In this document: one piece after another, positions 1 to 64,000 of the stretch
How positions within the stretch are numbered: position 1 is the first letter of the stretch
How the letters are laid out: the number at the start of each line of letters is the position of its first letter
NCBI GenBank assembly: GCA_934718785.1
Contig: CAKVAF010000010.1
Location: 1 to 64,000 of the forward strand
Source of the DNA: an uncultured Campylobacter sp.
Lineage (GTDB): Bacteria > Campylobacterota > Campylobacteria > Campylobacterales > Campylobacteraceae
DNA length: 64,000 nucleotides
Direction: 5' to 3'
Notes under the pieces: generated by a model
What the model was told of the DNA's origin: nothing
Database searches by the model: none
Seen by the model: only the letters and a program-made list of their open reading frames with translations
Position numbers and translations under genes: made by a program

Positions 1-394
1 TGCTAAGCTCTTGTGCGAGTTTATCAAGTTTAGTGCGATTTTCATCACTCACAAAGTCGCTTAAAATGTGAAAGATATAACCTTCACTTTTTTCATCATC
101 GCTTAAATCGTTGTAGTTTAGGAGTTTGTAATTATTATAAGTAGATTTTATTTTATCATCTAAATTTATAGAGTTGTTAAAAATTTCGTTATGTGTTAAA
201 TTTAAAGAATTTTTATCAGCGCTAGAGTTTTTGAGATTTTCTAAATTTTGGGAATTTTCTTTAGAATAGATTAAGATAAAATGAAACTTAAAAATATGGA
301 AAAATGGGACTTTAAACGACTTTTTTGTTTCACCGGTGGGAAAATTTGTTCCTCTGGTGGCACTTTTTGTTCCTCCTGTGGAACAAAATTCTCT
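1..394 (-). other. Start-less open frame running off the left edge
   Basis: A frame on the minus strand stays open from a TAA at 395-397 to the window edge (about 131 codons) but has no ATG, GTG or TTG that looks like a start. The first part encodes short repeats built on T-G-G-T-K (bases 300-385 carry three GGAACAAA or GAAACAAA units). The later part is Asn/Ser/Leu-rich and charged, and looks more protein-like. It could be the C-terminal part of a plasmid replication or accessory protein, since a repL remnant lies just to the right, but I do not recognise it. It may equally be chance or a pseudogene whose start was lost. Confidence 0.3.
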
Positions 395-584
395 TTAAGT
401 TTTGTTTTTTAAGTTTAGAGCGATTTTTGGCTTAAGTTTTCTGCGAAACTTAAATTAAGGTTATTTTAAATATAAGTTTTCTATTTGTGGATAATTTTTG
501 ATTTTTATTTTCTATTTTGTTCTAAACTATGGAATAAATTGTATTTTTATGGTATAATTATGGAGTTTTTGGTGGAGAGTAAAA

Positions 585-910
585 ATGAGTGAGAAAATAG
601 AAAAAAAATTCAAAATTTGAATGATAAGAAAGATAAACATCAAATTATTTATAGACACGAAAATTCTATTTTAATATAGTGATGGAAGTACAGAAAATAT
701 TGAGAAATTTGTTATTGCAAAAGAAAAAAACAAAAGAAGGTTTTATCAAGCTTTTTGTGGATAATTTATATTATCTTGTAAATCTTGATAATATAGAGAA
801 AACGCTTTTTTTTATTATTCTTTCGAAAATGGATTATAAAAATGTAATTTTTTTTGATAGGTCTTTGCGAAAGGCTATTATTGATAGTAAATTAATAGCT
901 AGAACGAGTT
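585..910 (+). pseudogene. RepL-like plasmid replication protein, frameshifted and truncated
   Basis: Starting at ATG 585, the reading has to change frame three times (in the A8 run near 600, near 676, and in the T run near 752). Joined, the frames give a continuous protein with the segment FYQAFVDNLYYL followed by an ILSKMDYKNVIFFDRSLRKA stretch. This resembles the winged-helix part of RepL-type plasmid initiators (Pfam Firmicute RepL). Around base 911 the coding sequence stops matching and runs antisense into an ABC-ATPase remnant, so the 3' end is lost. The family call is from memory of the motif pattern. What is certain is a small, multiply broken gene fused to unrelated DNA. Confidence 0.45.
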
Positions 911-1432
911 TATATCCCAAAACTCCTTACGACTCACCGCATCCACGCCCGTTGTCGGCTCATCTAAAAAAAGAATTTTAGGCGCGTGAATCAAAGCACA
1001 ACAAAGCGCTAATTTTTGCTTCATACCCCAGAAAGAGCTTTAGCGCGCCTATTTTTAAATGGCTCAAGTGCCTTAAAAATAGGCTCAATAAGCGCATAAC
1101 CCTTATCAATACTTGTGCCAAATAAGCAAGCAAAAAAGTCTAAATTTTCATACACGCTAAGATCTGTAATAAAGGCTAAAAGTGCCCGGCATATAGCCTA
1201 TTTGTGAGCGAATTTGTGCGTAGTCTTTGACTAAATCAAGTCCTAAAACTTTAGCTGCGCCACTACTTGGCAAAAGCAAGGTCGTAAGAATGCGAAAAAG
1301 CGTGCTTTTGCCCGCTTCATCAGGTCCTATAATGCCAAAAATTTCGCCTTGCTTGACATTAAAGCTGATATTTTCAAGGATTTTTTTATCCTTAAAGCTC
1401 TTATTTATCGCCTTTGCTTCTATCACATTCAT
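911..1432 (-). pseudogene. ABC transporter ATPase (YbhF type), truncated and frameshifted
   Basis: The start at 1432 gives an ABC ATPase with Walker A GPDEAGKST, a form usual in YbhF/YhhG-type drug exporters. After YMPGTFSLY an extra base near 1165 breaks the frame. In the next frame the protein continues to ...KALSG, where a second shift near 1030 interrupts the signature (SGGMKQ). The third frame carries Walker [12 protein letters not shown] and runs into the repL remnant at about 911. Only about 170 residues remain of a protein that normally has one or two full ATPase domains, and the permease genes expected downstream are absent. It lies 11 bases after the membrane fusion remnant and was the third gene of that operon. 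Confidence 0.75.
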
Positions 1433-1443
1433 TGTAAGTTTTA

Positions 1444-2391
1444 TTAATGTGTAAGTTTGATTTCGCCATAACTGCCGATTTTTAAAAAACCGTCATTTTT
1501 AACATCGATTTTGACTGCATAAACAAGATTTTTGCGCTCATCTTTACTCATAATCGTCTCGGGTGTAAACTCAGCCTGAGAGCTGATAAAGCTTACAACG
1601 CCTTCATATTCTTTGTAATCATCGCCAAAATCACTATAAACCTTGATTTTATCGCCTAATTGAATGCGCGTTAAATCTGTATCGATAATGTAAGCTTTAA
1701 GCCTTAAAGTATCGGTGTTTGCGATTTTAAAAAGAGCTTTTGCAGGGCTGCTAAGCTCGCCTGCGAAGGCATATTTTTCAAGCACTTGCCCAAAAATTGG
1801 CGAAGTGATGTGCGCTTTTTTGATATTATCTTCTATGATTTGTATTTGAATTTGCGTTTTGGCTATGTCTGCGTCTAAGGCTTCATTGTTTAAGCTCATT
1901 GATGAGAGTTTAGAATTGATTTCTTTGCTGATGAGTAAAAATGCTGAATTTGTATCATCTAGGCTTTTTTTGTGCTGGTTCCGCTTTGATAAAGATTTTG
2001 TGCGCGCTTAAGCTCTCTTTGCGCGGTGTCAAGCTGCTCTTGTAAAGGCGCAATTTGCACTTGAATATCACTTTTTAGCATTTAGTGCCTTGATTTGCTC
2101 TTTAAGCGCGGCTAAATTAAGCTCAAGCTGCGTAGTGTCAATCAAACCCACAAATTGATTTTGTTCTAAAATCTCGCCCTCGCTTAAATTTAAATCAATA
2201 ATTTTACCGCTAATCTCGCTTGAAACGATGATTTCATCACTTTCAAAAATGCCCATCGCATCAAATTTATTATCATTTGAACAAGCCAAAAGGCTCAAAG
2301 CCATTACAAAAGACGCGCCTGCGTTTAAATATTTTTTAAAAACACTGAAATTTAAAGCTCTTAAAAATAAATTTTTCATTTCATTTCCCAT
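1444..2391 (-). pseudogene. HlyD-family membrane fusion protein of efflux pump, two frameshifts
   Basis: This is the periplasmic adaptor of a tripartite ABC exporter. The N-terminal part has a lipoprotein-like signal (LSLLACS) followed by a biotinyl-lipoyl-like half (SSEISGKIIDLNLSEGEIL). The frame breaks in an A run near 2070, continues in a second frame through a coiled-coil hairpin (QEQLDTAQRELKRAQNLYQ), breaks again in an A7 run near 1967 that would need eight A, and finishes in a third frame with the second lipoyl half and beta-barrel (ITSPIFGQVLEKYAFAGE). Each piece is well conserved, so the loss looks recent. The start at 2391 overlaps the end of the TolC remnant by 16 bases. Confidence 0.8.
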
Positions 2392-3672
2392 AAATTTAAA
2401 ATTTGCTTGATATTAAAAACTTGCATTAAAAACTGCACCTTAGAAAAATTCATCTCGAGGCGCGTGGCGTTAAGTTTATTGATATCAGTTAAAAAGTCAT
2501 TGACACTCAGTGTGCCATTTTGCATTTTGCTTTGTGAAATTTTTGTGATTTTTTCTTGCAAGGCAGTGATTTTCTCATTTTGCTTATATTTTTCAAGCAA
2601 AGAAAGTGCCTGTGCTCCAGCTTCAACGAGTAAAATTTTAGTATTTAATACAAACTCATCTTGCAAGGCATTAATTTGTAGCTTTTGCACGCGGCGCAGC
2701 TGCTCTTGCTCTTTGTGTGAATAAAGATTACTAAAATCCCAGCCCAGTCTAAGCCCAGCGATATAGTAACTCTTAAAACGATTATCGAGCATATTAAGCC
2801 CCGGACGCCCATATCCAGCTTGCGCGTAAGCTTCTAAATAAGGCAAGTTTTTAGCATTTTCAAGCTCTTTAGATCTTTATATCTCGCTTTTTTTGGCTTC
2901 AAAATACCCCATTTCAGGGCGTTTGTCTAAAATTTTATTTTCTAAATTGCCTATAGTACTGAGATAAAGCGTGCTTTGCTTGATATCTGGCAAAATAAGC
3001 TCATACTCATTTGCTTGCAAATTTGTAAGCTTTGAAAGTGTGTAAAAAGTAGCAAGTTTTTGATGATAAAGTTCTTGTTTGCTCGTTTTTGCATTTAAAA
3101 TTTCAATTTCTATGCGCTCTAAATCATCCTTACTTGCGACGCCATTACTCAGCAAATTTCTAATATAGCGCTCATTTTTACTCAGCTCGCTTAAATGAAG
3201 CGCATTTTGCTTTTCTTGCAAATTTAAAAGAAGCAAGGAAAAATAAGCATTGATGATGGCTTGTTGCACCTTATAAAGCTCATTTTCAAGCTGAGCGCTT
3301 GCATAGCTTTTTTGTGCCAAGGTTGCAAAGTCAAGCAAAGGCTGTGAAAGCTCGATATAATTGATCTTTTTTCATCTCTTCATAATTGATATTAAGCGCG
3401 CTTGGCAATGTAAAAGGCAGCTTCGTAACATCGCTTTGATAGCTTGCTTTTGCACCAAGCTTTAAATGGGGGATGAAATTTTTATTGAGCCTATTAAGAT
3501 TAAGATCAAGCGCTTCATCAATGAGCTTTTGATTTTTATGCAAAGGATAGTGAATGCGCGCTTTTAAAATGCTTTCTTCAAGGCTTAGCGCGGGCTTTTC
3601 ACTTTGCTTGATGGCTTGCTTGGCAAAAAGAGTGCTTAAAAAAATCAAAAAAACAAAAACTTTTTTTATCAA
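2376..3672 (-). pseudogene. TolC-like outer-membrane efflux protein, frameshift plus nonsense codon
   Basis: The first gene of the dead efflux operon. A signal peptide (MIKKVFVFLIFLSTLFA) is followed by the usual LSLEESILKA repeat start. The frame is lost near 3365 (after NYEEMKKDQ) and resumes one base off with YIELSQPLLDFATLAQKSY. A TAA at 2877-2879 then interrupts the same frame, after which the second TolC repeat continues in frame to 2376. About 430 codons in all, the normal length for the family. Its promoter (-10 TATAAT at 3699-3704) still looks intact. Together with the adaptor and ATPase remnants it would have exported a drug-like substrate. Confidence 0.8.
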
Positions 3673-3698
3673 AATTTATCCTTTTAAATTTCATAAAG

Positions 3699-3704
3699 AT
3701 TATA
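3699..3704 (-). promoter_or_regulatory. -10 box of the decayed efflux operon
   Basis: On the minus strand a perfect TATAAT lies 27 bases before the ATG at 3672, with an AAAGGA ribosome-binding site in between. An AT-rich upstream run and no clear -35 box fit Campylobacter sigma-70 promoters. A TTTCAAA/TTTGAAA hairpin at about 3713-3728 between this box and the panD stop could end panD transcription. Confidence 0.5.
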
Positions 3705-3732
3705 GCATTTTTTCAAAAATTTGAAATTTTCT

Positions 3733-4119
3733 TTAAATTTCATCAAAAAGTGCGCCGGCTTTTTCATAATGAGCCACTCTTATAGGCTCATTGTTTTCAT
3801 TCACAAATACAACTTTAGGTTTGAAATTTTTAGCTTCTTCAAAATTTAAATTTGCATAAGCCATAATGATGATTAAATCATTTTTACTCACTAACCTTGC
3901 GGCTGCTCCATTTAGACAAATCTCGCCTGCACCTCCAGCAATGGCGTAAGTTTCAAAACGCGCACCATTATTAAGATTTACAATTTCGAGCTTTTCATAC
4001 TCTAAAATGCCACTCAGCTCTAAAAGTGCTTTATCTATGGTGATTGAGCCTATATAATCAAGCCTAGCATCACTGACCTTAGCCCTGTGAATTTTAGCTC
4101 TAAGCATAGAAATTTGCAT
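3733..4119 (-). CDS. panD: Aspartate 1-decarboxylase
   Basis: Makes beta-alanine from L-aspartate for pantothenate synthesis in the cytoplasm, using a pyruvoyl cofactor formed by self-cleavage. The cleavage pair Gly24-Ser25 is present in YIGSITID, at the same residue numbers as in the E. coli enzyme, as are Lys9, His11 and Tyr22. Length of 128 residues is normal. Start [15 protein letters not shown] matches the family N-terminus. It is the last gene of panB-panC-panD, three bases after panC, so one transcript is likely. Confidence 0.97.
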
Positions 4120-4122
4120 ATT

Positions 4123-4968
4123 TTAATCCTTTTTATATAAAAAATTATCAATGAGCCTTGTTTTGCCTATAAAGACTGCAAGTGCTATAAGAGCATTATT
4201 TTCAATACTCTTAATAGGCTTTAAATAGGAAAAATCAACGATTTCAATATAATCAACGCGCGCAAGTGGCTCTTTTTCTATAAACTCTTTCATTTTTAAG
4301 ATGATATTCGCACAGTCTTTTTCGCCATTTTTAATCAAATCCTTGGCTAAATTTAAAGCCTTGCTCAGCACTAAAGCAGCTTCAAGCTCGGACTTACTTA
4401 AATAGCTATTACGTGAGCTTTTAGCAAGAGCATTTGGCTCTCTTATAGTCTCACAAAGCTTGATTTGCAAATCAAAATTTAAATCCCTTACCATCGCTGA
4501 AACAATAGCGCATTGCTGCGCATCTTTAAGCCCAAAATAAGCAACATCAGGCTTTACAAGATTAAAAAATTTAGCCAAAATAGTGCAAACGCCACGAAAA
4601 TGCCCCTCACGCTTTGCTCCACATAAATAATCACCCAAATTTTTAACATCCACAAAAGAGCAAAAGCCCTGTGGATAAAGCTGATTTGCATTTGGTGCAA
4701 AGACGATATCCACGCCATTGTCCGCACATAAGGCGCAATCTTTTTCTAAATCGCGCGGATAATTTGCTAAGTCTTCATTTGCGCCAAATTGCATAGGATT
4801 GACAAAGATAGAAAGCACGACTTTATCATTACTACGCGCAGCTTTAACAAGGCTTAAATGCCCCTCGTGCAAATAACCCATCGTCGGCACGAAACCTATG
4901 CTTAAATTTAGGGCTTTATAAGCCTTAATCTCTTCTTTTAATTCTTCAATATCCTTGATAATTCGCAT
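4123..4968 (-). CDS. panC: Pantothenate synthetase (pantoate--beta-alanine ligase)
   Basis: Joins pantoate and beta-alanine with ATP to give pantothenate. The nucleotidyltransferase signature MGYLHEGH is at residues 30-37, with both histidines of the HxGH motif, followed by the pantoate-binding FVNPMQF segment and the KMSKS-like loop SSRNSYLS. At 281 residues it is full length. It sits between panB (8 bases upstream) and panD (3 bases downstream), so products of both neighbours are its substrates. Confidence 0.97.
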   Translation of the reverse strand: MRIIKDIEELKEEIKAYKALNLSIGFVPTMGYLHEGHLSLVKAARSNDKVVLSIFVNPMQFGANEDLANYPRDLEKDCALCADNGVDIVFAPNANQLYPQGFCSFVDVKNLGDYLCGAKREGHFRGVCTILAKFFNLVKPDVAYFGLKDAQQCAIVSAMVRDLNFDLQIKLCETIREPNALAKSSRNSYLSKSELEAALVLSKALNLAKDLIKNGEKDCANIILKMKEFIEKEPLARVDYIEIVDFSYLKPIKSIENNALIALAVFIGKTRLIDNFLYKKD

Positions 4969-4976
4969 TTTGCTTC

Positions 4977-5804
4977 CTATTTTAGCGCGCTAATGACGCT
5001 TTCATCAATATTAAATTCATGCTCTTTTGCTGGAAAGCTTTTATTTTTAACTTCTTTGATAAATTCGCTAAAGCCCTTTATATAAGCTTCTCTAGCGTTT
5101 TGAAAAACTTTTACAAATTTAGGCTTAAAATCCGTATTTAACCCCAAAATATCTTGCATAACAAGCACTTGTCCATCGCATTTTGCGCCCGCTCCTATGC
5201 CAATAACTGGGATTTTCACGCTTTGAGAGATTTTAGTGCCCAAAGCCTCAGGCACACATTCAAGTAAAATCGCAAAAGCACCTGCTTTTTCCACAGCGCG
5301 CGCATCATCTAAAATGCTCTGTGCGGCTTCAAGGCTTTTACCTTGCACTTTAAAGCCGCCTAAGGTATTTAAAAACTGCGGCGCAAGCCCGATATGAGCC
5401 ATCACAGGAATGCCTGCTTCAAAAATAGCTTTAATGTGTGGGGCAAAATTTATCCCACCTTCAAGTTTCACAGCATTTGCTCTTCCTTTTTGAATGAGCT
5501 TACCCGCATTTTTTACAGCATCATAAACGCTGGTTTGATAAGACATAAAGGGCAAATCAGCGATCAAGAAAGTATTTTTAACGCCTCTGCTCACAGCCTT
5601 TGTGTGATGAATCATTTCAGCCATACTCAAAGACAAAGTATCTTCTAAGCCCAGCATCACCATAGCCAAAGAATCACCGATGAGTATTATATCAACACCC
5701 ACTTTATCTAAAATTTTTGCACTCGTGTAATCATAAGCTGTAATCATCGTTATTTTTTCATGATTTTGCTTTAAAGCCTGTAAGCTTGCTACTGTGTGTT
5801 TCAT
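4977..5804 (-). CDS. panB: 3-methyl-2-oxobutanoate hydroxymethyltransferase
   Basis: First committed step of the pantoate branch: transfers a one-carbon unit from methylene-tetrahydrofolate to alpha-ketoisovalerate. The metal-binding start MITAYDYTSAKI and the IGDSLAMVMLG segment, the EGG loop (VKLEGG) and the GIGAGAKCDGQVLVMQD signature are all visible. 275 residues, complete. It leads the panBCD operon. The 282 bases upstream (5805-6086) are AT-rich without a gene and should hold the operon promoter. Confidence 0.97.
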   Translation of the reverse strand: MKHTVASLQALKQNHEKITMITAYDYTSAKILDKVGVDIILIGDSLAMVMLGLEDTLSLSMAEMIHHTKAVSRGVKNTFLIADLPFMSYQTSVYDAVKNAGKLIQKGRANAVKLEGGINFAPHIKAIFEAGIPVMAHIGLAPQFLNTLGGFKVQGKSLEAAQSILDDARAVEKAGAFAILLECVPEALGTKISQSVKIPVIGIGAGAKCDGQVLVMQDILGLNTDFKPKFVKVFQNAREAYIKGFSEFIKEVKNKSFPAKEHEFNIDESVISALK

Positions 5805-6086
5805 TTTGTGCCTTTGAAGCCTGTTGATTAACTAGACTTGATTTAAAATGCGTGATTATAATCTCTTTTTTATAAAATTAAAATTAAGAATTTGCAATGA
5901 AAAGTAAATTAAAAATCGCAAAAATCATTCTTATAAAATAAAAGTTATTTTTGAAAATGAATGAGTAAAAGAAATTTTACAATCGGCGTAGTTTTAAAAA
6001 TTTATTGATGAAATTTTAAGTTGATAAAAAATAAATTTATGCTTAAAAATTAAAAATTGCTATACAAAATTTTAAATTTTCAAATT

Positions 6087-7283
6087 TCACGCATTTTTCA
6101 TCAATAATATTTCTACCAAATCGCCTTTTTTTAAGTTTTTGATACTGTCTTTAACGCAAAGAATGGCACTTTTATCGGTAAGATTATTGAAAATCGCGCT
6201 TGAGCCTTGCTTTTTGCCGTCTAAATTTGCATAAATTTTACCCTTTTGCGTGCTTAAATTACACGCGACAAACTCATAAAAAGGGCTTTTTCGCTCAAAA
6301 TCTGTGCTTAAAAAAGCTTCGATGCGCTCTTCTTTTTGAAGCAACATCGCATTCAAAAGCCTTGCCGCAAAAATCCTAAAAGTAATCATCGCTGAGTAAG
6401 CAAAGCCGGGTAATGCGAAGATGAATTTATCTTCAAACTGAGCGATTTTGATATGACGACCCGGTTTTATCGCTACTTTATCGACGATGATTTTAAATTT
6501 TCTCACTTCATCTTTTAAAAAATCAAACTCGCCCATAGAAACCCCACCCGTGCTAATGAGTATATCACAGCTGCTCAATGCTTGCTTGAAAGCTTTTTGA
6601 ACTTCTTTTTTATCATCTTTAAGCAAAGGAAAAATGCGTGCAGTGGCGTTAAAGTCCTGTGCTAAGGTCGCTAGGGCGATGTGATTAATAGAGCGGATTT
6701 GCGCGGCATTTTCTAGGCTCTCGCCCAAATCTTTAAGCTCATCACCACTGCTTAAAATACCTACAATAGGCTTTACAAAAACACTGATAAAAAAAATTCC
6801 AAGCTGAGCAAGTAAAGCGATTTCACTAAATTCAAGCTTTGTGCCTTTTTTAAGCAAAAGTTCGTTTTTTTGATAACTCTCGCCCACTTTGCGCACTGCA
6901 AATCCCTTTGACACAGGCGTTTTCACATACAAAATACCTTTTTTAAGCTCGACATTTTCAACAGGCACCAAAGTATCACAACCCGCGCTCATTAACGAGC
7001 CTGTAAAAGTTTGCACGCATTCATTTTTTTTCACACTAAATTGAGGTTCGCTGCCTGCTTTGACCTGTCCTAGTACCTTTAAAGGCTTATTTTGATCTGC
7101 AAATTTAAGCGCAAAGCCATCCATTGAAGCAATTTCTCGCATAGGAAAAGGCTCGCTAGCGATGATATCTTGGGCTAAAATGCGCCCTTTTACCTGTGTG
7201 AGTGCGACCTTTTCGATTTTTTCAAAGGGTTTGATCTGCTTTTTAAGAGCCTTTAACGCGGCTTCATAGCCTAGAAAACTCAA
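6087..7283 (-). CDS. moeA: Molybdopterin molybdenumtransferase
   Basis: Inserts molybdate (or tungstate) into adenylated molybdopterin, giving the cofactor used by formate, nitrate and TMAO/sulfite enzymes. The MoeA order is complete over 398 residues: N-terminal domain with SMDGFAL, the MogA-like domain with SSGDEL, the STGGVSMGEFDFL active-site loop, then KPGRH and the PGF(A)YSA segment, and a small C-terminal beta domain. It follows moaD-moaE on the same strand with a 33-base gap, the same grouping as the moaD, moaE, moeA2 cluster of C. jejuni (recalled). That suggests this is the MoeA2-type copy, and a second moeA may exist outside the window. Confidence 0.92.
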   Translation of the reverse strand: MSFLGYEAALKALKKQIKPFEKIEKVALTQVKGRILAQDIIASEPFPMREIASMDGFALKFADQNKPLKVLGQVKAGSEPQFSVKKNECVQTFTGSLMSAGCDTLVPVENVELKKGILYVKTPVSKGFAVRKVGESYQKNELLLKKGTKLEFSEIALLAQLGIFFISVFVKPIVGILSSGDELKDLGESLENAAQIRSINHIALATLAQDFNATARIFPLLKDDKKEVQKAFKQALSSCDILISTGGVSMGEFDFLKDEVRKFKIIVDKVAIKPGRHIKIAQFEDKFIFALPGFAYSAMITFRIFAARLLNAMLLQKEERIEAFLSTDFERKSPFYEFVACNLSTQKGKIYANLDGKKQGSSAIFNNLTDKSAILCVKDSIKNLKKGDLVEILLMKNA

Positions 7284-7316
7284 TTTTTATCCTTTAATTT
7301 TGTTATTTTATGAAAT

Positions 7317-7754
7317 TTAGCTCAAAAGTCCTGCACCAAAAAGTTTTGTGCTGCGCTCTTTGGCATAGATTTTCTCGCCCTTTATCACATCATACTTCCA
7401 AATGGGTGCGTTCGCTTTAAAATCTTCGACAAAATCATTCAAAAGTCTAAGCCCTAATTTTCTTTGCTTGCTTAAAACACCTGCTAGATAGGAGCTTTGA
7501 GAAGCCTTTACAAGTCCTTTTGAATGAGCGAAAAATAATTTTACATTTTCGTTTAAAACCTTTATTTGCCATGCTTTAAACCAAGTTTGAAGTAAAGTTT
7601 CATCCATTTCAAAAAAAAGTGCTTCCACTCCATCTTCAGCACGTACAATCCCACAAAAACTCAGCCAAGCCCCACAATTTAAGCCTTTGACTAGATCATA
7701 ATACTTAGTGTTTAAGGCATTGATATCCAGCGCACCCTCAAAAAGCTCAAACAC
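7317..7754 (-). CDS. moaE: Molybdopterin synthase catalytic subunit
   Basis: The large subunit that uses the thiocarboxylated MoaD tail to put two sulfurs on precursor Z (cPMP). Family features seen: GAWLSFCGIVR near the N-terminus and the C-terminal APIWKYDVIKGEKIYAKERS segment. An in-frame ATG at 7799 would overlap moaD by 44 bases and add 15 residues that look unlike MoaE (they are moaD read out of frame). The GTG at 7754, one base after the moaD stop, gives the usual N-terminus (MRVFELFEGALD) and is preferred, with tight coupling to moaD. The short FFEMDET part is a little divergent. Confidence 0.88.
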   Translation of the reverse strand: MFELFEGALDINALNTKYYDLVKGLNCGAWLSFCGIVRAEDGVEALFFEMDETLLQTWFKAWQIKVLNENVKLFFAHSKGLVKASQSSYLAGVLSKQRKLGLRLLNDFVEDFKANAPIWKYDVIKGEKIYAKERSTKLFGAGLLS

Positions 7755-7755
7755 C

Positions 7756-7977
7756 CTAACCCCCACAAACTGGTGGCAAAAGCTTGATATTATCGCCATT
7801 TTTAAGAGCGAAATTTAAATCATTCACAAGCTCATCATTCACAGCGACCGCACAAAGACTAAGCCACTCTTTTAGGCTTTCATCTTTTTGTAAAATTTCA
7901 CGCAAAGTGTGTAAATTATCACATTCAAGCCTTAAATTCTCACGCTTTAAAGGTCCTAAAAACTCAACTTTAATCAT
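7756..7977 (-). CDS. moaD: Molybdopterin synthase sulfur-carrier subunit
   Basis: A 73-residue ubiquitin-like protein ending in PPVCGG. The C-terminal Gly-Gly is adenylated by a MoeB-type enzyme and turned into a thiocarboxylate that donates sulfur in MoaE. The VAVNDEL...L..GD.I.LLPPV pattern is the standard ThiS/MoaD fold signature. First gene of a minus-strand moaD-moaE-moeA operon that diverges from nspC with 63 bases between start codons. Confidence 0.93.
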   Translation of the reverse strand: MIKVEFLGPLKRENLRLECDNLHTLREILQKDESLKEWLSLCAVAVNDELVNDLNFALKNGDNIKLLPPVCGG

Positions 7978-8005
7978 AAATTACCCTTTATCAATTTTCA
8001 AGCCT

Positions 8006-8011
8006 TATAAT
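8006..8011 (+). promoter_or_regulatory. -10 box for nspC
   Basis: TATAAT 29 bases before the nspC start, followed by an AAAAAAGG ribosome-binding region. It lies in the short 63-base divergent space between moaD and nspC, so the two promoters must overlap or be back to back. Confidence 0.5.
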
Positions 8012-8040
8012 AGCACAATAAAAATTAAAAAAGGCAAAAA

Positions 8041-9210
8041 ATGCAAATTTTAAACGCACTTGATAAGCTTGCTCAAACGCCTGCTTATGTGGTTGAAGAA
8101 GCGGCTTTAAGGCGAAATTTAGAGCTTTTAGCTTATGTGAGCGAGCAAAGTGGGGCAAAGGTGTTGCTGGCACTCAAGGGCTTTGCTTTTAGCGGGGCGA
8201 TGAAAATTGTGGGTGAGTATTTAAGTGGGGCTACTTGTAGCGGGCTTTGGGAGGCTAAGTTTGCAAAAGAGTTTTTAAACAAGGACATTCACACCTTTAG
8301 CCCGGCGTTTAAAGATGATGAGTTTAGCGAGATTGCGCACCTGAGTTCTCATATGGTGTTTAATTCTTTAAATCAATTTGATAAATTTAAAACCGAAACT
8401 CTAGAAAATCATTGTGAAATAGGGCTTCGGTGTAATCCTGAGTTCTCCCTTGCTCCAAAAGAAATTTACAATCCTTGCGGGAGGTTTTCGCGCCTTGGTA
8501 TCCTTGCTAAAAGCTTAGAAAATGCTAATTTGCAAGGCGTTAGTGGGCTTCATTTTCACGCACTTTGCGAAGAAAGTGCAGACGCGCTTGAGCTTGTGTT
8601 AAATGCTTTTGAAACGAAATTTGGCAAGTTTTTTAAGCAGATGAAATGGCTGAATTTTGGCGGCGGGCATTTGATTACAAAAAAGGGCTATGATACGCAA
8701 AAACTCATTACTTTATGCAAGAAATTCAGCGATAGATACGGCGTGCAGGTATTTTTAGAGCCGGGCGAGGCGGTGGGCTGGCAGGTGGGCACGCTTGTGG
8801 CTAGTGTGATTGATTTTGTTGAAAATGAAAAGCAAATCGCTATTTTAGACACTTCAAGCGAAGCGCACATGCCAGATATTATCATCATGCCTTATACAAG
8901 CGAGGTTGCAAATGCTAAAATCATCGCCACAAGGCAGGGCGAGCAAGTTTCAACGCCTTTAAAAGATGAGTTTAGCTATATTTTAGCGGGAAATACTTGC
9001 CTAGCAGGCGATGTCATGGGCGAGTATGCTTTTAAAGAGCCTTTAAAACGTGGTGATAAGGTCGTTTTTTTAGATCAAGCTCATTATAGTATCGTTAAAA
9101 ACACGACTTTTAATGGCGTGCGCTTGCCAAATTTAATGCTTTTAAATGCAAAAAACGAGCTTGAAATGATAAGAAAATTTGATTATGAAGAGTATAAAAG
9201 GCGTAATTAG
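8041..9210 (+). CDS. nspC: Carboxynorspermidine / carboxyspermidine decarboxylase
   Basis: PLP enzyme of the alternative spermidine route used by Campylobacter: decarboxylates carboxyspermidine to spermidine. Fold III decarboxylase features: the PLP lysine in LLALKGFAFS, the glycine-rich WLNFGGGH loop, the LEPGEAVGWQ motif that binds the cofactor phosphate, and the C-terminal GNTCLAGDVMGEY segment with the active-site cysteine. 389 residues, complete. It stands alone, divergent from moaD, as nspC does beside the moaD-moaE cluster of C. jejuni (recalled). Confidence 0.94.
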   Translation: MQILNALDKLAQTPAYVVEEAALRRNLELLAYVSEQSGAKVLLALKGFAFSGAMKIVGEYLSGATCSGLWEAKFAKEFLNKDIHTFSPAFKDDEFSEIAHLSSHMVFNSLNQFDKFKTETLENHCEIGLRCNPEFSLAPKEIYNPCGRFSRLGILAKSLENANLQGVSGLHFHALCEESADALELVLNAFETKFGKFFKQMKWLNFGGGHLITKKGYDTQKLITLCKKFSDRYGVQVFLEPGEAVGWQVGTLVASVIDFVENEKQIAILDTSSEAHMPDIIIMPYTSEVANAKIIATRQGEQVSTPLKDEFSYILAGNTCLAGDVMGEYAFKEPLKRGDKVVFLDQAHYSIVKNTTFNGVRLPNLMLLNAKNELEMIRKFDYEEYKRRN

Positions 9211-9254
9211 GCTTTGTTTAATAATAAATTTTATAATGTCAAAAAGGAGAAAAA

Positions 9255-9704
9255 ATGAAAAAAATTCTTTCAATCACGCTTTTAAGTCTCGCACTTTTTG
9301 CTAATGACAAAAGCCTAGAAGTCTTTGAAAGCCCAAGTTGTGGGTGTTGTGAGCAGTGGATAGCCTATATGAAAAAAAAGGGTTATGCGCTCAATGTGCA
9401 TAAAAGTAATGATTTTTACAAAATTAAGCAGCAATTTGGCATAAAGCCTGAGTATCAAAGCTGCCACACTGCGATTGTAGCAGGTTATGCAGTCGAAGGA
9501 CATGTGCCTGAGAGTGCGGTAAAATGGCTTTTAGAAACTAAGCCAAAAGAAGTTATCGGCGTTTCAGCTCCTGGTATGCCACAAGGAAGTCCAGGCATGG
9601 AGCAAGGAAGCTATGAAGAATATCCTGTCATCGTGATGAAAAAAGATGGAAGCTATGAACTTTTTGGCTATTTTAAGGGCGAAGAACTGGTAAGAAAAAA
9701 GTGA
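9255..9704 (+). CDS. Secreted DUF411 metal-binding protein
   Basis: A 149-residue exported protein. Signal peptide MKKILSITLLSLALFA is followed by a thioredoxin-like DUF411 domain with the vicinal cysteines PSCGCCEQW and a second conserved patch SCHTAIVAGYAVEGHVP. A Met/Gly-rich loop (APGMPQGSPGMEQGSYEE) follows. Such proteins are linked to copper or other soft-metal handling in the periplasm. A strong AAGGAG ribosome-binding site precedes the ATG. No copper pump or oxidase is adjacent, so the exact partner is unknown. Confidence 0.85.
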   Translation: MKKILSITLLSLALFANDKSLEVFESPSCGCCEQWIAYMKKKGYALNVHKSNDFYKIKQQFGIKPEYQSCHTAIVAGYAVEGHVPESAVKWLLETKPKEVIGVSAPGMPQGSPGMEQGSYEEYPVIVMKKDGSYELFGYFKGEELVRKK

Positions 9705-10105
9705 TTTAAGCAGCGAAAATTTGATGAAATTTTAGAATTTAAATTTTTTAAATTTTTAGATTTTATAAATTCTTATGAAATTTACAATACTCTAAAACAC
9801 ACCGCAAATTTTAAGATTTGAAAAATTTTATTATTTTTCAAGTTCTTAAAATTTCATTCATCATAGGCGAAGTGGATTTATCCTTGCATGAAATTTACAA
9901 CTTATAAATTATCTTTTTAACCCTTATTATAGTTTTAAATTTTGATTAAACAAAGTAATTTAAAGGCTTAAAAGTGAAATCTAAAACACATTTTTAAGCT
10001 TGTAAAATTTAAAAATTTATCCACAAATAATGCAAATTTTAAGCTTTTTAGGCTAGAATTTAAATTTTAAAATAATTTTAAATTCACAAGTCTCAAGGAC
10101 GCATT
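9705..10105. other. Gene-free AT-rich spacer with a long imperfect inverted repeat
   Basis: No convincing reading frame. 9722-9737 and 9843-9863 form complementary arms (TGATGAAATTTTAGAA against a copy with small interruptions), with about 105 AT-rich bases between them. The conserved core of the hairpin family found at 25.6, 27.0 and 34.3 kb is not recognisable here. The last 60 bases hold the pssA promoter region and an AAGGA ribosome-binding site. Confidence 0.4.
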
Positions 10106-10834
10106 ATGCAAAAGGAAAAATTGCAGCTCATTTACATCTTGCCTAATCTTTTCACAGCCGCTTCGTGCTTTTTTGGCGTGATTTCCATCCTAGCATCTAT
10201 CAATGCGCAGTTTGAAAAGGCTTTGCTTTATATCATTTTAGCACTCATTTGCGATGGGCTTGATGGGCGCGTGGCTAGACTTACAAAGACGACTTCAAAA
10301 TTTGGCGTGGAGTTTGACTCGCTTGCGGATTTGATCGCCTTTGGCGTGGCTCCTGCGATACTTTTTTATCAAAATATCGGCGTTCATTATGGTAAAATCG
10401 GCGCTTTAGTGAGTGCGTTTTTTGTGATTTTTGGTGCGATTCGCTTGGCACGTTTTAATGTAACTTCAAGCAGTATCGAACCCTCTGTTTTCATCGGGCT
10501 TCCTATCCCTACAGCTGCAGTGGTGAGCGCTGTTTTTACCTATGCGTATATCACTTATAAGCTTAAAGATTTTGCACTTTTTTTTCTCGTTTTAGAGCTT
10601 TTTCTCGCTTTTTTAATGGTCAGTAATATCCGCTACGCCAGCTTTAAAAAGATAGATTTAAGCCGCGCGAACACGATAAAAATTCTCGTCATCTTAATCG
10701 TGTTTTTATCCATGCTTTATCTTTACCCACTTGAAAGCACGCTCATTATTGTCAGCCTTTATGTGCTTTTTGGACCCGTGCGCGCCATTTATACCTTGAT
10801 TGCCGGACTTAGAAAAGCAAAAAATAAAGTGTAA
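10106..10834 (+). CDS. pssA: CDP-diacylglycerol--serine O-phosphatidyltransferase
   Basis: Integral membrane enzyme that makes phosphatidylserine, the precursor of phosphatidylethanolamine. The CDP-alcohol phosphotransferase motif is exact: Asp50, Asp53-Gly54, Ala57-Arg58, Gly67, Asp71 and Asp75 in the stretch starting CDGLDGRVAR. Around this lie several hydrophobic helices, as usual for the 240-residue type II enzyme. Followed 53 bases later by a small motility-type gene in the same direction. Confidence 0.95.
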   Translation: MQKEKLQLIYILPNLFTAASCFFGVISILASINAQFEKALLYIILALICDGLDGRVARLTKTTSKFGVEFDSLADLIAFGVAPAILFYQNIGVHYGKIGALVSAFFVIFGAIRLARFNVTSSSIEPSVFIGLPIPTAAVVSAVFTYAYITYKLKDFALFFLVLELFLAFLMVSNIRYASFKKIDLSRANTIKILVILIVFLSMLYLYPLESTLIIVSLYVLFGPVRAIYTLIAGLRKAKNKV

Positions 10835-10887
10835 AGTTTTTTACAAAAAAGCCGATTTAACCTTACACCATTTAGAAAGGATAGACA

Positions 10888-11049
10888 ATGGAAATTTCAG
10901 GAATGGGTAATGCTTCTTTAATGCTTGGTGCAAGTACTGCAGCTTTGAAAAAGGCGATTGATAGCAGTGAAGAAGCTATAACGCAAGTTATAGAAGCGAT
11001 TTCAAGCGGTGAGGTCGATGGCACAAGCTCGTTAGATATCTACGCTTGA
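10888..11049 (+). CDS. Small YjfB-like putative motility protein (53 residues)
   Basis: A short gene with a good AAAGGA ribosome-binding site seven bases before ATG 10888. The protein begins MEISGMGNASLMLGAS and continues with an amphipathic LKKAIDSSEEAITQVIEAI helix. This matches the layout of the YjfB putative motility family (M-[DE]-I ... S ... L-KKA-[ML]-D ... E). Its role is not established. It has no signal peptide or membrane segment. A hairpin follows the stop at once. Confidence 0.7.
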   Translation: MEISGMGNASLMLGASTAALKKAIDSSEEAITQVIEAISSGEVDGTSSLDIYA

Positions 11050-11055
11050 TTTGCA

Positions 11056-11089
11056 AGCCCTGCGACACTTTGTGGGGCTATATATTTTT
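11056..11089 (+). terminator. Likely terminator after the YjfB-like gene
   Basis: AGCCC (11056-11060) can pair with GGGCT (11075-11079) around a loop that contains CAC/GTG, followed by TATATATTTTT. It separates the plus-strand pssA pair from the convergent minus-strand J-domain gene. Confidence 0.45.
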
Positions 11090-11109
11090 AATTCATATAA
11101 ATTTCATAT

Positions 11110-11925
11110 TCACGCATTGTTTTTATAAAGAGCTTTAAGATTGTCATAAGCAATTTGTATCTTTTCAAACTGCTCGCGGCAAAAGGCCTTTTCTATTCCA
11201 CTTTTATGCTGCGCAAAATCAGGATGATAGAGTTTTACTAAGATGAGATATTTTTGTCTGATTTGGCTTAAATCATCATTTGGCGAGCATTCAAGCGTTT
11301 TAAAATACGAGCTAAAAAGCTTGGCTAAGGCGTTAAATTTCCATTTATTGCCCTCTTTTTTGCGCGCTTTTTCTTTAAACTTAGCAAACTCAGCCTCGTT
11401 GATATCAAAATCCACACAGTATTTTAAATGCTCATTTTCACTTGCAAAACTCTCAAAAAGCGCACTTGTATTTTCATCCTTGTAAGCTATGCTTAAAATG
11501 TTATTTTCAGGGCTAAACTCGCAAGTATGATTTTTAAAATAGCCCTTAACATAGTTAATAAAAAGCTTTTCATTTGCCGAAAGCTCTAAAATAATAGCGC
11601 TTGATACAAATTTAGCCCTGATTAAAATCACAGGCTTAAGGCTGTTTTTTTGCGTAAAATTGAGCCTAAAAGTTTTATGATAGGCTTCGCTTAAATTTGA
11701 AATTTCATCTAATTTCAAGCCTTTGTTTTGATATTTTTTTTCAATTAATTTTAAAAAATACTTGCGCTGGATGATTTCATTTTCCACAAAAAAGGAAAAC
11801 ACCTTGTATTTTTTACCCAAAATCTTACTAAAATTCTTACTCATCAGCTCTTTAAGCTGTTTAAAAAGGGCGATATCATCAGTATTTACGCTAATGCTTT
11901 CAAGACTTTGAACGATTTGCATCAT
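11110..11925 (-). CDS. J-domain (DnaJ-like) protein
   Basis: About 270 residues. The last 65 form a J domain with the essential HPD motif ([11 protein letters not shown]) and the [11 protein letters not shown] helix. The first 200 residues are a family-specific region without recognised motif. The J domain should stimulate an Hsp70 (DnaK) ATPase, and the N-terminus may select clients. An upstream in-frame ATG at 11958 exists, but GGGAGA directly before the double ATG at 11920-11925 makes that the likelier start, overlapping the bpt end by 26 bases. Same neighbour order as the J-domain gene beside the leucyltransferase gene in C. jejuni (recalled). Confidence 0.82.
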
Positions 11926-12658
11926 CTTTCTCCCATAAATAAGCACTTTCATCGACATTTGAAGTGCGTCTTAAAATTTCGTTGGGACTATAATCGGCTT
12001 TATACGATAAAGATTGAGAGTTTTTGACAAAATATCCTAAATAAATATAGGATAATTTTTTCATTTTTGCAATTTTAATTTCATTCAAAAGCGAGAATTT
12101 ACCAAGGCTTAAGTGATTATAATCAGGATCATAAAAGCAATAAATGCTTGAAATGCCATCCTTTAAAATGTCGATTAGATCCACGCAAACAAGCTTGCCA
12201 TCGATATAAAAGTCAAGCTCATAGCCAAAATTATTCGCTCCAGCCACATAAAGATTATAATATTGTCTAAAACTTAGGCGGTGGAATTTCCACCCCTTTT
12301 TAAACATCATCGCTTCGTGATATTTATCATATAAATATAAGTGTTCGTTACTGATTTGTGGGCGTTTAAGCACGATTTGTGTGTCAAGATTTTTTTTAAA
12401 AACGCGGCGATTTGACTTGCTAAAAACAAAATCCTTAGTCAAAATGCGAAGCCCCAAGCACTCATGGCAAGCCGAGCAAATGGGGCGCGAAAAATACGCC
12501 CCAAAGCGCCGCCAGCCCCGAAGCACCAGTTCGTTATTTAAATGAAAAGAGCAATTTTTAATGAATTTATACTCCATTTTACACTCTCTACCCTCGATAT
12601 AAGGGCATTCATCTTGCAAGGTGCAAAAGGCTATTTCATCATCGATTTGCTGCTTCAA
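11900..12658 (-). CDS. bpt: Aspartate/glutamate leucyltransferase
   Basis: Adds leucine from Leu-tRNA to proteins with N-terminal Asp or Glu, marking them for ClpAP via the N-end rule. The N-terminal cysteine cluster CPYIEGREC and the [16 protein letters not shown] segment, and the C-terminal [20 protein letters not shown] segment, are typical of the bacterial ATE1-like Bpt family. 252 residues, normal length. It overlaps the gene before it by four bases and the J-domain gene after it, so the run pycA, small gene, bpt, J-domain gene is one translationally coupled operon. Confidence 0.92.
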
Positions 12659-12966
12659 GCGTTTAAAAACTCCCTAGTTTGAGCGAGCAAACTTTCTTTT
12701 TTGCGCTCTAAATTTGCGTAATAGGCTTTTTCATCATTAGTTTGAGAACTTTGCGAAACTGCTGGGGCATTTGAATTTGTATTTGAGTTTTGATTTAAAT
12801 TTAATTTCGCGCCTAAATTTTCTTTAGAATTTTCTTTAGTCCCATTTTTCAAGCCTGAGTTTTTATCTTTCAAAGTTCGCGCCGCAGTTTTTGAGCTTTT
12901 GTCTGAGTTTTTATCATTTTCTAGCATTTGAGATTTGATATCTCTTAAACTATCTTTAAAGTCCAT
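12655..12966 (-). CDS. Small Asn/Ser/Lys-rich protein of unknown function
   Basis: 103 residues, highly charged and Asn-rich in the middle ([18 protein letters not shown]), with a conserved-looking start [15 protein letters not shown] and end [21 protein letters not shown]. No signal peptide or membrane helix. It overlaps pycA by one base and bpt by four, so it is surely translated with them. A gene of similar size lies at this place in C. jejuni (recalled). Function unknown. The low-complexity centre suggests a disordered linker between two short helices. Confidence 0.7.
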
Positions 12967-14405
12967 TATTTTCTGCTTTCTCTAATCTTTTTCAAAGTCG
13001 CAGCGATGGCGGCGATGACTTCTTCTTTATTTTCTTGATGGCGATCTTCAGTTTTTTCTAGTAATTCTTGCATATGCGTTTCTATAAAAGAAGTGTCAAA
13101 ATAACCGCGCCTAAATTCCTTGATTTTAGTAATGGCGATTAAAAAAGGAATGGTCGTTCTCACATCATCAATGACAAATTCTTTCAGTGCGCGCTCTAGT
13201 TTATTCACCACCTGATCGTAGCTTGTCGCCTTTACAATAAGCTTTGCGAGTAAGCTATCATAAAAAGGCGGGATTGTATAGTCTTTATAAATATGACTAT
13301 CCACGCGAACCCCTGGTCCTAAGGCTGGGTAATACTCCGTGATTTTACCTGCACTTGGGATGAAATTTTTCCACACATTTTCAGCTGTAATTCTCACTTC
13401 AATTGCATAACCTCTAGGCACAATGTCGCTTTGCTCTAAGTCTAAAATCTCGCCACTTGCAATTCTAATTTGACGCACCAGTAAATCCACGCCCGTGATT
13501 TCTTCAGTGATGGGGTGCTCGACTTGAATTCTTGTATTCATCTCCATAAAATAAAAGCGGTTATAATCATCAAGTAAAAACTCCACCGTCCCAGCATTTG
13601 TATAACCCACCGCCTTAGCAGCAGCAACTGCAGTAACGCCTATGGTTTTTCGCAAATTCTCACTGATACTAGGACAAGGTGCGATTTCGACAATCTTTTG
13701 ATGACGACGCTGAATGGAGCAATCGCGCTCGCACAAATGAATGATATTTCCATAATTATCGCCTAAGATTTGAAACTCGATGTGGCGGGGATTTTGCACA
13801 TATTTTTCCATAAATACTTCATCGTTGTTAAAAAAGGCTAAAGCCTCGCGCTTGCACGCTTCAAAGGCATTTTCTAGCTCTTCTTCTTTATGCACGACAC
13901 GTATCCCACGCCCCCCACCACCGCCGCTTGATTTTAAAATCACAGGATAGCCGATTTTCTCCGCATAAGTTTTAATCTCATCAAGGCTGTGATTATTCAG
14001 CTTTTCAGTTCCGGGCACGATAGGGATACCATTTTTATGCATTAAATAGCGCGCGATATTTTTATTTCCCATTTTGCGAATGACATCTGATTTTGGACCG
14101 ATGAAAATAATGCCATTATCCTCGCATTCTTTGGCAAATTCATAATTTTCGCTCAAAAAGCCATATCCTGGATGAATCGCATCCGCCCCACAAGCCTTAG
14201 CCACCTCAACAATGCGCTTAGCATCCAAATACCCACGAATCGCGTCCGTTCCTATCCTATAAGCCTCATCAGCGATTTTCACATGCAAGCATTCTCTATC
14301 AGGCTCTGTAAAAATCGCCACACTTTTTATATGCAAATCCCTACAAGCGCGTATCGTTCGCACAGCAATTTCAGCACGATTTGCAATCAAAATTTTATGT
14401 ATCAT
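12966..14405 (-). CDS. pycA: Pyruvate carboxylase subunit A (biotin carboxylase)
   Basis: ATP-grasp enzyme that carboxylates biotin carried on a partner protein. N-terminal MIHKILIANRAEIAVRTIRA, the glycine-rich ATP loop SSGGGGRGIRVV, and the EMNTRIQVEHPITEE active-site stretch are all present. At 479 residues it is longer than a typical fatty-acid AccC (about 445). The extra C-terminal helix ending in KKIRESRK, and the position upstream of the bpt cluster, match the anaplerotic PycA of C. jejuni (recalled). Its partner PycB should lie elsewhere. AccC cannot be excluded from sequence alone. Confidence 0.85.
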   Translation of the reverse strand: MIHKILIANRAEIAVRTIRACRDLHIKSVAIFTEPDRECLHVKIADEAYRIGTDAIRGYLDAKRIVEVAKACGADAIHPGYGFLSENYEFAKECEDNGIIFIGPKSDVIRKMGNKNIARYLMHKNGIPIVPGTEKLNNHSLDEIKTYAEKIGYPVILKSSGGGGGRGIRVVHKEEELENAFEACKREALAFFNNDEVFMEKYVQNPRHIEFQILGDNYGNIIHLCERDCSIQRRHQKIVEIAPCPSISENLRKTIGVTAVAAAKAVGYTNAGTVEFLLDDYNRFYFMEMNTRIQVEHPITEEITGVDLLVRQIRIASGEILDLEQSDIVPRGYAIEVRITAENVWKNFIPSAGKITEYYPALGPGVRVDSHIYKDYTIPPFYDSLLAKLIVKATSYDQVVNKLERALKEFVIDDVRTTIPFLIAITKIKEFRRGYFDTSFIETHMQELLEKTEDRHQENKEEVIAAIAATLKKIRESRK

Positions 14406-14724
14406 CGTTTTAATCCTTGATTAAATTTCATAAATTCTAACTAAAATTTGTAAAATTTAAGCTTTTTTATTTTTATAAATTTCAAAAATCTTAGCTTGTA
14501 AATTTAAAAATGCTGAAATGACTTATGCATAAAAAAGCTTAAAAGAAAATAAATCTTATTGTGAAAATTTAAAAGCTTAAAGTTCTATTTTATAGGTCTT
14601 TGAAGATAATATCACATTGTGAAAAGCCTGTGAATAAATTTGAAATTTTGTCAAAACTTAAAGAGAAAAATTTAAGTTATTTTTTAAATTTTGTTTTTTT
14701 GAATTGATTGAATGAATTGCTCAA
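14406..14724. repeat. Gene-free spacer with a perfect 15-bp inverted repeat
   Basis: No reading frame of interest. TTTAAGCTTTTTTAT at 14456-14470 is exactly complementary to 14529-14543, with 58 AT-rich bases between. The arms are as good as those of the conserved-core hairpin family, but the centre is different. The left part also serves as upstream region of pycA. The right part follows the broken pyruvyl transferase gene and could terminate it. Confidence 0.5.
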
Positions 14725-15908
14725 TCAATCTTGATATACTTTAAAATTTGCTATAAATTCACATAAATTTTGAAGTTTTGCTTCATCGACACTTTCGCCA
14801 AAGGCTTTTAAAATGCTTAATTTAAGATTTTCAAGCATAGCTTCTTTTAAAGGCTCTATATCTAGGGCTTTTGGGCTAAAATTGACAGCATTCTTTTTAA
14901 AATCATCTAAGGTATAAACTTTTAAAATGCCATCAAGGGCTGAAAATCTTTGCTTTTGTTCTTCATTATTTCTTATCAAAATCACAGGTATACCTAAAGC
15001 CGTGCAAGGAGCGGCGCAGTGTAAGCGATTTGTGATGATGAGGCTTGCTTCGTCTTTGTAGCGCTTTAAAAGTGCTTGATAGCCTTATGATAGGCTTGCC
15101 AGTGCGTTTTAGGCGCAAGTTTTAGCCATCTTTGACTGATAAACTCGGCATTTTGCTTTAAATGATCAGGGATAAATTCTAAAAATTTATTGGGCACATT
15201 ACAAAAAAATACTTTGCCATTGTTTTTCAAAGGCTTTCTTTTAGGCAAAGTTAGCGTCAAACAGCGCGAAAAATAGCTTTTGATTTTATAGTTTTGACAA
15301 AAATCAAGCGTGAATTTATCCCTACAGCCTATTTCAAGATTTTGAAAAAAATTAGGATAATGATCTAAAAAGTCGATAAAAAAATGATGTACTCCGCGAG
15401 TTAAATGTGTCCCTACAAATACAGGCAAAATATCACGACTTGGGATAAAATCATAACCTATACTAAACCAACCTTGCATTACACAAGGTGTTTTCATATC
15501 CTTTGAACTTCGGTAGAAACTAAGTATATCACGATCAAAAAATTCAAAATTTAATTCACTAAAAAGACCTTTTAAAGCTGATTTAGTTGCAATAGTTTGC
15601 ATATAATCACCTAAATTATATGAATCATAAAGTGTATTATGGTTAAAATAGTAAAAAAGTAGAAAAGTATTTTTGTTAATATTTATAGGTAATCTCTCAT
15701 TTGTGAATTGCGTAGATATATGATAAATTGCTAGCTTTTTATTTTGTGCATCAAGGGTATTTTAAGTATGTTTAATAGAATTTAAAAGCTCGTTTTGATG
15801 ATTATCTTGCTCTTTGCCGAGCTTATTAAGGCGCTTTAATACTCTAAAAACGCCTGTAATATAATAATCTCTAGCTTTCATTAAAAATATCTTAATTTTT
15901 TCTAACAT
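14725..15908 (-). pseudogene. Polysaccharide pyruvyl transferase-family gene, nonsense codon and frameshift
   Basis: From ATG 15908 the frame reads MLEKIKIFLMKARDYY..., meets TAA at 15762-15764, and continues in the same frame with a clear family segment (YDSYNLGDYMQTIATKSAL). This is followed by VMQGWFSIGYDFIPSR, VGTHLTRG and CRDKFTLDFCQN. One base is missing near 15083. The next frame gives LIITNRLHCAAPCTALGIPV, the typical C-terminal motif, and ends at 14725. The family adds pyruvate ketals to, or otherwise modifies, surface glycans. An in-frame stop at codon 49 plus one frameshift make it a pseudogene in this sequence. A G11 tract in the promoter would have made it phase-variable. Confidence 0.8.
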
Positions 15909-15935
15909 ATTTTAAGTCTTTTAAAAATAAAAAGT

Positions 15936-15965
15936 ATTATATAAAATACCCCCCCCCCCGCAAGA
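15936..15965 (-). promoter_or_regulatory. Promoter with G11 homopolymer as spacer
   Basis: On the minus strand, TTGCGG is followed by the rest of an 11-G run (15949-15959), seven bases, and a perfect TATAAT. With eleven G the -35-like and -10 boxes are 17 bases apart, the optimum. The run is not inside any reading frame. Slippage of such tracts is the standard phase-variation mechanism in Campylobacter, usually within genes. Here it would change promoter spacing for the downstream glycan gene. Confidence 0.6.
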
Positions 15966-16148
15966 GAATTTGAAAGAATTTGCAAATTTTTTGTTTATTT
16001 TTAAAATAAACTTAAATTTATATTCAATTTGGCTTAAAATTTGTATTTAAAATAGAGTTAAAATAAGCAGTTTTAGTATGAGTTTGAAATTATGAGTTTA
16101 AAATTTCGATTGATTTTTTAAATGAATCAAAAGCACTTAAATCAAGCC

Positions 16149-16988
16149 TTAGCCCACTAAAGTGCCAATGCCTTTATCGGTAAAAATTTCAAGCAAAAGA
16201 CTGTGTTTTAGACGCCCATCTAAAATATGCACGCGCGAAACGCCATTTTCGCAAGCTTCTATGCATGATTTTAGCTTTACTAACATACCGCCTTGTGTTT
16301 TTTTGACAAGTTCTTTGGCTTGATCTAAACTGATACGCGAAATCAAGCTGTTTTTATCATCAAAATTCTCATAAAGCCCTTCCACATCGCTTAAAAATAC
16401 CAGCTTTTCAGCCCGCAGCGCCTTTGCCACTTCGCAAGCCACATCATCAGCGTTGATATTGTAGCTTTGATACGCGCTATCCATACCAATGGGCGCAATC
16501 ACGGGTGTAAAATCCTTATCAAGCAAGTCTTTAAGGCAATTTGCGCTCACATTTAAAATCTCGCCCACAAAACCCAGCACCTCATCTTTTTTCGCGCATT
16601 CTAGCAAATTGCCATCCTTGCCGCACAGCCCCAAAGCTTTGACACCTTGAGTTTGCAAGTTTTGCACTAAAGTTTTATTGAGTTTGTAAAGGATCATCTC
16701 AGCCACTTCGACAACTTCTTTTGAGCTTACGCGAAGTCCGTTTTTAAACTCACTTTGAATGCCTAATTTTTCACACATTGCGCTGATTTCTTTGCCGCCT
16801 CCATGCACAATCACGGGCTTAAGTCCCACAAGCTTTAATAGCGCAATATCTTGCATGACAAGACGTTTAAGCTCTTCATTTTCCATAGCCGAGCCGCCAT
16901 ATTTTATCACGATGATTTTAGAGCTAAACTCGCGGATATAAGGCAGGGCTTCAATGAGAATTTGTGCCTTTTCAAAATATGATTTCAT
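16149..16988 (-). CDS. argB: Acetylglutamate kinase
   Basis: Phosphorylates N-acetylglutamate, the second step of arginine synthesis. Amino-acid kinase motifs: KYGGSAM near the start, VHGGGKEIS, and NINADDVACEVAKAL in the C-terminal half, ending in HILDGRLKHSLLLEIFTDKGIGTL. The frame opens at 17009, but ATG 16988 has AAAGGA seven bases upstream and gives the usual start MKSYFEKAQILIEALPYI, so 16988 is preferred (279 residues). Third gene of argC, acetyltransferase, argB. argD is not next to it here. Confidence 0.95.
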   Translation of the reverse strand: MKSYFEKAQILIEALPYIREFSSKIIVIKYGGSAMENEELKRLVMQDIALLKLVGLKPVIVHGGGKEISAMCEKLGIQSEFKNGLRVSSKEVVEVAEMILYKLNKTLVQNLQTQGVKALGLCGKDGNLLECAKKDEVLGFVGEILNVSANCLKDLLDKDFTPVIAPIGMDSAYQSYNINADDVACEVAKALRAEKLVFLSDVEGLYENFDDKNSLISRISLDQAKELVKKTQGGMLVKLKSCIEACENGVSRVHILDGRLKHSLLLEIFTDKGIGTLVG

Positions 16989-17005
16989 AGGCTTTCCTTT
17001 AAATT

Positions 17006-17482
17006 TCACTCATTAAATTTCGTCGCATTAAAATCATTTAAAGACAAATCATAATAATTTGCATCCTCTCGCAAAACAAAACCATAATTTTTCCAAAAAG
17101 CATTACCCACGGCGTTTGATTTAAAGGCAATGAGCGTGATTTTGTTGATTTTCTCGCGTTTAAGCGCGTCAATGCAAAATGCGCTCATCTTATGCGCGAT
17201 GCCTTGCTTTTGATAGTCTTTATGCACGCATACATGATAAAAGCTGCCCGTGCGCCCATCATGTCCGCAAAGTATTGTGCCTACGAGCTTTCCACACTCT
17301 TTAAACTTTGCACCCAGCTCGCAAACTACGCTCAAATCTTTGTTGCGCTCTAAAAAAGCGTGGATATTTGCTGCACTGTCATCAATACTTCTTATGCCAA
17401 AGCCTTTGATTTGCTGCCACAGCGCAAATACTGCTTCGTAATCTGCTTTTTTCATCGCGCGAATGATAAATTCTTCTTTCAT
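17006..17482 (-). CDS. GNAT-family N-acetyltransferase in the arginine cluster
   Basis: 158 residues with the GNAT acetyl-CoA motif (VHKDYQKQGIAHKMSAFCIDAL) and the C-terminal NAFWKNYGFVLR. It lies between argC (12 bases upstream) and argB. An acetyltransferase at this place is conserved in C. jejuni (recalled). The arginine route needs an N-acetylglutamate synthase and no argA or argJ is visible here, so this protein is a reasonable candidate for that step. The substrate itself is inferred from context only. Confidence 0.85.
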   Translation of the reverse strand: MKEEFIIRAMKKADYEAVFALWQQIKGFGIRSIDDSAANIHAFLERNKDLSVVCELGAKFKECGKLVGTILCGHDGRTGSFYHVCVHKDYQKQGIAHKMSAFCIDALKREKINKITLIAFKSNAVGNAFWKNYGFVLREDANYYDLSLNDFNATKFNE

Positions 17483-17494
17483 CTTAACAAATCC

Positions 17495-18538
17495 TTACAA
17501 ATTCGCTATCATATCAAGCCCGAGCCCCTCATCAAAGCCAAACATCAAATTCATATTTTGCACGGCTTGTCCTGCGGCACCTTTGATTAAATTATCCAGC
17601 GCAGCGATGATAATTAGGCGCTTTGTGCACTCATCATAAATAAAATTTATATCAACAAAATTTGTATTTTTAACAAATTTAAGCTCAGGTAAAATGCCTT
17701 TTTCAAGCAACCTGATGAAACGCTCTTGTTTATAATGCTTCTCATAAATTTCACGCACTTTTGCAGGATTTATTTCAGGCTTTAAACTCACATAAATTGT
17801 GGCTAAAATGCCCCTTTGAAGTGGCAATAAATGTGGCGTAAATTGTAAATTTAAGCTTTGGCCTGCAGCTAGGCTTAGCTCTTGCTCGATTTCAGGGGTA
17901 TGACGGTGCGAGCCAACGCCATAAGCCTTGAAATTTTCATTCACTTCACAATACAAATTCGCCTGTTTTTCAGCCCGACCTGCCCCACTCACACCACTTT
18001 TTGCGTCGATGATGATAGAGCTTAAATCAATCATTTTTTCTTTCACTAAAGGATATAAAGCTAAAATCGCACAAGTCGTGTAACAACCCGCATTTGCAAC
18101 AAGGCGCGCGCTTTTAATCTCTTCTTTGTGAATTTCACTCAGTCCATAAACAGCGCGTTCTAAAAATTGCGCATTTTCATGCTTTAACTGATACCATTTT
18201 TCATAATCTTGGCTATTTTTAAGCCTGAAATCCGCGCTTAAATCAATGATTTTACAAGCTTTCAAAAGCTCTTCATTTAAAAGATGTGATAAAAAGCCAT
18301 GTGGCGTGGCACTAAAAAGCAAATCAAGCTCTGGTGTAATTTGTTCTAAGCTTTTGTCTTCGCATTTGAGCGCACAAAGCTCGTTAAATGCGGGATAAAC
18401 TTCACTATAAAGTGTGTCAGCATAAGCGCGCGAACCCAGATAAACAAGCTCGGTGTTGGGATGTCTTAAAAGTAGGCGCACCAGTTCATAGCCCACATAG
18501 CCATTTGCTCCAAGTATGCCCACTTTGATTTTTTTCAC
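17495..18538 (-). CDS. argC: N-acetyl-gamma-glutamyl-phosphate reductase
   Basis: Reduces acetylglutamyl phosphate to the semialdehyde with NADPH, the third arginine step. Nucleotide-binding start GILGANGYVGYELVRLL, catalytic cysteine in NAGCYTT, and the conserved KSGVSGAGR and VGSHRHTPEIEQ segments are all present. 347 residues, complete. First gene of the minus-strand argC-acetyltransferase-argB run. The 152 bases before its start (18539-18690) are AT-rich and must carry the promoter. Confidence 0.96.
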   Translation of the reverse strand: MKKIKVGILGANGYVGYELVRLLLRHPNTELVYLGSRAYADTLYSEVYPAFNELCALKCEDKSLEQITPELDLLFSATPHGFLSHLLNEELLKACKIIDLSADFRLKNSQDYEKWYQLKHENAQFLERAVYGLSEIHKEEIKSARLVANAGCYTTCAILALYPLVKEKMIDLSSIIIDAKSGVSGAGRAEKQANLYCEVNENFKAYGVGSHRHTPEIEQELSLAAGQSLNLQFTPHLLPLQRGILATIYVSLKPEINPAKVREIYEKHYKQERFIRLLEKGILPELKFVKNTNFVDINFIYDECTKRLIIIAALDNLIKGAAGQAVQNMNLMFGFDEGLGLDMIANL

Positions 18539-18690
18539 TTTTTAGCTCCCTATTTTAACTTTGATTGATTTTAAAATTTAATTTATCTAAAACAAGCCAA
18601 ATTTCATTTGCAAGCTGAAATTATAATATATTTTGTATTAGCGCGCGCTAAAAATTTCAAATTTCTTAGAAATTTAGCCTGAATTTGCAT

Positions 18691-19014
18691 TTAATTTTGA
18701 AATTTCTTTTTTAAAGATACGCTAACGCGGGCATTTTTGATGATGTCAGGCTTTGTGGCAGTGATTTTAAGCTTTGTAATGTTTTTAAATTCTGCTTTAA
18801 GTGCGGTGAAAAGATAGTTTAAAGAATCTTCCAAAAGCTTAAATTCCTGCTCTTTATAGCTTTTTTTAACAAGCTCGCACACTTTAGCATAGTCTAAAAA
18901 GCTCTCAGCCTTTGCGCAAAGCTTTATGATAACGCGCTGCTTTTTCTTTCTTTCAAAGGGCAAAATGCCAATAATGCATTTAAATTTGAGCTTTATTTTT
19001 ATATGACTTTGCAT
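18691..19014 (-). CDS. folB: Dihydroneopterin aldolase-like protein
   Basis: 107 residues with the FolB pattern: an N-terminal strand followed by CIIGILPFERKKKQRVIIKL (family pattern GILPxERxxxQ), a middle helix LDYAKVCELVKKSY, and LLEDSLNYL with the usual glutamate, ending in a KLKITATKPDII strand. It should convert dihydroneopterin to hydroxymethyl-dihydropterin in folate synthesis. It overlaps the plsY end by 16 bases and is co-transcribed with it. Divergent from E. coli FolB, so the activity is inferred from family and context. Confidence 0.8.
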   Translation of the reverse strand: MQSHIKIKLKFKCIIGILPFERKKKQRVIIKLCAKAESFLDYAKVCELVKKSYKEQEFKLLEDSLNYLFTALKAEFKNITKLKITATKPDIIKNARVSVSLKKKFQN

Positions 19015-19850
19015 TCTTGTTTGAAAATAAGGCGTTTGATATTGTCTTTGTGTTTGTAAAAGACGATAAAACAGATGATGAAAATCGGTGCATAAGTGTT
19101 AATCTCGATGTTTTGATGAATAAAAAATAAAGAAATTAAAAAAGTAAGAGTCGCACAAAGACTTGCTAGACTTGAAATTTTAAAGACCTTACCTATGATA
19201 AACCACACTACAAGGGCTATTGCCAGTTCTAAAGGTAGCAAAACAGCCATTACGCCAGCTCCCGTGGCAATGCCTTTGCCCCCTTGTAAATGCAAATAAA
19301 TCGAAAAACAATGCCCCAAAATCACAAAAACTCCAATACTATAAAGCAAATTTGCATCATATGCACTCAGTTTTGCAAGTAAAATAGGCACAAAAGCTTT
19401 GGAAAAATCAAGCAAAAAAGTCGCCACAGCAAGTTTTTGTGCTAGTTTAGCGTCTTTTTGCTTCACCACTCTTAGCACATTTGTAGCGCCTATACTTTTG
19501 CTTCCAAGCTCTTTTATATCAACATTTGCAAAGCTTTTTGCTAGCAAAAGTCCAAAAGGCACGCTGCCAAGCAAATACGCAAAAAGATAAATGAGTAAAT
19601 TAAAACTATCTATAAAAACAACATCCTTAATGCCAAAACTCAAAGTAATAAAAATAGCCACAAGCGCGTAAAATAAGCCATCATCAAAGTCAAGTTTTTT
19701 ATATAAAAATATATAAAAAATAACCCCGCCCAGTGCGCCAAAAAGCAAATTCAATCTAAAATCATCATAATGAAAACAAGGTAAAATAGTTACAATCAGG
19801 GCCAAAAAGAGTCCAAGCGTTTTTAAAAGTAAGGAGCTTTGTTTTTGCAT
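18999..19850 (-). CDS. plsY: Glycerol-3-phosphate acyltransferase PlsY with N-terminal membrane extension
   Basis: Acylates glycerol-3-phosphate from acyl-phosphate at the inner membrane. The PlsY core starts near residue 82 (LIYLFAYLLGSVPFGLLLAK) and contains the three signature loops: GSKSIGATNVLR, GHCFSIYLHLQGGKGIATGAG, and the later KHKDNIKRL. PlsY is usually about 200 residues; this one is 283. The extra 80 residues hold about three hydrophobic helices. There is no internal ATG, GTG or TTG near the core start, and the ATG at 19850 has an AAGAAGA ribosome-binding site, so the long form is probably real. folB follows by overlap. Confidence 0.88.
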   Translation of the reverse strand: MQKQSSLLLKTLGLFLALIVTILPCFHYDDFRLNLLFGALGGVIFYIFLYKKLDFDDGLFYALVAIFITLSFGIKDVVFIDSFNLLIYLFAYLLGSVPFGLLLAKSFANVDIKELGSKSIGATNVLRVVKQKDAKLAQKLAVATFLLDFSKAFVPILLAKLSAYDANLLYSIGVFVILGHCFSIYLHLQGGKGIATGAGVMAVLLPLELAIALVVWFIIGKVFKISSLASLCATLTFLISLFFIHQNIEINTYAPIFIICFIVFYKHKDNIKRLIFKQECKVI

Positions 19851-19900
19851 AATCTTCTTTCTTTGTGATTTAAATTTATTTTAACTAAAAAAAATTAATA

Positions 19901-20410
19901 TTAAGGCTTTGCAAGGTTTAAATGTATAATCCTTGCCTTGCCTTCATAAATTTTAAGCGTAACAATGGCTTTTTTGCCGCTTAAAAGCTCTTTTTCAAGC
20001 TCTAAAGCCTTATTTTTAGGCACAAAATACTTCTCAATACCTAAAATAACCTGACTACCATATCCTAGCGGCTTTGCTTCAATAAAAAGCGTATCAGGCC
20101 TTTGAACACTTTGCGTGCTAAACTCATAAATGCCGTCTTGATTTGTATCTTCAAGGCTGATATAAACGCTTTTAGCTCTAAAATCAAGCAGCTTAGCAGA
20201 ATGAGAGCTTGCAAAACTTAAATTCTCATCCAAACGCACCCCATAATCAAGCCAGACATAATCTCCCAAAAGCAAATCGCGTGGATCATAAGTGCTCGCT
20301 TGAACTTTAATCTCAGTGCCTAAAAACACAGGCAAAAAGCCCTTGATAAACATCGCGCTGATGAGTAAAAACTGACAAAAAAGAGCAAAAATTAAAAATT
20401 TATTTTTCAT
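19901..20410 (-). CDS. GDYXXLXY-domain membrane protein
   Basis: About 169 residues, one N-terminal membrane segment (FLIFALFCQFLLISAMF) and then an extracytoplasmic domain with the defining LLGDYVWLDYGV motif. The family is named for that motif, and its members are usually encoded just after a DUF2157 protein, as here. Start: an ATG at 20422 is possible, but GGGGG sits just before the ATG at 20410, overlapping the DUF2157 stop by 11 bases, which favours 20410. Function unknown. The pair is thought to work together at the inner membrane. Confidence 0.8.
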   Translation of the reverse strand: MKNKFLIFALFCQFLLISAMFIKGFLPVFLGTEIKVQASTYDPRDLLLGDYVWLDYGVRLDENLSFASSHSAKLLDFRAKSVYISLEDTNQDGIYEFSTQSVQRPDTLFIEAKPLGYGSQVILGIEKYFVPKNKALELEKELLSGKKAIVTLKIYEGKARIIHLNLAKP

Positions 20411-21632
20411 TTTTACCCCCATTTAAAAGGCTTTGTTTGAAGCGATTTTGTCTTTTAAAAATGAAGCTAAAGATGAGTAAAATGAAGCCAAAGACTAAAA
20501 ATATCACGCTAGCACCCAAATAATCGCCCAGCAAATCAAAATAACGCACGCATGCAAGCGCGCAAAGGCTTAAAAGGCTTAAGATTTTATAATTTTGCCT
20601 GAATAGATAAATAGAAAAAGCAAGGCTAGCAAGGCTGTAAATAAGGCTTGAAGCGAGCGAAAAATCATTATAATTTAAATGATTTGAAGTTAAAATTTCA
20701 TAAAAATAAGCGCTCAAAAAAGGTGCGCCGATCAAAAGAAGCCAAAAAATGCCTAGAAAATAGCGCTTTTTATAAAAATTTAAAGCCAGCAAAATAAGAG
20801 TAAATAAAAGCAAAATCCATGAATTTTTTAAAAAATCAAGGCTTATCATTAAATCACTGCGTAAAACTTGCGCGCTTTTTATCAACAAAGCAAGGCTTAA
20901 AGCAAAATAAAAATAGCCCTTATATGCTCTAAAATTAAGGCTTAAGAAGATGAAACTCAAGAAAAAAAGCGCGCTTGTAAAGAAATTAAAATCTGCAAAA
21001 AGTGGCGAATAAAGCGTGTAAAGCACTAAAAAAATGAAATTTAAAAAGCTTAAAATCCTGCTTTCATAAAACACGCACAAAGCAAAGGCTAACAGGATAA
21101 AAAGCCCAAATGAAGCGTAAAAAACGCTCTCACTAATCCCCCAGCAAAAGCCCACAAAATAAAACAAATAAGCCTGAATGAAAATCACAAAACTACCCAG
21201 AGCAAAGGCTAAAATAAGGCTTGCAACGCCCACGCTAAAAAGAGCCAGCGGCGCGTTGTTGCTAAGATGATAAATTTGAGAAAGCAAGGCTAAATTTGCC
21301 AGTAAAATAAAATTGCTTAAAACGCCTAGCGCTTGGGCTAAATTTGCATTTTTATCCTTAAAATAAAGCAAGGCTAAATGCGAGCTTAAAAGCAAAAGCA
21401 GTAAAAAGCTCGTTTTTAAAAGCGCGCTTAAATACTGCCAGTTAAAAGCGACAAATAAAAGCAAGCCAAGGGCGATGAAAATAAAAGCAAACACACTTAA
21501 AAGGCTGAAATTTTCGCTCTCGTTTAAATCAAACCTTTCAAAGATCGCCTTTTTTTGAGTCTCGCTGATGAGATTTTCATCGCTAAGACTTTGAATTTTA
21601 GCCTTTAAAACCCTTTTTTTGTAATTTAACAT
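20400..21632 (-). CDS. DUF2157 polytopic membrane protein
   Basis: 410 residues. The first 40 are a soluble helix-rich DUF2157 part (LKAKIQSLSDENLISETQKKAIFERF cut at 20 would be its core); the rest is about a dozen hydrophobic helices to the basic end FKRQNRFKQSLLNGG. It overlaps the GDYXXLXY gene and both must be co-expressed. No catalytic motif is visible and the role is unknown. The gene is divergent from mqnD, with 96 bases between the starts. Confidence 0.8.
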   Translation of the reverse strand: MLNYKKRVLKAKIQSLSDENLISETQKKAIFERFDLNESENFSLLSVFAFIFIALGLLLFVAFNWQYLSALLKTSFLLLLLLSSHLALLYFKDKNANLAQALGVLSNFILLANLALLSQIYHLSNNAPLALFSVGVASLILAFALGSFVIFIQAYLFYFVGFCWGISESVFYASFGLFILLAFALCVFYESRILSFLNFIFLVLYTLYSPLFADFNFFTSALFFLSFIFLSLNFRAYKGYFYFALSLALLIKSAQVLRSDLMISLDFLKNSWILLLFTLILLALNFYKKRYFLGIFWLLLIGAPFLSAYFYEILTSNHLNYNDFSLASSLIYSLASLAFSIYLFRQNYKILSLLSLCALACVRYFDLLGDYLGASVIFLVFGFILLIFSFIFKRQNRFKQSLLNGGKNEK

Positions 21633-21728
21633 AAAAACCCTTATTTAGAAAACATTAAAGTTTAACATAAATTTTTAAATTTTAAGAAAATTTGTGCTAA
21701 AATCAAGCTTTTAACTGAAGGGCTTGAT

Positions 21729-22595
21729 TTGAAAAAACTCATTGAAGTGGCGCATTCTCCGGATGCGGATGATATTTTTATGTATATGGCGATTGACTTT
21801 GGCTGGGTAGGCAATGATTATGCTTATAAACACTACGCGCTGGACATTCAAACGCTCAATGAAGAAGCGCTGAAAAATAGCTTTGCGGTGAGCGCCATTT
21901 CTTTTGCGCTTTATCCTTTAATCGCTAGCGAATACGCACTTTTACGCACTGCAGTAAGCTTTGGTCAAGGCTATGGTCCTAAGCTCATTTGCCTTAAAAA
22001 TAAGACTTTGAAAAAGAATTTCAAAGTGGCTTTAAGTGGTGCGCACACGACAAATGCACTTCTTTTTAGGCTTAAATATCCGGATGCTCGCATCGTTTAT
22101 ATGAGCTTTTTAGACATTGAAAAAGCGGTTTTAAGTGGCGAAGTCGATGCTGGGGTGCTCATTCATGAAAGTATTTTAGAATTTGATGAGCGCTTGCGCA
22201 CAGAAGCTGAAATTTGGGACATTTGGTGTGAGCTTGTAGGCACTGATAGCTTACCCCTGCCCCTTGGCGGTATGGCACTGCGACGTTCTTTAACTTTAAG
22301 TGATGCCATAAACATTGAAAAAGATTTAATCAAAGCCGTTCAAATCGCCGATGATAATAGAAAAATCCTTGCTCCAATGCTACTTGAAAGAAAGCTCATC
22401 CGCGTAGATAAAGAAAAGCTTGATATTTATTTGAATTTATACGCAAATAAAAACTCAGTTTTTTTAAGCCAAATTCAAATCAAAGCCCTTGACGCACTTT
22501 TTGAGCTAGGCTTTAGGGCAGGATTTTATGATAAACTCATCAAAACACAGGATTTTTTCATCCCTAGCGAGTATGAAAATTTGCGTTTTGATTGA
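21729..22595 (+). CDS. mqnD: 1,4-dihydroxy-6-naphthoate synthase
   Basis: Last dedicated step of ring formation in the futalosine menaquinone pathway: cyclic de-hypoxanthine futalosine to dihydroxy-naphthoate. The periplasmic-binding-protein-like fold starts with VAHSPDADDIFMYMAI, and includes HTTNALLFRLKYP, VDAGVLIHESIL and PLPLGGMALRR, all family hallmarks. Start is a TTG at 21729 with GAAGGG upstream; no ATG fits. 288 residues. Menaquinone is the sole quinone of Campylobacter, so the gene is probably essential. Confidence 0.92.
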   Translation: MKKLIEVAHSPDADDIFMYMAIDFGWVGNDYAYKHYALDIQTLNEEALKNSFAVSAISFALYPLIASEYALLRTAVSFGQGYGPKLICLKNKTLKKNFKVALSGAHTTNALLFRLKYPDARIVYMSFLDIEKAVLSGEVDAGVLIHESILEFDERLRTEAEIWDIWCELVGTDSLPLPLGGMALRRSLTLSDAINIEKDLIKAVQIADDNRKILAPMLLERKLIRVDKEKLDIYLNLYANKNSVFLSQIQIKALDALFELGFRAGFYDKLIKTQDFFIPSEYENLRFD

Positions 22596-22631
22596 ATTTA
22601 TTTTTAAATTTTATAAATTAATTTTTTAAAC

Positions 22632-23411
22632 TCATTTAAAAGTTGTGCCACCATCGACGATTAAAGTGTGGCCTGTGATCCAGTTGGCTTTGTTTGAACA
22701 AAGAAACAAACAAGCCCCGGCTAAATCTTCAGGCTGACCGATACGATTGAGTGGGCTTAAATTGATAGTGGCTTGCTTGACTTCTTCGTAGTTTGTGAAG
22801 GCTTTTAAAGCGTCCGTGTCAATAGGTCCGCCACTTACAACATTAACGCGGATATTTTTTTCTCCAAGCTCACACGCTGCATATCTTGCCATAGCTTCAA
22901 CCGCAGCTTTTGCTGTGCCGTGTCCTGCATAATTTTCTATATGCACCAAATTCCCTGTTGATGAGATAGAAACGATGCTTCCTCCACCCACCCTCTCCAT
23001 TCTCTTAGCGGCTTCTTGAGAACCCACGACAAAGGCATTTACAGTGGCTGTGAAAATATTATTAATCCCTTTTGGCTTAAGTTTCATAAATTTAGTGTAT
23101 CCACCCACAACTGCGCGCCCTGAAATGATGGCATTTGAAATGAAAAAATCCACACGATCAAAATCTGCGTCAATCTTTTCAAAAAGCTCTTTATAGGTTT
23201 CTGGCTCTAAGATATTAAACTCATAAGCTTTTGCTTTAATCTTAAATTTATGCTCCAAATCCTTAACAATCTCAGCAGCAATTTCAGCATTTGAATTGTA
23301 AGTAAAAGTGACATTACAGCCTTCTTTTGCAAACTCATAAACGATCGCTTTACCAATACCACGCGTGCCACCGCTGATGACTAGGGTTTTTCCTTTAAAA
23401 AAATGCTCCAT
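22632..23411 (-). CDS. fabL: FabL-like enoyl-[acyl-carrier-protein] reductase (SDR family)
   Basis: Short-chain dehydrogenase of 259 residues. The cofactor loop SGGTRGIGKA, the SISSTGNLVHIENYAGHGTAK active site with a Tyr-x6-Lys spacing (typical of enoyl reductases, not the Tyr-x3-Lys of ordinary SDRs), and the VNVVSGGPIDTDALKAF segment closely resemble Bacillus FabL. It would reduce trans-2-enoyl-ACP in fatty acid elongation and act as a FabI alternative. Located 49 bases after dapA on the same strand. Confidence 0.8.
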   Translation of the reverse strand: MEHFFKGKTLVISGGTRGIGKAIVYEFAKEGCNVTFTYNSNAEIAAEIVKDLEHKFKIKAKAYEFNILEPETYKELFEKIDADFDRVDFFISNAIISGRAVVGGYTKFMKLKPKGINNIFTATVNAFVVGSQEAAKRMERVGGGSIVSISSTGNLVHIENYAGHGTAKAAVEAMARYAACELGEKNIRVNVVSGGPIDTDALKAFTNYEEVKQATINLSPLNRIGQPEDLAGACLFLCSNKANWITGHTLIVDGGTTFK

Positions 23412-23460
23412 AATTTTCCTTTATTTTTTTGTATTTTAGCTAAATTTAACTGATTTTTAC

Positions 23461-24360
23461 TTAAAATCCCACGACTTCATATTCTTTAAGCACTTTTTCA
23501 AGCAGTTCCATCGTTTCTTTGCTAGGCTCTACTAAAGGCAAGCGGTATTCTAAGCTCTCAAGCAAGTCACTTAAATACATGGCTGCTTTGATAGGGATAG
23601 GATTACTTTCGGCAAAAATGGCTTTATTTATATTATAAAGCTTGTCATTGATTGCTTTGGCTTCTTTGTATTTTTCTTCTAGGGCTAAATGCGTGAGCTC
23701 TGAAGTCATATCAGGGAGTAAATTTGAAGTTACAGAAATGACGCCCTTGCCGCCATTTGAAAGTATAGGATAATTGATCGCATCGTCCCCGCTGATTAAA
23801 ATCATTCTAGGCTCGTGTGCGAGTAAATCCACGCATTTATCGATATTTCCGCTCGCTTCCTTGACGCCATAAATATTTTCAACATCTCTAAAAAGCCTAA
23901 TAATCGTGCTTGTTTCTATATCACAGCCCGTGCGGCCTGGCACATTATAAAGTAAAAGTGGGATTTCAACCGCGTTAGCAATAGCCTTGTAATGCTGGTA
24001 AAGTCCTTCTTGTGTGGGTTTGTTATAATAAGGTGCGACGCTTAAAATGCCATCAGCTCCATGCTTGCTTGCAAATTTAGCCAAACTCACAGCTTCGTGC
24101 GTGGCGTTGCTTCCAGCTCCTGCTAAGACCTGAGTTTTCGTGCCTTTGCAAACATTGACGGCAATTTCTATGCAAAGCTTATGCTCATCATGCGTGAGAG
24201 TGGCACTTTCTCCTGTCGTTCCTACTGGCACCACAGCGTCAATACCGTTTTTAATCTGCCTTTTGATGAGCTTTTCATAGCTGCTCTCATCTAGTTTGCC
24301 TTTTTTAAAGGGCGTTACAAGGGCTGTCATCGCCCCTGTGATAATGTGCGTATCCATCAT
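23461..24360 (-). CDS. dapA: 4-hydroxy-tetrahydrodipicolinate synthase
   Basis: Condenses pyruvate with aspartate semialdehyde, the first step toward lysine and meso-diaminopimelate for peptidoglycan. The TIM-barrel motifs are VPVGTTGESATL, LLYNVPGRTG (catalytic Tyr) and the Schiff-base lysine in YGVKEASGNI. 298-299 residues (two adjacent ATG codons at the start). It begins directly after the M16 peptidase stop codon, so the two are coupled. Confidence 0.97.
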   Translation of the reverse strand: MMDTHIITGAMTALVTPFKKGKLDESSYEKLIKRQIKNGIDAVVPVGTTGESATLTHDEHKLCIEIAVNVCKGTKTQVLAGAGSNATHEAVSLAKFASKHGADGILSVAPYYNKPTQEGLYQHYKAIANAVEIPLLLYNVPGRTGCDIETSTIIRLFRDVENIYGVKEASGNIDKCVDLLAHEPRMILISGDDAINYPILSNGGKGVISVTSNLLPDMTSELTHLALEEKYKEAKAINDKLYNINKAIFAESNPIPIKAAMYLSDLLESLEYRLPLVEPSKETMELLEKVLKEYEVVGF

Positions 24361-25602
24361 TTAATCCTTTCTTAAAATCGCCGTTACCGAGCTTTTACTT
24401 TGAAAATACTTCTTAGCCACTCTTACCAAGTCCTTAATCTCAAGGCTTTCAATGTCCTTTTCATAGCTTAAAAGCGGGGCCAAATCTCCCCTTGCGATAT
24501 AAGCTCCATAAGCATTAGCCACATTTGTGGCGGTATTAAAAGAAAAGATAAAATCACTTTTGACATTGTTTTTAATCTTTTCTAAACTTTGCTTTGAAAT
24601 TTGACCTTTTTTAAGGCTTTCAAGGATTTTTAAAAGCTCTTTTTCCACCGCTTCAGCTCTCACGCCCACATTGCAATTACAAATAAAAATAAACAAATTC
24701 TCATCCACGCTATCATTCACAAAAGCGTAATAATCATTCACAAGTGCTAATTTATCCACTAAAATTTCACTCATTAAGCTGCTTTTTCCACTGCTTAAAA
24801 GCTCGCTTAAAGCATTGAGTACTGGCATATCCTTGTGCCTAAAGTTTGGGATTTTGTAAGCAAGGGCTAGAATTTGCGTATCGCTTTGCTTGAAAAGCTC
24901 TATTCTTTTAGCCCCGTCTTGCTTAGGCTCTTTGGTATGAAGCTTTGGGATAGCTTTTGTGTTTTTAATGTGCTCAAAATGTTTGCTCGCAAGTTTGAAA
25001 ACTTCCTTTTCATCGATATCTCCGCTTACCATTAAAAAAGCATTTTTAGGCTGATAATAAGTCGCGTGAAATTCCTTAATGTCTTCAATGCTCCAATTTT
25101 CAATGTCTTTATAAAAGCCAATGGGTGTCCAGTGATAAGGATGATACAAAAAGGCGTTGTTGAAAAGACGGAAATACAAATAGCCCAGCGGATTATTATC
25201 CGTGCGCCATCTGCGCTCTTCTAAAACGACCTTGCGCTCAGGCTGAAACTCTTCATCTTTTAAGTTTAAATTTTGCATAAGCTCGGCAAAAAGCCACAAA
25301 GCCTTATCTAAATGCTCCTTAGCGCATTTTATATAATAATGCGTAAAATCAAAGCCCGTGCTTGCATTATCCACGCCCCCAAAGCCCTTGACAATCTCAT
25401 CAAACTCGCCTGCTTTTAAATTTTTCGTGCTTTTGAAATTTAAATGCTCTAGCATATGTGCTATGCCGCTTTTGCCTAAAATTTCATTCCTTGAGCCCAC
25501 TTTATAAAAAATATCCACGCTAATAACTTCGCTGCCCTTATTCACAGGGAAAGCATACACTTCAAATTTATTTTTCAAAACTTTTTTTTCATAAGCTATC
25601 AT
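24361..25602 (-). CDS. M16-family zinc peptidase
   Basis: 413 residues with the inverted zinc motif HMLEH at residues 49-53 and the later third ligand region (ERKVVLEERRWRTDNNP). One M16 active unit plus a C-terminal inactive half, the size of bacterial processing-peptidase homologues (YmxG/PqqL type). No signal peptide, so probably cytoplasmic. Placed between pyrD and dapA as in C. jejuni (recalled). Substrates are unknown. Confidence 0.9.
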   Translation of the reverse strand: MIAYEKKVLKNKFEVYAFPVNKGSEVISVDIFYKVGSRNEILGKSGIAHMLEHLNFKSTKNLKAGEFDEIVKGFGGVDNASTGFDFTHYYIKCAKEHLDKALWLFAELMQNLNLKDEEFQPERKVVLEERRWRTDNNPLGYLYFRLFNNAFLYHPYHWTPIGFYKDIENWSIEDIKEFHATYYQPKNAFLMVSGDIDEKEVFKLASKHFEHIKNTKAIPKLHTKEPKQDGAKRIELFKQSDTQILALAYKIPNFRHKDMPVLNALSELLSSGKSSLMSEILVDKLALVNDYYAFVNDSVDENLFIFICNCNVGVRAEAVEKELLKILESLKKGQISKQSLEKIKNNVKSDFIFSFNTATNVANAYGAYIARGDLAPLLSYEKDIESLEIKDLVRVAKKYFQSKSSVTAILRKD

Positions 25603-25644
25603 TTGTTTTTATCCTTTACAATCCATTCAATTTAAGCTTTTGTA

Positions 25645-25752
25645 GTTAAAAATTTAATACCTTGTAAGCGATACTTTGAGCCGCTAGAAAAAAATTCGCA
25701 AGCATTTTAAGTTTCTAGCGTGGGCATATATACAAGGTATTAAATTTTTAAC
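25645..25752 (+). repeat. Conserved-core long hairpin, copy 1
   Basis: Outer arms 25645-25666 and 25731-25752 are complementary over all 22 bases. Inside, CGCTAGAAA (25682-25690) pairs with TTTCTAGCG (25712-25720) around a 21-base apical part with a GCAA loop. The core shares its sequence with copies at 26.9 and 34.2-34.6 kb, but the arms do not. It lies in the 173-base gap between pyrD and the M16 peptidase gene, both on the minus strand, while the core reads in the plus direction. Confidence 0.85.
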
Positions 25753-25775
25753 AGAGTTTAAAATTTAAAATCAAA

Positions 25776-26837
25776 TCATCTTTTCAAATTTTCTCCTATG
25801 ATGTCGCTAATATGCCTTACTCCTTCTTCTTGCATAAGCTCTAATAAGCCCTCGTTAATGTCTTTAACTAAACTAGGTCCTTTAAAGACAAGAGCTGTGT
25901 AAATTTGCACTAGATTAGCTCCGTCCTTAAAGCGTGTGTAGGCTTCTTGCGCGCTGTCTATGCCACCACTTGAAATTAAAAGCGTTTTATTAAAAAGCTC
26001 TTTAGCCACGCCTTTGAAAAAATTTCTGCTTTTTTCTTTAATGAGCGCACCGCTGATACCTCCAAAGGTGCGGTTATTATCAAGCAGGGAATAATCCGTG
26101 CTGGTATTTGCGATGATAAAGCCCTTTGCGCCCTGCTGGCTCGCATTTTGACATAAATTTATGGCTTCTTTGATTTTCATATCCGGGGCGATTTTAATTA
26201 AAATGGGCTTTTGAGTGATTTTTTGAGCTTCATTTAAAAGCTCGTTTAAAAAGCTTGTTTCTTGCAAGGCGCGTAAATTCTTGGTATTTGGCGATGAAAT
26301 GTTGATGATGAAATAATCACACAAATGCTTAAAACTCTCCAAAAGCTGGGTATAATCTTTTATTGCGTCTTCATTTTTCGTCGCCTTATTCTTGCCTATA
26401 TTTGCACCCACTGGCAAGATAAAAGGATATAAAGAGCTTAGGCGAGAGGCGATTTTGCCCGCTCCATCGTTATTAAAACCCATAGCATTTTGCAGACTTT
26501 CTTGCTCCACCAAGCGAAACAAACGCGGCTTTTCATTGCCCGCTTGAGCCTTTGGCGTGAAAGTGCCAAATTCTAAAAAGCCAAAGCCAAGTGCTGCAAG
26601 GGGACGAAACATCGTAGCATTTTTATCAAAGCCTCCAGCAATGCCCACAGGATTGTAAAAATTAAGCCCTAAAAGCTCTTGTTTGAGTCTATCATCATCG
26701 ATGATATAAGCTTTTGCAAAGAAATTTAAAGATGAGGGACAAACAAAGGCAAGGCTTCTTAAAAGCGCTTCTGTAAGGCTGTGAGCAAGTTCTGGGGGCA
26801 ACAAAAAAATCAAGGGTTTTAATTTTTCATAAAGCAA
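25776..26837 (-). CDS. pyrD: Dihydroorotate dehydrogenase (quinone), class 2
   Basis: Membrane-associated flavoprotein that oxidises dihydroorotate with menaquinone for pyrimidine synthesis. N-terminal amphipathic helix (LYEKLKPLIFLLPPELAHSL) as in class 2 enzymes, then LGFGFLEFGTFTP, FNNDGA, the catalytic serine region NISSPNTKN, KIAPD and the FMN-phosphate motif LISSGGI. The frame extends back to 26879, but the TTG at 26837 has TAGGAG eight bases upstream and starts the family N-terminus, so that is preferred (353 residues). Flanked on both sides by members of the hairpin family. Confidence 0.92.
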   Translation of the reverse strand: MLYEKLKPLIFLLPPELAHSLTEALLRSLAFVCPSSLNFFAKAYIIDDDRLKQELLGLNFYNPVGIAGGFDKNATMFRPLAALGFGFLEFGTFTPKAQAGNEKPRLFRLVEQESLQNAMGFNNDGAGKIASRLSSLYPFILPVGANIGKNKATKNEDAIKDYTQLLESFKHLCDYFIINISSPNTKNLRALQETSFLNELLNEAQKITQKPILIKIAPDMKIKEAINLCQNASQQGAKGFIIANTSTDYSLLDNNRTFGGISGALIKEKSRNFFKGVAKELFNKTLLISSGGIDSAQEAYTRFKDGANLVQIYTALVFKGPSLVKDINEGLLELMQEEGVRHISDIIGENLKR

Positions 26838-26921
26838 TTTTAATCTCCTAACTCCACTCCGTAAAGCTTTGCAATTCAAATTTTAAGGCTTGAAATTTAA
26901 AATTGTCAAGCTAAAAATAAA

Positions 26922-27042
26922 GGCTAAATTTGATAAAGTTTAAAAACGAGACGCTTTGATCCGCTAGAAAAAAATGCGCAAGCATTTTAAGTTTCTAGCG
27001 TGAGCAACTGCGCCGAGTGTTAAAGCTTTGTCAAATTTAGCC
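26922..27042 (+). repeat. Conserved-core long hairpin, copy 2
   Basis: Arms 26922-26938 and 27026-27042 pair over 17 positions, with one G-U. CGCTAGAAA (26962-26970) pairs with TTTCTAGCG (26992-27000), and AAAATGC-GCAA-GCATTTT forms a perfect apical hairpin with a GNRA-type loop. A further flanking pair (26882-26896 with 27045-27058, one mismatch) extends the palindrome. It fills the gap between msbA and pyrD. The core is nearly identical to copy 1; the arms are unrelated to it. Confidence 0.85.
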
Positions 27043-27110
27043 CTTCAAACCTTAAATTTAATCCTTAAATCCAAAATATATTTTAACCTTTTTTCCTTAA
27101 ATTTAAGCCT

Positions 27111-28841
27111 TTAATGCAAAGATTTTAGCTTAAATTTCTTATAAAGCTCGCAAGTTTGTAACAGCTCTTTATCATCTCCAAGCCCTACAATTTCGCCTTT
27201 GTCAATGACAGCGATTAAATCCGCGTTTTCTATAGTGCTAAGGCGGTGAGCGATAACTAAAACGAGCCTATCTTTTTTCAAGCTTTCAATGGTTTTGATG
27301 ATGGCTCTTTCGCTTTCATTATCAAGGGCTGAAGTGGCTTCATCAAAGATGAGTAAATCAGGCTCTTTATAAAGCGCTCTAGCTATGGCTATGCGCTGCT
27401 TTTGTCCGCCGCTTAGGTTTTTGCCATGCTCTAAAATTTCTGCATTTATACCGCCCATTTGCTCTACAAATTCTAAAGCATTAGCTTTAATCAAAGCTTT
27501 TTTTACCCTTTCTTTGTTTAATTCTTCACTGTAAGCGATATTATTTGCGATTGTATCGTTAAATAAATAGATATTTTGCGTTACAAGCCCTATTTTGTGG
27601 CGTAAAGATTGAGTGTTATACTCGCTAATATCCACACCATTGATTAAAATCTCTCCCGCATTTTTATCATAAAAGTGCATAAGTAATGAAATGATCGAGC
27701 TTTTGCCCCCACCGCTTGATCCCGCTAAAGCAAACATTTGCCCCTTTTTAAAAGCAAAGCTCACACCCTTTAAAACCTCTTTTTTGCCCTCATAAGCAAA
27801 TTTCACATCCTTAAACTCGATATTTTCAATGCCTTTGCATTCTTTATCCCCGCTTTTTATCTCAGGCTTTAAATCAAGCAAATAAAAGGTGCGCTCACTT
27901 GCTACAATGGCAATTTGAAGCTTGCCATACAAGGATGAAAGCCTTTTTAATGGAGTGTAAGCCATAAAAAGAGCGGCTAAAAAGCTAAAAAATTTGGCTA
28001 TATCAAACTCGCCATTAATCACCTCAAGCCCACCTATGAAAATCACGCCCGCAACACCAACTGCGCCCATCATTTCCATTAAAGGAGAAATTAAAGCATC
28101 CACTTTAACGCTTTTAATGCTTAATTTACAAAGCTCATCATTTTCTTTTTTAAATTTCTCGCTCTCAAGCTTTGTGCTAGTATTTGCCTTAATGAGCTCT
28201 ATATTTTTAAAAATTTCATTCAAACGAGAGAGTAAATCGGCATTTTTTTCTTGTGATTTTTTGCCAAGTTTTTTAAGCTTTTTCATAAAAAGTCTTAAGG
28301 GATAAAGCACGCAAGGCACTACCACAAGGGCTAAAAAAGCAAGCTTTGGACTTTGATAAACCACAACACATAAAAGTCCTATTAAGGTCAAACTTTCTCT
28401 TAAAAAATCAGGAATAATATTTGAAACTATGCTTTGAAGGGCGTTTATATCATTTGTAGAGCGGCTAAGTAGCTCACCGCTTCTAAATTGATTAAAAAAT
28501 TTCATATCTAGCTTTAAAATATGCTCAATCATTTTTTGACGCAATTCTTTAAGTATATTAAGTCCTACAAAGGAGATGAAATAAACTTGCATATAAAGCC
28601 CCAAGCTTTTAGCTAAATAGGCTAAAATCACGGCAAAGGGCAAAATTTTAAGCAAAAACTCATCTTTTTCAAGAAAGATAAATTTCAAAACAGGCTCAAT
28701 AAGCCAGGCACTAAAAGCAGTGCCACCAGCAGTTAAAAGCATACCTAAAATGCTTAAGATAAAAAAAACGAAATATTTTTTATAAAAGGGCTTAAAGCGT
28801 ATTAAAATCTCTTTTAGGCTTAAATTTTTGGCTTCATTCAT
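27111..28841 (-). CDS. msbA: Lipid A / phospholipid flippase, ABC exporter MsbA
   Basis: A 576-residue half-transporter: six membrane helices in the first 310 residues, then an ATPase domain with Walker A GSSGGGKSS, the Q-loop VTQNIYLFNDTI, signature LSGGQKQR and Walker B LLIFDEATSALD. It moves lipid-linked cargo across the inner membrane as a homodimer. Overlaps cysS by eight bases. Placement next to murJ, another lipid flippase, agrees with an envelope role. Confidence 0.88.
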   Translation of the reverse strand: MNEAKNLSLKEILIRFKPFYKKYFVFFILSILGMLLTAGGTAFSAWLIEPVLKFIFLEKDEFLLKILPFAVILAYLAKSLGLYMQVYFISFVGLNILKELRQKMIEHILKLDMKFFNQFRSGELLSRSTNDINALQSIVSNIIPDFLRESLTLIGLLCVVVYQSPKLAFLALVVVPCVLYPLRLFMKKLKKLGKKSQEKNADLLSRLNEIFKNIELIKANTSTKLESEKFKKENDELCKLSIKSVKVDALISPLMEMMGAVGVAGVIFIGGLEVINGEFDIAKFFSFLAALFMAYTPLKRLSSLYGKLQIAIVASERTFYLLDLKPEIKSGDKECKGIENIEFKDVKFAYEGKKEVLKGVSFAFKKGQMFALAGSSGGGKSSIISLLMHFYDKNAGEILINGVDISEYNTQSLRHKIGLVTQNIYLFNDTIANNIAYSEELNKERVKKALIKANALEFVEQMGGINAEILEHGKNLSGGQKQRIAIARALYKEPDLLIFDEATSALDNESERAIIKTIESLKKDRLVLVIAHRLSTIENADLIAVIDKGEIVGLGDDKELLQTCELYKKFKLKSLH

Positions 28842-30228
28842 TATTTTTTTCCCACAAAACGCCCTTTATTGTGTCTTTTAAAATGATATTTTTAGCTAAA
28901 AGTGTGTTTCTAATCTCATCGGCTAGGGCGTAATTTTTAGCCTTTTTTGCTTTATTTCTTAGAGCAATTTTTTCTTCAATTTCTTTTTTAAGAACTTCAT
29001 CAACGCCAAATTTAAAATATTCATTTGCGTTTAAAAAGCCTACGCCTAAAATTAAAGCCGCTTCTTTTAAAGAGCTTTCAAGTTCGTTTTTATCGCCTTT
29101 TTTAGTATCAAGGCTTAAATTGGCTTCTTGTATAAACTCATCTAAAAAGCTTAAGGCTAGAGAAATGTTTAAATCATCATTTAAGGCTTTAAGTAAATTT
29201 AAAGCCAAAGCGCTTTGAAATTTTAAGCTTTTTTCGCCTTTTAAAATTTCACTCTCAAAGTCGCTAAACTCGGCCAAATCAAGCCTTTGTTTAAGTCTAT
29301 AAAGCTTATCAAGCCTTTTTTTACAAGACTTTAAATCCTTTATATCAAAATCAAAATGCGCCCTATAATGAGAACTCAGCAAATAAAGCCTTAAAACTTC
29401 TGCTTGAAAATCCTTTAAAATATCCTTGATAAAAAAGCTATTATTTAGGCTTTTGCTCATCTTTTCGCCATCAATTTTCACAAAGCCATTGTGAAGCCAA
29501 ATTTGAGCTAAGCTTTTATTCCAAGCACAGCGGCACTGACACGCCTCATTTTCATGGTGCGGAAACAATAAATCAATGCCCCCGCAGTGAAAGTCAAGTT
29601 CTTTTTTAAACAAAGCCTCAATCATCACCACGCACTCCGTATGCCAGCCAGGACGGCCTTTGCCAAAAGGCGCGTCATAAAAATCATCATCAAATTTCCA
29701 CAGCACAAAATCACTTTCATTTTTTTTCGCCACTTCTTTTTCAAGGCGGCTCCTTGTCTCATCGGCGTTTCTATGGCTGAGACTAAAATAAGTCTTATCC
29801 TTTGAAGTATCCAAATAAATGCCATCTTCTAAAGTATAAGTAAAACCCTTGTTTTGTAAGGTTTCAATCAAGCTTATCATCTCCTTAATAAAATGCGTCG
29901 CTTTTGGCTTGAAGCTGGGTTCTAGCACATTTAAAGCCCGCATATCTTTTTCATAAGCATGGATGTAAAAATTTGTGATCTCTTCTAGGCTTTGCCCCGT
30001 TTGGCTCATCTTTTTTAAAATTTTATCATCAATATCTGTGTAATTTCTAGCAAACTTAACACTCAGGCCACTGGCTAACAGCGTGCGCCTGAGTAAATCA
30101 AAGCAAACGCTGCTGCGTCCATGCCCCAAATGCGCATGATCATACACCGTAGGACCGCAAAGATAGATATTTGCGCTTGCTTTATCAAAGCTTAATTTTT
30201 GTTTTTTAGCACTATCAAAAAACTGCAA
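28834..30228 (-). CDS. cysS: Cysteinyl-tRNA synthetase
   Basis: Class I synthetase, 464 residues. Zinc-binding cysteine and HIGH region in CGPTVYDHAHLGHGRS, the second zinc site WHTECVVMIEAL...HCGGIDLLFPHHENE, and the KMSKS loop GEKMSKSLNN. The C-terminal DALR-type domain is present. It overlaps murJ by 14 bases on one side and msbA by eight on the other, so the three are translated together. Confidence 0.97.
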   Translation of the reverse strand: MQFFDSAKKQKLSFDKASANIYLCGPTVYDHAHLGHGRSSVCFDLLRRTLLASGLSVKFARNYTDIDDKILKKMSQTGQSLEEITNFYIHAYEKDMRALNVLEPSFKPKATHFIKEMISLIETLQNKGFTYTLEDGIYLDTSKDKTYFSLSHRNADETRSRLEKEVAKKNESDFVLWKFDDDFYDAPFGKGRPGWHTECVVMIEALFKKELDFHCGGIDLLFPHHENEACQCRCAWNKSLAQIWLHNGFVKIDGEKMSKSLNNSFFIKDILKDFQAEVLRLYLLSSHYRAHFDFDIKDLKSCKKRLDKLYRLKQRLDLAEFSDFESEILKGEKSLKFQSALALNLLKALNDDLNISLALSFLDEFIQEANLSLDTKKGDKNELESSLKEAALILGVGFLNANEYFKFGVDEVLKKEIEEKIALRNKAKKAKNYALADEIRNTLLAKNIILKDTIKGVLWEKNNE

Positions 30229-31687
30229 AAGCCAAATCCTTAAAAAAATTTCCTAAAATTTCAAATGCAAAAATGATTTGAGCCTTAAATTCTATCAAAA
30301 TAAAGCTAAAAATAGACAAAAACAAAAGCATAAAAGCAAAAATTTTAAGGCTAAAAAGCGCAAAAAAGTTTTTAAAGCCAAATTCTTTCACATTTGCAAA
30401 CAAAAGATAAAAAGCGCTCATTGAAGCGCTGAGAGCAACGCCTAGCACCTTATATTCAGCCTTTGAAATGAGCAAAACACAAAGCACACTAAAAAATGCC
30501 GAGATTAAAAGAGCCTTAAAAGCAATCATTGCCGCTTGCTTTTGCTTGAATTTCGCATAAAGCCACAAAGAAAATAGCCTTTGAAGCCCAAAGGGCAAAA
30601 GCCCGATCAAATAAGCAATTAAAACAAGGGCAGTGAGCTTGCTATCTTTTGCGCTAAATTCGCCCCTTTCAAATAAAAGCGTGCAAATTTCATTAGCATA
30701 TACAATGCCTACAATCATAGCCAGCAAAAGTAGGAATAAAAGCGCGTTAAAAGCCTTTTTCATAAAATTTAAGCCCATTTTTTCTTCATTATTTTTTATA
30801 TGCCTTAAAATTTTAGGAAAGGCTACCTGAGATAAGGCTATGGCAAAAAGGGCAAGTGGGAGCTGAAAAACGCGGTTTGCATAGTATAAATATGAAATGG
30901 AACCCGCCATTAAAAAGCTAGCTATGGTGGTATCTAAAAGAGAGCTTAGCTGCGTGGCTGAGGAGCCAAGTACGCCATGAAAAAAGCTAGAATAAAATTT
31001 TTTAAGGCTGATTTTTGTTTTTTTAAGTTTTATGCTTAAAAACATGGCCTTTATCACGGCATTTTTACGTAGAGCAAAAATGTGCCAAAGAAGCTGGGCT
31101 AAGCCACTTAAAAGCACCGCATAAGAAAAGATATATAAAATTTCAAGCGTGCTTTCATCTTTAATGAAAAAAGCAGCGATGATGATACAAAGATTAAAAA
31201 AAGAGCTTGAAAACGAAGTGATGAAAAATTTTTGCTCATAATTTAAAAGCGCGGCTAAAAGTGTCACTAAAAAAATAAAAAATAAATACCAAAAATTAAT
31301 AGCCACTAAAGGAGCTGCCATCATAATAAGCTCATCGCTAAAGCCAAAGGCAAAAATTTTAGTAAAAAAGCTTGCAAAAAAGCTCACTAAAAGGCAAAAT
31401 AAAAAAACAATGCTGCCAAATTGAAGCAGCACGGCTAAGGTAAAAGCGCCTTTTTTTCTAGAGCTTGCAAAATGGGGCAAAAAGGCTTGATTGAACGCTC
31501 CTTCAGCAAAAATGCGGCGAAAAAAAGCAGGCATTTTAATGGCAACAAAAAAAATATCGCTAAAAACTCCAGCCCCCAAAAACAAAGCCAAAATAATATC
31601 TCTAACAAGCCCTAGAATGCGAGAAAATAAGATCCCAAAAGCATTGATGATGAAGTTTTTGAAGATTAAATTTTTGATTTTTTTCAT
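30215..31687 (-). CDS. murJ: Lipid II flippase MurJ
   Basis: 490 residues with about 13-14 hydrophobic helices. MVF/MurJ features: FGILFSRILGLVRDIILALFL at the start, FAEGAFNQAFLPHF, and the QLSSLLDTTIASFL and PLALFAIALSQVAFPKI segments. Transfers lipid-linked peptidoglycan precursor across the inner membrane. First gene of murJ-cysS-msbA. It diverges from the FapA-like gene, with 98 bases between starts. Confidence 0.95.
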   Translation of the reverse strand: MKKIKNLIFKNFIINAFGILFSRILGLVRDIILALFLGAGVFSDIFFVAIKMPAFFRRIFAEGAFNQAFLPHFASSRKKGAFTLAVLLQFGSIVFLFCLLVSFFASFFTKIFAFGFSDELIMMAAPLVAINFWYLFFIFLVTLLAALLNYEQKFFITSFSSSFFNLCIIIAAFFIKDESTLEILYIFSYAVLLSGLAQLLWHIFALRKNAVIKAMFLSIKLKKTKISLKKFYSSFFHGVLGSSATQLSSLLDTTIASFLMAGSISYLYYANRVFQLPLALFAIALSQVAFPKILRHIKNNEEKMGLNFMKKAFNALLFLLLLAMIVGIVYANEICTLLFERGEFSAKDSKLTALVLIAYLIGLLPFGLQRLFSLWLYAKFKQKQAAMIAFKALLISAFFSVLCVLLISKAEYKVLGVALSASMSAFYLLFANVKEFGFKNFFALFSLKIFAFMLLFLSIFSFILIEFKAQIIFAFEILGNFFKDLAFAVF

Positions 31688-31749
31688 AAAAATTTCTTTA
31701 TTTTGCTTTTTAAGGGCTTTATTTTAACTTAAAATTGTTTAAAATTGAG

Positions 31750-31755
31750 TATAAT
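31750..31755 (+). promoter_or_regulatory. -10 box of the FapA-ruvA operon
   Basis: TATAAT preceded by AAAATTGAG and followed 30 bases later by the GTG start of the FapA-like gene. AT-rich upstream, no clear -35, in the divergent region with murJ. Confidence 0.5.
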
Positions 31756-31785
31756 TGTGTCAAAATAATTTCAAAGAGTTAAAAA

Positions 31786-33642
31786 GTGTTAGAAGAATTA
31801 ACAAGCAAAGCCCCTTATGATGAGCTTTTGAAAGTATCCGCTCAAAAGGGCATTGATGTCAAAAAGCTTGATTTTAAAATCCTAAGTTTTAGCACCCTTT
31901 ACAGCCTAAATGATGGCGAGAGTAAGGAATTGAGCGAAAAAGAACTCAGCTTTTTTGATGATGATAAAAATTTCTTAGAAGAAAATTTAAAAATCACGCA
32001 AAGTTTTAAAATTTCTATCTTTGAAAAGCAAAACAATGAGCTTAAAGAGCGCGTCAAACTCATTTTAAATAAAGATGAAAGCGCGCTCATTGCTGATATT
32101 AATCTTACAAATTTTAAATTCTATGCGAATTTGCCGCTGGATTTGCTTCAAAGTATTTATAAAAAAATGATTAAAGAAAGACTATTTATAGGGCTTAGAA
32201 GCTTTAATTTTAAGCAAAGTTTGATTGATTTTTTAAATGCTTTTAAAAAGGGGCAAAAAAATCACGCTAAAATTCTAATCAGCCGCGCCATAAAGCCTAT
32301 TAGCCCGATGAATGAGAGCTTAATTTTAGACTATGAATTAAGAGCAAAGCAAAAATTTAATCATGTGCAAAAAATTTCTTATATCGGTATCAAGCAAAAT
32401 GAGCTAGTCCTAACTCACTTCAAGCCAGCAGCTGGGAAAATGGGTAAAAGCTTGAGATTAAAGCCTATTGAATTTCGCGCACCAAAGGATGAGAAAATCG
32501 AGTTTTCTTGCTCGAATAATTTTGAAAGCAAAGAAACAAGCGCTAATGATAGCTTTATCAAAACGCAGTATTTTGCGATGAAAAATGGCTATGTTTTAAA
32601 AGAAGCAAACAATAGCTTTGATATACAAAATGAGCTAAATTTAAACTTGGTCAATTTTAAAGAAGTGGGCGCTATTATCTGCGGACTAGACACTGCAGTG
32701 AGCATTAATGTAAGAAATACAAGCGAGCTTGAAGAAGCTGTGGGCTCAGGCGTGAATATAGAATGTGAAAATCTTACAATCAATGGCACAGTCGCAGGAA
32801 ACACACTTTTAAAGGCTAAAAATTTCAAACTCTATGGCACGAGCAATCCAAAAACAAAAATAATCGCGCAAAATGCCTATATTTCGACACACAAAGGCAT
32901 TTTAGAATGCGAAAACGCAGACATTGACAGCCTAGAAAATGGACAATTAAAAGCAAAAATTGCTGTGATTAAAAAGGCTTTAGGTGGCGTTATCAGGGCA
33001 AATTCGGTGCAAATTTTAAATCTTGTTGGAAATAATCAAATCAATTTCAACAGCATTTGTCTTATCGAACAATGCAGCGGCTCAAATAATAAATTTTTAA
33101 TCTATGCTTTCAAAGATGATGAAGATTTGCAAAGCAAACTTGAAGCTTTAGAGCTGCGCCAAAAGGAATTGCCAAAAATCATTACAGCATTAGAACAAAG
33201 CGTGAGCTCGAGCAAAACTGGGGTTTTAATGCTGATTAAAAAAGCAAATGAGCTCAAAGCTCAAAATCTTAGCGTGCCGCCTAATTTTTCAAGCGTGATA
33301 CAAAATTATCAAAGAAAAAATGAAGAATTAAGCCAGCTTTACAAAGAAAAAAGTGAGCTTGAAATCGCTCAAAAAGAGCTTGAAGCCAAGCTTCAAAGCG
33401 ATGAAGAAGAATTATTTAATGCAAAATTAATCAATAAAAACGGGCTTTGGAGCGATATGAATGAGATAAGATTTCGCCTATTGTTTCCTAAAAAAGAGCT
33501 TTTTTACGCCACGAAAGCCGAAGATAAAAATAGAGTCTTTTGCATACAAAAAAATTATGATAAAGACGGCGAAATCGAAATTCAAAAGGGTAATGAATTT
33601 GATGAAAAGGATATTCAATGTTTTACGCCATCCAGGGCCTAA
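31786..33642 (+). CDS. FapA / DUF342 domain protein
   Basis: 618 residues. The central part is a FapA-type DUF342 beta-solenoid (VGSGVNIECENLTINGTVAG, ILECENADIDSL...GQLKAKIAVIKKALGGVI). It is followed by a long charged coiled coil from about residue 450 to 545 (KLEALELRQKELPKI... ELEIAQKELEAKLQ). No signal peptide, so cytoplasmic. The start is a GTG at 31786 with AAAGAG upstream. Related proteins help polar assembly of flagella and pili by membrane or scaffold binding; that role here is inference. Overlaps ruvA by 25 bases. Confidence 0.8.
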   Translation: MLEELTSKAPYDELLKVSAQKGIDVKKLDFKILSFSTLYSLNDGESKELSEKELSFFDDDKNFLEENLKITQSFKISIFEKQNNELKERVKLILNKDESALIADINLTNFKFYANLPLDLLQSIYKKMIKERLFIGLRSFNFKQSLIDFLNAFKKGQKNHAKILISRAIKPISPMNESLILDYELRAKQKFNHVQKISYIGIKQNELVLTHFKPAAGKMGKSLRLKPIEFRAPKDEKIEFSCSNNFESKETSANDSFIKTQYFAMKNGYVLKEANNSFDIQNELNLNLVNFKEVGAIICGLDTAVSINVRNTSELEEAVGSGVNIECENLTINGTVAGNTLLKAKNFKLYGTSNPKTKIIAQNAYISTHKGILECENADIDSLENGQLKAKIAVIKKALGGVIRANSVQILNLVGNNQINFNSICLIEQCSGSNNKFLIYAFKDDEDLQSKLEALELRQKELPKIITALEQSVSSSKTGVLMLIKKANELKAQNLSVPPNFSSVIQNYQRKNEELSQLYKEKSELEIAQKELEAKLQSDEEELFNAKLINKNGLWSDMNEIRFRLLFPKKELFYATKAEDKNRVFCIQKNYDKDGEIEIQKGNEFDEKDIQCFTPSRA

Positions 33643-34169
33643 TCACGCACAAAGAGCCCACATTTGTGGTGCTTAAGACACAAGGCGGGGTAAGCTACGC
33701 GCTGAGTGTCTCGCTTTTTACCAGCTCAAAGCTTGAAAAAGGCGCGCAAATAGAGCTTTTAACCACGCCCATTTTCAAAGAAGACTCACAAAGGCTTTTT
33801 GGCTTTTTAGAAAAAAGCGAGCAGCAAATGTTTGAGCTTTTGCTCAAGGTCAATGGCATAGGTGCGAGTATAGCGATGGCAGTTTGCTCAACACTTGATA
33901 GCAACGCCTTTTACAAGGCTTTAAGCACAGGAGATGAAAACGCTTTTAAAAGCGTGCCAGGCATTGGTGCTAAAGTAGCTAAACGCATTATCACTGAACT
34001 TAGCGATAAAAAAGTAAGCTTAAGCTTAAGTGATGATGGCAAAACTCAGGCTTTACAAGCCTTAATCACGCTAGGCTTTAAGCAAGAAAAGGCCTTAGAG
34101 GCTTTAAGCAAATGTGAAAGCAAAGAAGTAAGCGCACTTGTCAAAGAAGCTTTGAAAAGGCTTTCATAG
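33618..34169 (+). CDS. ruvA: Holliday junction branch-migration protein RuvA
   Basis: 183 residues: an OB-fold start (MFYAIQGLITHKEPTFVVL), two helix-hairpin-helix motifs (VNGIGASIAMAVCS and VPGIGAKVAKRIITEL), and a C-terminal three-helix RuvB-binding domain. It recognises Holliday junctions and loads the RuvB motor. Translated from inside the FapA-like gene end. Two large hairpin elements follow before ddl. Confidence 0.96.
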   Translation: MFYAIQGLITHKEPTFVVLKTQGGVSYALSVSLFTSSKLEKGAQIELLTTPIFKEDSQRLFGFLEKSEQQMFELLLKVNGIGASIAMAVCSTLDSNAFYKALSTGDENAFKSVPGIGAKVAKRIITELSDKKVSLSLSDDGKTQALQALITLGFKQEKALEALSKCESKEVSALVKEALKRLS

Positions 34170-34221
34170 CATTTTAATTAAAGCTTGATAATTAAATTTG
34201 CTTCATTTTAAGCTTTTGAAG

Positions 34222-34338
34222 CTAAATTTTATAAAGCTTGACGAAAGGCGCTTTTGCCCATTAGAAAAGAAAGTCGTAAGACTTTTAAGTTTCTAATGTG
34301 GCAAACCGCGCCAAAGTGTTAAACTTTATAAAATTTAG
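34222..34338 (+). repeat. Conserved-core long hairpin, copy 3
   Basis: Arms CTAAATTTTATAAAG (34222-34236) and 34324-34338 are perfect complements. GGCGC (34247-34251) faces GCGCC (34308-34312), CATTAGAAA (34259-34267) pairs with TTTCTAATG (34290-34298), and AAAGTC-GTAA-GACTTT caps it. Relative to copies 1, 2 and 4, paired bases in the inner stems have changed on both sides, so the structure is kept while the sequence varies. Located just after ruvA. Confidence 0.85.
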
Positions 34339-34350
34339 TTTTAAATTTAG

Positions 34351-34439
34351 GCTTGAAATTTTCAAAATGAAAAAATTTAAATTTTTTAAATTTAAAAACT
34401 CGCGCCGCTGTTTTTGAATTTATTTGAAAATTTTCAAGC
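34351..34439. repeat. Third palindrome between two hairpin copies, different centre
   Basis: GCTTGAAATTTTCAAA (34351-34366) is complementary to 34423-34439 apart from a one-base bulge. Its centre holds AAAACTCGCGCCGCTGTTTT (34397-34416), a short near-palindromic motif whose GCGGCGCG part recurs near 40181 and 54185 on the other strand. It lacks the conserved core of the neighbouring copies 3 and 4. Confidence 0.5.
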
Positions 34440-34500
34440 TAAATCTAAAGTTAAATTTTATAAAGTTTGAAATTGAGTTAAAATTTAAGTTTTAAATTAT

Positions 34501-34618
34501 GCCAAATGTTTAAAGCCTTTTAACGATACGCTTTGACCCGGTAGAAAAGAAACGCACCAGCGTTTCAAGTTTCTACCGTGGGCAACCGCGTTGAGACAAA
34601 AGGCTTTAAACATTTGGC
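34501..34618 (+). repeat. Conserved-core long hairpin, copy 4
   Basis: The 21-base arms 34501-34521 and 34598-34618 are perfect complements. CGGTAGAAA (34539-34547) pairs with TTTCTACCG (34570-34578), and GAAACGC-ACCA-GCGTTTC forms the tip. The core reads ACGCTTTGACC ... GTGGGCAACCGCG like the others. It ends 36 bases before the ddl start, so the region between ruvA and ddl is almost wholly hairpin DNA. Confidence 0.85.
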
Positions 34619-34653
34619 TATCAAGCTTTTTGATAAATCAAATTTAAAGGAAA

Positions 34654-35694
34654 ATGATGAAATACGCAGTGATTTTTGGCGGTAATTCTTACGAGCATGA
34701 GATTTCAATCATCAGTGCCATCGTGCTTAAAAAGGTCTTTCACGCGCAAATGAGATTTATTTTTTGTGATAGCACGAGAGGTTTTTACCTTGTGCCAGAA
34801 GAAAAGATGAATGCAAAGAGCTTTTCAAGCGCTGCTTATAAAAAATTTACTCCTTTAAACATAGCTAAAGAGGGCTTTTATCTTAAAAAGCTTTTTGGCT
34901 CTAAAAAACTGGATGCTGAAATTTATATCAATTTAATTCACGGAAGTGACGGCGAAGATGGCAAATTAGCTGGAATGCTGGAGTTTTTCAATATCAAATT
35001 TATCGGTGCGCGCCTTGAAGCAAGCGTGCTAAGCTTTAATAAAGAGCTTACAAAGCTTTATGCAAGTAGTGTTGGCGTTAAAACTCTGCCTTATGAAATG
35101 CTTAGAAAAGGGGGGAAAGAGCCAAATTTAAGCTTTCCTTGTATTTTAAAGCCCGCGCGCCTTGGTTCAAGCATAGGCATAAGCGTGGTGCAAAATGAAA
35201 ACGAGCTTGAATATGCTAAGGATTTGGCCTTTGAATTTGATAGTGATATACTCGTAGAGCCTTTTAAAAAGGACATTAAGGAGTATAATCTTGCAGGCTG
35301 CAAGGTAGCAGATGAGTTTGTTTTTAGCATGATTGAAGAGCCTAAGAAAAAGGAGCTTTTGGACTTTGAGCAAAAATATCTTAGCTTTTCGCGTGATGAA
35401 AGCGTGAGCGAAGCGCCTTTAAACGAGACTTTGAAAGAAAAATTAAAAGAAGCTTTTGTTAAAATTTATGAGCCACTTTTTAAGGGCGCACTCATTCGCT
35501 GTGATTTTTTTGTGCTGGATGATGAAGTGTATATCAATGAGATTAACCCTCAGCCAGGAAGCCTTGCAAACTATCTTTTCAAGGACTTTTCACTCACGCT
35601 TGAGCGCCTTGCAAGAAGCATTAAAAATGAAAAATTAATCAAAATTGATTACACTTTTTTACATTCTATCAACGGGCAAAAGGGCAAGCTTTGA
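34654..35694 (+). CDS. ddl: D-alanine--D-alanine ligase
   Basis: ATP-grasp ligase that makes the D-Ala-D-Ala dipeptide for peptidoglycan. Motifs: [15 protein letters not shown] at the start, [34 protein letters not shown] (ATP loop) and [15 protein letters not shown] at the end. 346 residues. Two ATG codons follow an AAAGGA site. It overlaps the next small gene by four bases and feeds its product to MurF three genes on. Confidence 0.96.
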
Positions 35695-35906
35695 CTTTTG
35701 ATAAAGACGAAATTTTTACAGCCACTGAAGTGGTGCGAAATTTCAGCACCATTTTAGAAAAAGTGAGCAAAAGCAAGGGTAAAAAAAAGATAGTCATCAT
35801 GAAAAATAACAAATTTGAAGCCCTTTTAATCAGCATTGAAGAATACGAAAAATTAAGCAATGCCCTAGCCTTGCTTGAGAGCATTTACAAGAGTAAAGAA
35901 AAATAA
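35691..35906 (+). CDS. Phd/YefM-type antitoxin-like protein without a toxin partner
   Basis: 71 residues starting at a TTG that overlaps the ddl stop. The N-terminal part [21 protein letters not shown], the [25 protein letters not shown] pattern and the C-terminal helix are those of Phd/YefM DNA-binding antitoxins. No toxin gene is next to it; the neighbours are ddl and a hydrolase gene whose ATG overlaps its stop by one base. A gene like this is found at the same place in C. jejuni (recalled), so it is a fixed member of the cell-wall operon. It may have become a regulator or binding partner; that is inference. Confidence 0.8.
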
Positions 35907-36739
35907 TGGCAATTACAAACTTAAGATACAAAAATGCGGATTTTGAGCTTTCTTACGAGCTTTTAAATTTAGACAAAGAGCCTATTTTACTTATTTTGCA
36001 TGGCTGGGGAGCGAGCAAGGAGCTGATGCAAAGCGCTTTTAAAGATAAATTTCAAAACTACAAGCACCTTTATATAGACCTTTGCGGCTTTGGCAAATCA
36101 AGTGCGCCCTTAATCTTAAACAGCTTTGATTATGCTCTCATTTTAAAGCTTTTTCTAGCTCAAAAAAGCCTTGCTCCCGCGCTTTTAATGGGGCATTCTT
36201 TTGGGGGCAAGCTTTGTGCGCTTTTGAGCTTAGAAAATGAAGATTTTTCAAGCTTTTGTAAAAAGAATTTAAAAGGGGATTTGAAAGAAAATTTAAACGA
36301 GAATTTAAACTTCAATGTTTTAAACTCAAATTTAAAGGCTTTAATCCTGCTTTCAAGTGCTGGAATTTTAAAGCAAAAAAGCCTTAAAGTGCGCTTTAAG
36401 ATTAAATTTTTTAAAACACTTAAAAAGCTTGGATTAGGGCATTTTGGCAAGTTTTTTGCAAGCAAGGACGCGCTGGGCTTAAATGCTTTAATGTATGAGA
36501 CTTTTAAAAATGTCGTGAATGAAAATTTCAGTGAAGTTTTTAAAAAAATTCACACAAAAAGCTTTATTTTCTGGGGCATTGATGATGAAGCTACGCCTTT
36601 AAGAAGTGGCGAAAAAATGCACGCTTTAATTAAAAATAGCAAATTTTACACACTCAAAGGCGATCATTTTTTCTTTTTAGACCCCAAAAACTCAGCCTTT
36701 GTGGATGAAATTTTAAACGAAATGGAAAAACAAAAATGA
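35906..36739 (+). CDS. Alpha/beta hydrolase
   Basis: 277 residues. The oxyanion-hole HGWG near residue 32, nucleophile elbow GHSFGGK, a late aspartate in WGIDDEATPL and histidine in KGDHFFF form the catalytic set of the alpha/beta fold. An Asn-rich insertion (LKENLNENLNFNVLNSNL) lies between nucleophile and acid. The substrate is not evident. Position between ddl and murF, with overlaps on both sides, hints at a link to the cell envelope. Confidence 0.85.
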   Translation: MAITNLRYKNADFELSYELLNLDKEPILLILHGWGASKELMQSAFKDKFQNYKHLYIDLCGFGKSSAPLILNSFDYALILKLFLAQKSLAPALLMGHSFGGKLCALLSLENEDFSSFCKKNLKGDLKENLNENLNFNVLNSNLKALILLSSAGILKQKSLKVRFKIKFFKTLKKLGLGHFGKFFASKDALGLNALMYETFKNVVNENFSEVFKKIHTKSFIFWGIDDEATPLRSGEKMHALIKNSKFYTLKGDHFFFLDPKNSAFVDEILNEMEKQK

Positions 36740-38256
36740 GTGATTATAGCTTCATTTTTTTTATCGGCTTTTTTCTGGGCTTATTTGGCATTGTGCTTTT
36801 AAATTTAAGCCTTGGCTTTTATCTTATAAGCACGCTTCAGTGGTATTCTTACAAGCTTGAGCGTGTGTGCTTTCACTTTTCAAAGCCACTTTGGCACTTT
36901 TGTTATTTCATTTTGCCTGCTCTAGCCTTCGTTTTTGCGCCTTTAATGCTTTTTATCCCGCTTTTTATCATCTATTTGATTTTTTTATTTTTATGGCAAA
37001 GAAAACTTGATAAAAAGCTGGTTTTTACGCGAAAAGTTAAGGTGTTTTTCATTTTACTGGGCGTTTTTAGTGTGCTTTTTTACGCGCTTAAGTTTTTTAT
37101 TTTGCCGCCTTTTTCATTAGCACAGCTTCATTTAATTAAACTTAATGAAGATTTTATTTATCTTTTGCAAGTTTTAAGCTCGCTTTTTTTACTACTGCCT
37201 TTAGTTTTGGCTTTGATTTTTCTTAAGATTTTCAGCCTTTTAGAAGAGCGTTTTTATATCAAAAAAGCACGTGAAAAACTAGCTCAAATGAAAGATTTAA
37301 AAATCATTTTAATCACAGCAAGCTTTGGAAAAACAAGCATTAAAAACTTTTTATACGAGCTTTTAAGCCCTGATTTTAGGGTGCATAAAAGTGCGCGCAG
37401 TATCAATACTTTGCTAGGAATCGTCGCTGACATAAATTCAAATTTAAATGAAAATACACAAATTTACATCGCAGAAGCTGGAGCGCGCAAAAAGGGCGAT
37501 ATCTTAGAGCTTACAGAGCTTTTAAATCCGCAAATTGTGATTATCGGCGAGATAGGAAGCGCGCATTTAGAGTATTTTAAAAGCGAGGAAAATATAAGAA
37601 AAACCAAGCTTGAAGCGCTAAATTCTAAGTGTTTGCAAAAGGCTTATTTACACTCAAGCACGCAAATTGCTGAAAATAATCAATTTATCATTTATGATAA
37701 AAGGCTTAAAAATGTGCGCGCAAGCCTTGATGGACTTGATTTTGAAGTGCTTTTAAATGAAAAGTGGCAAGAGTTTAAAAGCAGACTTTTAGGAAGCTTT
37801 AACGCGCAAAATATCACTGTTTCTTTACTTTGCGCAAGTGATTTGGGCGCAAAAGATTTAAAAGAGCGCGTTTTAAATCTTAAAAGCGTTGAACACCGCT
37901 TACAAATCATCTCAAAAAGCCCTAAATTTATCATCGATGATGGCTTTAATGGCAATTTTAAGGGAATGAGCGCAAGCTATGAGCTTTGTAAAACTTACAC
38001 AGGGCGGTGCGTTGTGATTACTCCCGGAATCGTAGAAGTGAATAAAGAGCAAAACATAGCCCTAGCAAAAATCATCGATGAATGCTTTGATTTAGCCATC
38101 ATCACGGGCGCGCTTAATGCTGAGATATTTGAAGAAAATTTGACAATAGAAAAAATCATACTTGAAAATAAAGCAGACCTAGTCAAAGTGCTAGCCGCGC
38201 ACACAAAAAACGGCGATTTGATACTTTTTTCAAATGATGCTCCGAATTTTATGTAA
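36736..38256 (+). CDS. murF: UDP-N-acetylmuramoyl-tripeptide--D-alanyl-D-alanine ligase with membrane N-terminus
   Basis: Adds the D-Ala-D-Ala made by Ddl to the UDP-MurNAc tripeptide. The Mur ligase ATP loop ITASFGKTSIKNFL lies near residue 195, followed by EAGARKKGDI, IGEIGSAHLEYF and IDDGFNGN(F)KG. The first 180 residues are hydrophobic with about four membrane helices instead of the usual MurF N-terminal domain. This would hold the enzyme at the membrane, near MraY and MurJ. 506 residues. ATGA overlap with the hydrolase gene. Confidence 0.9.
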   Translation: MSDYSFIFFIGFFLGLFGIVLLNLSLGFYLISTLQWYSYKLERVCFHFSKPLWHFCYFILPALAFVFAPLMLFIPLFIIYLIFLFLWQRKLDKKLVFTRKVKVFFILLGVFSVLFYALKFFILPPFSLAQLHLIKLNEDFIYLLQVLSSLFLLLPLVLALIFLKIFSLLEERFYIKKAREKLAQMKDLKIILITASFGKTSIKNFLYELLSPDFRVHKSARSINTLLGIVADINSNLNENTQIYIAEAGARKKGDILELTELLNPQIVIIGEIGSAHLEYFKSEENIRKTKLEALNSKCLQKAYLHSSTQIAENNQFIIYDKRLKNVRASLDGLDFEVLLNEKWQEFKSRLLGSFNAQNITVSLLCASDLGAKDLKERVLNLKSVEHRLQIISKSPKFIIDDGFNGNFKGMSASYELCKTYTGRCVVITPGIVEVNKEQNIALAKIIDECFDLAIITGALNAEIFEENLTIEKIILENKADLVKVLAAHTKNGDLILFSNDAPNFM

Positions 38257-38287
38257 ATACGAAAGTTACTGGGTCAATAAAATCGAT

Positions 38288-39874
38288 CTAAGAATGATTT
38301 TCTAAGGTTCTAGGTTCGCCAAAGAGCTTATCTAAGGCTTCTTTAGCTTCAGCTTGAGTGTTGGGTTCTTTTGCGTCTTTGGAAAGCTCTTTTAAAGTAG
38401 CGTTGATATCATTTTGAGCTGGCTTTTTTATGTTTATGAGTTTGCTCTCATCTATTTTTATGCTTTCATCTTTTTTGATATTTAGCTTGATGTCGCCTAT
38501 TTTTTTAAGCAGTTCTAGGATGAGTTTGAAATTTTGATTTAAGGTATTTTTATCCTCATTTTGTGCGTTTGAGCTTATATTTAAGGTGTCATTGTCAAAA
38601 CTTAAAAATTTAGTACTTCGCTCAAAACACTCGCCAAGCTCGTAATTTCTATCATAAATAAGCTCTAAAAGCTTATCGTAAGGGTTTTTAGGACTTTGAT
38701 TTAAATTTACTTGTAAATTTCTTTCATTGTTCGCCTCATTTACATTTGAGTTATTTAAATTTAGGGTATTTTGCTTTGTAGTATTATTTAAAATATTATT
38801 TTCAACACTCCTTATTTTGCTTTTTTCAAGCTCATTAATTTGTTCATCAATGCCTCTTAAAGCCCTAGCTTCAATCATCATAAAGCTCATCACACAAAGC
38901 ACGAAAGAATCATCATCGCTCACATTTAGCATAGTCTTAGCCCTGCTTAAAATCCTAAAAAAACGCTCATAAATAAGCATTGAAAAGCTCTCATTTTTAG
39001 CAAAAAAGCTTTCTTTTAAATAAAATATCATCTCATCAATCACAGCCCCCGCTTCATAGTCTTGAAGCTCTTTTAAAAACTCCAGCACCCCTTCTTTATC
39101 AGCCTTTAAAATCAAATCATAAAATTGCCCGATTTTAAGCGGATCTAAAAGCCCTAGCATAGTGGCTATTTTTGCACTTGTGATTTCATTTTGACAATAA
39201 ATTATGGCTTGATCTAAAAGCGTGAGCGTGTCTCTAAGGCTTCCCCCACCACTTCTTGCGACAAGTTTGAGCGCTTCAGGCTCAAATTTCACGCCCTCTA
39301 AGTTTAAAATATGCTCTAAATGCTTTAAAATTTCACCTTGTGCGATTTGCTTGAAGCGAAAATGCTGCGTGCGTGAAAGCACAGTCGCAGGAAGCTTCAA
39401 AGGATCAGTTGTCGCAAGGATGAATTTAACATAATTTGGCGGCTCTTCCAAGGTCTTTAAAAGTGCGTTTGCAGCCTGCGGGGTGAGCATATGCACCTCA
39501 TCGATGATAAAGATTTTAAAGCGCGCCATAGCAGGAGCGTATTTGGTCTGTTCGATTAAATCCTGAATGTCTTCAATGCCTCTATTGCTTGCTGCATCCA
39601 TTTCTATGATGTCTAAATGCTTTCCTTCTAAAGCGGCGATGCACTGCTTGCAAGTGCCACACGGATGAGAATTTGGGCCACTTTCACACACCAAAGCGCG
39701 TGAAAAAATCCTAGCACTCGAGGTTTTACCACTGCCACGAAGCCCGGAAAAAAGATAAGCATGAGCTAAGCGCGCATTATCTAGGGCGTATTTTAAGCTT
39801 ATACTCACGCTTTCTTGCCCGATAAGCTCATCAAAGGTTTTGGGTCGATATTTTATGGCTAAGGCTTGCAGCAT
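38288..39874 (-). CDS. dnaX: DNA polymerase III subunit gamma/tau
   Basis: Clamp-loader ATPase, 528 residues. Walker A GLRGSGKT at residues 44-51, zinc cysteines at about 63, 72, 75 and 78, Walker B IFIIDEVHML, and the sensor segment ATTDPLKLPATVLSRTQ. The C-terminal third is Asn-rich and low-complexity (NNTTKQNTLNLNNSNVNEAN), then a charged tail; it corresponds to the tau-specific part. Convergent with murF, with a 31-base gap. Confidence 0.95.
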   Translation of the reverse strand: MLQALAIKYRPKTFDELIGQESVSISLKYALDNARLAHAYLFSGLRGSGKTSSARIFSRALVCESGPNSHPCGTCKQCIAALEGKHLDIIEMDAASNRGIEDIQDLIEQTKYAPAMARFKIFIIDEVHMLTPQAANALLKTLEEPPNYVKFILATTDPLKLPATVLSRTQHFRFKQIAQGEILKHLEHILNLEGVKFEPEALKLVARSGGGSLRDTLTLLDQAIIYCQNEITSAKIATMLGLLDPLKIGQFYDLILKADKEGVLEFLKELQDYEAGAVIDEMIFYLKESFFAKNESFSMLIYERFFRILSRAKTMLNVSDDDSFVLCVMSFMMIEARALRGIDEQINELEKSKIRSVENNILNNTTKQNTLNLNNSNVNEANNERNLQVNLNQSPKNPYDKLLELIYDRNYELGECFERSTKFLSFDNDTLNISSNAQNEDKNTLNQNFKLILELLKKIGDIKLNIKKDESIKIDESKLINIKKPAQNDINATLKELSKDAKEPNTQAEAKEALDKLFGEPRTLENHS

Positions 39875-40020
39875 TTTGATTGATTTTTCCTTGAAAAATT
39901 TTTAAATTTTTGGGTAATTTTAGCGATTTTTATTTAAATTTGTAATTAAATTTTTAAAACTATGCTTTAGAGATTAAAATTAAATTGATTTAATTTTTTA
40001 AACTACGCCACTGTTTTATG

Positions 40021-40265
40021 CGTCATTGCGAAACCTTTAGGCTGAAGTAATCTATAACTTAATAGCAAAATAGAGAATGGATTGCCATGCGGGCAAGCCC
40101 GCTCGCAATGACGAGTTTTGGCTATAAATTTTTAGATTGCCACGAATTTGCTACGCAAATTCTCGCAATGACGAAAACTTGCGGCGCGGTTTTTGAATTT
40201 ATTTTAAAATTAAATTTGCTATGAAAATTGCGGATTGCTTCGTCGCTTCGCTTCTCGCAATGACG
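40021..40265. repeat. CGTCATTGCGA palindromic intergenic repeats
   Basis: One CGTCATTGCGA (40021-40031) faces three copies of its complement TCGCAATGACG (40103-40113, 40163-40173, 40255-40265). Between them lie small hairpins, such as GCGGGCAAGCCCGC (40089-40102) and GAATTTGC-TAC-GCAAATTC (40144-40162). This type of repeat, often with GATTGCTTCGTCGCTTCGC, occurs in intergenic DNA of many unrelated bacteria. The whole 620-base gap 39875-40494 between dnaX and rho has no gene; apart from these repeats and the rho-side hairpin it is AT-rich. Confidence 0.75.
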
Positions 40266-40383
40266 GAATTTAGCGACTTGAATTAAAACCTAAGGTGCAA
40301 GATTTAGAATTTTAAATTCCAAAATTCAAGGCGAAGTATTAAAAATTTAAATACAAAAGCTAAGGCGCAGGATTTTGAGATGA

Positions 40384-40463
40384 TTTTAAGGGTTGTGAAG
40401 CATTTTTAAGCAAGGCTAGGTAAGAAACCTGCCGCAGCGCAAAAAATGCGAACTCCCTTAAAA
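40384..40463 (-). repeat. Nested hairpin downstream of rho, possible terminator
   Basis: Outer pair TTTTAAGGG (40384-40392) with CCCTTAAAA (40455-40463); next pair GCATTTTT (40400-40407) with AAAAATGC (40442-40449); central hairpin GGCTAGGT-AAGAA-ACCTGCC. It starts 32 bases after the rho stop on the minus strand. The layout (outer arms, then GCG, then inner stem) resembles a short version of the conserved-core hairpins, but the sequence match is weak. Confidence 0.5.
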
Positions 40464-40494
40464 GCACTCAAAAGCATTCGTCTTTTATCCCTTT

Positions 40495-41790
40495 TCAATC
40501 ATTCATCACCGACAAAAGCTCTTTATTATCTTTTGTCTTTAGTATTTTTGAATAAAGAAATTTCAAAGCCTCTATATCATCCATTTGAGAAATTGCTGAG
40601 CGTATCGCCCAAATTTTTTGCAAATCAGCTGGATTTTGCAAAAGCTCTTCTTTTCTCGTGCCTGATTTGATGATATTTATAGCTGGATAAATACGGCGGT
40701 CTGCTATGCTTCTATCAAGGATGATCTCGCTATTTCCAGTGCCCTTAAACTCTTCAAAAATCACATCATCCATCCTTGAGCCTGTATCAATGAGAGCAGT
40801 AGCGACTATGGTTAGAGAGCCGCCATTTTCTATATTTCTAGCTGCTCCAAAAAAGCGTTTTGGCTTGTGAAGTGCGTTTGCATCCACGCCCCCACTTAAA
40901 ACCTTGCCAGAACTTGGCGTAGCGGTATTATAAGCTCTTGCAAGGCGCGTGATACTATCAAGTAAGATGATGACATCTTTTCCCATTTCGACCATTCTTT
41001 TTGCCTTTTCGATGACAAGCTCAGCCACGCGCACATGATTATAAGCTGGCAGATCAAAAGTAGAGCTAAAGACCTCGCCCTTAACGCAGCGCTGCATATC
41101 GGTTACTTCCTCAGGGCGCTCATCGACTAAAAGCACGATAAGCTCCATTTCAGGATGATTTCTAGCAACAGCAGCGGCTAGCTCTTTCATAAGCTCGGTT
41201 TTACCCGTGCGAGGCGGGGCTACGATGAGGCCGCGCTGGCCTTTGCCTATGGGCGTGAAAAGATCTAAAACGCGCCCTGTAAGCTTTGTCGCTTCATATT
41301 CAAGCTTGATTTTTTCGGTAGGAAAAATAGGCGTAAGATTGTCAAATAAAGGGCGTTCACGCACTTCTTGCAAGGGCAAGTAATTTACTGCTTCTATCTT
41401 TAAAAGCGCGTAGTATTTTTCCTGATCCTTTGGCTCTCTAACTTGACCTGTAACAATATCACCCACTCTTAGAGCAAATTTGCGAATTTGAGAGTTGGAA
41501 ACATAAGCATCGTTTAAACTATCGCTAAGAGTGGCATCAACGCCCCTTAAAAAGCCATATCCCTCAGGCGAAATTTCTAAAATTCCAGTAAAAAGGATGA
41601 AGCCACCTTGCTTTGTCTGAGCCTTTAAAATTTCAAAGATGAGCTCTTGGCGGCGCAGTTCGCTTGGATTTTCTATCTTTAATTCATTTGCGATTTTGAC
41701 TAAACTTTCTAAGTCTAGCAACTTCAAATCCTCGATTTTGTAGCCCTCCACAGGAATGTGGGTCCTTTGTTTTTTAGTCGTAGTGTCCAT
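40495..41790 (-). CDS. rho: Transcription termination factor Rho
   Basis: Hexameric RNA helicase, 431 residues. N-terminal Rho domain ([26 protein letters not shown]), OB-fold RNA-binding part ([15 protein letters not shown]), Walker [16 protein letters not shown] and Walker [17 protein letters not shown]. The Q-loop and R-loop region ([24 protein letters not shown]) is intact. Stands alone between the repeat-rich gap and murG. Confidence 0.97.
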
Positions 41791-41859
41791 AAAACCTCTT
41801 GTTAGATAAAGCAGTAAGTAAAAAGTAAAATCAAATTGTAGGCAAATTTTTCTTTTTTG

Positions 41860-42876
41860 TCAAATTTTCATTTTACTTAAAGCCTTTTTGATTAAAAAAT
41901 CTGCGCCATTGGGTGCGATGATTTTTTGTAAATTTTTTGAAATTTCACTTAAATTTATAGAAAAAATTGCATTTAAAATTTTTTCTTTTACTTCATTTTG
42001 ATTTAAAATTTCACATAAGTTTTTATCCTTTAAAAACTTGGCATTGAAAAACTGATGATTTTTAGCCGCGTAAGGATAGGGTATGAAAATAGCTGGCAAA
42101 GCATTAGCACACAGCTCAAAAAGCGTGCTCGCTCCTGCTCTAGCCACTGCTAAATCAGCCTGAGCCATTTTCTTAGCTATATCTTTTGAAAAGGCAAAAA
42201 CATCAGCTTCAATGCCTAAATTTGAGTAATTTTGCTTACATTTTTTAAACTCCTTTTCTCCGCACTGATGAATGATTTTAATGCCTTTTTCATTTAAAAG
42301 GGGTGCTAAATTTAGAGCTAAATCATTGATAAAACTTGCTCCTTGTGAGCCTCCTAAAAAAATGATGGTTTTAAGCTCTTTTCTTAATCTTTGATTTTTA
42401 AAAAAGCTCTCATTTACTGGATATGGCGTAAAAAGTTCTTCAAAGCTAGAAAAAAAGCCTTTGCAAAAGGGCTTTAAAAGGGCGTTTAAGCTTCCTTTTT
42501 TTGAATTTTGTTCATGTATAAAAAGGGGCTTAAAGTATAAAAAGCTAGCAAAGGCTGCGGGTGCAGCACTAAAGCCACCCACGCTAAAAACCGCGCTTAC
42601 TTGCTCTTTTTTTAAAATTTTTCTAGCCTTAAGGCTTAATTTAAGTATATTTAAAAGGCTTTTAAGCTTAGAAAGTCCCTTTTGATTGACAACGCCACTA
42701 CTTTTTAAAAAATATTTCGCGCTAAGCTTAGGCTCGTTTTCAAACCAAGCTCTATCTTGACCCCTTTGACTGCCTATATAAACGCACTCTAAGTCTAAAT
42801 TTGAAGCACTTTCTAAAAGAGCCTTAGCCACGCTTAAATGTCCGCCTGTGCCCCCACCTGTGATTGCTATTTTCAT
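41860..42876 (-). CDS. murG: Lipid II synthase MurG (N-acetylglucosaminyltransferase)
   Basis: Adds GlcNAc to lipid I at the inner face of the membrane. The glycine-rich loops ITGGGTGGHLSVAKALL and FLGGSQGASFINDLAL, and VARAGASTLFELCANALPAIFIPYPYAAKNHQ, are standard for GT28 MurG. 338 residues. Overlaps ftsW by four bases, so the lipid II maker and its user are translated together. Confidence 0.96.
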   Translation of the reverse strand: MKIAITGGGTGGHLSVAKALLESASNLDLECVYIGSQRGQDRAWFENEPKLSAKYFLKSSGVVNQKGLSKLKSLLNILKLSLKARKILKKEQVSAVFSVGGFSAAPAAFASFLYFKPLFIHEQNSKKGSLNALLKPFCKGFFSSFEELFTPYPVNESFFKNQRLRKELKTIIFLGGSQGASFINDLALNLAPLLNEKGIKIIHQCGEKEFKKCKQNYSNLGIEADVFAFSKDIAKKMAQADLAVARAGASTLFELCANALPAIFIPYPYAAKNHQFFNAKFLKDKNLCEILNQNEVKEKILNAIFSINLSEISKNLQKIIAPNGADFLIKKALSKMKI

Positions 42877-44036
42877 AATTTAACCTTTTTTGAAATCATT
42901 AAAACACAGCCAAGCCCTATGCAAATCGCCCACATAGAACTACCCCCATAACTTAAAAGCGGCACAGCAACGCCTTTTAAGGGTGTTAAAGAAATAATAC
43001 CAAAGGCATTCATAAAAAATGAAAAAAGCAAAAGTAAGGCTATGCCCACGCAAAAGATAAAATGCACCTTGTTTTCACAGCGTCCAGCTATGCGAAAAAT
43101 GCGTAAAATAAGCAGGGTGTAAAGTGTGCAAATGACAAAAAGTCCTAAATAGCCTATTTCTTCAGTGATACCTGAGAGCACGAAATCCGTATGCACCTCG
43201 CTTAAAAAGCCCAGCTTAAAAATGCCAAGTCCTAAGCCCTCTCCAAAGAAGCCTCCGTGTGCTATGGAGTTTAAAGAATGTGAAATTTGATAAGGCTCAC
43301 TGCTTGAGCTTACTTTCAAAGCATTTGCAAGCCATTCAGGAAAAAAGGGCAAGAAAGCATCCTGGATATTGCCCCACCAGTTTGAAATGCGCTCAATACG
43401 CCTTTGATTGCTAAAAATGACTAAAATGCCTATCATCGTAGCCACAGCTAAACCAAAGGCAAAAAGGCGTTTGCTAGCTCCTGCGAAAAAGGCTAGAGCT
43501 AGGATGAGAAAAAAAGAAATAACACTTTGCCCTAAGTCATTTTGAGTTACATAAATATAGCCTATAACAATAAGAGCTAGGATAATATAAGGAAGCATAA
43601 TTAAAATTTCACTTTTAATGCCCTTTTTGCTCTCATTAATGCGTCTTGAGTAAGAAAAGGCTAGAAAATAAATAAGTCCTATTTTAAAAAACTCAACAGG
43701 AGATATAGAAACAGGACCTAATCTAATCCAACGCTTAGCACCACCGCTTGCAGTAGCTAATGAGCTTGGTAAAAAAGGCAAAATGAGAATGGCGATGAAA
43801 GAAAGGATTAAAAGAGCTACTAAAAGCCTTTTAAAAGCTATTGCATCAGGATTAAAACGGGATAAAAAAAACATAATCAAAATACCACTCACCCCAAAAA
43901 CGAGCTGACGCACAAAAAAATGAAAATCATCGTAATTAAAATAAAGTATAGTAAAAGCACTCAAGGAGTAAGAAAAAACAATGCCTATGGCAATCAGCGC
44001 AGAGCTTAGATAAAAAAGTTGTTTATCGGCTACCAA
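42873..44036 (-). CDS. ftsW: SEDS-family cell-division protein FtsW
   Basis: 387 residues with about ten membrane helices; SEDS proteins are peptidoglycan glycosyltransferases. Family motifs: GGAKRWIRLGPVSISPVEFFK, VTQNDLGQSVISF, and the C-terminal LTPLKGVAVPLLSYGGSSM. Pairing with murG argues for FtsW over RodA. 83 bases follow the trxA stop, including a strong hairpin. Confidence 0.9.
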   Translation of the reverse strand: MVADKQLFYLSSALIAIGIVFSYSLSAFTILYFNYDDFHFFVRQLVFGVSGILIMFFLSRFNPDAIAFKRLLVALLILSFIAILILPFLPSSLATASGGAKRWIRLGPVSISPVEFFKIGLIYFLAFSYSRRINESKKGIKSEILIMLPYIILALIVIGYIYVTQNDLGQSVISFFLILALAFFAGASKRLFAFGLAVATMIGILVIFSNQRRIERISNWWGNIQDAFLPFFPEWLANALKVSSSSEPYQISHSLNSIAHGGFFGEGLGLGIFKLGFLSEVHTDFVLSGITEEIGYLGLFVICTLYTLLILRIFRIAGRCENKVHFIFCVGIALLLLFSFFMNAFGIISLTPLKGVAVPLLSYGGSSMWAICIGLGCVLMISKKVKL

Positions 44037-44059
44037 AAAAAATCCTAAATGGCAGAGTA

Positions 44060-44087
44060 AAACTAGACGCTTTTTTGCGCCTAGTTT
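44060..44087 (-). terminator. Hairpin between trxA and ftsW
   Basis: On the minus strand AAACTAGGCGC, a loop of six A, and GCGTCTAGTTTT form an 11-pair stem with one G-U, ending in a short T run. It probably terminates trxA. A wider pair, GTAAAACTA with TAGTTTTAC, encloses it. Confidence 0.6.
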
Positions 44088-44119
44088 AAATCAAAGAAGC
44101 TTTAAAAAGCTTTGTAGTT

Positions 44120-44434
44120 TTACAATAAAGAGTTGAGTTTGTCAGTGATGGCTTGCTTGCTTTGAGCGCCCACAAGCTGATCGACGACTTGACCGTCTTT
44201 TAAGAAAATAAGTGTAGGAATAGAGCGAACGCCAAATTGAGCGCTCAAATCGCCTTCCTCGTCTGTATTTACCTTACAAATTTTAGCCTTACCCTCAAAG
44301 TCATTTGCAAGCTCGTCAATAACAGGAGCGAGCATTCTGCAAGGTCCGCACCAAGGCGCCCAAAAATCAACCAAAGCCACGCCACTTTTAGCTTCATCGA
44401 AATTTTTTGAAGTGAGTTCGAGATATTTTCCCAT
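44120..44434 (-). CDS. trxA: Thioredoxin
   Basis: 104 residues with the redox site WCGPC (Cys29, Cys32) in FWAPWCGPCRM, cis-proline RSIPTLI and the C-terminal helix. General cytoplasmic disulfide reductant, kept reduced by thioredoxin reductase (not in this window). Good AAGGAG site before the ATG. First of the trxA-yraN-hom region shared with C. jejuni. Confidence 0.97.
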   Translation of the reverse strand: MGKYLELTSKNFDEAKSGVALVDFWAPWCGPCRMLAPVIDELANDFEGKAKICKVNTDEEGDLSAQFGVRSIPTLIFLKDGQVVDQLVGAQSKQAITDKLNSLL

Positions 44435-44495
44435 TTTTTTCTCCTTGAAATTATTTTAAAAACGCTATTTTAAACCAAAAAAGCAAAATATAAAC

Positions 44496-44834
44496 TTAAA
44501 AACTTATATTTTGTCTAAATTCTATCTCATTTTTTTGCACGCAGAGTAAATCAAGCTGAAAATCGCTGCTAAAGCCCTTTTTTAAAAGATAAAAATCAAT
44601 GGCTTTTAAAAGTTTTTCATATTTTTTCTTATTCACGCGAAAGGCTGTTTCATAGTCTTTTGAAGTGCTTTTTACTTCGATAAAATGTAAAATTTCACCC
44701 TTTTTAGCGATGATATCAATTTCTCCAAATTTAGAATGAAAATTGCGCTCTAAAATTTCAAAGCCTTGTTTTTTAAGCCAGTTACAAGCTTTATCTTCGC
44801 CAAAAATGCCTGATAAATAAGCAAAAAGACCCAT
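44496..44834 (-). CDS. UPF0102 (YraN) family protein
   Basis: 112 residues with the family's nuclease-like core: ACNWLKKQGFEILERNFHSKFGEIDIIAKKGEILHFIEVKS. The GEIDII and FIEVKS parts are the D-ExK pattern of restriction-endonuclease-like folds. The cellular role of YraN is not established. It starts at the last base of hom, so the two are coupled. Confidence 0.9.
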   Translation of the reverse strand: MGLFAYLSGIFGEDKACNWLKKQGFEILERNFHSKFGEIDIIAKKGEILHFIEVKSTSKDYETAFRVNKKKYEKLLKAIDFYLLKKGFSSDFQLDLLCVQKNEIEFRQNISF

Positions 44835-46096
44835 TAACTTTCAATTCTCATCATAAAAACATCAGCTTTTAAAAACTCTTTATTGCTTAAAATTTTAATC
44901 AATTTTTGAATATCTTTTTCATAAGCCTTGTGAGTGGTAAAAAAAAGCGTACTGTGAGTGTCATTTGCCTTAGGTTTTTGCAAAAAACTATCAATGGAAA
45001 TACCGTTTTCACTCATCAAATGAGTAATAGCACTTAAAACTCCGATTTTATCCTCAACTTTAAGTCTAAGATAGTATTTTGTTTGAATTTCATCCTTGTT
45101 TAAAAGCTCATATTTTGGCGTATTTATAAAGCCAAGTGCCGCGCTTTGACTGGACCTTCTTGCAAAATCCATCAAATCGCTTATCACAGCACTTGCAGTT
45201 GCCGCTCCACCTGCACCAGGGCCGTAATAAAGGCTTTCAGAAAGCATATCGCCTTTAATGCTTACAGCATTCATCTCCCCATTCACGCCAGCTAGCATTT
45301 CGTTTTTATCGATTAAGGTAGGATGCACGCGAAGTTCTATTTTATCATGATTTGCCTTAGCTATGCCAAGCAGTTTTATCACAAAATCAAACTCAGTGGC
45401 AAAATACATATCCTCAGCCTCGATTTTTTCAATACCCTCAATCAAAATGTCCTCAGGCTTTGCACGCACCCCATAAGCAATGCTTGCTAAAATTAAAAGC
45501 TTATGCGCTGCGTCAAGTCCTTGTATATCAAAGCTAGGATCAGCCTCAGCATAGCCTAAGTTTTGCGCTTCTTTTAAAGCCTTTTCAAAGCTTGCTCCAC
45601 TTTGCTTCATCGCACTTAAGATAAAATTGCTTGTGCCATTTAAAATAGCCTTTATGCCTAAAATATGATTTGCACTTAGTCCCTCTTTAAGCACCTTTAT
45701 AATGGGAATGCCCCCTGCAACGCTTGCTTCATAGCCAAAAAAGCTATTTTTTGCTAAATTTTCAAGCTCGTAACGATGATAAGCTAGCATTGCTTTATTT
45801 GCAGTGATTAAGGCTTTGTTCTGGGCTAAAATTTGCCTGGCTAAAGCAAAAGGAGTTTTAATACCGCCCATTAATTCTATAAAGGCGTCTATGTCCGTGC
45901 GATTTAAAATTTCATCTGCGTTTTGTGTTATGGGGATTAAAGCATTTTTTTTCTCACTTCTTGCTAGAGCAATTACTGGCTTTATAGCCTTGCCACAGCG
46001 CGCTTTGATAATGCTTTCATTTTCTAAAAGCGCGCGGGCTACAGCAGAGCCAACAACTCCATAGCCTAAAAGTGCGACTTTTATTTCATTTTGCAT
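44834..46096 (-). CDS. hom: Homoserine dehydrogenase
   Basis: Reduces aspartate semialdehyde to homoserine for threonine and methionine. Rossmann start VALLGYGVVGSAVARAL, active-site segment GTSNFILSAM, ALKEAQNLGYAEADPSFDIQGLDAAHK, and a C-terminal ACT domain (LRLKVEDKIGVLSAITHLM) that usually gives feedback control by threonine. 420 residues, complete. The aminotransferase gene lies 279 bases upstream. Confidence 0.96.
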   Translation of the reverse strand: MQNEIKVALLGYGVVGSAVARALLENESIIKARCGKAIKPVIALARSEKKNALIPITQNADEILNRTDIDAFIELMGGIKTPFALARQILAQNKALITANKAMLAYHRYELENLAKNSFFGYEASVAGGIPIIKVLKEGLSANHILGIKAILNGTSNFILSAMKQSGASFEKALKEAQNLGYAEADPSFDIQGLDAAHKLLILASIAYGVRAKPEDILIEGIEKIEAEDMYFATEFDFVIKLLGIAKANHDKIELRVHPTLIDKNEMLAGVNGEMNAVSIKGDMLSESLYYGPGAGGAATASAVISDLMDFARRSSQSAALGFINTPKYELLNKDEIQTKYYLRLKVEDKIGVLSAITHLMSENGISIDSFLQKPKANDTHSTLFFTTHKAYEKDIQKLIKILSNKEFLKADVFMMRIES

Positions 46097-46146
46097 AATT
46101 TGCCTTGAGTTTTAAAATTGTTTTTTTAAATTTAAACTTTATTTTT

Positions 46147-46260
46147 AAGCTAAATTGATAAAGTTTAACGCTTTGGCGCGCTTGCTCGCATTAAAAACTT
46201 CAAACACTAAAATTTTCTAGCAAATCAAAACATCTTAGATTAATTTTATAAATTTAGCTT
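46147..46260. repeat. Degenerate member of the long-hairpin family (candidate)
   Basis: Arms 46147-46162 and 46245-46260 are complementary at 15 of 16 positions (AAGCTAAATTGATAAA and its partner). Inside, AACGCTTTGG and TTTTCTAGC recall the core of copies 1-4, but the left half of the inner stem and the apical hairpin are not recognisable. It lies in the 279-base gap between hom and the aminotransferase gene, 46097-46375, which otherwise holds nothing I can name. Confidence 0.4.
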
Positions 46261-46375
46261 GAAATTAAGCTTAATAAATTCAAAAATAAATTCTAGCCAA
46301 AAAAGGATTTAAATTTAATAAAATTTTTAGATGAAATTTAAATGAGTAATTTTAAATTTATCAATTTAAAGCTCA

Positions 46376-47578
46376 TCACTCTTTCAAATATTTTTTGATA
46401 TTTCTAGCCGCTTGGCGGATACGATTTTCATTTTCTATCAAAGCAATTCTTACATATTCATCGCCTGCTTCGCCAAAGCCTATCCCCGGGCTTACCGCCA
46501 CGCTAGCCTTTTGCAAGAGTTGTTTAGAAAATTCAAGGCTTTTTAAATGCGCCTTGCTTGTGGGCAGTTTCGCCCACACAAACATACTTGCATTTGGCTT
46601 GTGAAGCGTCCAGCCAGCATTATCAAAGGCATCGAGCAATACTTCAAGCCTTTTTGCATAAGTGTTTTTAATCTCTTCAACGCATTCTTGCGGTCCGTCC
46701 AAAGCCACCGTAGCGGCAACTTGTATAGGCGTATACATACCATAATCAAACCATGATTTTATCTTTTTAAGAGCAGCGATAAGGCGTTTATTTCCCACCA
46801 CAAAGCCCACGCGCCAGCCCGCCATATTATAGGATTTTGAAAGCGTGTAAGTTTCTACAGCCACATCCTTTGCGCCCTCTACTTCAAAAATTGAAGACGT
46901 TTTATAATCTTCAAAAGTAAGCTCAGCATAAGCAATATCGCTGATGATATAAAAACGCTCTTTCTTAGCCACTTTTACTAGGCGTTCATAAAAGCTTTTT
47001 TCAGCCGTTACGGTGGTAGGATTGTGCGGAAAATTTACAACCACAAATTTAGCGCGCGGAATGCTCTCATTTAGTGCTTTGCTAAGATTTTCAAAAAAAA
47101 CATTTTCATCAAGTTCAAATTTATCATTATAAATCAAAGGCATTTTGGCTACATTTCCACCAGCTATTATGAAAGCTTGCGTGTGTATAGGATAGGCTGG
47201 CGTTGGCACGATAGCCACATCGCCCGGATTTATCACAGCGCGCGCTAAATTTACAAAGCCTTCTTTACTGCCCATAGTCGCTACTGCTTCGCTTTCTGGA
47301 TCAAGCTCGACGCCGTATTTTCTTTTATACCAGTTACAAATTGCAAGGCGCAGTTTATAAATGCCAGCAGATACTGAATAGCCCGAAGTTTTGTCCTTTT
47401 TCGCACTCTCGCAAAGCTTGTCGATAATGTGCTGTGGGGTTTTGCCATCAGGATTTCCCATAGAAAAATCGATAATGTCTTCAGCTGCTCTTCGAGCAGC
47501 CATTTTAATGGCATTAACCTCGGCAAAAACATAATTTGGCAAACGTTCAATCGTGTTAAAATGAAAGTCTTCAAACAT
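46376..47578 (-). CDS. PLP-dependent class I aminotransferase
   Basis: 400 residues, fold type I. Substrate loop FSMGNPDGKTP, the NFPHNPTTVT segment, SDIAYAELTFEDY and the PLP lysine in TLSKSYNMAGWRVGF. Close in pattern to the alanine/aspartate and LL-diaminopimelate groups. Next to hom it could serve aspartate-family amino acid metabolism, but sequence motifs alone do not settle the substrate. Confidence 0.88.
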   Translation of the reverse strand: MFEDFHFNTIERLPNYVFAEVNAIKMAARRAAEDIIDFSMGNPDGKTPQHIIDKLCESAKKDKTSGYSVSAGIYKLRLAICNWYKRKYGVELDPESEAVATMGSKEGFVNLARAVINPGDVAIVPTPAYPIHTQAFIIAGGNVAKMPLIYNDKFELDENVFFENLSKALNESIPRAKFVVVNFPHNPTTVTAEKSFYERLVKVAKKERFYIISDIAYAELTFEDYKTSSIFEVEGAKDVAVETYTLSKSYNMAGWRVGFVVGNKRLIAALKKIKSWFDYGMYTPIQVAATVALDGPQECVEEIKNTYAKRLEVLLDAFDNAGWTLHKPNASMFVWAKLPTSKAHLKSLEFSKQLLQKASVAVSPGIGFGEAGDEYVRIALIENENRIRQAARNIKKYLKE

Positions 47579-47720
47579 AAAAAGTCCTTAAATATGTGCT
47601 TTAATTGTATTATTATTTGTATAAAATAAAGTTTAAATTTATAAAAAGTAAATTGAAATCAAATAAATTTAAATCTAAATTTAAATCAAAAAAGCCAATT
47701 AAGTGTGAATTTATGACAAA

Positions 47721-48539
47721 TCAGCGCGCCAAAAACACACTCAAACCACGACGAATATTATCTAAATTAAAACTATCTCCAACGACCATATATTCAGCAT
47801 TTGAAGGAATTTCGCTTGAAAAAGAATTGTTTTTTTCTTTGCTCGTAATGGCTTGAATGAGTTTTAAATCTTTATCCAAAAATAAAATTTTAGCAAACCA
47901 AGAATCCGCCGCATTTGCCAAAATTTTTACGCTGCTTGCGTTTTTTGTCGTAAAAAAATAATCCCTTAAAGGTCTTTTTAAATCCACATTTTGATTTAAA
48001 GGCACATTCACATTGCTTTTAAGTAAAGCATCGCCAAAGTCTAGCTCGTATTCGTAAGAGTTTGCGCCTGTTTTTTGTATATTTTTGATAAAGATTGAAT
48101 TTCTTTTTAAGATATTGTAAAATGAGCCGATGTCAAGGTTGTAGCGGCTTTGCACATCGATAGTATAGATTTTTTCTTCTTTTGTTAAATCCAGTCTTTG
48201 TGGGGTAAAATGCACGAAACCTGTGGCATTTAGGGCTTCATTAACAGCTTTAATGAATAAAACAGCCCCAGCATCGCTTTTAAAGCTAAGGCTTAAATCT
48301 CTGCTATCAGCACTGCTACTATCTAGCAAAGAATTGCTTTTTAAAAGGCTTGAAAGCGCGCTATAATCAATATAACCCCTTTCATTTTCAAGGCTTTTAC
48401 CCTCAAGCAAAAGCTCGAGTTTGTGATTAAAGGCTTCATTTGAAATTAAATTCTTAGCTGCAACAAGCGTATCATTTGCCTTAAGACCTGAAAGAAGCAA
48501 AAGGCTAAATAGCGCGCTTTTTAAACAAATTTTTACCAT
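47721..48539 (-). CDS. Exported protein of unknown function
   Basis: 272 residues with a signal peptide (KICLKSALFSLLLLSGLKA) and no further membrane helix, so periplasmic. The rest has alternating strands (VHFTPQRLDLTKEEKIYTID, YEYELDFGDALLKSNV) without a known domain. It overlaps the RodZ-like gene by seven bases, and a protein of this kind is next to it in C. jejuni (recalled), so the two probably act together at the envelope. Confidence 0.7.
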   Translation of the reverse strand: MVKICLKSALFSLLLLSGLKANDTLVAAKNLISNEAFNHKLELLLEGKSLENERGYIDYSALSSLLKSNSLLDSSSADSRDLSLSFKSDAGAVLFIKAVNEALNATGFVHFTPQRLDLTKEEKIYTIDVQSRYNLDIGSFYNILKRNSIFIKNIQKTGANSYEYELDFGDALLKSNVNVPLNQNVDLKRPLRDYFFTTKNASSVKILANAADSWFAKILFLDKDLKLIQAITSKEKNNSFSSEIPSNAEYMVVGDSFNLDNIRRGLSVFLAR

Positions 48540-49516
48540 TCTTTACCCTTGTTTAACGCCATAAATTCATTTAAAGTAATGGGTTTAATGTGTCCATTTT
48601 GCACTAAAAAGCGCTTTGAAGCTCCAGCAGGATAAGTCTTTTGCACTCCATTTTCATCAATCACACTAAGCTCAGTAGCGCCTGCTAAAATGAGCTGGTC
48701 TTTGCTTAAATCCACGCTAAAATTGACATCTGTTACCTTTGTCGTTTTTGTATTTGTTTTAAGATCGATAAAGCCCACCCAGACTTTGCCTTTGGTGTTA
48801 AAAGTGGCTTCTTTGTTTAAATTCTCATCTTGATTTAAAGAAGCGATTGTATCACTTAGATTTTGAGCTTCTTCTTCACTTTGAGCGCTGCTTTGATTAT
48901 TCTCAGGTGCCACGACGACGAGCTCTAAGACTTCTTCTTGTGGGCTTTGAGAATTTGAAGCACCACTTGAATTTGTAGCATTATTGCTTAAATTATCTTG
49001 TGCATTATGATTTGCACCTAAAGCATTGTTTGAAGTCTCAGTGATGCTGAGTGTGCTTTCATTTGAGGCTGCTGAGATATTATTTTTAGCTTCATCGATA
49101 ATATCAATGACGACAGTTTCGTTGCTTGAGGCATTATTTTCACTCAGTAAAGAAAGTAAATCATATTTATAAACTGCCCACGCTGCTGCGATTAAAATCG
49201 CTAAAATAAAGATAAAAATCCAAGATTTAGACCCAGTTGGTGCGCTGTAAGAGTCAATTTGTGGCGGAATGTAGACTTCTTTTTGTGAATTTGCAGGGGC
49301 TTTTTCATCCAAGTCATCTTTTAAAAAGGCGTCATATTCTTCTAAAAATTCGGTAAAATCAAGCTCATATTCTCTGCTTAAAATCTTTAAAAAGCCGCGC
49401 ACATTAAATTTGCTGAGTTTTTTAAAATCTTTATCCACAACAGCTTTTAAAAAGTCCATTTCAAGCTGCGTTTTCGCGCTCACTTCTTTTAAATTCAAAT
49501 CCTTTAAACTACTCAT
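48533..49516 (-). CDS. RodZ-like bitopic membrane protein
   Basis: 327 residues in three parts: an N-terminal helical region (KTQLEMDFLKAVVDKDFKKL, NVRGFLKILSREYELD) that resembles the RodZ helix-turn-helix domain; a single membrane helix near residue 100 (SWIFIFILAILIAAAWAVY); then a long Ser/Asn-rich linker (NNATNSSGASNSQSPQEE) and a C-terminal beta domain starting GKVWVGFIDL. RodZ links MreB to the cell-wall machinery. Equivalence here rests on architecture, not strong motifs. Confidence 0.6.
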   Translation of the reverse strand: MSSLKDLNLKEVSAKTQLEMDFLKAVVDKDFKKLSKFNVRGFLKILSREYELDFTEFLEEYDAFLKDDLDEKAPANSQKEVYIPPQIDSYSAPTGSKSWIFIFILAILIAAAWAVYKYDLLSLLSENNASSNETVVIDIIDEAKNNISAASNESTLSITETSNNALGANHNAQDNLSNNATNSSGASNSQSPQEEVLELVVVAPENNQSSAQSEEEAQNLSDTIASLNQDENLNKEATFNTKGKVWVGFIDLKTNTKTTKVTDVNFSVDLSKDQLILAGATELSVIDENGVQKTYPAGASKRFLVQNGHIKPITLNEFMALNKGKEW

Positions 49517-50192
49517 TCATCATCCTATCACAAATTATAGCAAAAGCAGCACTCACATTGAGGCTATCAAAAGCTCTTTTCATCTCTATGCTAAGCACCT
49601 CATCGCATTTTGAGAGGATTTTTTTAGCTAGACCCTCGCCCTCACTGCCCATAATGAGAACTCTTTTTGCCGCGCTTAAATCAGCCTTTTGAAGCTTAGT
49701 GCCACTTTGATGAGTGCCAAAAAGCTTGAAATCTAGCTGCTTTAGCTCATTGATTGCGTCTAATGGCTCTTTAATCAAAGCGATTTTTAAATCAAGCGCT
49801 GCGCCCGCACTCGTGCGAATGAGTGCTTCGAAATTTAAACTCTTAGCTGCGATTAAAACCGCGTCAAAGCCTAAAGCATAAGCACTTCTACAAATTGCGC
49901 CTAAATTGCCCATATCGCTAATGCCACAAAGCAAGGCTAAATGATTAAGCCCTTTAAGCTCTTTAAATTCGCTTAAAACAACAGGCTTTAAACGCATTAA
50001 AAAACCTTGATGATTGCCCCCTTTTGCAAGAGCTTGAGCGGCTTTAAAGTCAAGGCGCGTGATTTTTAGCTTTGATTTTGTAATTTTAGCAAAACTTTGC
50101 TTATCGCATTCTTTTGCAAGATAAATTTGCTCGACTTTTTCAAGGTGATGCTCTAAAACATAAAAAAACACCTGTTTGCCATAAACAATCAT
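49509..50192 (-). CDS. rlmB: SpoU-type rRNA 2'-O-methyltransferase (RlmB-like)
   Basis: 227 residues: a small N-terminal L30e-like domain and a SPOUT fold with the knot motifs HLALLCGISDMGNLGAICRS, ALGFDAVLIAA, VLIMGSEGEGLAKKIL and the end motif FDSLNVSAAFAI. It should methylate a ribose in 23S rRNA (G2251 if a true RlmB). Part of a tight minus-strand run with rsmI and rpmE. Confidence 0.85.
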   Translation of the reverse strand: MIVYGKQVFFYVLEHHLEKVEQIYLAKECDKQSFAKITKSKLKITRLDFKAAQALAKGGNHQGFLMRLKPVVLSEFKELKGLNHLALLCGISDMGNLGAICRSAYALGFDAVLIAAKSLNFEALIRTSAGAALDLKIALIKEPLDAINELKQLDFKLFGTHQSGTKLQKADLSAAKRVLIMGSEGEGLAKKILSKCDEVLSIEMKRAFDSLNVSAAFAIICDRMMNE

Positions 50193-50194
50193 AA

Positions 50195-51028
50195 TTATAC
50201 CTTATTTTGCGTTAAGATTTTATCCAAATAAAGCTCTTTTGTGTTTTTTGTGCCAAGTTTTGAAAGAAGCTTAATCTTAGCTTTTGGTGGCAAATCTAAG
50301 CTTAAAATATCCTTTTCATTTAAAACAAGCTCATTTTTAATGCTCTTATTTGCCGCAATCACCAAGGTCCATTCGCCATTTAAATTCTCTTTTTTTAAAA
50401 TTTCAAGCAAATTTTTAGCACTATTTTTAAATTTTTTTTCAAATTTTTTTGTCAGCTCTTTTACCGCAAAAATCTCGCGCTCTTCATCAAGTGCTGTGAT
50501 TTCTTCAATGAGTTTTAAAACTCTTTTAGGAGATTCATAAACTATATTTACAAACTCACTTTTACAAAGGCTTGAAATTTGTTCTTTGCGCTCTTTGCCT
50601 GTGTTGTTTAAAAAGCCTAAAAAGATGAAATTTTTTTCGCTAAAACCACTTGCCACAAAAGCAGTTAAAGCGGCATTTGCTCCGGGTAGAACTTCATAAT
50701 TTAAATTTTCATTTTGCGCAAAGCGCACTAAAAAGCTTCCCGGATCGCTAATGCTTGGCATTCCCGCATCGCTTAGATAAACGATGATTTGATTTTCAAA
50801 GTCTAGTTGGGCTAAGTTTTTTGTGAATTCTTTTTCGTTGTGAGTGTGTAGGCTTAGAATTTCTTTAGCTTTATTGGGTGTGTTTAATTTTTCTTTGATT
50901 AAATGAAGCAAAGACTTGCAAACTCTAGTATCTTCGCAGATAATCACATCAGCTTTGCTTAAAATTTCAAGCCCACGCAAGGTAAAATCTTTTAAATTTC
51001 CTATGGGCGTGGGCAAAAAATAAAGCAT
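50195..51028 (-). CDS. rsmI: 16S rRNA (cytidine-1402-2'-O)-methyltransferase
   Basis: 277 residues of the tetrapyrrole-methylase fold: LYFLPTPIGNLKDFTLRGLEIL at the start, EDTRVCKSLL, SLHTHNE, VYLSDAGMPSISDPGSFLV and VLPGANAALTAFVASGF. Acts on the decoding centre of the small subunit. It sits two bases before rlmB and eight after rpmE, so ribosome-related genes are together. Confidence 0.95.
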   Translation of the reverse strand: MLYFLPTPIGNLKDFTLRGLEILSKADVIICEDTRVCKSLLHLIKEKLNTPNKAKEILSLHTHNEKEFTKNLAQLDFENQIIVYLSDAGMPSISDPGSFLVRFAQNENLNYEVLPGANAALTAFVASGFSEKNFIFLGFLNNTGKERKEQISSLCKSEFVNIVYESPKRVLKLIEEITALDEEREIFAVKELTKKFEKKFKNSAKNLLEILKKENLNGEWTLVIAANKSIKNELVLNEKDILSLDLPPKAKIKLLSKLGTKNTKELYLDKILTQNKV

Positions 51029-51035
51029 AAAAGGC

Positions 51036-51236
51036 TTAATTCATCGCGTATTTTTTCTTAAATTTCTCTACGCGTCCTGCAGAATCGACGATTTTTTCAC
51101 TGCCTGTGAAAAAAGGATGACAAGCAGAGCAAATATCAACGCGAAGTTCAGGCTTATTGCTCTTTGTGGTGAAGGTGTTACCGCACGCACAAGTGACTTT
51201 ACATTCAACAAATTCAGGGTGTATATCTTTTTTCAT
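51036..51236 (-). CDS. rpmE: 50S ribosomal protein L31
   Basis: 66 residues with the zinc-type cysteines of primary L31: [11 protein letters not shown] and [13 protein letters not shown], and the C-terminal RVEKFKKKY. First gene of rpmE-rsmI-rlmB. The zinc form suggests replacement by a C-minus paralogue under zinc limitation is possible if one exists elsewhere. Confidence 0.97.
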
Positions 51237-51312
51237 CGCTTTTCCTTGATTTAAAAATAAGCTTTTATTTTAGCAAATTTTAATTTAAAAAAAGCTTAAT
51301 TTAAGTTTCATT

Positions 51313-52575
51313 TCAGTTGCTCGTCCTGTATCTAAATTGCCCCTTTTTAAACACAAGTCCAAGACCGCCAAGCTGCAGTAGCCAGCGATTTTCTATAGTA
51401 TTTTTCATAAAAGCAGCCAACTCGCCCTTTAAATTCGCTCCATAAACAACGCCAACACCGTCTGTATGACCTATGGAGCAGACTGTGCCGCGGTGTTTGA
51501 ATTTGAAATTTTTTGTAAAATTATGCCCTTTGAGAATTTCACTCAACATTAAAGCTACAAAATCCCCCATTTGAGCTGAAAGCTGAGCAGTTGGCGCATG
51601 AATGGCATCCTTAGTCGTAGGATAAGCGCTATCGCCCACGACGAAAATATCAGGATAATCAAAACAGCGCAGCTGATGATTGACTTCAATGCGCCCTTTG
51701 CGGTTTGGAATGCTTGAGTTTTCAATGATATCGCTTCCTTTTACGCCAGCTCCCCATAATACGGTGTTTGCGCTGATTTTTTCTTCGTGGCCGTTTCTAT
51801 CGATGATGACGCCATCTTTTAACACTTCTTTGACATTGCCCTTGGTGATGAGTGAGACACCCATTTTTTGAAGCTTTTTTGCTGCTGCGTTTGAAAGCTT
51901 TTTATCAAACACAGGCAAAATCCTATCACTGCGCCCTATGCAAGTGATTTTTGGTATAGTTTTATCAATGCCACAAATAAGGCACAATTCATCAAGCTGC
52001 GATGCAAGCTCAGCAGTAAATTCAATGCTCGTAAAGCCCATTCCACAAACAACAAAGCTTAAATCATTAGCATTTTTTGTGTGGATAAAATCTTTAAATT
52101 TCTTTTCTATATGCTCGCTCAACTTTAGCGCGCGATTTAAAGATGTGAGCTTAAAGGCATATTCTTTAACACCCTTAATGCCAAAGCTTTCACTTTTAAA
52201 ACCCAGCGCAATGACTAATATATCATAATGATACGCTCCGCCATTACCATAAACGCACTTATTTTCAGGATCTAATCGCGTGATTTTATCCTTGATGAAA
52301 TCCACTTTTTCAGGCTTTAAAAGCTTTCTATAATAAATCCTTGCTTTGCGCGGCGAGAGTGTGCCGACTGCAACCTTGTGTAAAAGCGTCGTTTGATAGT
52401 GGTAGTCGTGCTTGCTAATGAGTGTGATTTTAGGCTTATTTTTCTTAAAATCCACACGCCTTTGCAAGCCAAGAGCAACTTTAAGCCCGCCATAACCGCC
52501 ACCGATGATAAGAATGCGTGGGTTTTTAGGCAAGCTCAAAGGATCGAGATTTTTAAGTTCGCAATACATTTTCAC
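51313..52575 (-). CDS. NAD(P)/FAD-dependent oxidoreductase, type II NADH dehydrogenase-like
   Basis: 420 residues with two dinucleotide folds: FAD loop RILIIGGGYGGLKVALGL (GGGYGG at 25-30), NAD loop FVVCGMGFTSIEFTAELA, and the flavin segment YPDIFVVGDSA. C-terminal amphipathic end (ENRWLLQLGGLGLVFKKGQF) suits binding to the inner membrane. It would pass electrons from NADH to menaquinone without proton pumping. Sulfide:quinone reductase is less likely because the conserved cysteines of that family are not seen. A C-terminal fragment of a second copy lies at 54978-55175. Confidence 0.85.
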   Translation of the reverse strand: MKMYCELKNLDPLSLPKNPRILIIGGGYGGLKVALGLQRRVDFKKNKPKITLISKHDYHYQTTLLHKVAVGTLSPRKARIYYRKLLKPEKVDFIKDKITRLDPENKCVYGNGGAYHYDILVIALGFKSESFGIKGVKEYAFKLTSLNRALKLSEHIEKKFKDFIHTKNANDLSFVVCGMGFTSIEFTAELASQLDELCLICGIDKTIPKITCIGRSDRILPVFDKKLSNAAAKKLQKMGVSLITKGNVKEVLKDGVIIDRNGHEEKISANTVLWGAGVKGSDIIENSSIPNRKGRIEVNHQLRCFDYPDIFVVGDSAYPTTKDAIHAPTAQLSAQMGDFVALMLSEILKGHNFTKNFKFKHRGTVCSIGHTDGVGVVYGANLKGELAAFMKNTIENRWLLQLGGLGLVFKKGQFRYRTSN

Positions 52576-52834
52576 ATCCTAAATCTTTATTAAAACTACA
52601 TTATAACCGAATTTAAATAAATTTTTTATCTGCTTTGAATAGAGTTTAAATTTTCTTTAATTTTTTGTGTAAAATTTTCTTTTTAGTATTTTAAGATCGA
52701 TTGATTTGAAATTTTTAGTTTTTAAAATTGATATGTAAAATTTCTTTAAAAATTAAGAAACAATAAAGGTTTTTATTTTAATATGATTGATCGATAAATA
52801 TTTTTCTTAAAATACAATTTAAACTACACTTAAT

Positions 52835-53425
52835 TCACTGCCATCTTTTGTATAAATTATGCTTTATATCAAGCAAATCAAGCCATTTACCTATGATAAA
52901 ATTTTGTAAATCGTGCAAATTTTTTATACCAAAATAGCTCGCATACACAGGCGGTGCTATGATAACACCAAGCTTTGAAAGCTTGCTCATCTGCTCTAAA
53001 GAAAGCGCTGAAAAAGGCATTTCACGCACGGCTAAAATGAGCTTTTTTTGCTCTTTAAGAGCTACTGCTGCTGCTCTTGTGATTAAAGTATCTGCTAAAG
53101 AATTAGAAATTTTTGCTAAAGTGTTTATAGAACAAGGTGCTATTATGGTTTTTTCTATGCCAAAAGAGCCGCTTGAAAGGCCTGTGGCCAAATTATCATC
53201 CTCAAAAAAATGCGTTTTTTCAAGCTCAAATTTATCTTTAAAAAAGCTTAAAAGCTTATTTTCATTGAGCTTTAAATCTTTGTTTTCGGCTAAAAAGCTT
53301 TGCTTTGCGCCCTTGCTTAAGATTGCATAAATTTCTCCATTAAACTCAAGCTTTTCTAAGTTTTGAAGCAGTAAAAGTCCTAGCTCTGTGCTACTTGCTC
53401 CTGTGATGGCTATTAAAATTTTCAT
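52835..53425 (-). CDS. ubiX: Flavin prenyltransferase UbiX
   Basis: 196 residues with AITGASSTELGLLLLQNL (flavin-phosphate loop), GSFGIEKTIIAPCSINTLAKI, and LILAVREMPFSALSLEQM. It makes prenylated FMN for a UbiD-type decarboxylase; in Campylobacter this can serve menaquinone synthesis. It overlaps flgA by four bases, an order also found in C. jejuni (recalled). The 259-base gap to the NDH-2 gene is AT-rich without features. Confidence 0.93.
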   Translation of the reverse strand: MKILIAITGASSTELGLLLLQNLEKLEFNGEIYAILSKGAKQSFLAENKDLKLNENKLLSFFKDKFELEKTHFFEDDNLATGLSSGSFGIEKTIIAPCSINTLAKISNSLADTLITRAAAVALKEQKKLILAVREMPFSALSLEQMSKLSKLGVIIAPPVYASYFGIKNLHDLQNFIIGKWLDLLDIKHNLYKRWQ

Positions 53426-54093
53426 TTAAGCTCTACTAAATTTTTATCAACAACAAGCCCTTGCATAAGCTTGCCCTCCTTTGTTTTAAGCCTTATAATA
53501 TCGCCTTTATTACCACTTTCTAAAGCACTAAGCTCGATGAAAATTTGAACGTCTTTATCCTTTAAAACTCCGCGCAAAAAATCTCCCTTTTTCACAAGCT
53601 CAATTTTTTTAAACATACTTTGCCTTAAAATAGCGTTTCTAGCGACATTTGACTTAGCTACTAAACTTAAATCATCATCCGTGCTAAGAGCCTTTAAAGG
53701 CACCTTATCAAAGCTCATTAAAATCACAGAATAATCAAGTGCGCTTAATCTATCGCCTCTTTTAAGCTCTTTATTTGCTCTAAGCACCTCTAAATCAGCC
53801 TTTATAAAATAGCGAAAAAATATATTTTTTTGTCCCTTGTTCGTGCTAAACTCAGCCCTAAGATAGCCACTTGCACGCTCAAATCTTAAATTTGCTATCC
53901 TTAAAAAATTAAAACTTTCAAAGTCTTTTGGCACGCCATTTGCTTCAATTTTGACATCTTTGATGATGATTTTTGAAAAATGCGCCTTGTATTCTTTAAT
54001 CAAAGCTTGCTTAACCGCATCATAATTTGAAGCAAAGCTTGAATTTATCAGCATTAAAACACAAATGATTTTTTTTAAAAAGCCTTTCATCAT
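53422..54093 (-). CDS. flgA: Flagellar basal-body P-ring formation chaperone FlgA
   Basis: 223 residues from the double ATG at 54088-54093, which starts a signal peptide (MKGFLKKIICVLMLINSSFA). A longer frame to 54177 adds a basic leader that would hide the signal and is less likely. The C-terminal SAF domain (NKELKRGDRLSALDYSVILM, NAILRQSMFKKIELVKKGD, GKLMQGLVVDKNLVELK) is the hallmark. It helps P-ring (FlgI) assembly in the periplasm. Confidence 0.9.
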   Translation of the reverse strand: MMKGFLKKIICVLMLINSSFASNYDAVKQALIKEYKAHFSKIIIKDVKIEANGVPKDFESFNFLRIANLRFERASGYLRAEFSTNKGQKNIFFRYFIKADLEVLRANKELKRGDRLSALDYSVILMSFDKVPLKALSTDDDLSLVAKSNVARNAILRQSMFKKIELVKKGDFLRGVLKDKDVQIFIELSALESGNKGDIIRLKTKEGKLMQGLVVDKNLVELK

Positions 54094-54477
54094 ATTAAAT
54101 GATACAAAATTTTTTCTTATCAAAGGTAAATAAAGCCTTTTAATGATAAGTTGAAATTTTTTAATTTTAAAACTCACAAAACAGCGGCGCGGGTTTTGAA
54201 ATCTTAATTCATCATCTTAAGACTTGAGCTTGGTAAATCAAAGTGATTTTAACTGTTTATTTGAAATTTTAAAACTTTTCATAGATTTTGAAAATTTATA
54301 AAAAATTTAATACTAAAACAAAATTTAAGCAAAAATTCGCTAAAATCATCGTTTAACTTTGCTTGGATTAGGTAAATCTTAAATTTTATTGACTGAGTTT
54401 TATTAAGTGGCTCGCTTAAACTAGACTTAAAAACTTGATTTATGTATATCTTTGCTAAAGTTTATCACAACTGGAGT
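54094..54477. other. Gene-free spacer before tRNA-Met
   Basis: AT-rich. It contains AAAACTCACAAAACAGCGGCG (read to 20 bases) followed by CGGGTTTT at 54174-54197, matching the GCGGCGCG motif near 34405 and 40181. No reading frame of interest. The last 60 bases should carry the tRNA promoter. Confidence 0.4.
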
Positions 54478-54554
54478 GGATTTATAGCTCAGTTGGTTAG
54501 AGCAACCGGCTCATAACCGGTTGGTCGCAGGTTCGAGTCCTGCTAAATCCACCA
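54478..54554 (+). tRNA. tRNA-Met (CAT anticodon)
   Basis: 77 bases including encoded CCA. Acceptor stem GGATTTA/TAAATCC, D arm AGCTCAGTTGGTTAGAGCA, anticodon stem ACCGGCTCATAACCGGT with CAT, and T arm GCAGGTTCGAGTCCTGC all pair. The G-C rich anticodon stem without three G-C pairs at the loop-closing end, and the paired first base, fit the elongator rather than the initiator. A lysidine-modified Ile tRNA is the alternative. An integrase remnant lies 180 bases downstream, so it probably served as an attachment site. Confidence 0.95.
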
Positions 54555-54734
54555 TTTTTGTATTTCTTAATTTTTCTTAACCTTTCAAAATATCTATTTT
54601 ATCAAGCTTCAAAACATTTCTAACATTTTCACATTCTTGCAATTTTTTCTAATTTTTCTTATAATTTTGTAGCCATTTTGTAGCCTGATTAAAAATTTTC
54701 ATTCGGGCTACAAAATCAATCAAAAGGCGGTAAA

Positions 54735-54977
54735 ATGGCACTTTCACAAAAAGACATCGACAATTTAGAAACCTAAAGATAAAAGATACATGATAAGCGT
54801 AGGCGAGCCAAAAGAGCTTTACATTCGCGTTTATCCTACAGGTAAAAAAGTTTTTTATCTAAGAGCAAGCAAATTTAAAGAGTTCATCACACTAGGACAA
54901 GCACAAAAGGGCATTTTAAATGTAACTGGCGCGCGCGAGCTTGCAAAAGAGAAGTTAAAAGCAAAAAATTTAAAAAA
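54735..54977 (+). pseudogene. Tyrosine integrase, N-terminal fragment
   Basis: ATG 54735 begins MALSQKDIDNLET, then one base is off at about 54774 and the frame goes on with KDKRYMISVGEPKELYIRVY and PTGKKVFYLRASKFKEFITL, then the GQAQKGILNVTGARELAKEK segment. This is the DUF4102 arm-binding domain of phage/island integrases. The core and catalytic domains are absent: at about 54977 the sequence becomes the tail of an NDH-2 gene. Typical of an island that went into the adjacent tRNA gene and was later deleted. Confidence 0.8.
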
Positions 54978-55175
54978 GGTTTTAAGTTTAAACACAGAGG
55001 AACTGTTTGTGCTAGAGGACATACTGATGCTGTGGGTATAGTGTATGGAAAAGAACTTGCAGGAGAGTTTGCAGCCTTTATGAAAAATACCATAGAAAAC
55101 CGCTGGCTTTTTGGGCTTGGAGGTTTCCCTGTGGTCTTTAAAAAAGGACAATTCCGCTACCGAACAAGTAATTAA
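54978..55175 (+). pseudogene. C-terminal fragment of a second NDH-2-like oxidoreductase
   Basis: The last 65 codons of an NDH-2 gene: FKFKHRGTVCARGHTDAVG, then AAFMKNTIENRWLFGLGG and KKGQFRYRTSN, stop at 55175. Compared with the intact gene at 51313-52575 there are several substitutions (SIGHTDGVGVVYGANLKG becomes ARGHTDAVGIVYGKELAG), so it is a paralogue rather than a recent copy. The front of the gene has been replaced by integrase sequence. Confidence 0.85.
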
Positions 55176-55215
55176 AATAAATTTTCTTTTGTTAAGAAAT
55201 TTTTGCTAATATTTT

Positions 55216-55251
55216 AATAATGATTATCTTATTTAAAAGATAATCATTATT
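55216..55251 (+). promoter_or_regulatory. Fur box before ceuB
   Basis: AATAATGATTATCTT, five or six bases, and AAGATAATCATTATT form a near-perfect inverted repeat of the iron-regulator site GATAATGATTATCATTATC. It is 19 bases before the ceuB start and implies iron-repressed transcription of the siderophore operon. Confidence 0.85.
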
Positions 55252-55269
55252 TCAAACAAAAGTGAAACT

Positions 55270-56229
55270 GTGTTTTTATTGCGTTTAGATGTATTAGCTA
55301 TTTTACTCATTATACTTGGCTTGATAAGCTTGTTTATAGGTGTTATTCATATACCTGTAGCACAACTTTTAAAGCTAAGTAAAGATGAAATTGATGTTTT
55401 GATTTTAGCGAGAATACCTAGAACTGTAAGCATTATCATTACAGGTATGAGTTTGAGCATTTGCGGACTTGTTATGCAGTAACTCACTCAAAATAAATTC
55501 GTCTCGCCGACCACAGCTGGCACTATGGACTGTGCGAAATTTGGCATACTTATCAGCATTATATTTTTTGCTGGTTCAAGCTTTCTTACACAAGTATTTA
55601 TCGCCTCTTTCTTTGCCCTTTTGGGAAGTCTTATTTTCTTACAAATTCTTAATAAAATTCGCGTAAAAGATGTGATTTTTGTGCCACTTATAGGCTTAAT
55701 GTTTGGTGGCATTATCAGCTCTGTAAGCACTTTTTTTGCCTATCAACTGAATTTAATCCAAAATATGCAATCTTGGCTACAAGGAAATTTCTCAAATCTT
55801 ATGCAAGGCAGTTATGAAGCCTTGTATATCAGTATGCCTTTGCTTGTGCTTGTGTATTTTTATGCCAATAAAATCACTATCGTGGGTATGGGCAAGGATA
55901 TGGCTTTAAATTTGGGTATTTCTTATAAATTTATAATGAATTTGGGTCTTATAATCGTGGCTGTGATTAGTTCTACTGTTATTTTAACTGTGGGTGTGAT
56001 TCCATTTTTAGGGCTTATTATTCCAAATATCGTTTCTATTTATAAGGGGGATAATCTTAAAGATAATATCGCAACCATAGCCTTGCTTGGAGCGGTTTTT
56101 TTGCTACTTTGTGATATATTTTCTCGCCTTATCATCGCTCCTTTTGAAGTGCCTATTAGCTTAACTGTTGGTATAGTTGGCTCTTTCATCTTTGCTTTTA
56201 TCTTGCTTAAAAGAAGAGCTTATGATTAA
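55270..56229 (+). pseudogene. ceuB: Enterochelin permease CeuB, one nonsense codon
   Basis: FecCD-type permease, GTG start. About 320 codons, normal for the family, but a TAA at 55480-55482 follows GLVMQ where LTQNKFVSPTTAGTMDCAKF continues in frame; CAA to TAA is the simplest change. The rest (GVIPFLGLIIPNIV and KRRAYD end) is intact. Its product would move ferric enterochelin or catecholate breakdown products over the inner membrane with CeuC and CeuD. Overlaps ceuC. Confidence 0.85.
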
Positions 56230-57159
56230 AAAAGTTCTTATTTTAGCGTTTTTGGCTGCACTTTGCATTGTGGCTTACATTTTTACGGATTTGGGTAAAT
56301 ATCCTCAATTTGTCATTGAAAGCAGAAGTTTAACGGTTGCAGCCACTGTGGCTGTTGGTGTGAGTATAGCAGTTTCGACCATTATTTTTCAAACCATTAC
56401 GCAAAATAAAATTCTAACGCCCAGCATTATAGGGCTTGATTCTCTTTATATGATGATACAAGCCTTTCTTGTCTTTGTGCTTGGCTCTTCGCACCTTAGC
56501 GTCTATGATGAAAATGTGAATTTTTTCATCTCAACAAGTTGTATGGTCGCCTTTACCCTACTTTTTTATAAAATTTTGTTTAAAGATGGGCGAAATATCT
56601 ATCTCATCTTACTTTTAGGACTAATTTTTGGGACATTTTTTCGTCTTTATCGCTATTTTTTGAAGTTTTGATTGACCCTGATGAATTTATGGTCGTTCAA
56701 GGAAGAATGTTTGCAAGTTTTAATAATATCAACTCGCAAGTCTTGCTTTTAGCCTTAGCATTTATGGGTATTTGCTTTGCTTTTGTGCTAAAATACTTTA
56801 AATTCCTTGACCCTTTAAGCCTTGATAAGGATATTTGCATAAGTCTTGGAGTGCCTTATCATAAACTTGTATCAAGGTTGATGATAATTGTAGCTATTTT
56901 GGTCTCTGTAAGCACAGCCTTAGTTGGTCCTATCACATTTTTAGGGCTTTTAGTGGCTAATATTTCTTATGAATTTTTTCGCACTTACAAGCACAGCATT
57001 TTACTTGTAGGTGCAGCATTCATCAGTATCATCACTCTTGTTGGTGGCATTTTTATTGTTTCAAGAATCTTTTCTTTTGATACAACTATAAGTGTAATCA
57101 TCAACTTTTTAGGTGGAATTTATTTTATTTATCTCGTTTTGAAAGGCAATAAATTATGA
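56222..57159 (+). pseudogene. ceuC: Enterochelin permease CeuC, one frameshift
   Basis: Starts at ATG 56222 inside the ceuB end. Good FecCD sequence (ITQNKILTPSIIGLDSLYMM) to LLGLIFGTFF, where a run of six T (56636-56641) needs seven to go on as SSLSLFFEVLIDPDEF. The second frame runs intact to 57159 (VGPITFLGLLVANISYEFF). A single homopolymer deletion. Phase-variable slippage is conceivable but T6 is short. Confidence 0.85.
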
Positions 57160-57914
57160 TAAGACTTGAAAATATCAGCAAAAATTATAATGGCAAAAGC
57201 ATTATCAAAAATGTAAATTTAGAATTTAAATCCAAAGCCATCACCTCGCTCATCGGCGCAAATGGTGCAGGTAAAAGCACCCTTTTAAGCATAGCTGCAA
57301 GGCTCTTAAAACAAGATAGCGGTGAAGTTTTCTTTAATGATAAGCCCCTTTACTCATACAAAAGTGAAATTTTGGCAAGAAAAATAAGCATTTTAAAACA
57401 ACAAAATAATGTAAATTTAAGGCTTCGAGTTAAAGAGCTTGTAGCTTTTGGACGCTTTCCTTACTCAGCGGGCAAACTTTTTAAAGAAGATAAAGAAAAA
57501 ATCAAACAAGCCATTGAATATATGGGACTTAATGATTTGCAAGATAGATTTTTAGATACTTTAAGCGGAGGACAAAGGCAAAGAGCGTTTATAGCGATGA
57601 TTATCGCACAAGATACCGAATATATCTTACTTGATGAGCCATTAAACAACCTTGATATGAAACACAGCGTGCAGATAATGAAAATGCTTAAAAATTTAGT
57701 GAATGATTTTAACAAAGCCGTAGTTGTGGTTTTGCACGACATAAATTTTGCCTCTGTGTATAGTGATTTTATCATCGCTATGAAAGACGGCGAGGTTTTA
57801 AAAGCAGATAAAAATGAAAAGATTATACAAGAGGACATTTTAAAACAAGTTTATAACATTGACATTGCAATCAAGCACATTGATTCAAAGCGAATTTGTG
57901 TGTATTATGATTAA
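57156..57914 (+). CDS. ceuD: Enterochelin ABC transporter ATP-binding protein
   Basis: 252 residues, the only intact gene of the operon. Walker A GANGAGKS (34-41), Q-loop ILKQQNN, signature LSGGQRQR, Walker B YILLDEPLNNLD and the switch histidine in VVLHDINFA. Powers CeuBC import of ferric siderophore. Overlaps ceuC by four bases. With its permeases broken it is unlikely to work unless it serves another pair. Confidence 0.92.
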   Translation: MIRLENISKNYNGKSIIKNVNLEFKSKAITSLIGANGAGKSTLLSIAARLLKQDSGEVFFNDKPLYSYKSEILARKISILKQQNNVNLRLRVKELVAFGRFPYSAGKLFKEDKEKIKQAIEYMGLNDLQDRFLDTLSGGQRQRAFIAMIIAQDTEYILLDEPLNNLDMKHSVQIMKMLKNLVNDFNKAVVVVLHDINFASVYSDFIIAMKDGEVLKADKNEKIIQEDILKQVYNIDIAIKHIDSKRICVYYD

Positions 57915-57935
57915 ATTTAACATAAAGGAGAAAAA

Positions 57936-58873
57936 ATGTAAAATTTACTTTTCATTTTGGTTTTGGCATTTTCAGTTTTTGCCTTAGTGCTTGCGACAGC
58001 AAAGACAAAGGCTCTCAACAAGATACAAATTCCTCAGCTAAGGCAAGGAAAGAGGTTAATGTTACACCCTTAGAGCTTATCGACAAGGGTGATAAATTTG
58101 AAATCAAACACTCACTAGGCACAGCAGAACTTGTTAAAAGTCCAAGCAAGGTCGTAGTTTTTGATTTAGGCACGCTTGATACCTTTGAAGAGTTAGGTTT
58201 AAGCGATAAGGTTGTAGGCACAGCGGTTAAAACCCTACCCGCTTATCTTCAAAGCTTTAAAAGCAAGCAAAGCGTTGGCTCGGTAAATGAACTTGACTTT
58301 GAGGCTATCAATGAGATAAAACCTGAACTCATCATTATTTCAGGAAGACAAAGTAATTTTTACGACAAGCTGAGTCAAATCGCTCCAACTATCTTTGTGG
58401 GCATAAACAATGCGGATTTTTTAAATTCTTTTGAAAATAAAACCCTAACTATCGCAAAACTTTATGACAAGGAAGATGAGGCAAGGGCTAAAATAGAAGC
58501 GATAAAAGCAGACATTAACTCAGCCAAACAAGGTGTAGATAGCTCTAAAACAGGGCTTATTATCCTAACAAATGCTAACAGAATGTCAGCTTTTGGTTCT
58601 GCTTCCCGCTTTGGCATTATCCACGATGTTTTAGGCATTAAGCCTGTGGATGCAAATATAAAGGTCGGCAGGCACGGCAACAGCATTAATGCTGAATATG
58701 TTTTAGAAAAAAACCCTGATTATCTTTTTGTTGTAGATAGAAATGTAATCGTAGGCAATCAAGAAAAGGCTCAAGATTCCCTAAACAACCCTATCATTGC
58801 AAAAACCAAAGCAGCGCAAACAGGAAAGATAATTTATCTTAACCCTGAGTATTGGTATCTTTCAGGTGGAGGC
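57936..58873 (+). pseudogene. ceuE: Enterochelin-binding protein CeuE, broken and 3'-truncated
   Basis: AAAGGAG precedes ATG 57936, but the second codon is TAA. Beyond it the signal (NLLFILVLAFSVFAL) and lipobox are out of frame by one missing A (near 57984) with the mature part CDSKDKGSQQDTNSSA. From there the siderophore-binding protein is well preserved to NPEYWYLSGGGL near 58873, where the last dozen or so residues are replaced by unrelated DNA (the antisense end of an HTH gene). Three lesions, so it is dead. Confidence 0.88.
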
Positions 58874-59067
58874 TTAAACTCTTTTAATTCCTGCTCTTGC
58901 TCTTTGATTTTTTTAAGCAAATTAATACTAGCTTCGATTTGCGCGCTGATTTTACCGACACTTAAAGCAGTTTTAATACTACCTTCAGTCATCCCTATCA
59001 ACTCGCCCAGCTCTTTATAAGTGAGATTTTGCGCCTTGCAAAAGTCCTTTAAATCCTGCGCTGTCAT
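58834..59067 (-). CDS. Phage-type HTH protein, C-terminus replaced at a junction
   Basis: 77 residues starting MTAQDLKDFCKAQNLTYKEL, then GELIGMTEGSIKTALSVGKI, a helix-turn-helix of the small regulator type found in Campylobacter Mu-like phages, and a coiled-coil KKIKEQEQELKEF. The last 13 residues are the antisense of ceuE, so the native tail is lost. Paralogous to the 76-residue protein at 59640-59870. Its leader is the same 146 bases found before doc. Confidence 0.65.
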   Translation of the reverse strand: MTAQDLKDFCKAQNLTYKELGELIGMTEGSIKTALSVGKISAQIEASINLLKKIKEQEQELKEFKPPPERYQYSGLR

Positions 59068-59209
59068 TGTGCTTTCCTTTCTTTTGCTTTGAAAATAATT
59101 TTACAAAAAACACACTTAAAAAACACTTCTTTTTTACTTTTAACAATGATAATTCAAAGAACACGAGTTAAATTTAACTCTAATTATTTCAAGTTTTTTT
59201 CTAGCTTTC
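59064..59209 (-). repeat. 146-bp direct repeat, copy A, with promoter and operator-like palindrome
   Basis: Identical by eye to 60389-60534. On the minus strand it carries the last codons of a tiny membrane peptide (KLEKNLK), the perfect 16-bp palindrome GAGTTAAATTTAACTC (59165-59180), a TAAAAT -10-like box, AAAGGAAAG and the ATG of the HTH gene. The palindrome is a likely operator. Confidence 0.8.
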
Positions 59210-59282
59210 GCACCTTTAAGCTTAAATTTAAAACTTGCAATGCTAAAATCACAAGTAAAACACTTTGCGTTAAATCTGCCAT
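59184..59282 (-). CDS. Tiny membrane peptide (32 residues)
   Basis: ATG 59282 has AAAGGAG just upstream. MADLTQSVLLVILALQVLNL, then SLKVRKLEKNLK: one hydrophobic helix and a basic tail. Size and layout fit a small phage membrane protein (holin- or spanin-like) or a toxin peptide. The tail KLEKNLK recurs at 60517-60537, where a second, frame-broken copy exists. Confidence 0.55.
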   Translation of the reverse strand: MADLTQSVLLVILALQVLNLSLKVRKLEKNLK

Positions 59283-59322
59283 TTTCGCTCCTTTTGTGGT
59301 ATAATTTAAAGTAAAACAATGG

Positions 59323-59342
59323 TAAAGGGCTTGCGCCCTTTA
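59323..59342 (-). terminator. Hairpin after the 27-residue peptide gene
   Basis: TAAAGGGC-TTGC-GCCCTTTA, an eight-pair stem with a four-base loop, two bases beyond the stop of the peptide gene. On the plus strand a TATAAT (59300-59305) lies 18 bases before it and could start a short antisense RNA over the peptide gene. Confidence 0.5.
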
Positions 59343-59344
59343 GT

Positions 59345-59428
59345 TTAATGCTTTCTTGCATTTACAATCGCAGTTAAAAGCGCGATTATCGCAACTACTA
59401 GATTAATGGTGCTAATCAGTAATTCCAT
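59345..59428 (-). CDS. Type I toxin-like hydrophobic peptide (27 residues)
   Basis: AAAGGAG, six bases, ATG 59428. MELLISTINLVVAIIALLTA, then IVNARKH: one membrane helix with a short basic end, the form of holin-like type I toxins. It is followed by a compact hairpin and faced by a plus-strand TATAAT that could make an antisense RNA. Expression and toxicity are unproven; the strong ribosome-binding site is the best direct evidence that it is translated. Confidence 0.5.
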   Translation of the reverse strand: MELLISTINLVVAIIALLTAIVNARKH

Positions 59429-59449
59429 TGTTTTACTCCTTTTTTTATT

Positions 59450-59573
59450 TATAAAAGTTATGTTTTATAACTTTTATACAATAATTATAACATAAAAAAG
59501 AACCTAAGTCAAGAGTAAAGTTATAAAAAAATATAATTTTATATTTTATAAAGTTATAGATTATAACTTTATA
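59450..59573. repeat. Array of AAAGTTAT half-sites and two 12-bp palindromes
   Basis: In the 211-base gap 59429-59639, TATAAAAGTTAT (59450-59461) faces its complement (59467-59478), and TATAAAGTTATA (59547-59558) faces its complement (59562-59573). A fifth half-site is at 59516-59526. The unit AAAGTTAT thus occurs five times in both directions, just upstream of the 27-residue peptide gene and downstream of the HTH gene. It may be an operator array or an iteron-like origin remnant. Confidence 0.55.
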
Positions 59574-59639
59574 AATAGGACTGCGTAAAATTTCGCACTC
59601 GTAAAAATTTGAGTTTTTAGCCGCCGTAAAAATGTGGGG

Positions 59640-59870
59640 CTAGTTTATGAAGTCTTTTAGTAGTTTCTTTAATTGATTTTGCTTTTCTAATTCTTTTTTT
59701 AAATAATTACATTCTAAAAGTAGCTCGCAAGCTTTTTGTACTTGCTCTCCTGCTTCTGTGATTGCAAGTTGCTTTAATCTACCTTCACTATACCCGATAA
59801 ACTCGCCTAATTGTTTATAAGTTAATCCTAGTTCTTTACAAGTTTTTTTAATGATATTTTCGTTCATCAT
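59640..59870 (-). CDS. Phage/plasmid-type HTH protein
   Basis: 76 residues: MNENIIKKTCKELGLTYKQL, GEFIGYSEGRLKQLAITEAG, then a coiled-coil LLLECNYLKKELEKQNQLKK. The same helix-turn-helix pattern as the 77-residue protein at 58834-59067 (LTYK-LGE-IG-[MY][ST]EG). Starts within the stop of the 42-residue gene (ATGA), so it is translated in the doc operon and may regulate it or act as its antitoxin. Confidence 0.7.
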   Translation of the reverse strand: MMNENIIKKTCKELGLTYKQLGEFIGYSEGRLKQLAITEAGEQVQKACELLLECNYLKKELEKQNQLKKLLKDFIN

Positions 59871-59995
59871 TTGTCCTTAAGTCTTACGAAGACTTCTTTG
59901 ATTTGCTTATCTTTTAGTAAGTCTTTTAATGATTTTCTTATCTTTTCTCTTTGCTCTGGCGTTTTTAATTTGTTTTGTTTGACTTGTGTTTGCAT
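59867..59995 (-). CDS. Small basic protein between doc and HTH gene (42 residues)
   Basis: ATG 59995 follows the doc stop by ten bases with AAAGGAT in between. MQTQVKQNKLKTPEQREKIR, then KSLKDLLKDKQIKEVFVRLK: helical and strongly basic. Not recognised. It sits where an antitoxin would be expected for a Doc toxin, but its charge does not favour a role as an acidic inhibitor; the HTH protein after it is the other candidate. Confidence 0.6.
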   Translation of the reverse strand: MQTQVKQNKLKTPEQREKIRKSLKDLLKDKQIKEVFVRLKDK

Positions 59996-60005
59996 TTTTT
60001 ATCCT

Positions 60006-60392
60006 TTAAATTATTTCTTGTAAAAGTTTTAGTAATTTTTCTTTGTCGATTTTATTTTCCGCTAAATCGACTACCACTTGCTCCATTTTAACAATAAATT
60101 CTTTAACTTCATCTTGTTTGTTTAGTCTGATAAAATAAACCGCAGAATAAATAGCTGTTCTTTTGTTACCATCTAAAAAGGGGTGAAATTTCACACAAGC
60201 AAAGATTAGGTGGGTTAATTTTTCATAAAAACTAGGATAATAATCATCATTTTGCATATGCTCTAAGGCTGATTTTAAAAGTCCTATTTGTTTATCGTTG
60301 TAGCCTTTTAAACCACCTATATTTTCGATAATTTCATCGTGTAGGTTTAGGATTTCATCAAAGCTTATGTAATTAAGCTCTTGCGCGTTCAT
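60006..60392 (-). CDS. doc: Doc-family (Fic fold) toxin
   Basis: 128 residues with the motif HPFLDGNKRT at 70-79, the Doc version of the Fic signature. Doc toxins phosphorylate elongation factor Tu and stop translation. Here the toxin is first in its operon, followed by a 42-residue basic protein and a 76-residue HTH protein; classic phd-doc has the antitoxin first, and no Phd-like protein is adjacent. Start ATG 60392 with AAAGGAAAG, in the second copy of the 146-bp leader. Confidence 0.88.
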   Translation of the reverse strand: MNAQELNYISFDEILNLHDEIIENIGGLKGYNDKQIGLLKSALEHMQNDDYYPSFYEKLTHLIFACVKFHPFLDGNKRTAIYSAVYFIRLNKQDEVKEFIVKMEQVVVDLAENKIDKEKLLKLLQEII

Positions 60393-60534
60393 TGTGCTTT
60401 CCTTTCTTTTGCTTTGAAAATAATTTTACAAAAAACACACTTAAAAAACACTTCTTTTTTACTTTTAACAATGATAATTCAAAGAACACGAGTTAAATTT
60501 AACTCTAATTATTTCAAGTTTTTTTCTAGCTTTC
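60389..60534 (-). repeat. 146-bp direct repeat, copy B, leader of doc operon
   Basis: Same sequence as 59064-59209, including the palindrome GAGTTAAATTTAACTC (60490-60505), the -10-like box and the ribosome-binding site. Downstream bases differ (doc instead of the HTH gene), so the repeat works as a portable promoter-operator module. Confidence 0.8.
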
Positions 60535-60548
60535 TAATGCGAAGCTCG

Positions 60549-60599
60549 TTAATACTGAGCCAACTTTAAGATTAAAATCAATATAAAATCTAAGCTCAT
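60549..60599 (-). pseudogene. Tiny membrane peptide, probable frameshifted paralogue
   Basis: ATG 60599 with AAAGGAGC upstream gives MSLDFILILILKLAQY and stops. Shifting one base continues with INELRIRKLEKNLK to 60509, the same tail as the 32-residue peptide at 59184-59282. So this looks like its paralogue with a single-base change. A further hydrophobic stretch without a clear start (MLYLVIKFKNQF, near 60620-60660) lies upstream in 60600-60743. Confidence 0.45.
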
Positions 60600-60743
60600 A
60601 TTTGCTCCTTTTTTTATTTTAAAACTGGTTTTTAAACTTTATCACTAAATAAAGCATTAGCAAAACATTCACAAGTCCTAAAATGTAGCAAAAATAAACT
60701 TAATGTTTATTTAATCACTGCTAAAGAGCTTATTTATAGCGTT

Positions 60744-60995
60744 TTACTCATCCGTGTTTAAAGCCTTGATTTTATCTACATTAATCACGCATTCTTTATA
60801 ATGCAAAAACAAATCACTATAAGCTTTTAAAATGTCGTTTTCATCAGCAATTACAGGCTTTTTAAGCTCTTTTAGATGAAGCAGATTTTCAGGCACTTTT
60901 TGTTTAATGATTTGTGTTTTTGTAATCACAGCTTGCGAACAGCCTACAAGTAAAAGCGCGCTACAAACAAGGGCCAAAAAGGCTGATTTTTTCAT
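60744..60995 (-). CDS. Rz1-like phage lysis lipoprotein (outer-membrane spanin type)
   Basis: 83 residues. Lipoprotein signal with lipobox LLVGC (Cys19), then TKTQIIKQKVPENLLHLKEL, KKPVIADENDILKAYSDL and a C-terminal HYKECVINVDKIKAL. The order (short lipoprotein, V-P-x-x-L-L segment, two late segments with a Cys near the end) is that of Rz1-type o-spanins. Its ATG overlaps the stop of a truncated upstream gene by four bases, as in lysis cassettes. No endolysin or holin of normal size remains. Confidence 0.65.
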   Translation of the reverse strand: MKKSAFLALVCSALLLVGCSQAVITKTQIIKQKVPENLLHLKELKKPVIADENDILKAYSDLFLHYKECVINVDKIKALNTDE

Positions 60996-61022
60996 TTTTC
61001 GCCCTTAAAAAGTTCATTAACA
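60992..61022 (-). pseudogene. Last codons of a deleted phage gene
   Basis: Reading ...ALVNELFKGEK and TGA, overlapping the lipoprotein ATG. The codons upstream of 61022 belong to an EF-hand gene start, so only the final ten or so residues of the former partner (likely a lysozyme or inner-membrane spanin) remain. Marks a deletion junction. Confidence 0.5.
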
Positions 61023-61067
61023 AGCGCGAGCCAAACCAAAATCCGCATTTGCAAAAATTCTAGCCAT
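61017..61067 (-). pseudogene. Third EF-hand paralogue, 5' stump of 16 codons
   Basis: MARIFANADFGLARAC then stop. The first 15 codons and the upstream leader match the 366-residue gene starting at 62253. The remainder was replaced at about 61022 by the tail of the phage gene. Shows that the EF-hand array once had at least three members. Confidence 0.75.
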
Positions 61068-61152
61068 TGTCCTGTCCTTGTTTTGTTAAGCTAAATTTCG
61101 GTGTAATTTTAACAAAATTTATAGTTAAATCAATCAAAATCACTCTTTCATC

Positions 61153-62253
61153 TCAGGCTGAAATGTCTATTTGCAGGCTTTTTGCGGCACTTGCTGAAAT
61201 CTCACTGATGAGTGAGTGCATATCCTTTGTGAAATTTGGGTTGTCAAGGTTTTTGATGACAAGCTCTTCGCTCACCTTAAAGGACACAGAAAGGCTTTTT
61301 GTAAGCTCTTTTAACTCGCTTTCAAGGGACTTAAACAAATCCTCGCTTGTGGCGTAGTTTTCGGCGTTAAGTTGCTTTTCAAGCTGCTCTTCAAGGCGTT
61401 TGGCAAGCAGCTCGTTAATATCGCCTAAATTTAAGCGTCTTGAAAGCTCTTTGAGCTTTTTTTTCAGCTGTTTCATCAACTTTTCAAGCAAATCTACCCC
61501 ACCCTCGTCCGTTTGAGTGGGTGCTTCGCCCTCGATGGTCTTTTTGGCACTTTTTATGATTTGCTCTTTGCTTTGAAGTTCGCCTAAATTCAAGTATCCA
61601 TCCATATTTATATCAGCTTTTAGAGTTTCGTTAAGTGCCTTTTCTATGGTGTTTGCTAGGGGTGCGTCATAGTGTTTGGAGTAAGGCAAATAAGACGAAA
61701 CGCCTTTAAAATCGACATCTGTTACATTTGCGCCCTCAACTTTTTTAGTGGTGTTTGTGGCGTATCCTGCCAGAGTTTCGCCCTTTTCGCTATCGTTTAA
61801 AAAGCCGTTTTTATCGCTATCCGCACCTGCATAGTTGCGTTTATAAGCTATATCGCCAAACCAACCTGAGACAAAGTCTGCTGCCTCGCCTTTGAGTGTG
61901 ATTTTCCCACTTTTGTCTTTGTCAAAATTTTGTGAGCCAAAATGCGTTTTAAGCCTTGCTAAATTTTCATCACTAATCTTTAAATTTATGGTGTTGCCAC
62001 TTACTTTGTCGTTAAAAGAAATTTCATTGTTAAATTCATAATTTTTAGCTAAATTTGAGCTTGTTTTTATATTGTTTGTGTCTAAATTTTTATTGATGAT
62101 TTTGGCAAAATTTTGCAAATTATCTTGACTCATATTAGAAAGGCTAGAAAAAACGGCTTTGTTTTGAATGCCGTTTAGCTCAAATTTGGTGTTGTGAAAG
62201 CTCATCAAAGCGCGAGCCAAACCAAAATCCGCATTTGCAAAAATTCTAGCCAT
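61153..62253 (-). CDS. EF-hand protein, copy 1 (366 residues)
   Basis: No signal peptide. N-terminus MARIFANADFGLARALMSFH. Two canonical calcium loops: DSDKNGFLNDSE (145-156) and DINMDGYLNLGE (214-225), each with the acidic residue at position 12, plus a less regular one starting DKDKSGKITLKGE at 111. Residues about 236-284 form a charged coiled-coil linker, and the last 80 or so residues (from KRLEEQLEKQLNAENYA) are helical. Almost the same as copy 2 except at the N-terminus and linker. Function unknown; calcium-controlled folding, possibly after secretion, is an inference. Confidence 0.8.
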   Translation of the reverse strand: MARIFANADFGLARALMSFHNTKFELNGIQNKAVFSSLSNMSQDNLQNFAKIINKNLDTNNIKTSSNLAKNYEFNNEISFNDKVSGNTINLKISDENLARLKTHFGSQNFDKDKSGKITLKGEAADFVSGWFGDIAYKRNYAGADSDKNGFLNDSEKGETLAGYATNTTKKVEGANVTDVDFKGVSSYLPYSKHYDAPLANTIEKALNETLKADINMDGYLNLGELQSKEQIIKSAKKTIEGEAPTQTDEGGVDLLEKLMKQLKKKLKELSRRLNLGDINELLAKRLEEQLEKQLNAENYATSEDLFKSLESELKELTKSLSVSFKVSEELVIKNLDNPNFTKDMHSLISEISASAAKSLQIDISA

Positions 62254-62338
62254 TGTCCTGTCCTTGTTTTGTTAAGCTAAATTTCGGTGTAATTTTAACA
62301 AAATTTATAGTTAAATCAATCAAAATCACTCTTTCATC

Positions 62339-63397
62339 TCAGGCTGAAATGTCTATTTGCAGGCTTTTTGCGGCACTTGCTGAAATCTCACTGATGAGTG
62401 AGTGCATATCCTTTGTGAAATTTGGGTTGTCAAGGTTTTTGATGACAAGCTCTTCGCTCACCTTAAAGGACACAGAAAGGCTTTTTGTAAGCTCTTTTAA
62501 CTCGCTTTCAAGGGACTTAAACAAATCCTCACTTGTGGCGTAGTTTTCGGCGTTAAGTTGCTTTTCAAGCTGCTCTTCAAGGCGTTTTTTGATGAGTTCC
62601 TTGCTCTCTTGTGTCATTTTTTGCAAAAGCTCTTCCAAGCTCACAAAAACGCGCGGTTTGTCTAATGGGTCGGTTTGTATGCTCTTTTTAGCGTATTTGA
62701 TGATTTGCTCTTTGCTTTGAAGTTCGCCTAAATTCAAGTATCCGTCCATATTTATATCAGCTTTTAGAGTTTCGTTAAGTGCCTTTTCTATGGTGTTTGC
62801 TAGGGGTGCGTCATAGTGTTTGGAGTAAGGCAAATAAGACGAAACGCCTTTAAAATCGACATCTGTTACATTTGCGCCCTCAACTTTTTTAGTGGTGTTT
62901 GTGGCGTATCCTGCCAGAGTTTCGCCCTTTTCGCTATCGTTTAAAAAGCCGTTTTTATCGCTATCCGCACCTGCATAGTTGCGTTTATAAGCTATATCGC
63001 CAAACCAACCTGAGACAAAGTCTGCTGCCTCGCCTTTGAGTGTGATTTTCCCACTTTTGTCTTTGTCAAAATTTTGTGAGCCAAAATGCGTTTTAAGCCT
63101 TGATAAATTTTCATCGCTAAGTTTTAAATTTATGGTGTTGCCACTTATTTTGTCGGTAAAAGAAATTTCATTGTTAAACTCATAATTTTTAGCTAAATTT
63201 GAGCTTGTTTTTATATTGTTTGTGTCTAAATGTTTATTGATGATTTTGGCAAAATTTTGCAAATTATCTTGACTCATATTAGAAAGGCTAGAAAAAACGG
63301 CTCTGTTTTGCACGCCATTAAGCCTAAACTGCGTGCCGTTAAAGGTGAGATTTCTTGGCGAATACCCAAAATCCGCATTTGAAAAAATTCTAGCCAT
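62339..63397 (-). CDS. EF-hand protein, copy 2 (352 residues)
   Basis: MARIFSNADFGYSPRNLTFN, then the same middle part with two canonical EF-hand loops and the same C-terminal 80 residues as copy 1. Residues 12-30 and the linker after the third loop (SIQTDPLDKPRVFVSLEELL) differ strongly from copy 1. Leader DNA before both starts is alike (GGACAGGACA or GGATAGGACG before the ATG), so both are likely co-regulated. Recombination or selection for variation in the linker is suggested. Confidence 0.8.
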   Translation of the reverse strand: MARIFSNADFGYSPRNLTFNGTQFRLNGVQNRAVFSSLSNMSQDNLQNFAKIINKHLDTNNIKTSSNLAKNYEFNNEISFTDKISGNTINLKLSDENLSRLKTHFGSQNFDKDKSGKITLKGEAADFVSGWFGDIAYKRNYAGADSDKNGFLNDSEKGETLAGYATNTTKKVEGANVTDVDFKGVSSYLPYSKHYDAPLANTIEKALNETLKADINMDGYLNLGELQSKEQIIKYAKKSIQTDPLDKPRVFVSLEELLQKMTQESKELIKKRLEEQLEKQLNAENYATSEDLFKSLESELKELTKSLSVSFKVSEELVIKNLDNPNFTKDMHSLISEISASAAKSLQIDISA

Positions 63398-63581
63398 CGT
63401 CCTATCCTTGTTTTGTTAAGCTAAATTTCGGCGTAATTTTAACAAAAATTTATAGTTAAATCAAGCAAAATTACTCTTTTTTAAATTTTTGCTGTTTTTA
63501 GGAATTTTAAAGCCTTTTAAAACTTGAAATTTTTATAAATCAGTGCTTTTAAAAAGCCTTAAAATTCAAGTTTGTAGCCAG

Positions 63582-64000
63582 CTATCTCAAAACCTTACTG
63601 ATACGCACGGCGTCATTAAGCCCCACGATGATGCTTGCGCCGTTTTTCGTGGCTATGTCGCCCGCTACAAAAATGCCCGCTACATTGCTTTGTTTGTTTT
63701 TATCAAAGACGGGAATGCCCTGCTCATCGACATTTATGCCGCATTTTTGCAAAAAATCCACAGGCGTAGAACCGCCGATAGCATAAATAGCCCTATCGTA
63801 AATTTCGCTCGTGCCGTCAGTGAATTTCACGCCTACCTTGCCGTTTTCATCGCTGATTTCTTCGATATCTATGCCAAGTTTGAGCGCGACTTTGCCCGCT
63901 TTGCTCGCCTTTTCTATGTCGCTTAAATTCGTGTCATTTAGGCGCGTAAAGGCTTTTTGTCTGTAACAAAGCGTGGTGTCGCAAGTGTTTGACAAATCCA
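63582..64000 (-). CDS. NAD(P)/FAD-dependent (thioredoxin reductase-like) oxidoreductase, partial
   Basis: C-terminal 139 codons; the frame runs off the right edge (DLSNTCDTTLCYRQKAFTRL at the edge). NADPH-domain end, then IYDRAIYAIGGSTPVDFLQK and the flavin motif GIFVAGDIATKNGASIIVGL. No CxxC pair is visible in this part. A gene of the YpdA-like / thioredoxin reductase-like group; reductase substrate not evident. Confidence 0.8.
   Translation of the reverse strand, partial: DLSNTCDTTLCYRQKAFTRLNDTNLSDIEKASKAGKVALKLGIDIEEISDENGKVGVKFTDGTSEIYDRAIYAIGGSTPVDFLQKCGINVDEQGIPVFDKNKQSNVAGIFVAGDIATKNGASIIVGLNDAVRISKVLR

Follow-up and report, generated by a model that had tools for sequence, protein, structure and literature searches.

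Long hairpins with a common core lie between the genes of a 64,000-nucleotide stretch of DNA from an uncultured Campylobacter sp., which we call the window, and the question they raise is what keeps such a core alike at separate loci. A sequence-only reading had proposed either a structured RNA or DNA element under selection for folding, or a mobile core whose insertion sites are the tips of existing palindromes. The four hairpins that it described are present in the sequence. Element 1 (25645..25752, plus strand; arms 25645-25666 and 25731-25752, core 25662-25742) lies between a pyrD-like gene and the next minus-strand gene, and element 2 (26919..27045, plus strand; core 26942-27022) lies between an ABC-transporter-like gene and the pyrD-like one; in both, the structured strand is antisense to the genes. 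Element 3 (34215..34345, plus strand; core 34239-34321), whose structured strand is the sense strand of the genes, and element 4 (34501..34618, plus strand; arms 34501-34521 and 34598-34618, core 34519-34600) share the junction between a ruvA-like and a ddl-like gene. A covariance model of these four copies (R1) found a fifth, element 5 (46144..46263, minus strand; core 46166-46242), a degenerate, decayed copy between two minus-strand genes that was absent from the earlier reading, and a filter-free scan of the window with a later core model (R2) returned the same five copies and no other convincing one. Relative to their own genes, two of the five copies are antisense and three are sense. Gene names here and below (pyrD, ruvA, ddl, sir, cysG, metY, flgE, M67 peptidase) are readings of translations only. 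Between elements 3 and 4, window positions 34321-34468 also hold a 46-nt inverted repeat of 85% complementarity, in which the arm motif AAATTTTATAAAG is seen again, possibly as a small repeat in its own right.

The stems of the window copies are more stable and more frequent than expected by chance. RNA folding z-scores of elements 1 to 4 were -6.05, -10.23, -11.88, and -12.67, with 0/200 dinucleotide shuffles as stable in each case, and a loose inner-stem pattern gave 4 matches where 0.78 were expected, a count reached by 0/100 shuffles. The inner-stem pairs quoted in the sequence-only reading were found (CGCTAGAAA/TTTCTAGCG twice, CATTAGAAA/TTTCTAATG, and CGGTAGAAA/TTTCTACCG), and of the tips said to covary, that of copy 1 is imperfect. 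Arm complementarity was complete in copies 1 (22/22) and 4 (21/21) and partial in copies 2 (78% over 36) and 3 (86% over 28); among non-matching arm pairs in the window, 5/20 scored 30-34, level with the matching pairs (20-36). The claim that the outer arms have no similarity between loci holds for copies 1 and 4 but not for copies 2, 3, and 5, whose related arms have GCTAAATTT-ATAAAG in common by eye. Likewise, the four original cores do point the same way, but the fifth copy is on the minus strand.

A covariance-model search of Campylobacterota genomes, which the sequence-only reading had suggested, found further copies. R1 had matches in 3/15 genomes reached via pyrD-like loci, namely Campylobacter troglodytis (G009) and the MAGs HAN009 (G008) and S17M_St_12 (G007). 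R2 had matches in 6/49 genomes of the genus, 7/153 of the family, and 16/398 sampled genomes of the order. One R2 match, in G041 (L092, E 2.8e-5), is weak and may be a false positive. A third model (R3, built from 54 copies) had matches in 27/397 sampled genomes of the phylum. It recovered all 22 previously positive genomes, with 1 to 17 copies each, which is no independent test since a model finds its own source copies by construction; the independent matches are those outside the model's alignment. The genome searches scored 11 to 150 candidates per genome, and the copy counts are lower bounds. No window element matched Rfam 15 at gathering score, and 12 related loci searched with an E limit of 1 likewise gave no Rfam match. 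When the limit was raised to 5 for window positions 34150-34660, the only matches were low-scoring (miRNA and the like), far below gathering, and we read them as chance; membership in a known RNA family is thus not supported by Rfam. A blastn search with copy 4 alone against PLSDB and INPHARED gave no match. Among the titles and abstract openings that searches of an open-access library brought up, none describes such an element, and in the C. upsaliensis genome paper (PMC539331), which describes a prophage-like element, CUIE1, the main text lacks the word "hairpin."

Elements are about 110-140 bases long, with a common unit of about 200 bases in C. troglodytis, and the folding strand forms a long stem whose fixed interruptions are a tandem G.A loop, a T/CC loop, a bulged T, and, close to the tip, an AAG bulge. 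An early alignment of 10 copies from four genomes already had 13/24 pairs changing on both sides. For the fold statistics, we used the 50 distinct rows among the 54 copies of R3, an alignment that is fitted to the model and so favors structure, and compared them with shuffles that ignore relatedness. Pairing cells amounted to 93.6% versus 71.1% in shuffled alignments, double-sided change occurred in 19/24 pairs (shuffled mean 15.5; 1/500 shuffles as high), and the covariation score was 0.591 versus 0.186 +/- 0.011 shuffled (0/500 as high), with slid partners reaching at most 0.135. The bulged T (GTG) was present in 50/50 distinct rows, and 41/50 had GA in both halves of the loop below the core; in those 41 rows the pair outside GA was C-G in 20, T-A in 19, and other in 2. 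Neither the bulged T nor the G.A loop exists on the opposite strand. The strand that bears them has 36 G.T versus 19 A.C cells (one misaligned pair left out), a count that on its own is weak evidence, as two pairs of a single helix account for 11 of the 19 A.C cells and the opposite strand would form wobble pairs there. From the one-sided loops together with the G.T excess, we take the strand with the bulged T as the one that folds. The covariation is strong and well beyond chance, and with strand-specific loops kept phylum-wide it supports the first of the two earlier proposals, a structured element selected for folding.

The second proposal, a mobile core inserting at palindrome tips, was addressed by comparing orthologous gaps. 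The three window junctions with elements 1 to 4 measure 231, 173, and 484 bp. By nominal gene starts, the same junctions in relatives measure -13 to +13 bp in 19/20 genomes (the exception, C. troglodytis, has 307), -4 bp, an overlap, in 19/19, and 5-13 bp in 19/19, so that genes overlap or lie at most 13 bp apart at 57/58 relatives' junctions. Comparison thus shows the window elements, with their extra AT-rich sequence, to be insertions between genes that normally touch. Such short junctions leave no room for arms, and none of the empty sites, either these 57 of 58 Campylobacter junctions or three at a Sulfurospirillum gap described below, shows any. Mobility is supported in part, and insertion into existing palindromes is not supported. 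In C. troglodytis, three copies at unrelated loci have in common a unit of about 200 bp that includes the arms; one of them is without its left arm, apparently through deletion between short repeats. The 2.9-Mb genome of this species (L013) has other wide gaps besides the 307-bp gap before the pyrD-like gene, which suggests intergenic growth. In another genome, G050, a single chromosomal copy stands before an flgE-like gene. At this site, 15/18 relatives inspected have, as judged by eye, a short hairpin that resembles a terminator and is unrelated in sequence, and the rest are G048 and G025 with other repeats and one relative with another sequence. The repeats in G048 (L318) and G025 (L319), CGTCATTACGAG / CGTCATTGCGAG, are reminiscent of CGTC-tagged REPs; between genomes, several repeat families occupy the gap before the flgE-like gene. 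No target-site duplication was seen by eye at the Sulfurospirillum gap or the G050 site, and the sites compared included no near-identical filled/empty pair.

In Sulfurospirillum, a sulfite-reductase-like operon holds two copies with 3.7 kb between them. At gap A, which was readable in 18 of the 19 genomes with the gene (G494 left out), the element runs one way in 7 and the other way in 7, is missing in 3, where the gap is 35 bp or the genes overlap, and is replaced by other sequence in 1. In this last genome (L297, G340), the gap between an M67 peptidase-like gene and sir holds a different hairpin-rich sequence of about 170 bp. At gap B, 5/8 copies run one way and 3/8 the other. The outer arms, e.g. 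GAAGAAGGC/GCCTTCTTC, are kept while the inside inverts. On a sir tree, the orientation labels change at least 9 times and are no more clustered than shuffled labels (as low in 147/200), with only 3/15 inner branches well supported, so that allele exchange between species could mimic flips. The flips at both gaps and the unclustered labels argue that orientation relative to host genes in this operon is not under strong selection.

The densest copies lie in phages. Within G050, 15 of the 16 R2 copies fall within 39 kb, and in G048 all 9 fall within 34 kb; we read both stretches as prophages. The G050 stretch has PHROGs matches to an integrase, DnaB helicase, primase, portal, large terminase, and major head protein, and its portal is about 52% identical to those of Helicobacter phages such as KHP40, a Schmidvirus. 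Two IMG/VR proviruses (L129 and L130) had 7 copies each in the stretches searched, L313, which is the same provirus as L129, had 3 more, and contigs L309 and L314 had one each in the stretch searched. A second, Mu-like phage kind in G114, with genes for a DNA transposition protein, tail sheath, and baseplate, has 16 copies, several of which follow one another in tandem with a spacing of 111 or 113 bp. Copy numbers are thus 15, 9, 10, and 7 in four related proviruses and 16 in the Mu-like one. Presence throughout the phage family was ruled out, as L131, a provirus with a related head gene, and three Helicobacter phages had no match in the stretches searched; the gaps around the L131 head gene hold other stem-forming sequences, perhaps a second family of phage gap elements. 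The core pattern as seen outside Campylobacter had 0 matches in IMG/VR, and a looser one matched at least 120 stretches, two of them in the G050 provirus. Many of the G048 and G114 phage copies contain TGTGGATAA, the complement of the E. coli DnaA box; we dropped this candidate because the stretch overlaps covarying stems, differs elsewhere, and is not conserved in the family. The G048 provirus also has a 5014-codon open reading frame (378147-393191; L125, L126), probably a giant phage protein with many domains, and G050 a 2446-codon frame.

In these phages, orientation is fixed. The structured strand ran counter to the gene direction that prevails in its block in 56/56 counted copies: 15/15 in G050, 9/9 in G048, 7/7 in L129, 3/3 in L313, 7/7 in L130, 1/1 each in L082, L309, and L314, and 12/12 in co-directional gaps of G114, whose four further copies in a divergent gap were left out of the 56. 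Two G050 copies (813255 and 816708) have a minus-strand frame as one of their neighbors and were counted by prevailing direction. Where G114 and L313 have an oppositely running gene block, that block carries reversed copies, indicating that orientation follows transcription. These observations speak for transcript punctuation, by which the hairpin would be a cis-acting mRNA element that sits at the 3' ends of phage genes and serves RNase III-type processing, protection of the end, or termination, with the chromosomal copies as relics or borrowed terminators, an explanation we regard as possible though doubtful. It draws further support from position, since 21/38 copies in four proviruses have their core no more than 120 nt past the stop codon of an open frame that spans 90 codons or more (median 106 nt), and from the flgE-like site, where the G050 element stands in place of the short terminator-like hairpin of most relatives. 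Yet the remaining 17/38 copies lie more than 120 nt from such a stop, and it is the antisense strand of the phage genes that bears the G.A loop and the G.T excess, which speaks against a plain mRNA hairpin. Furthermore, the 3' flanks inspected for 16 phage copies show no U tract after the hairpin, and -10-like motifs are not enriched downstream of phage copies, which together count against a simple intrinsic terminator or promoter; outside Campylobacter, A/T tracts do surround the arms of some copies. Free flipping within the Sulfurospirillum operon also counts against punctuation.

By a reading that we consider rather unlikely, a phylum-wide folded-DNA element would be used by phages as one-way gene-boundary marks, with a dedicated recombinase or binding protein reading the folded strand behind phage genes and thereby shuffling gene modules or controlling their ends, and the element would also spread into host chromosomes, where its free inversion would mark it as selfish.

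We think it improbable that the hairpin is an integron-like site at which a tyrosine recombinase recombines the folded strand, so that phage genes would be de facto cassettes. Several features of the phage copies do resemble such a system. Hairpins stand behind many single genes, a tyrosine integrase adjoins the first hairpin in G050, gene order between hairpins partly differs between G050 and G048 (by eye), and the one gap after the major head gene has four different arm classes in four phages (by eye). A few mosaic copies combine arms from different classes (11848 and 18154 in L129, 398077 in G048, 826086 and 839882 in G050; by eye). As described in PMC2727003, attC sites also lie 3' of genes and are recognized as a folded bottom strand via extrahelical bases and an internal loop, and the antisense position of the folding strand is common to that bottom strand and to our hairpins. 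The same paper (PMC2727003) has attC sites alike at their boundaries (R boxes) and variable in the apical part, the reverse of the hairpin family, which is alike internally and varies at its boundaries. In addition, hairpins also occur side by side without an intervening gene and in tandem arrays, and the mosaics are few and fit ordinary homologous recombination.

Least probable of all is a passive palindrome whose conservation reflects common descent, with template switching yielding all covariation without selection. In its favor, such switching maintains hairpins and inverts spacers (PMC8794818, PMC8604942), and copies 1 and 4 have arms that match perfectly and not in a wobble-tolerant way. 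The same switching would, however, erase mismatches, whereas the bulged T persists phylum-wide, as for the most part does the G.A loop, while pairs turn over.

We conclude that the hairpin family is real, widespread, structurally conserved, and mobile in effect. The explanation that we favor, and to which we give an even chance, is that the copies are a non-autonomous mobile hairpin of Campylobacterota that is recognized in folded form and carried by phages, with template switching explaining the matched arms and the flips. Some trans-acting protein would recognize the folded strand and move the element, and it is likely that the core is conserved because of this recognition. Phages, judging from their dense intergenic copies, would be the probable vehicle. 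Chromosomal copies land in gene junctions, as the comparison with relatives shows, and then flip and disappear, the pattern seen in Sulfurospirillum. Arm sequences drift while the two arms mostly stay complementary. PMC8604942 describes template switching between inverted repeats as "homogenization of IR arms" and "IR spacer inversion," and PMC8794818 describes it as creating and maintaining stems; DNA-polymerase template switching within the hairpin may likewise homogenize its arms and invert its spacer. With arms that stay matched while they change and a centre that flips, such switching is the best explanation for those features, but alone it would erase the loops, and selection on the core is therefore also needed. 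If the fold mattered only in the host transcript, orientation should count, because the two strands differ in the loops they form, and Sulfurospirillum shows otherwise; the fixed loops are thus best explained by recognition of the folded element by a putative mobilizing or binding factor.

The mobile hairpin has difficulties of its own. No transposase or recombinase is tied to the element, and a RAYT as mobilizer is not supported, as Y1 transposases (PF01797) were absent from 8/13 carrying genomes and present in 2/13 genomes without element matches. Undirected insertion and flipping would not predict the uniform phage orientation, which suggests that either an additional directional role or transcription-coupled insertion acts there. 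Copies in host operons could serve the host, and the poor support of the sir tree leaves interspecies allele exchange as a possible mimic of the flips.

Among known systems, MITEs such as Correia and ERIC are, like the hairpin family, short non-coding mobile foldable elements between genes, and the dispersed copies and empty sites of the family are MITE-like. MITEs have fixed terminal inverted repeats and target duplications, whereas in the hairpin family the ends vary between loci and the centre is fixed, with some arm classes recurring within a genome or phage group. The RNase III sites of phage T7 are irregular hairpins between phage genes in fixed orientation and are not a mobile sequence family; our hairpins differ in that their structured strand is antisense and copies also occur in chromosomes. 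REP/BIME sequences with RAYT are, according to PMC3733652, likewise intergenic palindromes mostly after coding regions, and GTAG REPs are hypothesized there to be moved in trans. The REPs are 20-40 bases long, compared with 110-140 for the hairpins, which by eye are without a GTAG or CGTC end tag in the copies inspected, have variable outer arms around a fixed inner core, take a fixed orientation in phages, and occur in genomes that mostly, as noted, lack the RAYT of GTAG REPs. We rate the family as a non-autonomous intergenic palindromic element, a known kind, with an inside-out conservation and a phage link of which we found no description in the open-access literature.

If this explanation is true, the family would be a mobile element whose conserved part is the fold and not the ends, and a search for fixed terminal repeats would overlook it. 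The Sulfurospirillum junction, where related species differ by joint changes of the arms and by flips of the centre, would then offer a natural experiment on template switching versus selection for folding, and the uniform direction of the phage copies opens a hidden directional function to testing. The hairpin element would also link two phage kinds with host chromosomes across the whole phylum.
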